Positions 1 through 19,502 of a DNA stretch of 19,502 bases are shown here, piece by piece (positions within the stretch are counted from its first letter, which is position 1; every line of letters starts with the position of its first letter). The translations under genes were made by a program, and so were the position numbers. Source of the DNA: Asaia bogorensis (GTDB taxonomy: Bacteria; Pseudomonadota; Alphaproteobacteria; Acetobacterales; Acetobacteraceae); NCBI GenBank assembly GCA_945871455.1, contig CAMBXJ010000019.1, forward strand, positions 1 through 19,502, written 5' to 3'. Under the pieces are notes generated by a model. It searched no databases, had not been told where the DNA came from, and saw only the letters and a program-made list of their open reading frames with translations.

Positions 1-2
1 TG

Positions 3-353
3 GCCGTCATCGGTCTGATCGCGGCGGTGCGGGCGATGCAGCTTGTGATGGCCCGGGACGGAAGCACCGCCCAGCCGGTCACCGATGCCGCCGATCCGCA
101 CGATATGCCGGCCTTGCGGACGATCAACGCGAAGCTGGAAGGGCGTACAGAAAAACTCCGGAACCCGCACGATGAAACAACGCTCGCTTGGCTCGCCTGG
201 ATCGTCGCCCGGCTGGGCGGATGGTCCGGCCGGACGTCCTAGGGATACAGGCCGCCAGGACCTAAAACCATGCATCATGGCCTTCTCCGGCTCGAGCCAA
301 TGCTGGAGGGATGGAGGCTGGCAAATCGTTCCACGGTTGTACGACTCCCGTAG
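3..353 (+). pseudogene. IS4-family transposase, C-terminal part, interrupted by an in-frame stop
   Basis: The gene enters from beyond the left edge of the window. The reading frame starting at base 3 encodes a typical IS4-family transposase C-terminus: LEGRTEKLRNPH followed by LAWLAWIVARLGGW. A TAG at 240-242 stops it, but the same frame continues with GYRPPGPKTM and LRLEPMLEGWRLANR, the usual family ending, before a second stop at 351-353. A single nonsense change (for example CAG to TAG) explains this, because no frameshift is needed to recover the tail. The DDE catalytic residues lie upstream and cannot be judged. I did not identify the right terminal inverted repeat of the element. The copy is probably inactive, or makes a protein about 37 residues short. 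Family assignment is from remembered motifs. Confidence 0.8.
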
Positions 354-443
354 CCCTTGCGGGAGGGGGTTGGGGGGAGGGGTAAAGCCACACGGATCGT
401 GCAGATAACCCCTCCCCCCAGCCCCTCCCGCAAGGGGAGGGGG
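354..443. repeat. Long imperfect inverted repeat with nested hairpin
   Basis: The G-rich arm at 354-383 (starting CCCTTGCGGGAGG) is repeated in reverse complement at 408-436 with one substitution and one length difference, separated by 24 bases. Inside the right arm, CCCCTCCC (422-429) pairs with GGGAGGGG (435-442) around a 5-base loop. This type of CCCTCCCGCAAGGG palindrome is a common dispersed intergenic repeat in GC-rich proteobacteria. It lies between the 3' ends of the transposase remnant and the convergent MFS gene, so it could also stop transcription from either side, although no U-tract follows. Confidence 0.75.
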
Positions 444-465
444 AGAATTTTCTCCCATTACGAAC

Positions 466-1671
466 CTACGCAGCCCCTCGCCGACCCGTCACCACGATCA
501 CCGTCATGCCGGCCACCGCGGACCCCAGCAGCACGACCGCCACCGGATACACCGAACCCGGGTTCCAAAGCTCCACCACCACGGTGCAGAGCATGCCGTA
601 GCCCATCTGGATGAAGCCATACATGCCGGACGCGGCGCCGATCGCCTGCGGATTGACGCTGACCGACCCCGCCAGGGCAAACGGGCTGGCCATGCCGGCC
701 CCGACCATGAACAGAGTAACCGTCCCGACGACGGAAACCACATTCAGATTCCCCGTGACGTCGGCCAGCAGGAAGCCGGCCGCGCCGCAAATCGTGACCA
801 CGTTGGCGATCCGCAGCCCGGTGCGCAGTTGGACCCGCTTCGACATGCGGTTCGCCAGGAAACTGCCCAGCGCGACGCCCAGCATCAGAACCAGATAGTA
901 CAGCCCCACCTCATGCGTCGGCCGCCCCAGATGGTCCTCGAAGATGAACGGCGCCGCGGCCATGAACCCATAGAACGCGGTCGTGGAGCAGGCCCCGCCG
1001 ATCGCATAGCCCAGGAACGCGCGAGAGCGGAGCAGCCGGACATAGCCTCGCCAGAGGGAGCGGACGGCGGAACCGCCGGTTCTGGCCTGATTGGTTTCTG
1101 GAAGGATCAGGATCGTCGCCAGCAGGGTCGCCGCCCCGATAACGGCCAGAAAAACGTAGCTGGCCCGCCAATGCACGAAGGACGTGATGAACCCACCGAT
1201 GGCCGGCGCGATGGCGGGCACCAGGGACATCACCAGGGTCAGCAGCGCGAGTTGCCCGGCCGCCTGCTCGGGAGTCGCCGAATCCCGCACCGCGGCCCTC
1301 CCCAGAACCAGGCCGGCGCACCCGCCGATCGATTGCAGGATGCGGGCGCCGATCAGGATCTCGGACGTCGGGGCGATGGCGGTCGCGATGCTGGACAGGG
1401 TGAACAGGGTCATGCCGATCAACAGGACCGGCCGCCGGCCGAACCGGTCCGACAATGGGCCGTAGACGAGTTGACCGATGGAAAGGCCGATCAGGTAGAG
1501 CGTGATCGTCAGTTGGACCGTCGCGATCGGGATATCCATGGCTCTCGCCGTCGCCGGCAGGGACGGGATGATGACATGCATCCCCAGGGTCCCGCAGGCC
1601 GTCAGCGCCACCAGCAACAGGAATGGCGCCCGCTCGCGCCCACGCAGCAGCGGGGTGTTCATGAATCGCAT
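466..1671 (-). CDS. MFS drug efflux transporter, Bcr/CflA type
   Basis: This encodes an inner-membrane proton-driven efflux permease of about 401 residues, the normal size for the Bcr/CflA drug-resistance branch of the major facilitator superfamily. The sequence is hydrophobic throughout, consistent with 12 helices. The first helix is around residues 17-37. The MFS motif A between helices 2 and 3 is at about residues 71-81 (GPLSDRFGRRP). TM4-5 carry the RILQSIGGCAG and PAIAPAIGGF motifs typical of the branch. I chose the ATG at 1671 because a weak GAG lies 7 bases upstream; ATGs at 1662 and 1719 are alternatives. The gene is divergent from the SnoaL-like gene, with about 80 bases between them. 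The substrate cannot be read from the sequence; drug, sulfonamide or metabolite export are family possibilities. Confidence 0.9.
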   Translation of the reverse strand: MRFMNTPLLRGRERAPFLLLVALTACGTLGMHVIIPSLPATARAMDIPIATVQLTITLYLIGLSIGQLVYGPLSDRFGRRPVLLIGMTLFTLSSIATAIAPTSEILIGARILQSIGGCAGLVLGRAAVRDSATPEQAAGQLALLTLVMSLVPAIAPAIGGFITSFVHWRASYVFLAVIGAATLLATILILPETNQARTGGSAVRSLWRGYVRLLRSRAFLGYAIGGACSTTAFYGFMAAAPFIFEDHLGRPTHEVGLYYLVLMLGVALGSFLANRMSKRVQLRTGLRIANVVTICGAAGFLLADVTGNLNVVSVVGTVTLFMVGAGMASPFALAGSVSVNPQAIGAASGMYGFIQMGYGMLCTVVVELWNPGSVYPVAVVLLGSAVAGMTVIVVTGRRGAA

Positions 1672-1690
1672 ACGGTGTCTCAATGTTCCG

Positions 1691-1717
1691 GCGCACTGTG
1701 CCGTCAGGACAGTGTGC
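1691..1717. promoter_or_regulatory. Candidate operator in the divergent MFS/SnoaL promoter region
   Basis: GCGCACTGT (1691-1699) and ACAGTGTGC (1709-1717) form an inverted repeat with one mismatch and a 9-base spacer. It sits in the short gap between two divergent starts (1671 minus, 1753 plus), a normal place for a TetR- or MarR-type repressor site that would control an efflux pump. No regulator gene is next to it in the window, so the role is inference. Confidence 0.3.
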
Positions 1718-1752
1718 ACTGCAACATGGGCATCGCAACAATGGGGGGAAGC

Positions 1753-2319
1753 ATGGACAGCTTACGCATGCAGGACCGGATGGAAATTCAGGACTGCCTT
1801 TTCCGCTATATCCGCGGCGTCGACCGCAAGAATTGGGACCTGGTGCGGTCCGCCTATCACGCCGACGCGCATGACGATCACGGCAACTACAAGGGCGGCA
1901 TCGACGGCTTCATCGAGTCCCTGGTGAAACGCCATGCGACGATCGAGCAGTCGATGCATGTCGTGGGCAACATGGTCATCGAGTTCGATGGCCCGGACGG
2001 CGCCCTGATGGAGACCTATTTCATTACCCATCAGCGGATCGGCCCGGACGCCGGCGACGCGCGCCTGCCCTATCTGCGCGGCGCCCCGATCGCCAAGGAC
2101 CAGGCCGTGGAAACCGAGGTCGTGGGCCGCTACGTCGATCGCCTCACGCGCCGCGACGGGGTGTGGCGGATCGCTCATCGCACCGTGGTATTTGAGGTGT
2201 CTCGCGGCCAGCCCGCCCCGGCCGGTGGTGGCCTGCGGTCAAACTGGGCGATCGGTCGCCGTGACGGCCAGGACACCCTGGAGGTCACGCGCCGGGAACT
2301 GGGTCTGCCGCCGCAATAG
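1753..2319 (+). CDS. SnoaL-like / NTF2-fold protein
   Basis: This encodes a 188-residue soluble protein of the NTF2-like superfamily (SnoaL_4 type), whose members fold as a cone-shaped alpha+beta barrel used in polyketide cyclases, dehydratases and ring-hydroxylating dioxygenase small subunits. The N-terminal helix (RMEIQDCLFRYIRGVDRKNWD, with the RG-D pattern at about 21-24) is typical, as are SAYHADAHDDHG at about 33-44 and the QSMHVVGNMVIE strand at about 66-77. The start at 1753 is preceded by GGGGGGAA at the right distance; in-frame ATGs at 1726 and 1741 lack such a site. It is divergent from the MFS gene and ends 6 bases from the convergent small gene, so it is probably transcribed alone. 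Its substrate is unknown; sharing a promoter region with an exporter may hint at handling a small aromatic or polyketide-like compound. Confidence 0.85.
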   Translation: MDSLRMQDRMEIQDCLFRYIRGVDRKNWDLVRSAYHADAHDDHGNYKGGIDGFIESLVKRHATIEQSMHVVGNMVIEFDGPDGALMETYFITHQRIGPDAGDARLPYLRGAPIAKDQAVETEVVGRYVDRLTRRDGVWRIAHRTVVFEVSRGQPAPAGGGLRSNWAIGRRDGQDTLEVTRRELGLPPQ

Positions 2320-2325
2320 CGGGCG

Positions 2326-2634
2326 TCAGGTCTCCCGCTGCCGCAGACAGCTTCCCATCAGGCGCGGATTGGCATGCTGGCTGAGTTCCGCGTCGCGATG
2401 GGCAGAGCAGGCCTCCTGCGTGGCGAATTGCGGGCGGGCGGGCACCTTGATGATCTGGCAGTCGCTGGAATCGCCTGGCGTGGCGCATAACGACGCGTAG
2501 TAGACCCAGACGATGCCGACGCTGGTCGGCATGCTGGTGGGCGGTTGCGGGCTGAGTGTCAGCACTCCCACAATGGCCGCCGCGCAACCGATCGGCAGGC
2601 AGAGCCGGGTCCTAAGTAATGCCCTGATCCGCAT
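2326..2634 (-). CDS. Small membrane-anchored or secreted hypothetical protein
   Basis: This encodes a 102-residue protein that I could not assign to a characterised family. Residues 1-10 are basic and are followed by a hydrophobic stretch at about 12-28 (CLPIGCAAAIVGVLTLS), which looks like an uncleaved signal anchor or signal peptide. A second short hydrophobic patch at about 38-47 (SVGIVWVYYA) follows. The rest is polar and contains four cysteines (SLCATP, SDCQI, EACSAH, GSCLR), suggesting disulfide bonds in the periplasm. The N-P-R-L and C-x-R ending resembles short uncharacterised proteins I associate with Acetobacteraceae. A GGAAAG lies about 9 bases before the ATG at 2634. It is 30 bases downstream of the 126-residue hypothetical gene and probably in the same transcript. 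Confidence 0.6.
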   Translation of the reverse strand: MRIRALLRTRLCLPIGCAAAIVGVLTLSPQPPTSMPTSVGIVWVYYASLCATPGDSSDCQIIKVPARPQFATQEACSAHRDAELSQHANPRLMGSCLRQRET

Positions 2635-2664
2635 GCCCGACGACTTTCCGCTGGAGGGGTGTAA

Positions 2665-3045
2665 TTATACGAAGCGCCGGTGTTCCGTGTCCGGTTCGGA
2701 AACAACCAATGCCGCGAGGCGTGCTCTCAGGCTGTCGGCGGCGTGGCGGACCGTGGGAACGGTCGCCGCATGGTGACATTCGTCCCACTGCATTTCATCG
2801 AGATGCACCGCACCCCCGGCATGACGGATGATGAAAGTCGGGCCCAGCCGATCATCCGCGCCCAGGGGCATGACGACGATGCTGCTGTCCGCGTCCGAGT
2901 CGCCTGCCAATTCCACCGACCAGTCCGGTGCAATGCCATCAACCATCGCTTCAACGAGCGCGAGGTCGTGGCCCCCGAGCGCAAGGTCCGCCCGGTCTTC
3001 ATATCGTTTATCGACAAGCCAGTGAGCCGCATTCTGGATGGGCAT
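2665..3045 (-). CDS. Hypothetical protein, 126 residues
   Basis: The family was not recognised. The protein is acidic and soluble, with no signal peptide or membrane helix. It has strand-like segments (DWSVELAGD at about 40-48, SSIVVMPLGADD at about 53-64, GPTFIIRHAGGAVHLDEM around 67-84) and a helical C-terminus (RHAADSLRARLAALV). The composition suggests a small alpha+beta domain. The ATG at 3045 has GGAG 7 bases upstream, which decides against the longer frame opening at 3129, whose extra 28 residues look like translated spacer. It lies 123 bases after holA on the same strand and may be transcribed from its own promoter in that gap as well as by read-through. Confidence 0.6.
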   Translation of the reverse strand: MPIQNAAHWLVDKRYEDRADLALGGHDLALVEAMVDGIAPDWSVELAGDSDADSSIVVMPLGADDRLGPTFIIRHAGGAVHLDEMQWDECHHAATVPTVRHAADSLRARLAALVVSEPDTEHRRFV

Positions 3046-3098
3046 TCCGGGTCTCCAGCGCGCCAGGCGCGTCCGCCATCCTGGCGTCACTATTTTGT

Positions 3099-3129
3099 CG
3101 CATAGTCGGCAGCGAAAGAAAAGCGTCAA
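3099..3129 (-). promoter_or_regulatory. Possible sigma-70-type promoter for the small hypothetical genes
   Basis: On the minus strand, TTGACG (3129-3124) is followed 19 bases later by TATGCG (3104-3099) in an unusually AT-rich patch after the end of holA. The -35 box is good; the -10 box and the spacing are poor. The start of the 126-residue gene is about 54 bases downstream. Confidence 0.25.
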
Positions 3130-3168
3130 AAACTTTCTGCAATCTTAATATTAGGCCACATGTTGGGG

Positions 3169-4194
3169 TTACCGACTTTGCCGCCCACTCGCCGCCGATG
3201 CCCGCCGAGCAAGCGCGAGCAAGGCATTGCGACATAGGGTAAAATCCGGATATCCGGTCCGCTTGCACCCCCGCTCGGCTTCCGACAAACCCGCCATCGC
3301 GGCATTCAATGCGGTGACGGACCAAAGTCCCAAAGCCCGGGTGAACGGGCCGGACCGGCGGTAAAACACCGGCGGACGTAACGCCTTGACTGCATCGGCG
3401 GCGCTCATGCGTCCGCCTTCCATCGCCAGGCGAGCACGGTGCAACCGCTGCAAATGCATCAGCCCCGCCCGCATCACCTGCACCGGCGCCGCGCCCTCGG
3501 CAATCGCCAGCTCCAGAGCGCGATCCGTCGTTGCCACATCACCGGTTGTCGCGGCAAACAATGCGTCGTCCAGCGATAGTCCCGCGAGGTCGCCGACACA
3601 CATCATTGCCGAATCCAGATCGACCCGCCCGCCCGGCCCGGCATAGAGCGAGAGTTTCTCCAGTTCCGACCGGGTCGACGCCCGGTCCGCGCCCAATTGA
3701 CCCGACAGCCAGTTCAGCGCATCGGGATCCACTCCCACCCCGGCCTGCTGCAAGGTCGTCCTGATCGTCGCTTCCAGCGCCCGTCCTTCTTCCGGGTAGC
3801 AACCGATCGCGGCGCCGTCGGGCGCTTCCTCCACCGCGGTCCGCAGCCGCGACCTCGTCGCCAGCCCCCCCGCCTCCAGCACCACCAGCGCCGGTGCTCG
3901 GCCTTTCAGGATCGCCTGCACCTGGGCGGTCGCGGCATCGCCCGCCTCCCGCACCCGGACCACGCGGCGTCCGCCGGTCAGCGGCAGGGACGCGGCTTCG
4001 TCCGCCAGCCGCCCCATTTCCTCCCGCGCCAGTTCCACCACCAGGAACGGATCGTCGAGCGAGCCGGCGACGGCCTTCACCAACGCCTCCGCCCGGTCGC
4101 GGATCATGCCCAGATCGTCGCCATACAGCAGGATCACCCGGCATGCACCCGGGTCGCGCAGGAAGCCAGCGACTTGCCCCGGTCCGAGCTTCAT
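3169..4194 (-). CDS. holA: DNA polymerase III subunit delta
   Basis: This encodes the delta subunit of the clamp loader, which opens the beta sliding clamp at primed DNA. It has 341 residues, the usual size. The N-terminal domain has the family pattern RVILLYGDDLGMIRDRAEALV at about residues 18-38, where delta keeps the AAA+ fold without a functional P-loop. The middle region carries SGQLGADRASTRSELEKLSLYAG at about 165-187, the conserved R-x-x-x-E-L-x-K-L segment. SLDDALFAATTGD at about 213-225 opens the collar domain. The gene starts 6 bases after the lptE stop. The order leuS-lptE-holA is common in alphaproteobacteria and points to one transcript. Assignment is firm; the start follows the close spacing to lptE. 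Confidence 0.95.
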   Translation of the reverse strand: MKLGPGQVAGFLRDPGACRVILLYGDDLGMIRDRAEALVKAVAGSLDDPFLVVELAREEMGRLADEAASLPLTGGRRVVRVREAGDAATAQVQAILKGRAPALVVLEAGGLATRSRLRTAVEEAPDGAAIGCYPEEGRALEATIRTTLQQAGVGVDPDALNWLSGQLGADRASTRSELEKLSLYAGPGGRVDLDSAMMCVGDLAGLSLDDALFAATTGDVATTDRALELAIAEGAAPVQVMRAGLMHLQRLHRARLAMEGGRMSAADAVKALRPPVFYRRSGPFTRALGLWSVTALNAAMAGLSEAERGCKRTGYPDFTLCRNALLALARRASAASGRQSR

Positions 4195-4200
4195 CCGGGA

Positions 4201-4752
4201 TCAGCCAGCGGCGGTCGCGGCGGCACGCTGACGGAACCACAGCGACAGTTGCGTCGCCACCTGATCCGCGAGTTGTTCCGCCATGCGCCGCTGCACCACC
4301 TCGTTTTCCATATCGAGCGCGAAAAACTGCTGATTGAACACATTCAGACCGTCCACCGTCCGGGCGGTGCCGTCGGTCAGGCGGGTGCGAGCGGGGTCCT
4401 GCGCCATCAGGACCCAACTGGCATAGCCGGTGAAGCGGACGCGGGTCGCGCTGTTGTCGGTCTGAATGCCCAGCCCCTCCCCGGCGATCCAGAACGCCAC
4501 GCCAAGCTCATAGCGCTTCGGGGTGCCGGAATCGTTGGCGAAGCGCGCCTGCAATGCCTGGCGGATCAACTGGCCCGGACGATCGCCGATAATCGGCACG
4601 TTGATCGCGGCCAGTTCCCGTGCCGCGATTCCCGCGCCTCCGGATGCCGTCGGCATATACATCGGCTGAAAGCCACAGCCCGTCAGACCCAGCGCGGCAC
4701 CAATCCCGGTCAGGCCGGTCAGGAATCCCCTGCGGGTCGGATCATGCCTCAT
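4201..4752 (-). CDS. lptE: LPS assembly lipoprotein LptE
   Basis: This encodes the outer-membrane lipoprotein that plugs the LptD barrel in lipopolysaccharide export. It has 183 residues. The N-terminus is basic with a twin arginine (TRRGFLTG, residues 6-13), followed by a hydrophobic stretch and the lipobox LTGC, with lipidated Cys at 26. The conserved GCGFQPMY signature (25-32) follows immediately, as in other LptE proteins. The twin arginine raises the possibility of Tat export but is not decisive. The ATG overlaps the leuS TGA as ATGA, indicating translational coupling, and holA begins 6 bases after the stop. A functional LPS transport system is implied, which agrees with the glycan genes elsewhere in the window. 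Confidence 0.93.
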
Positions 4753-7403
4753 CCCGCGATCACGAAATTGACGATGCGGTTGGGCACGTGGACGCGCTTG
4801 ACTACGCGCTTGCCTTCCAACGCGCGGGCCACGTTGATGTCGGCTTCGGCGGCGGCGATGACCGTGTCGGCCGGCGCGTTCGGAGGCATTTCGATGGTGC
4901 CGCGCAGCTTGCCCATCACCTGCACGGCGATGGTGACGCTTTCCGCGACCAGCAACGCGGGATCGGCATCCGGCCAAGGCAGATCGGCCACCAGATCGGC
5001 GGTGCCGGGATGCAGGCGCACGTAAACCTCCTCCGCCAGATGCGGGATCATCGGGCTGGCGAGGCGCGCCAGCATCTCCACCGCCTCCCGCCTTGCCCAG
5101 CCGAGACCATCGTCGTTGTTGCCGACCCGTTCGGCATCGCCGATCGCGTTCGCAAGTTCGTACAGCCGAGCCACCGCGACGTTGAACGCGAACCCGTCCA
5201 ACGCATCGGACACACTGGCGATGCAGCGATGGGTGGCGCGCCGCAGAGTTCGAGCGGCTTGTCCGAATTCCGCGGGTTGCGGGCCGATGGGGACCGAATC
5301 CAGGGCTTCGGCCAGACGGAACACGCGCTGGGTAAAGCGGAACGCCCCGGCGGCGCCGGATTCCGTCCACTCCATGTCGCGATCCGGCGGATTGTCGGAC
5401 AGGATGAACCAGCGCGCGGTATCGGCGCCGTAGCGCGCGATAATGGCGCCCGGGTCGATGGTGTTGCGCTTGGATTTGCTCATGGCTTCGACGCGGCCGA
5501 CCGTCACGGGCAGTTCGGTGCCGCGCTGCACGGCGGTGCCGTCCAGGCGCTTTTCGATTTCTTCCGGATAGAGCCAGGTGCCGTCGGCGGATTTGTAGGA
5601 TTCGTGATTCACCATCCCCTGGGTGAACAGGCCGGCGAACGGCTCATCGACCGCGATATGGCCGGTGGCCTTCATGGCGCGGGTGAAGAAGCGGGAATAC
5701 AGCAGATGCAGGATCGCGTGTTCGATGCCGCCGATATACTGGTCGACCGGCATCCAGTGATTGACGGCCGCGCGCACCAGCGGCAGGTCGGAGCCCGGGC
5801 TGCAATAGCGGGCGAAATACCAGGAGCTATCGACGAACGTGTCGCAGGTGTCGGTCTCCCGTCGCGCCGGCTTGTGGCATTTGGGGCAGTTGACATGCTT
5901 CCAGGTCGGGTGATGGTCCAGCGGATTGCCGGGCCGATCGAAGGTCACGTCGTCCGGCAAGGTCACCGGCAACTGGTCGTCCGGCACCGCGACCACGCCG
6001 CAGGACTCGCAGTGGATGACCGGGATTGGGCAGCCCCAGTAGCGCTGGCGAGACACGCCCCAATCGCGCAGCCGCCAGTTCACGACGCCCTCGCCCATCG
6101 TCCGGTCAACCAGGGCGGCGATCGCGGCGCGCTTGGCCGCATCGACATCCAGCCCGTTCAGGAAGTCGGAGTTGTAGATGGTGCCGGGTCCGACATAGGC
6201 ATCGTTGCCGATGGCGAAGCTGGCCGGATCGGCATCTGGCGGCAGCACGACGGGCACCACGTCCAGGCCGTATTTGCGGGAGAAATCCAGGTCGCGCTGG
6301 TCATGCCCGGGGCAGCCGAAAATCGCCCCGGTGCCGTATTCCATCAGCACGAAATTGGCGATCCAGATCGGATAGGTGGCGCCTTCGATGAACGGGTGCT
6401 TCACCCGCAGGATGGTGTCGTAGCCGTGCTTTTCGCCGGTTTCGATCACCGCCTCGCTGGTGCCCTTGCTGCGGCATTCGGCGACGAAGGCTTCCGCCTT
6501 TGGGTCCCTGGCGGCGACGGAGGCGGCCAGCGGATGTTCCGGCGCGATCGCCAGGAACGACATGCCGTACAGCGTGTCCGGACGAGTGGTATAAACCTCG
6601 ACCTTGTCGATCCCGGCTTCCGGGGCGGCCAGGTCGAAGTGCATCCGCGCGCCCTCGCTGCGGCCGATCCAGTTCGACTGCATCAGGCGCACGCGTTCCG
6701 GCCAGCGGTCCATTGTGTCCAGCGAGGACAGCAGATCCGGGGCGAATTTGGTGATGCTGAAGAACCACTGGCTGAGCTGCTTCTTCTCGACCAGCGCGCC
6801 GGATCGCCAGCCGCGCCCGTCGATCACCTGCTCGTTGGCGAGCACGGTGCCGTCCACCGGGTCCCAATTCACCCAGCTTTCCTTGCGTTCCACCAGGCCG
6901 GCGGTCAGGAAGTCGAGGAACAGTTTCTGCTGGTGGCGGTAATATTCGGGCTGACAGGTCGCGAATTCGCGTTCCCAGTCCAGGGACAGGCCCATGCGCT
7001 TGAGTTCGGCCCGCATGTTGGCGATGTTTTCGTAGGTCCACTTGGCCGGGTGCACGCCGCGTTCTCGGGCGGCGTTTTCGGCGGGCAGACCGAAGGCGTC
7101 CCAACCCATCGGGTGCAGCACGGAATGGCCGCGGGCCCGCTTGTAGCGCGCCACCACGTCGCCGAGGGTGTAGTTCCGCACATGGCCCATGTGGATCTTG
7201 CCACTGGGGTAGGGAAACATCTCCAGCACGTAGTATTTGGGCTTGCCGTCCGTGGGGACGTCTTCCACGCGGAAACAGCCGCGCTCCGCCCAGGCCTGTT
7301 GCCACCTGGGTTCGGCCGAGTTGAAGTCATAGCGCGGTCCATCGGCCGCCGCCGGCTCCTGGCGCGGCACTGGGGCCGCGACCGTCACGCTGCTTTCGTT
7401 CAT
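4749..7403 (-). CDS. leuS: Leucyl-tRNA synthetase
   Basis: This class I aminoacyl-tRNA synthetase charges tRNA-Leu in the cytoplasm. With the ATG at 7403 it has 884 residues, slightly over the usual 860-870. The HIGH motif appears as HMGH at 71-74 after FPYPSGK. The CP1 editing domain spans roughly 247-445, with TTRPDT at about 272-277 and GHDQRD at 366-371. Paired cysteines at about 465/468 and 506/509 suggest a zinc site. The KMSKS loop is at 641-645 (AMSKSKRN), followed by the anticodon-binding and C-terminal domains. The start is uncertain: no clear ribosome site precedes 7403, and ATGs at 7550 and 7565 would add 49-54 low-complexity residues. It heads a leuS-lptE-holA operon. Confidence 0.97.
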
Positions 7404-7599
7404 GGCGAATGTATCGGTCGGGGCGGGCTTCGGTGCAAGGGTGTGCGTTTGGGTTTCGTGTGACGGGACTGGGTCAGCGACCGGTAGGTCGGAATTGTGG
7501 CCGCCGCCGGCACTGGCGACGTTGCCCAACGTGTCGTCGTCGTCGATCATGCCCTTCTGTGCCATCGCCGGGTGCACCGAAGGCGCCGCCACGTCCTCG
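7404..7599. other. Region upstream of leuS
   Basis: There is no recognised gene. The leuS frame stays open here with ATGs at 7550 and 7565, but the predicted residues (an IDDDD run, then Pro/Thr-rich sequence) match nothing I know in LeuS proteins. It probably holds the leuS promoter, which I could not locate convincingly. Confidence 0.4.
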
Positions 7600-7748
7600 C
7601 TTCTTCGTGATCTTCGTGCCTTCGTGGTGGAAAATCGCGGACGTAACCAAAGACACCTTGCCTGTCCGACAAGCCTTCGTTGGATAGGCCACGATGAGCC
7701 GCGAGTCCGCGATTTTTCCACCACGAAGGCACGAAGAGCACGAAGAAG
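7600..7748. repeat. 149-base MITE-like palindromic element
   Basis: The 42-base arm at 7600-7641 (beginning CTTCTTCGTGATCTTCGTG) is repeated in reverse complement at 7706-7748 with one substitution and one extra T. A 64-base centre separates the arms. The CTTCGTGCCTTCGTGGTGGAA core is a motif I recall as a dispersed intergenic repeat in many bacterial genomes. No open reading frame of note and no target-site duplication were seen. It lies upstream of leuS and would form a very stable hairpin in RNA. Confidence 0.8.
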
Positions 7749-8094
7749 GAACCAACGGTCCCCGCCGCCGGTGGGAGCCGACGGCTGCCGACGGTGAACG
7801 CCATAAGAGCCATCAAGAAGGACAAAAATCGGCGGCGATATTGTAAGGATGTCCGGCGCGTCCCATCCGCGCGAGCATCTTGCGCACGTGGTTGAACGTC
7901 GTCGGCCAGTGCCTCACCCGTTCCATCCCCTCCCGCGCAACGGGCTGTTACTCAAGCACCGAAAACACTTGCCGTCCTCGGTGTAGGTTGGGAAGCCGAG
8001 ACCCGTCGAGAAAATGGGGGCTGCCACCACCACGGAGCGGTCCCAGTCTGCGTTCAAGGCAAAGCTACAATCTGTGAAAGATACTGCCATTTAT
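7749..8094. other. Non-coding or decayed region with a possible coding remnant
   Basis: There is no intact gene. On the minus strand, the frame ending in TGA at 7815-7813 reads as plausible protein for about 37 codons ([20 protein letters not shown], then HPYNIAADF), opening near 7930. It has no clear start and I do not recognise the family; it could be the C-terminal remnant of a transposase or other gene. The rest (about 7940-8094) shows nothing I can assign. The region joins directly to the solute-binding and GST fragments, as expected in a repeatedly rearranged spot. Confidence 0.35.
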
Positions 8095-8374
8095 CTACAA
8101 ATTCGACTGACGACCCGATGCTTTAGCTGCGTCCATCGAGACATACAGATTGTTGGGCGCGACGAAACTTGCCGTCGTCACCCCGGGCATTTTCTTGAAT
8201 ACCTCCACCATCGATGGCGGGACGGCGTCCATCCAGTCCACCGCGCCGGTCTTGAAGGCGGCGACACGGGTCAGGTCCTCCGGGATGATCTTGACGATCA
8301 GGTTCTTCACGCCAGGACGGGCGGTGGGATGCCAGTAGTCGTCGAAGGCTTCCAGGCGGAGTTCTTTCCCGCAG
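8095..8374 (-). pseudogene. Fragment of a family-5 ABC transporter solute-binding protein
   Basis: The minus-strand frame reads KELRLEAFDDYWHP, then VKNLIVKIIPEDLTRVAAFK, TGAVDWMDAVPP and ASFVAPNNLYVSMD. This is the internal part of an oligopeptide/nickel-type periplasmic binding protein (SBP_bac_5), about 90 residues of a normal 500 or more. The N-terminal two-thirds and the C-terminus are missing, and homology fades near 8125, just before a TAG at 8097-8095. At about 8374 the sequence switches abruptly to a glutathione S-transferase fragment in another frame. It is a relic with no partner permease or ATPase genes nearby. Fragment identity is from motif recognition. Confidence 0.65.
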
Positions 8375-8536
8375 CAGCGGAATTTTCTGACGAGCGGTCA
8401 GCGCCGTGTATTCCGGCGTTTTGGTCTCCCCCGTACGCGGCTGGATTGGCCGGCTTTCATAATCCAGCCCCAGTTCCGCCAGCGCCCAATGGGCCCGCAA
8501 CGCTCGCCCGGTGCCGGCATCCCAAAGGCGGATGCG
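8375..8536 (-). pseudogene. Fragment of a glutathione S-transferase N-terminal domain
   Basis: The minus-strand frame encodes RLWDAGTGRALRAHWALAEL, then GLDYESRPIQ and GETKTPEYTALTARQKIPLL. This matches the thioredoxin-fold N-terminal domain of glutathione S-transferases: the SxxxxRxRxALxELGLDYE pattern and a P near the cis-proline position before LL. Only about 54 residues are present. The helical C-terminal domain is replaced by the solute-binding fragment, and no start codon is left at the front, which abuts the end of the PEP-CTERM gene. It is non-functional. The breakpoint is placed by eye and could be off by about 10 bases. Confidence 0.6.
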
Positions 8537-8561
8537 AACCCGCCTGGGCGAAGCCCGCGGC

Positions 8562-9287
8562 TCAGCGTCGGCGACGCAGCGCCAGGCCGAGCAGTCCGGC
8601 GCCGAGCAGGGCCAGGCTGGCGGGCTCTGGGGCGGCGAGCGCCTGGCTGAAGCGGATGTTGTCGATATAGGTGCCGTCGCCGGTGCCGGAGAAGCCGTCC
8701 GTGACCACCAGGGAGCCGATGTTGGCGGTGTCCGACGCGACGCCCAGGAACACCTGGTATCCGAGCTGGTAGGAGTTGGTCGGCAGGACGAAGGTGCCGA
8801 GCAGGGTGCCGGTGCCGTTGGCGCCGTCATAGGCCAGCAGCGTGGTCGGGTCGGTGCCGAAGGGGTTGAACTTGTCGCCGTAGAAGAAGCCGATCGCGTT
8901 CACCGGCGCATCGAAGGACAGCGTGATGGTGGACACGTCGCTCTGCGCCAGCATGCGCGAGACCGGCAGCGCGCCCTCACCGGTGGAGCAGGGGCAGGTC
9001 AAGGAGCCGAAGGGCACGGAGGAATAGTCGACGATGCCTAGGCTGCCGGTGGTTGTGACCGTGAGGCCCAGCGACGGCTCGTAGAACCCCGGCGCGAAGG
9101 CACCCAGCGGGGCGGTGGTGAAATCGGCCGCGGTGTTGATGCCCAGCCCCAGCACGCCGGTGACGTGCGCCGCCCAGTCGGCGGAATTGGCGGCGGGGTT
9201 GGACAGGAAGCCGGTGAGGGCCGCATGGGCCGGGGCGGCGACGAGGGTGGCAGCCAATACGGCGGCGGCCAGGGAAAGGATATGCAT
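8562..9287 (-). CDS. PEP-CTERM sorting domain protein
   Basis: This encodes a 241-residue exported surface protein. Residues 1-23 are a clean signal peptide ending APAHA-A. The body is rich in G, T, S and N, with beta-strand character and a CPCS pair at about 98-101. The C-terminus is the classic tripartite sorting signal: PEPAS at 220-224, a hydrophobic helix LALLGAGLLGLAL, and RRRR at the end. Such proteins are recognised and cleaved by an exosortase (EpsH/XrtA family) and usually accompany exopolysaccharide production; no exosortase gene is in the window. A GGAGAGA lies about 9 bases before the ATG. The specific role is unknown. The glycosyltransferase cluster 6 kb away fits the general association, but that link is inference. 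Confidence 0.9.
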   Translation of the reverse strand: MHILSLAAAVLAATLVAAPAHAALTGFLSNPAANSADWAAHVTGVLGLGINTAADFTTAPLGAFAPGFYEPSLGLTVTTTGSLGIVDYSSVPFGSLTCPCSTGEGALPVSRMLAQSDVSTITLSFDAPVNAIGFFYGDKFNPFGTDPTTLLAYDGANGTGTLLGTFVLPTNSYQLGYQVFLGVASDTANIGSLVVTDGFSGTGDGTYIDNIRFSQALAAPEPASLALLGAGLLGLALRRRR

Positions 9288-9382
9288 GGATCTAATCTCT
9301 CCAAATTGTCTAAACCGGGCTTCCCCAGATGACCAGCCTATCTGGCGATCTGGGAGGTAGCTTGCGCACCGTCCGACGGGCT

Positions 9383-9394
9383 CTGCAATTGCAG
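9383..9394. promoter_or_regulatory. Perfect 12-base palindrome in a divergent intergenic region
   Basis: CTGCAATTGCAG is its own reverse complement. It lies about 96 bases before the PEP-CTERM start and 72 bases before the DUF5397 start, in the 179-base divergent gap. The contained TTGCAG could also serve as a -35 box in either direction; no convincing -10 box was found. An operator role is a guess from position and symmetry. Confidence 0.25.
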
Positions 9395-9466
9395 CGGTGC
9401 CGAGATGTCGCTAGTTAGGTATGAATTCCTTCAATCGCCCGCCTCTCTGCGCGAAGGTGTGACGTC

Positions 9467-9682
9467 ATGCAAACCCACACAGAAGCCGCGAAGATGCCCA
9501 AACCCGCTAACCTCCTCGGGACCTGGCGGCGCTTTGGTGCGGTCGGTCCGGTCTACGAAATCATCAGTACCGGGGATGAGTTGCCCGGCGGGGACTGTCT
9601 GATGCGGATCCGGGTGGTGGAAACCGGCGAGGAGCTGGATTACCGGCTGGCCGAAATTTTGGACGACCCCCGGGAACGCTGA
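9467..9682 (+). CDS. DUF5397 family protein, probable partner of VapD
   Basis: This encodes a 71-residue soluble protein. The core LLGTWRRFGAVGPVYEII (about 16-33), the MRIRVVETGEELDYRLAEIL segment (46-65) and the DDPRER ending match what I recall of the DUF5397 family, short proteins repeatedly encoded next to VapD homologues. The ATG at 9467 has AAGG about 9 bases upstream; an ATG at 9494 would give a 62-residue protein and is possible. The TGA overlaps the vapD ATG by one base (TGATG), so the two are translationally coupled. By position it is the candidate antitoxin or modulator of VapD; this is inference, as I know of no direct test for this family. Confidence 0.8.
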   Translation: MQTHTEAAKMPKPANLLGTWRRFGAVGPVYEIISTGDELPGGDCLMRIRVVETGEELDYRLAEILDDPRER

Positions 9683-9960
9683 TGTTTGCCATCGCCTTTG
9701 ACCTTGTCGTGGCTGACACCGCGCAACACCATCCCAAAGGCGTTGCCCAAGCCTATGCCGATATCGGCAGCGCGTTGGCCACCTTCGGTTTCAACCGGGT
9801 GCACGGCAGCCTCTACACCACGCCATCGGAAGACCTGGCCAACCTGTTTGGGGCTATCACGGCGCTGAAAGCCCTGCCGTGGCTCCCCGCGTCGGTGCGG
9901 GCCATCCGTGCGTTCCGTGTTGAACAGTGGTCGGACTTCACGAAGCTCGTGAAGGGGTAA
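9682..9960 (+). CDS. vapD: VapD-family endoribonuclease (toxin-like)
   Basis: This encodes a 92-residue protein, the normal VapD length. VapD has a ferredoxin-like fold related to Cas2, and the Helicobacter pylori protein is a purine-specific endoribonuclease; in Haemophilus influenzae it pairs with the antitoxin VapX. The first strand MFAIAFDLVVAD carries the conserved Asp at residue 7. It is followed by YADIGSALATFGFNRVHGSLY (about 31-51), the ANLFGAITALKALPW helix (54-68) and VRAIRAFRVEQWSDFTKLVK at the end, all typical. Start and stop are fixed by the one-base overlap with the DUF5397 gene. It is convergent with the ATP-grasp gene, 98 bases away. The module may act in plasmid or island maintenance or stress response. 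Confidence 0.9.
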   Translation: MFAIAFDLVVADTAQHHPKGVAQAYADIGSALATFGFNRVHGSLYTTPSEDLANLFGAITALKALPWLPASVRAIRAFRVEQWSDFTKLVKG

Positions 9961-10058
9961 ACCGATGACCGTGGGGTTCCCTCGAACACCCGAAAGCGGA
10001 CCTCGGCACCAAACGGTCAGGCCTTCCAGAAGGTGCCCGACCGGCCGGTCGCGCCACA

Positions 10059-12551
10059 CTACGCCGCACCCCGCACCCGCTCGTTCTCCACACCCAGGCT
10101 GCGCGCGATCGGCAGCAGGGTGAAGTAGCGACGCGAGACCCGCTCCGCCACCGCCACGATCCCGGCTTCCAGCGCACGCAAGCGCGGCGGCAAATGTGCG
10201 GCGGCGACCATCTGATCCGGCGCACGCTGCACGTCGCGGATGATATCGTGGATTTCCTGCAACAGCGGATCGATCGAGGCCAGCAGGCTGTCCCCGTCCT
10301 CCACGATTTCCCGCAACAGGTCGCGGATGGCCAGAAGCTGGTAGGCCATGCCGCGCGGATTGCCCTCATCGGCCAGGATCAGGTCCAGCACGGGGGCGGC
10401 CTGCAAAACCGCCAGATAGCGGCTGCGATAGGTGATGACGGAATCGCGCAACTCCAGCGCCAACCGCAGCCCGACCTCCACCCGCCCCGGCTGCGATGCC
10501 GCCTGCGGCTGGTCGAGCACATGCGCGACCTCGGACGCGATCGCCCGCGCCCGCTCCATCCGGCGGCCGAAATCCAGGAACAGGCGACCGCCGCCGCGCA
10601 CCATGTTCTCCGCCGCGAGGCCGGCCACCGTGGCGGCGAATTGCAGCACCTCGGTTGTCAGGTGCGACGCCTGTTCCAGCGCCTGAGGATCGGTGTCCGG
10701 CGGAAGCTGGCGCATCGCCTCCCCCAGTTCGCGTAGGGACCGGGTCAGGACGGCGTGCATTTCGCCGGTCAGGCGATCGCGAAGCTGGTCCACCTGGCGG
10801 GACACCAGCCCCAGCAGCTCGCGCATGCTGCCGCGATGGCGGAAGGCGCGCATGACGGCCGGGGCCAGCATGGTCGGCGTGCCGATACCGGCTTCCTCCT
10901 CCGACATCACGCCGGCGGATCGCAGGCTGGCGGCCAGCAGTTGCATCTCCGACAATTCGCGCGGCGTCGGGGACAGGCGCAGGATCCGGGTGATCATGGC
11001 GCGTTGCAGGCGCGCCGACCGCTCCAACCGCTCTAGATACCGGCCCAGCCAGAAGAAATTATCCGCCACGCGGCTGGGCAGGTCGCCGGCGGTGCGCCTT
11101 ATCGCCAGGGCCGGGGTGGCAAAGCCGAGGGCGCCCTGCACCGCGGTGGCTTCCTCGGCCAGCACCCAGACGTCTTTCGACATCGCGTTGCGCGGCAGGC
11201 GCCCGGCGAGCGCGTCTTCCTCCGACAAGGCACGCGCCAAACCGCCCGGCAAGGCCCGCCAGCGACCACCGTCGTAAACCAGGAACATCCGCAGCGCGAC
11301 CGGCTTCGGTTCCAGTCCGTTCGGACCGACGCAAGGAGCGACCGAAGGGGTGGGCGCCACCGACGCCGCATAACGAGACGGGTTGGCGGCCATGCGGGCG
11401 GACAGTTCTTCCCGCTGCGCCAGCGACAGCAAGGTCGGCAGCACCGGCGCGGCGGATCCGTCGGTGGCCGGTCGGATCACCCAGCCTTCCAAATCACGCA
11501 ACACGGTGCGCACGACCGCGCCCTCGCCCAGCCACAGCGTCGCCTGGCTGGGCAATTGCAGGTCTTCGCCGAGCAGGCGACGCGCAAGCGATGGGAGGAA
11601 GGCGGCGAGGCCGGGTGCTTCCACCAGCCCGGCGCCGGAGCCGTTGACGATACGGACCGCGCCGCCGCGCACCGCGTCCAGCAGGCCGGGCGTGCCGGCG
11701 CCGGACGCCAGTTCCAGCGGATCGACCATGTCGCCGGACTGCCGGCGCAGCAGGACCCCGATATGCTGCAAGCCACGCAGGGTTTTCAGGAAGACCTTGC
11801 CTCCCCGGATCGTCAGATCGCCGCCTTCCACCAGACCGATGGAGAGTTCGCGGGACAGCAGCACATGTTCGAACCACATCGGATCGCTGTGACCCGGTGT
11901 CAGCAGCGCCACCCCGGCACCGTCGCTGGGCACCAGCGATTGCAGCACGTCGCCGCACAGATCCATGAACGGGCGAAGCTGCATGATCTTCTGCGAATGG
12001 AACAGTTCCGGCACGACGCGTGACAGGATGCGCCGATTTTCCAGGGCATAGGCGAGGCCGGCGGTCTGGTCCGTCCGTTCCGCCAGCACCCGCCAGCCGC
12101 CATCCACGCCGCGCAGCAGATCGGCCGCATAAAAATGCAGAAACCGATCATGCCGGCCGCCTTCATCCATGCGGCAGGCCCGTAGAAACGCCGGATTCTC
12201 GTAAACCAGGGCCGGCGGCAACTCGCCTTCGGCCAACAGGTCGCGCGGGCCGTACAGATCGCCCAGAATCGCTTCCAGCAGGGTCGCGCGCTGCGCCAGT
12301 CCGGATTCGAGCGCCGCAAACTCCGCCGCCGCAATCGGCAGCGGGATCGGATCGCAATGCCAGTTCACCGCCTGTTCGCCGGGCAACATGGCGGTGATGC
12401 CTTCCTCGGCGAAGGCCCGTTCCAGCATCCGCGCGCGGGCGGCCAGCGTGTCGCGGCCCAGACCGAAAATCGCCCCCAGCAGGCCGCGCCAATGCGGGCG
12501 GATCTGGCCGGAGCCGTCCGCCATTTCGTCCAGCGGCGCGGCTTCGGTCAC
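10059..12551 (-). CDS. Circularly permuted ATP-grasp / alpha-E domain fusion protein
   Basis: This encodes an 830-residue fusion. The first part (about 1-475) is a circularly permuted ATP-grasp ligase (DUF404/DUF407 type): PHWRGLL at 20-25, NWHCDPIPLP at 63-72, LYGPRDLL at 99-106, LVYENPAFLRAC at 115-126, RVLAERTDQTAGLAYALENR at 154-173, and the late motif RMFLVYDGGRWRALPGGLAR at 421-440. The second part (about 490-825) is an all-helical alpha-E (DUF403) domain starting SRVADNFFWLGRYLERLER. Comparative genomics predicts that such proteins ligate amino acids or peptides in uncharacterised peptide-tagging pathways, usually beside a transglutaminase-like gene, absent here. The GTG at 12551 leaves 34 bases after the hisD stop; an ATG at 12665 would overlap hisD by 80 bases. 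The start is uncertain. Confidence 0.9.
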   Translation of the reverse strand: MTEAAPLDEMADGSGQIRPHWRGLLGAIFGLGRDTLAARARMLERAFAEEGITAMLPGEQAVNWHCDPIPLPIAAAEFAALESGLAQRATLLEAILGDLYGPRDLLAEGELPPALVYENPAFLRACRMDEGGRHDRFLHFYAADLLRGVDGGWRVLAERTDQTAGLAYALENRRILSRVVPELFHSQKIMQLRPFMDLCGDVLQSLVPSDGAGVALLTPGHSDPMWFEHVLLSRELSIGLVEGGDLTIRGGKVFLKTLRGLQHIGVLLRRQSGDMVDPLELASGAGTPGLLDAVRGGAVRIVNGSGAGLVEAPGLAAFLPSLARRLLGEDLQLPSQATLWLGEGAVVRTVLRDLEGWVIRPATDGSAAPVLPTLLSLAQREELSARMAANPSRYAASVAPTPSVAPCVGPNGLEPKPVALRMFLVYDGGRWRALPGGLARALSEEDALAGRLPRNAMSKDVWVLAEEATAVQGALGFATPALAIRRTAGDLPSRVADNFFWLGRYLERLERSARLQRAMITRILRLSPTPRELSEMQLLAASLRSAGVMSEEEAGIGTPTMLAPAVMRAFRHRGSMRELLGLVSRQVDQLRDRLTGEMHAVLTRSLRELGEAMRQLPPDTDPQALEQASHLTTEVLQFAATVAGLAAENMVRGGGRLFLDFGRRMERARAIASEVAHVLDQPQAASQPGRVEVGLRLALELRDSVITYRSRYLAVLQAAPVLDLILADEGNPRGMAYQLLAIRDLLREIVEDGDSLLASIDPLLQEIHDIIRDVQRAPDQMVAAAHLPPRLRALEAGIVAVAERVSRRYFTLLPIARSLGVENERVRGAA

Positions 12552-12585
12552 GCGATGACCATCGGGGGGGCTTGCATCCGGTTGA

Positions 12586-13872
12586 TCAAGGCGCGTTCCG
12601 CCCGCCGTAGCGCCGGACCCGCAAATCCGCCTGTTCCTGATGGCCGGCGAAGTTCTCGATGGCACAGAGGCGGGAGCAATATTCCCCGATCATCGCGGTC
12701 GCTTCCGGGCTGACCTGCTGATAGGTGACGGTTTTCAGGAACTTTCCGACCCATAGCCCGCCGGTGTAGCGGGCGGCGCGCTTGGTGGGCAGCGTGTGGT
12801 TGGTGCCGATGACCTTGTCGCCATAGGCCACGTTGGTTTCCTTGCCCAGGAACAGCGCGCCGTAATTGGTCATGCGGTCCAGGAACCACCGAGGCTCCCG
12901 CGTCAGCACCTGCACATGTTCCGAGGCGATGCGGTCGGCTTCGGACAGCAGTTCCTCGTCCGTGTCGCACAGGATCACCTGGCCGTAATCGCGCCAGGCG
13001 GCGCCAGCGATCTCGGCGGTGGCCAGGATGGCGAGTTGCCGGTCGATTTCGCCCTGGATTTCGTTGGCGATTTTCGACGACGTGGTCAGCAGGATGGCCG
13101 GCGAGGTCGGCCCGTGTTCGGCCTGCCCCAACAGGTCGGTCGCGCACATCTCGGCGTCCGCGGTGTCGTCGGCGATGATCAGGGTTTCCGTCGGTCCGGC
13201 CAGCAGATCGATGCCAACGCGGCCGAACAACTGCCGCTTGGCCTCGGCGACGAAGGCGTTGCCCGGTCCCACCAGCATGTCCACCGGCGCGATGGTCGCG
13301 GTGCCCAGCCCCATCGCGGCTACGGCCTGGATGCCGCCGAGGAGATAGATTTCGTCGGCGCCCCCCAGCGACATCGCGGCAACGGTCGCGGCCGGAGGGA
13401 CGCCGTTCAGTGGTGGCGTGCAGGCGGCGACTCGCGGCACGCCGGCGACCTTGGCGGTCAGGACCGACATATGCGCCGAGGCGACCATCGGATAGCGGCC
13501 GCCCGGAACGTAGCAGCCGACGCTGGCGACCGGGATATTCTTGTGGCCGAGGCGGATGCCGGGCAGCGTCTCGATCTCTATATCCGTCAGGGCGGCGCGT
13601 TGGGCTTCGGCGAAGCGGCGGATTTGCGCCTGGGCGAACTTGATGTCGTCGATCACCTGCGTGGGCAGGGAATTCATCAGCGACGCGATCTCATCCGGGC
13701 GCAGCCGGAAGCTGGGCGGGTCCCATTTGTCGAATTTGACCGACAATTCGCGGACGGCGATGTCGCCGCGCGCGATCACGTCCTCCAGGATGGATTCCAC
13801 CGTCTGGCGCACCTTGCGGTCCGCTTCCGTCTTTTCCGCTTCCGTCGCGCCGTGTTTCAGAACCCGGATCAT
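12586..13872 (-). CDS. HisD-family dehydrogenase, possibly sulfopropanediol dehydrogenase (HpsN-like)
   Basis: This encodes a 428-residue zinc- and NAD-dependent dehydrogenase of the histidinol dehydrogenase family. Equivalents of the E. coli HisD zinc ligands are all present: Gln250 and His253 ([11 protein letters not shown]), Asp352 ([14 protein letters not shown]) and His411. So is the catalytic pair Glu318-His319 (ASEHVQV). The N-terminus (MIRVLKHG, then [17 protein letters not shown]) and [21 protein letters not shown] resemble the HpsN-like subgroup that oxidises 2,3-dihydroxypropane-1-sulfonate, rather than biosynthetic HisD; this is from memory. Sitting beside an SDR gene rather than other his genes supports that. 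The ATG at 13872 is 4 bases after the SDR stop, so the pair is almost certainly co-transcribed. A true HisD role cannot be excluded. Confidence 0.88.
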
Positions 13873-13876
13873 TGCC

Positions 13877-14641
13877 CTACTCCGCCGTCCAGCCGCCATC
13901 GACCACAAGCGCGGTGCCGGTGACAAGCGCCGCCGCGTCGGACGCCAGGAAAACCACCGCGCCCATCAGGTCCTCCACCTGCCCCAGGCGGCCCAGTTTG
14001 ATCCGGCGCAGCACGTCGTCGCGGAAGGCGTTGTCCTGGAAGAAGGGTCGGGTCAGCGGCGTGTCGATGAAGGTGGGGCCGATCGAGTTCACCCGGATTC
14101 CGTGCGGCGCCAGATCGATCGCCATGGCCTTGGTCAGCCCTTCGATCCCGTGCTTCGTCATACAATAGACCGTGCGACGGGCGCCGCCGACATGGCCCAT
14201 CTGGGACGACATATGGATGATGGACCCGGGCTTGCCGGCGGCCACCATCCGTCGCGCGACGGCCTGGGCCACGAAGAACGCCGCGCGCTGGTTCAGCGAG
14301 GTGATGGCGTCGTAGTCGTCCTCCGTCACGTCCAGGAAGGTGCGGGGGCGGTTGGTGCCGGCATTGTTCACAAGGATGTCGAACGCATCCGCCTGGTCGA
14401 TGGCGGCTTTCACTGCCGTCTGATCGGTCACGTCCAGGGTGAGCGTCTCGGCGCTGCCGCCATCGGCGCGGATTTCGGCCGCGGCGGCTTCAATTTCGGC
14501 GCCGGTGCGGGCGAGCAGCACCACATGCGCGCCGGCCTGGCCCAATGCTGCCGCGGCGGCGAGGCCAATGCCTCGGCCCGCCCCCGTGACCAGGGCGCGC
14601 CGTCCGTCCAGGCGCATCGATGGGGTTCGGGGAAGCGGCAT
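13877..14641 (-). CDS. Short-chain dehydrogenase/reductase (SDR), classical type
   Basis: This encodes a 254-residue NAD(P)-dependent oxidoreductase of standard classical SDR length. The Rossmann motif TGAGRGIG is at 19-26, NNAG at 92-95, the catalytic Ser at 146 (MSSQMG), Tyr159 and Lys163 (YCMTKHG), and the terminal [11 protein letters not shown] is at 241-251. An aspartate after the third strand (LDVTD) is present. The start at 14641 has an AGAGAG a few bases upstream; ATG 14695 would add 18 unlikely residues. It is the first gene of a likely operon with the HisD-family gene. In sulfopropanediol catabolism, SDR enzymes (HpsO/HpsP) work with HpsN, so a related polyol or sulfonate oxidation is plausible. 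The substrate is not determinable from sequence alone. Confidence 0.93.
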
Positions 14642-14923
14642 TGGGTGCTCTCTGACAGTGGGATGCGGGCGCCAAGCGTGCCCGGAGACGGCCATGCTAA
14701 AATACCTGTCCGGCCATGGCGAGAACGGATGCGCAGAACGGATGCGCGTGCAACACCCGGGGGCCCGACCGTTGCCGCCTCCGCAGACCGCCATATCAGG
14801 GGTGTGATACGTGGCGGCCGAAACGATGACCGATGCACTGAATGCCACTGTCATGGGAGACGGTGGGGGGCTCACATGAGTCGTTGTTTCGGCCGATTGG
14901 CATAAACGAACGCACGAACGGGT
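14642..14923. other. Intergenic region upstream of the SDR operon
   Basis: There is no gene in these 282 bases. It contains two perfect head-to-tail copies of the 13-base unit AGAACGGATGCGC (14722-14734, 14735-14747), 81-106 bases before the SDR start. Near the GT2 gene end there is a weak imperfect hairpin (14882-14889 with 14904-14912), which might act as its terminator. The SDR promoter should lie here but no clear boxes were seen. Confidence 0.4.
14722..14747. repeat. 13-base tandem direct repeat, two copies
   Basis: AGAACGGATGCGC occurs twice in direct succession with no mismatch, in the upstream region of the SDR-hisD-like operon. Adjacent direct repeats of this size can be binding sites for a regulator or the product of replication slippage; the sequence does not decide which. 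Confidence 0.5.
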
Positions 14924-15892
14924 TCACCCAAGCAGGAACCACAGGCGGAACACCATGTCCTCGGGCCAGGATTGCCGGCGAAATCCCGGCAGCCGCAGGG
15001 CCGCCAGACGCGCATGGTACCCCCCGTTCAAGCCCTTTTCGATCACCGCAAGCTGCGCCCGGGATGCTTCTGTCAACAAATGAGGCTGCCGGTTCAGGGC
15101 CTCTATATGACTACGAACCAATGACATGAAAGGGCGCCGGCCGCGCCGAAACACGCCCACGCCGCGCTGCACCAGGCTGCCGGCGTTGCCGACCTGGTTG
15201 GTGCCATGCTGTCGATACAGCATCGTTTCCGCCGCATCGACCACCACCCGGCCACCCGCCGCGGTTACCAAAAGATAAGACCACCAATCGTGCCAGGTTT
15301 CATCAGGTGGCTGGCTGCCAGCGATCAGGTGCGCCGCCGCCCGATTGAGCATCACCGTGCAGCCCTGGGCAATGTTCTGTGTGATCGCGGCTGGGAAACT
15401 GGGAGGCCGGCGCACAACCGGCGAATGCCCCATCGGCCGCAAATTGTCGTCCACCAAAATATGGCCGGCACAATAAAGCCCCGGTATTCCGGACGGAATG
15501 TCAGACAGAGCCGCGACGCCGCGCGCCAGTTTCTCCGGCAACCAAATATCGTCCTGATCCGCGAACGCGAACATCGCGGCCTGGCTGGCAACCGACCCGC
15601 TGGCAACCGACCCGCTGGCAACCGATCGGCGCAGCAATGTCAGGAAACTGCCCGGCGCGTTCAGCCGCTCCCCCGACGGATGCCGCACGCAGCGCCCGCA
15701 TCCCGGCCCGTCCGAGAAACGGGTCACCAGCCCCACCGAATTGTCGGACGAACCGTCATCACGCCAGTGCAGCGACCAGTTCGTATGGGTTTGAGTCAGG
15801 AAGCTCTGAAGCTGCGTGTCCAGATAGGGCGCGCCGTTGTAAGTCGACAGCAGGATCGCAACCCGTGACGAGTCATCGGGCGCGTCGGTCAC
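14924..15892 (-). CDS. GT2 glycosyltransferase, rhamnosyltransferase-like
   Basis: This encodes a 322-residue cytoplasmic or membrane-associated GT-A fold enzyme. The first strand is VAILLSTYNG (11-20), the nucleotide-binding DDGSSD is at 45-50, and the DxD-type motif is FADQDDIWLP at 110-119. The acceptor-side HDWWSYLLV (201-209) and LYRQHGTNQVG (225-235) are the signature of a GT2 branch that includes O-antigen rhamnosyltransferases. A VASGS-VASGS-VAS repeat (91-103) sits just before the DxD strand. GGA lies about 9 bases before the ATG. It follows the tandem GT2 gene by 36 bases on the same strand, probably one operon. Its likely job is adding one sugar, perhaps rhamnose, to a lipid-linked glycan; sugar and acceptor are not proven. 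Confidence 0.92.
   Translation of the reverse strand: MTDAPDDSSRVAILLSTYNGAPYLDTQLQSFLTQTHTNWSLHWRDDGSSDNSVGLVTRFSDGPGCGRCVRHPSGERLNAPGSFLTLLRRSVASGSVASGSVASQAAMFAFADQDDIWLPEKLARGVAALSDIPSGIPGLYCAGHILVDDNLRPMGHSPVVRRPPSFPAAITQNIAQGCTVMLNRAAAHLIAGSQPPDETWHDWWSYLLVTAAGGRVVVDAAETMLYRQHGTNQVGNAGSLVQRGVGVFRRGRRPFMSLVRSHIEALNRQPHLLTEASRAQLAVIEKGLNGGYHARLAALRLPGFRRQSWPEDMVFRLWFLLG
15586..15627. repeat. 15-base in-frame minisatellite (2.8 copies) in a GT2 gene
   Basis: CTGGCAACCGACCCG occurs at 15586-15600 and 15601-15615, followed by a 12-base partial copy ending CCGAT at 15616-15627. On the coding strand it encodes VASGS repeats. Because the unit is a multiple of three, copy changes alter length without breaking the frame. 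The copies are identical, suggesting a recent expansion by slippage. Confidence 0.9.
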
Positions 15893-15928
15893 GACACGTC
15901 CAGGGAGGCGGGGTCCCGCTCTCGCCTC

Positions 15929-17878
15929 TCATCGTACCATGTTCAACGCACGCCGCGACACGGACGGCAGCAGATTGCGCATGACCAAAAGCACTTTCGC
16001 GATCGGCCTGATCCACAACAGCGGCAGCACCATCATGACCGGATAGCGCGATCGCCGGCGCAGGTACCGGGCGATGAAATGCAGGTGGCTCAAAGCCAGC
16101 TTTGTCTGCTCCGTGGTGCCGTAGGCCAGCGAGCGGCGATATTCGGCCATCATCTGCGCAAAAAAACGGGGCGCGATCAGGCTGCTCGCATAATACCGGA
16201 CCTCCCGTTTGTCGTCGGGAAACGCCGTCAGCAGCTTTCGCGCGTAGATCAGGCGGCTGGCCACCATACGCGGCGAATAGGACGTGCTGGTCGAATAGAT
16301 CCGCCATTTGGACAATGGCGTGTCGATATACACATTCTCATATCCCGCGCGAAACAGGCGCAGGAACAGGTCGTCGTCCTCATACCCGGACAGGGTTTCG
16401 TCGAAACCGCCGACCTCCTGGATCGCCTTCCGCGAAATCAGCGACGCCGACGGCAGAATGTACATATCCTCCCGCAGGCATTGCATCAGCGTGGTCTTGG
16501 GATGCGACGAGCCGGTCGCGCCGATGAAGGATTTCATCAGCATCGATCCATCCTGATCGATGCGATCCAGATTGCTGTAGGTCCAACCCAGCGCGGTCGG
16601 GCGGGTATCCGTGAAGGGTTCGACCAGAGTCTTCAGATGGTGAGGATACCAAATGTCATCCTGGTCGAGCAGCGCTATCAGGTCGCCATGCGCGTGCTTG
16701 ACCCCGGTGTTCCGCGCCGACGATTGGCCACCATTCGGTTTGCGCAGCAGGCGAATCGGGTGGGACCTGGCCATCTCCAGAACGATGTCGGCGCCGTCAT
16801 CGGTCGAGCCGTCATCCACGACGATGATCTCATCCGGCGGCAGGGTTTGACCCAGGATGCTTTCCAGAGCCTCTCGGATGAAGTCGCGTCCGTTATAGAG
16901 CGGGATGATCGCCGTGATCAGATACCGCCGCCGGCCAGGTTCGATGCTGTAATGGTCCGGCACGAATCCGCGCAGGAACTCCAGATCGGCGATGCAGGTA
17001 TCGATCAGCGCAGGATCGCTCGATCGCAGCGCGGAGCGCGCGTCGGTCATGGCTTGCCCGAGAAAGCGGGGCACGATCAGCCCGGTCGTATGGTACTGAT
17101 CGAACGCGGGACTGTCCGGAAACTGCCGCAGCAATTTCTCCGCATAAATCCGCCGACTCGCCGCCATGCTCGGCCTGTAGGAGGAACTGGTCGCGAAAAT
17201 CCGCCAGCAGGACAGGGCCATGTCGATATATTCGTTATCGTAGCCGTTTTGGAACAGCCGCAGGAACAGGTCGTCATCCTCGAACCCCGACAGTCTCTCA
17301 TCGAAACCGCCAATCGCGAGAAATGCGCGCCGATCGATCAGGGATGCCGACGGCAGGATGAACATATTCTCCGACAGGCAGTCGTCCAGCGACCGCTTCG
17401 GGTGCCGGGCTTCCCGGGTGGACAGAAAAGCACGGACCTGCATCCGCCCGTCCCGGTCGATCCGATCCAGGTTGCTGTACACCCAGCCCAGCGCCGTCGA
17501 TCGCGGCTGGCTGAAGGGCTGAACCAGCATCGACAGGTGGTTCGGATACCAAAGATCGTCGTGATCCAGGAACGCGATCAGATCGCCGGTCGCCTGTGCC
17601 ACGCCATGATTGCGTGCCGCGGACTGACCGCCGTTTGGCTTTTCAATCAGTCGGATCGGATGGGTCTGCGCCATGCGACGCACGATGTCGGGACCGCCAT
17701 CGGTGGAGCCATCGTCCACAACGATGATCTCATCGGCCGGCAGGCTTTGATTGAGCGCAGATTCGAGTGTCTGTTCGATGAACGCCGCGCCGTTGTAGAG
17801 CGGAATGACGGCCGAAATCGACAATGTCCGACGTCCCGCATCGGCATCGGCTTGCGCGGGAATCCTGGACTGGGTCAA
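15929..17878 (-). CDS. Tandem-domain GT2 glycosyltransferase from an internal duplication
   Basis: About 649 residues with two complete GT2 (GT-A) domains. Domain 1 (about 20-300) has ISAVIPLYNG at 21-30, VVDDGSTD at 53-60, PNGGQSAARN at 81-90, FLDHDDLWYP at 103-112 and GFEDDDLFLRLF at 198-209. Domain 2 (about 320-600) has the same motifs exactly 300 residues later (ITAIIPLYNG at 321-330, LLDQDDIWYP at 403-412, GYEDDDLFLRLF at 498-509). A basic hydrophobic tail at about 613-635 may attach it to the membrane. Both active sites look intact, so it may transfer two sugars, as in two-domain polysaccharide synthases. The frame opens further upstream, but that part translates a palindromic repeat. 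I used TTG 17878; TTG 17824 is an alternative and neither has a strong ribosome site. Confidence 0.9.
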   Translation of the reverse strand: MTQSRIPAQADADAGRRTLSISAVIPLYNGAAFIEQTLESALNQSLPADEIIVVDDGSTDGGPDIVRRMAQTHPIRLIEKPNGGQSAARNHGVAQATGDLIAFLDHDDLWYPNHLSMLVQPFSQPRSTALGWVYSNLDRIDRDGRMQVRAFLSTREARHPKRSLDDCLSENMFILPSASLIDRRAFLAIGGFDERLSGFEDDDLFLRLFQNGYDNEYIDMALSCWRIFATSSSYRPSMAASRRIYAEKLLRQFPDSPAFDQYHTTGLIVPRFLGQAMTDARSALRSSDPALIDTCIADLEFLRGFVPDHYSIEPGRRRYLITAIIPLYNGRDFIREALESILGQTLPPDEIIVVDDGSTDDGADIVLEMARSHPIRLLRKPNGGQSSARNTGVKHAHGDLIALLDQDDIWYPHHLKTLVEPFTDTRPTALGWTYSNLDRIDQDGSMLMKSFIGATGSSHPKTTLMQCLREDMYILPSASLISRKAIQEVGGFDETLSGYEDDDLFLRLFRAGYENVYIDTPLSKWRIYSTSTSYSPRMVASRLIYARKLLTAFPDDKREVRYYASSLIAPRFFAQMMAEYRRSLAYGTTEQTKLALSHLHFIARYLRRRSRYPVMMVLPLLWIRPIAKVLLVMRNLLPSVSRRALNMVR

Positions 17879-17928
17879 CTTAGGATTCGTCCGGAAATAA
17901 CGGCTCCACTCGGGGCACGGACGTCCAA

Positions 17929-18022
17929 CCCCGTCATGGTGGGCGGAGGCCCGCCATCCACGACTTTCTCTCGACCGGCACAGCAAGTCATGGATGGCCG
18001 GCCTTCGCCGACCATGACGGGG
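17929..18022. repeat. 94-base palindromic dispersed repeat, copy 1
   Basis: It starts CCCCGTCATGGTGGGCGG and ends ACCATGACGGGG, nearly reverse complements. Inside, CCATCCACGACTT and AAGTCATGGATGG form a second inverted pair, so the unit folds as nested hairpins (a BIME/REP-like layout). Similarity to copy 2 continues about 10 bases past the end (AGGCCGGT). It lies just upstream of the tandem GT2 start. Confidence 0.85.
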
Positions 18023-18123
18023 ATAGGCCGGTCCGTCCCTCCAGCCGACTCGGTTGTTACCGAACAAACCGTTAGGTGACCTGCAACAACAACCGCATCA
18101 TTTGGGGTGGAGCACGGCGCTCT

Positions 18124-18217
18124 CCCCGTCATGGTGGGCGCCGGTCCACTATCCACGACTTCGCTGTGAGAAGCACCGCAAGACGTGGAGGGCGGGCCGT
18201 CGCCCGCCATGACGGGG
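18124..18217. repeat. 94-base palindromic dispersed repeat, copy 2
   Basis: It has the same length and orientation as copy 1, 195 bases away, and starts CCCCGTCATGGTGGGCG and ends GCCATGACGGGG. The ends and the CCACGACTT core are conserved, while the hairpin loops differ, with compensating changes that keep the arms paired. The two copies with the 101-base spacer fill most of the 403 bases between the methyltransferase and tandem GT2 genes, where no gene is seen. Confidence 0.85.
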
Positions 18218-18281
18218 AGAGGCCGGTGTTTCACACCCGGTATACCATTCATAGTTGCGTGCCGCCTGCGCAGAGCCCCGG

Positions 18282-19343
18282 TCATGTTGGGTAGGAGGTG
18301 GCTGCGATGTCGGCGACGATCACGTCCCAGGAGACCGTCGGTGCGTGCGTCTTTTTCACCCAGACGGCCGAGACCTCAAACCCCGCGGCGCGTTCCGCAT
18401 CTTGTTTGCCGGGGCTCCACACGAACGGGATAACGAACTGCTCACAATCGAGCATGCGCTCCACGATTTCGAACCCTGTGAACTTGTTGAAGATGCCGTC
18501 CCAGGCGGTGTCCGAAAACCGCCAGAAATCCCACGGGGCGTCATGCATGCCGATCGTCTGATGGGTCGCGATAAAGGCGACTCCACCCGTTTTCAGGACG
18601 CGGTTCATCTGTAGCGCGACCGCCCATGGCATCAACAGATGTTCGAACACGCTGACGGAATAGATCGCATCGAAGGTATCGTGCGGCAGCAACGTCGCCA
18701 TGTTGTGCGCGTCGCCCACCACATCGACATTCTCACTGGGCAGGATATCCAGAACGGTGGCCGCGTTCGGCTCAAAGCTGAGGCTGCGATCGAGCCCGCT
18801 TCTGTCCCGCCCACCGACATCGAGGATTTTCGCGTTCGGCAGGGTCTTGGTGTGCGCGATGAACCGCCGCTCGAAGTCGAAATAGCGGTATTGCGCCATG
18901 CGGGCCTGGCAAAGGTCGGCGACCCGCACCCGCTTCCAGCGGCCCAGCCTTGTGACAAAAACGATGTGGAGATCGTCGTCGATCGTCTCCGACTGGCGGA
19001 AGATCTGCATTCGGAACCCGAGATTGGGTCCAAGGTTAGCCACCCCCCCGTGCGGGAGGCCGACTTCCACGGCATAGGAGACGGTAGCGGCGTCGATCAC
19101 GAACATATCGGCCAGTTCATCTGCCGGATGATGGAACCAGCCGAACAGGTAGACGAAGCCGTGGAACTTCGCGGAGGCATCAGCGAGAAAACGGTAGCCT
19201 TGCGGGTTGCCGATTTCAGCGTCCGGGATTTCGGTGCCGAGCAAATAGCGTGCGCGGAGGTGGGCGCTGCGGATTTTACGAGCAACTGTCCCGGCGCTGT
19301 AGATTCGTTTTTGTGGTAATGGAGTAGCCACATTGGGCCTCAT
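18282..19343 (-). CDS. SAM-dependent methyltransferase with an unrecognised N-terminal domain
   Basis: This encodes 353 residues. The C-terminal half (about 165-335) is a class I methyltransferase: motif I is ILDVGGRDRSG at 173-183, an acidic residue after strand 2 is at VLDI (198-201), GDAHNMATLLPHDTFDAIYS at 210-229 is the Methyltransf_11 post-I/motif II area, and VFEHL is at 232-236. Residues 45-145 are strand-rich (FHGFVYLFGWFHHPADEL, then FVIDAATVSYAVEVGLP, then DLHIVFVTRLGRWKRVRV) and look like a beta-sandwich or carbohydrate-associated domain, which I cannot name. No clear ribosome site precedes the ATG at 19343. It is upstream of the glycosyltransferase genes on the same strand, 403 bases away across the repeats. 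A role in methylating a glycan is inference. Confidence 0.85.
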   Translation of the reverse strand: MRPNVATPLPQKRIYSAGTVARKIRSAHLRARYLLGTEIPDAEIGNPQGYRFLADASAKFHGFVYLFGWFHHPADELADMFVIDAATVSYAVEVGLPHGGVANLGPNLGFRMQIFRQSETIDDDLHIVFVTRLGRWKRVRVADLCQARMAQYRYFDFERRFIAHTKTLPNAKILDVGGRDRSGLDRSLSFEPNAATVLDILPSENVDVVGDAHNMATLLPHDTFDAIYSVSVFEHLLMPWAVALQMNRVLKTGGVAFIATHQTIGMHDAPWDFWRFSDTAWDGIFNKFTGFEIVERMLDCEQFVIPFVWSPGKQDAERAAGFEVSAVWVKKTHAPTVSWDVIVADIAATSYPT

Positions 19344-19405
19344 GCGAAGCGCCGCGCGGGATCAGGGGACCGCTCCGGGATATTGGACGTCGGCCACCCC
19401 AACGC

Positions 19406-19437
19406 AATACGACCAACGCCGAGGCGTTGGTCGTATT
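19406..19437. terminator. Perfect 15-base hairpin, candidate terminator
   Basis: AATACGACCAACGCC and GGCGTTGGTCGTATT are exact reverse complements separated by two bases. A minus-strand frame open from the window edge ends in TAA at 19466-19464 (last codons NGRIVTNS), 27 bases before the hairpin, so it could be the terminator of a gene beyond the right edge. There is no real T-run on either strand, so an operator or small palindromic repeat is also possible. Confidence 0.4.
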
Positions 19438-19502
19438 TAGGCTTGGAGGCTAGACGAAGCGGTTTAGCTGTTCGTGACGATCCGGCCGTTCAACTGCGAC
19501 GC

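Follow-up and report, generated by a model that had tools for sequence, protein, structure and literature searches.

A tandemly duplicated GT2 glycosyltransferase gene of variable unit number beside a beta-solenoid protein gene in Asaia bogorensis

The two-unit GT2 gene and its neighbors

The window, meaning the whole stretch of DNA that was analyzed (19,502 nucleotides from Asaia bogorensis, GenBank assembly GCA_945871455.1), is one whole contig (CAMBXJ010000019.1) of a fragmented source genome with 520 contigs and a completeness of 85%. The gene under study lies on the minus strand at 15929..17878 and encodes a GT2 glycosyltransferase of 649 aa with a TTG start, as assigned from the open reading frame, self-comparison, Pfam, and an AlphaFold model. 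On the same strand, a SAM methyltransferase gene (F21; 18282..19343) is located directly upstream, and a second, more distant single-domain GT2 gene (F14; 14924..15892) is located downstream and kept in the relative G032; both were recognized using Pfam and locus comparison, and the methyltransferase also using its copy in G032. A terminator-like hairpin (19406..19437, minus strand) lies between the methyltransferase gene and the gene of a protein named F3 here, of which the window holds the last 12 codons and the stop codon (19464..19502, minus strand; ASQLNGRIVTNS followed by the stop), with the contig ending inside the gene. This end was compared with G032, where the C-terminal end of F3 is ASQLNGRIVTNG.

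The TTG start at 17878 is kept in G032 (the closest relative, 89% identical), where it lies 20 bp after the methyltransferase stop; the corresponding gap in the window is 404 bp and contains palindromic repeats (17929-18237), whose 94-bp core has 79 matches in the window's genome, both strands counted. The downstream F14 gene carries an in-frame 15-bp tandem repeat (VASGS, 15584-15625), and its G032 counterpart is 10 residues shorter at this repeat, i.e., two repeats fewer. A PEP-CTERM protein gene is found at 8562-9287.

The GT2 protein consists of two units followed by a C-terminal tail. Unit 1 (residues 21-300; 16979..17818, minus strand) has intact DDGSTD, LDHDD, and GFEDDD motifs, and unit 2 (residues 321-600; 16079..16918, minus strand) has intact DDGSTD, LDQDD, and GYEDDD motifs. 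The first-pass annotation had described a gap-free alignment of these two stretches at an offset of 300 with about 165 of 280 residues identical, about 69 of them in the first 100, and with the DDGSTD, DxD, and ED motifs kept in both halves; the self-comparison gave exactly 165/280 (58.9%) and 69, and the motif comparison agreed. Over the whole protein, 171 identities were counted at offset 300 (runner-up offset, 57). Identity declines from 69% in the nucleotide-binding part, through 62 of the 100 positions from 121 to 220, to 34/80 (42%) in the last 80 residues (positions 221-300). At the DNA level, the units are 64% identical over 280 codons (70/75/48% at codon positions 1/2/3), and a DNA repeat finder returned a 300-nt repeat family with a spacing of exactly 900. 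Pfam assigned two PF00535 stretches to the gene (E 6e-72; 241.4 bits against a cut-off of 23.3). The tail (residues 601-649; 15932..16078, minus strand) is predicted to be helical and is present as a single copy after the last unit, as judged from the self-comparison and the model; it does not match residues 301-349 (2/49 identical), and similar tails were seen by eye behind the last unit in the printed sequences of relatives.

The AlphaFold model of the 649-aa protein, built from 27 aligned sequences, has a mean pLDDT of 89. The structure prediction of both domains that had been suggested in the first pass showed helices and strands in the same order in the two halves, joined by a short linker without a coiled coil between them; the placement of one half relative to the other is uncertain (pTM 0.54). 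Motifs, model, and fold match agree on a GT-A fold with the DxD and the catalytic Asp present in both units, and the donor-side motifs of the two units are nearly the same. The best PDB match, both by sequence and by Foldseek, was chondroitin polymerase K4CP at 20-21% identity. The GT2 gene is a genuine duplication with an ordinary fold and an unusual architecture.

Unit number, history, and decay among relatives

Units were counted in the fetched frames of relatives with a profile made from the two window halves. A single 2736-aa frame of G008 contains nine units, G024 (1239 aa) has four, G004 and G029 have three each, and two units were found in the window, G032, G014, G015, G025, G013, and G002. 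In G010, G012, and G031, the contigs end within the array, and the counts of at least two units are lower bounds. Many other genomes have single-unit genes. In the window's genus, the gene at this locus has 1, 2, 3, 4, or 9 units. A second genus has five units in G244 (1682 aa) and two in G310 (718 aa). The search for one- and two-domain homologues that the first-pass annotation had proposed returned no fixed two-domain architecture, with 1-9 units at the same locus. Excluding G310, unit-to-unit spacing was exactly 300 residues in 20/29 cases and 295-304 in the remaining 9. An assembly artefact is thought unlikely for the nine-unit gene of G008, because it is one unbroken open frame in a 212-kb contig and the two adjacent unit pairs that were compared are 90.5% and 78.6% identical. 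In the five-unit gene (L038:3654-8699), units 3 and 4 are 94% identical.

In a survey of the family, the unit was found at E<=1e-50 in 29/397 genomes and 9/102 genera, and among the matches of this survey, frames with two or more units were in the two genera just named. A survey of 385 genomes of the class (E<=1e-55) returned no unit match outside the window's own genome. More distant one-unit relatives exist in Hyphomicrobiales; an Afipia protein (L049:4987-7008) has one GT2 unit behind an N-terminal part with a weak, sub-threshold resemblance to choline kinase (E 0.011). Distant two-domain GT2 frames from other phyla (L057:5115-6626, L059:5935-7434, L060:5803-7440, and L063:5812-7779) have domains about 240-270 residues apart and are of a different kind from the 300-residue unit. 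Among the matches listed in a search of the open-licence PMC literature, no earlier report of GT2 unit arrays was found, and their novelty in print is not firmly established.

In a tree of 75 units, the window's two units clustered with G004 units 2 and 3 and with the last unit of each of G014 and G031 (97/96), and the first units of G004, G014, and G031 formed a separate group (94/92). In nine other array genes, the last units formed one clade (100/99), and the first units of 7/9 of these genes fell into two clades (100/100 and 100/99), with those of G013 and G002 outside them and G002 on a long branch. The clades of last and first units suggest that the arrays of the nine-gene lineage are probably older than the species and that some later grew in the middle (G008 and G024). 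The units of G244 and G310 clustered together (95/86). Copy 1 of the window is probably not the orthologue of copy 1 of G014, judging by the tree, but AU tests did not reject the two alternatives tried (p 0.06 and 0.14). A recent duplication in the window lineage was disfavored rather than firmly excluded: a tree that united the two window units and the two G032 units in one clade was 19.5 log units worse, with a p-AU of 0.06.

In the comparison with G032, NG86 gave dN/dS values of 0.137 (copy 1) and 0.123 (copy 2) at a dS of about 0.47, and YN00 gave 0.123 and 0.074. The low values for each unit indicate that both are kept, in line with the earlier proposal that both halves are under selection. 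Unit integrity was scored by script for 74/78 units, four being incomplete. The DxD or the catalytic Asp was lost in 8/30 upstream units, 0/15 last units, and 0/29 one-unit proteins (Fisher p 0.0004 for upstream against last plus one-unit, and p 0.04 against last units alone, both uncorrected for kinship; two pairs among the 29 one-unit sequences each represent one sequence obtained twice, from different sources, and G008 and G024 have one broken-unit lineage in common). Units at the edges of G012:C430, G010:C104, and G031:C20 were counted as last units based on contig-end position and the tree. The first-pass annotation had named decay of the second copy in close homologues as evidence against two working sites. 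Decaying copies were found in seven other genomes, and they are upstream copies rather than last ones; neither the window nor G032 has any. The broken unit common to G008 and G024 is full length, keeps near-300 spacing, and has a dN/dS of 0.205, and given this constraint and its length, its role may be a non-catalytic one. Three pairs of copies inside G244 gave dN/dS values of 0.51-0.67, above the other pairs, which points to rapid divergence following a recent duplication.

F3 and the exchangeable slot

F3 proteins are mostly 440-670 aa, consist of 47-56% Gly+Ser+Thr+Asn (40% in one masked frame), and are nearly devoid of Cys, Lys, and Arg. A model built from 7 sequences is an all-beta solenoid (pTM 0.80). 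Matches to RTX-type proteins are weak, and an RTX relationship depends on these. F3 is presumably a secreted surface protein. In G029, a masked or N stretch splits F3 into two reading frames (L115:2658-5197). In the window's genome, a search with the F3 protein gave only weak matches and none at E<=1e-12, the last codons being at the contig end.

Apart from the window, 21/21 genomes of the genus that could be assessed have F3 no more than about 2.5 kb away from an unfused unit gene; G007, in which F3 and the unit gene are close to the ends of two contigs, was counted as not assessable. The locus is flanked on one side by transport and enoyl-CoA-hydratase-like genes and on the opposite side by SDR/HisD or branched-chain-transport-like genes (names partly assigned from sequence), and because these flanking genes are conserved too, the adjacency of F3 is weaker than it looks. 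The orientation of F3 relative to the unit gene varies among genomes, so that the two are often not one operon.

A methyltransferase gene was recognized beside the unit gene in 12/22 loci (21 genomes and the window), in two of which it is of the F28 kind and scores under the Pfam cut-off. One methyltransferase kind occurs as a fusion with a single unit in G005, G015, G017, G019, and G020, and another kind does so in L045; one kind located beside the unit gene clusters with the methyltransferase part of the fused proteins. No F3 was seen in the sequence fetched around the units with a fused methyltransferase in G005, G015, and G017, around the arrays of G244 and G310 (the other genus), or around G248 and G082; these absences are not firm because the same listing missed the F3 of G013. 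An F3-like frame is close to the fused unit of L043. The neighbors of the five-unit gene of G244 are transporter, dipeptidase, and PAP2 genes, with no recognized methyltransferase. In genus g101, a two-unit GT2 gene adjoins a methyltransferase-GT fusion and a flagellar/T3SS-type ATPase gene (L161:3201-9017).

Six genomes without a unit gene beside F3 have other genes in the same slot, the site being recognized by its flanks. G005, G020, and G021 have a GT4-like gene and an FkbM methyltransferase gene, and G006, G017, and G022 have a gene without a family match and a Methyltransf_23 gene (contents assigned in part by BLAST to Pfam-scanned ones). The putative transferase of this third cassette (G006, G017, and G022) had looked GT9-like by eye, but this identity was dropped as no profile, PDB, or plasmid match was found; no family scored above the cut-off, and a kdo-transferase hint was below it. 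Two features of a surface-protein island were found at this site: transferase and modifying genes lie beside F3, itself a presumed surface protein, and the transferase content is exchangeable at a fixed position (unit gene vs GT4-like cassette).

Elsewhere, F3 loci mostly lack such neighbors, and a role for F3 as a transferase partner everywhere was unsupported at the loci of its paralogues. In the first 20 fetched F3 loci (five at the conserved site, one too short, and 14 others), none had a match to the GT2 unit or to an array-type methyltransferase. The 28 neighbor proteins scanned at these 14 others included no glycosyltransferase or methyltransferase family in Pfam, with 5/28 having no family at all. 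A further 14 F3 loci, which were also compared with the slot genes by BLAST, had a GT2-profile frame in the fetched stretch in 3 cases. One F3 paralogue is separated by about 70 bp from a frame of 1059 aa whose C-terminal part is a GT2 domain (L217:306-4826), a possible second F3/transferase pair.

Proposed function and comparison with known systems

At a probability of roughly 45%, we read the GT2 gene as the transferase of an exchangeable surface-protein glycosylation cassette, with F3 or an F3-borne glycan as the likeliest target. The cassette would here consist of the two-unit GT2 gene, the SAM methyltransferase gene, and the second GT2 gene. Tandem duplication of the catalytic unit has placed two similar active sites in a single polypeptide, which has only one C-terminal tail. 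Given their nearly identical donor-side motifs, both sites most likely take the same donor sugar. Presumably acting in the cytosol, the transferase would add a sugar or short chain to the neighboring secreted-looking, Ser/Thr/Gly/Asn-rich F3, or to a glycan on it, and the methyltransferase would cap or decorate that sugar. Unit number has varied from 1 to 9 at this one site, with the last unit staying catalytic. It is possible, if somewhat doubtful, that the protein works as a comb of near-strict 300-residue units, up to nine per chain, whose number is tuned by tandem duplication, modifying many sites or building longer chains on F3, with dead units as spacers or binders.

The modules could also suit a same-donor polymerase with a methyl terminator, like ORF6-O7 or WbdA/WbdD, in which every unit would form a single linkage in a short surface polysaccharide and the methyltransferase would end its growth. 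The two GT2 units, which seem to share one type of donor, and a methyltransferase adjacent or, in relatives, fused, resemble a module set in the available text of PMC11231755; the top fold matches, K4CP and heparosan synthase, are polymerases; the Afipia relative has its kinase-like, sub-threshold N-terminal part; and F3 was not seen close to the fused units or the g101 arrays. However, the model shows a short linker and no coiled coil between the units, no polysaccharide exporter (Wzm/Wzt) was recognized among the locus frames read, part of which were profile-searched, and nine units, some broken, fit poorly with one unit per linkage. We regard this reading as unlikely. An alternating copolymerase of two different sugars, as in PmHAS and KfoC, which the first-pass annotation had raised in suggesting a bifunctional polymerase, is very improbable. 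One chain with two GT2 domains and K4CP as the best sequence and fold match speak for it, but that match is weak, the K4CP halves match the window protein unevenly (26.7 vs 67.0 bits), the window halves share 59% identity and have almost the same donor motifs, 8/30 upstream units are broken, and 1-9 units at the same locus replace a fixed two-domain architecture. What survives of that proposal is that both halves are intact and constrained; the alternation of two sugars is not supported.

The pattern of decay, with breakage in upstream units and in no last unit or one-unit protein (8/30 vs 0/15 and 0/29), would also be expected if the last unit alone did the chemistry and the upstream units were drifting by-products of duplication or acceptor-binding spacers; the full-length broken unit of G008 and G024, constrained at 0.205 and near-300 in spacing, suggests that some dead units are kept. 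In the window lineage, however, both units retain their DxD and base residues and are under similar constraint, and 22/30 upstream units are intact, which makes this explanation quite improbable. Under the preferred reading, a glycosylation cassette acting on F3, the locus is a candidate protein-glycosylation locus in Acetobacteraceae, in which F3 stays while transferase and methyltransferase swap. The natural series of 1, 2, 3, 4, 5, and 9 units would allow a direct test of the effect of GT domain repetition on rate, processivity, chain length, and number of sites, and we consider this copy-number series and the exchangeable cassette to be more interesting facts than the claim of an alternating polymerase.

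K4CP/KfoC of E. coli K4 (2z86, 2z87) resembles the window protein in having two GT2 GT-A domains per chain; the two proteins are about 20% identical, and their alignment as a pair leaves an rmsd above 20 A. K4CP presumably uses two donors, given the UDP-GlcUA and UDP-GalNAc complexes in the structure titles, whereas the window family has halves that are 59% identical and a unit number of 1-9. Autotransporter glycosyltransferases of the TibC/Aah type offer a parallel for a dedicated transferase next to a beta-solenoid surface protein, although they belong to a different GT family; a glycosylated TibA fragment was far down the F3 fold list and not significant (E 0.33).

Three further systems were compared using the parts of their descriptions that were available. 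ORF6 of Klebsiella pneumoniae O7 combines a methyltransferase-kinase, a coiled coil, and two dTDP-rhamnose GT2 modules (PMC11231755). It is similar to the window in having two GT2 modules and a methyltransferase in the system, its modules using one donor (dTDP-Rha), as the window units probably do, and differs in its coiled-coil ruler, kinase domain, and exporter locus, none of which was recognized at the window locus. The addition of two rhamnoses is attributed to the GT2 flagellin enzyme of Clostridium difficile type B, and a role in methylating them has been proposed for it (PMC5207246); like the window cassette, it combines PF00535 with a methyltransferase domain, and it adjoins its protein substrate, as the cassette may do, but phylum and substrate differ, and a unit array is not mentioned in the text available. 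In the flagellin islands of Enterobacteriaceae, variable GT and FkbM/AdoMet methyltransferase genes are inserted beside flagellin (PMC4875605). The substrate there is flagellin, and tandem-unit amplification is not mentioned in the portion consulted; as described, these islands are like the F3 slot in carrying variable glycosyltransferase and methyltransferase content next to the gene of a surface protein, which F3 presumably is.
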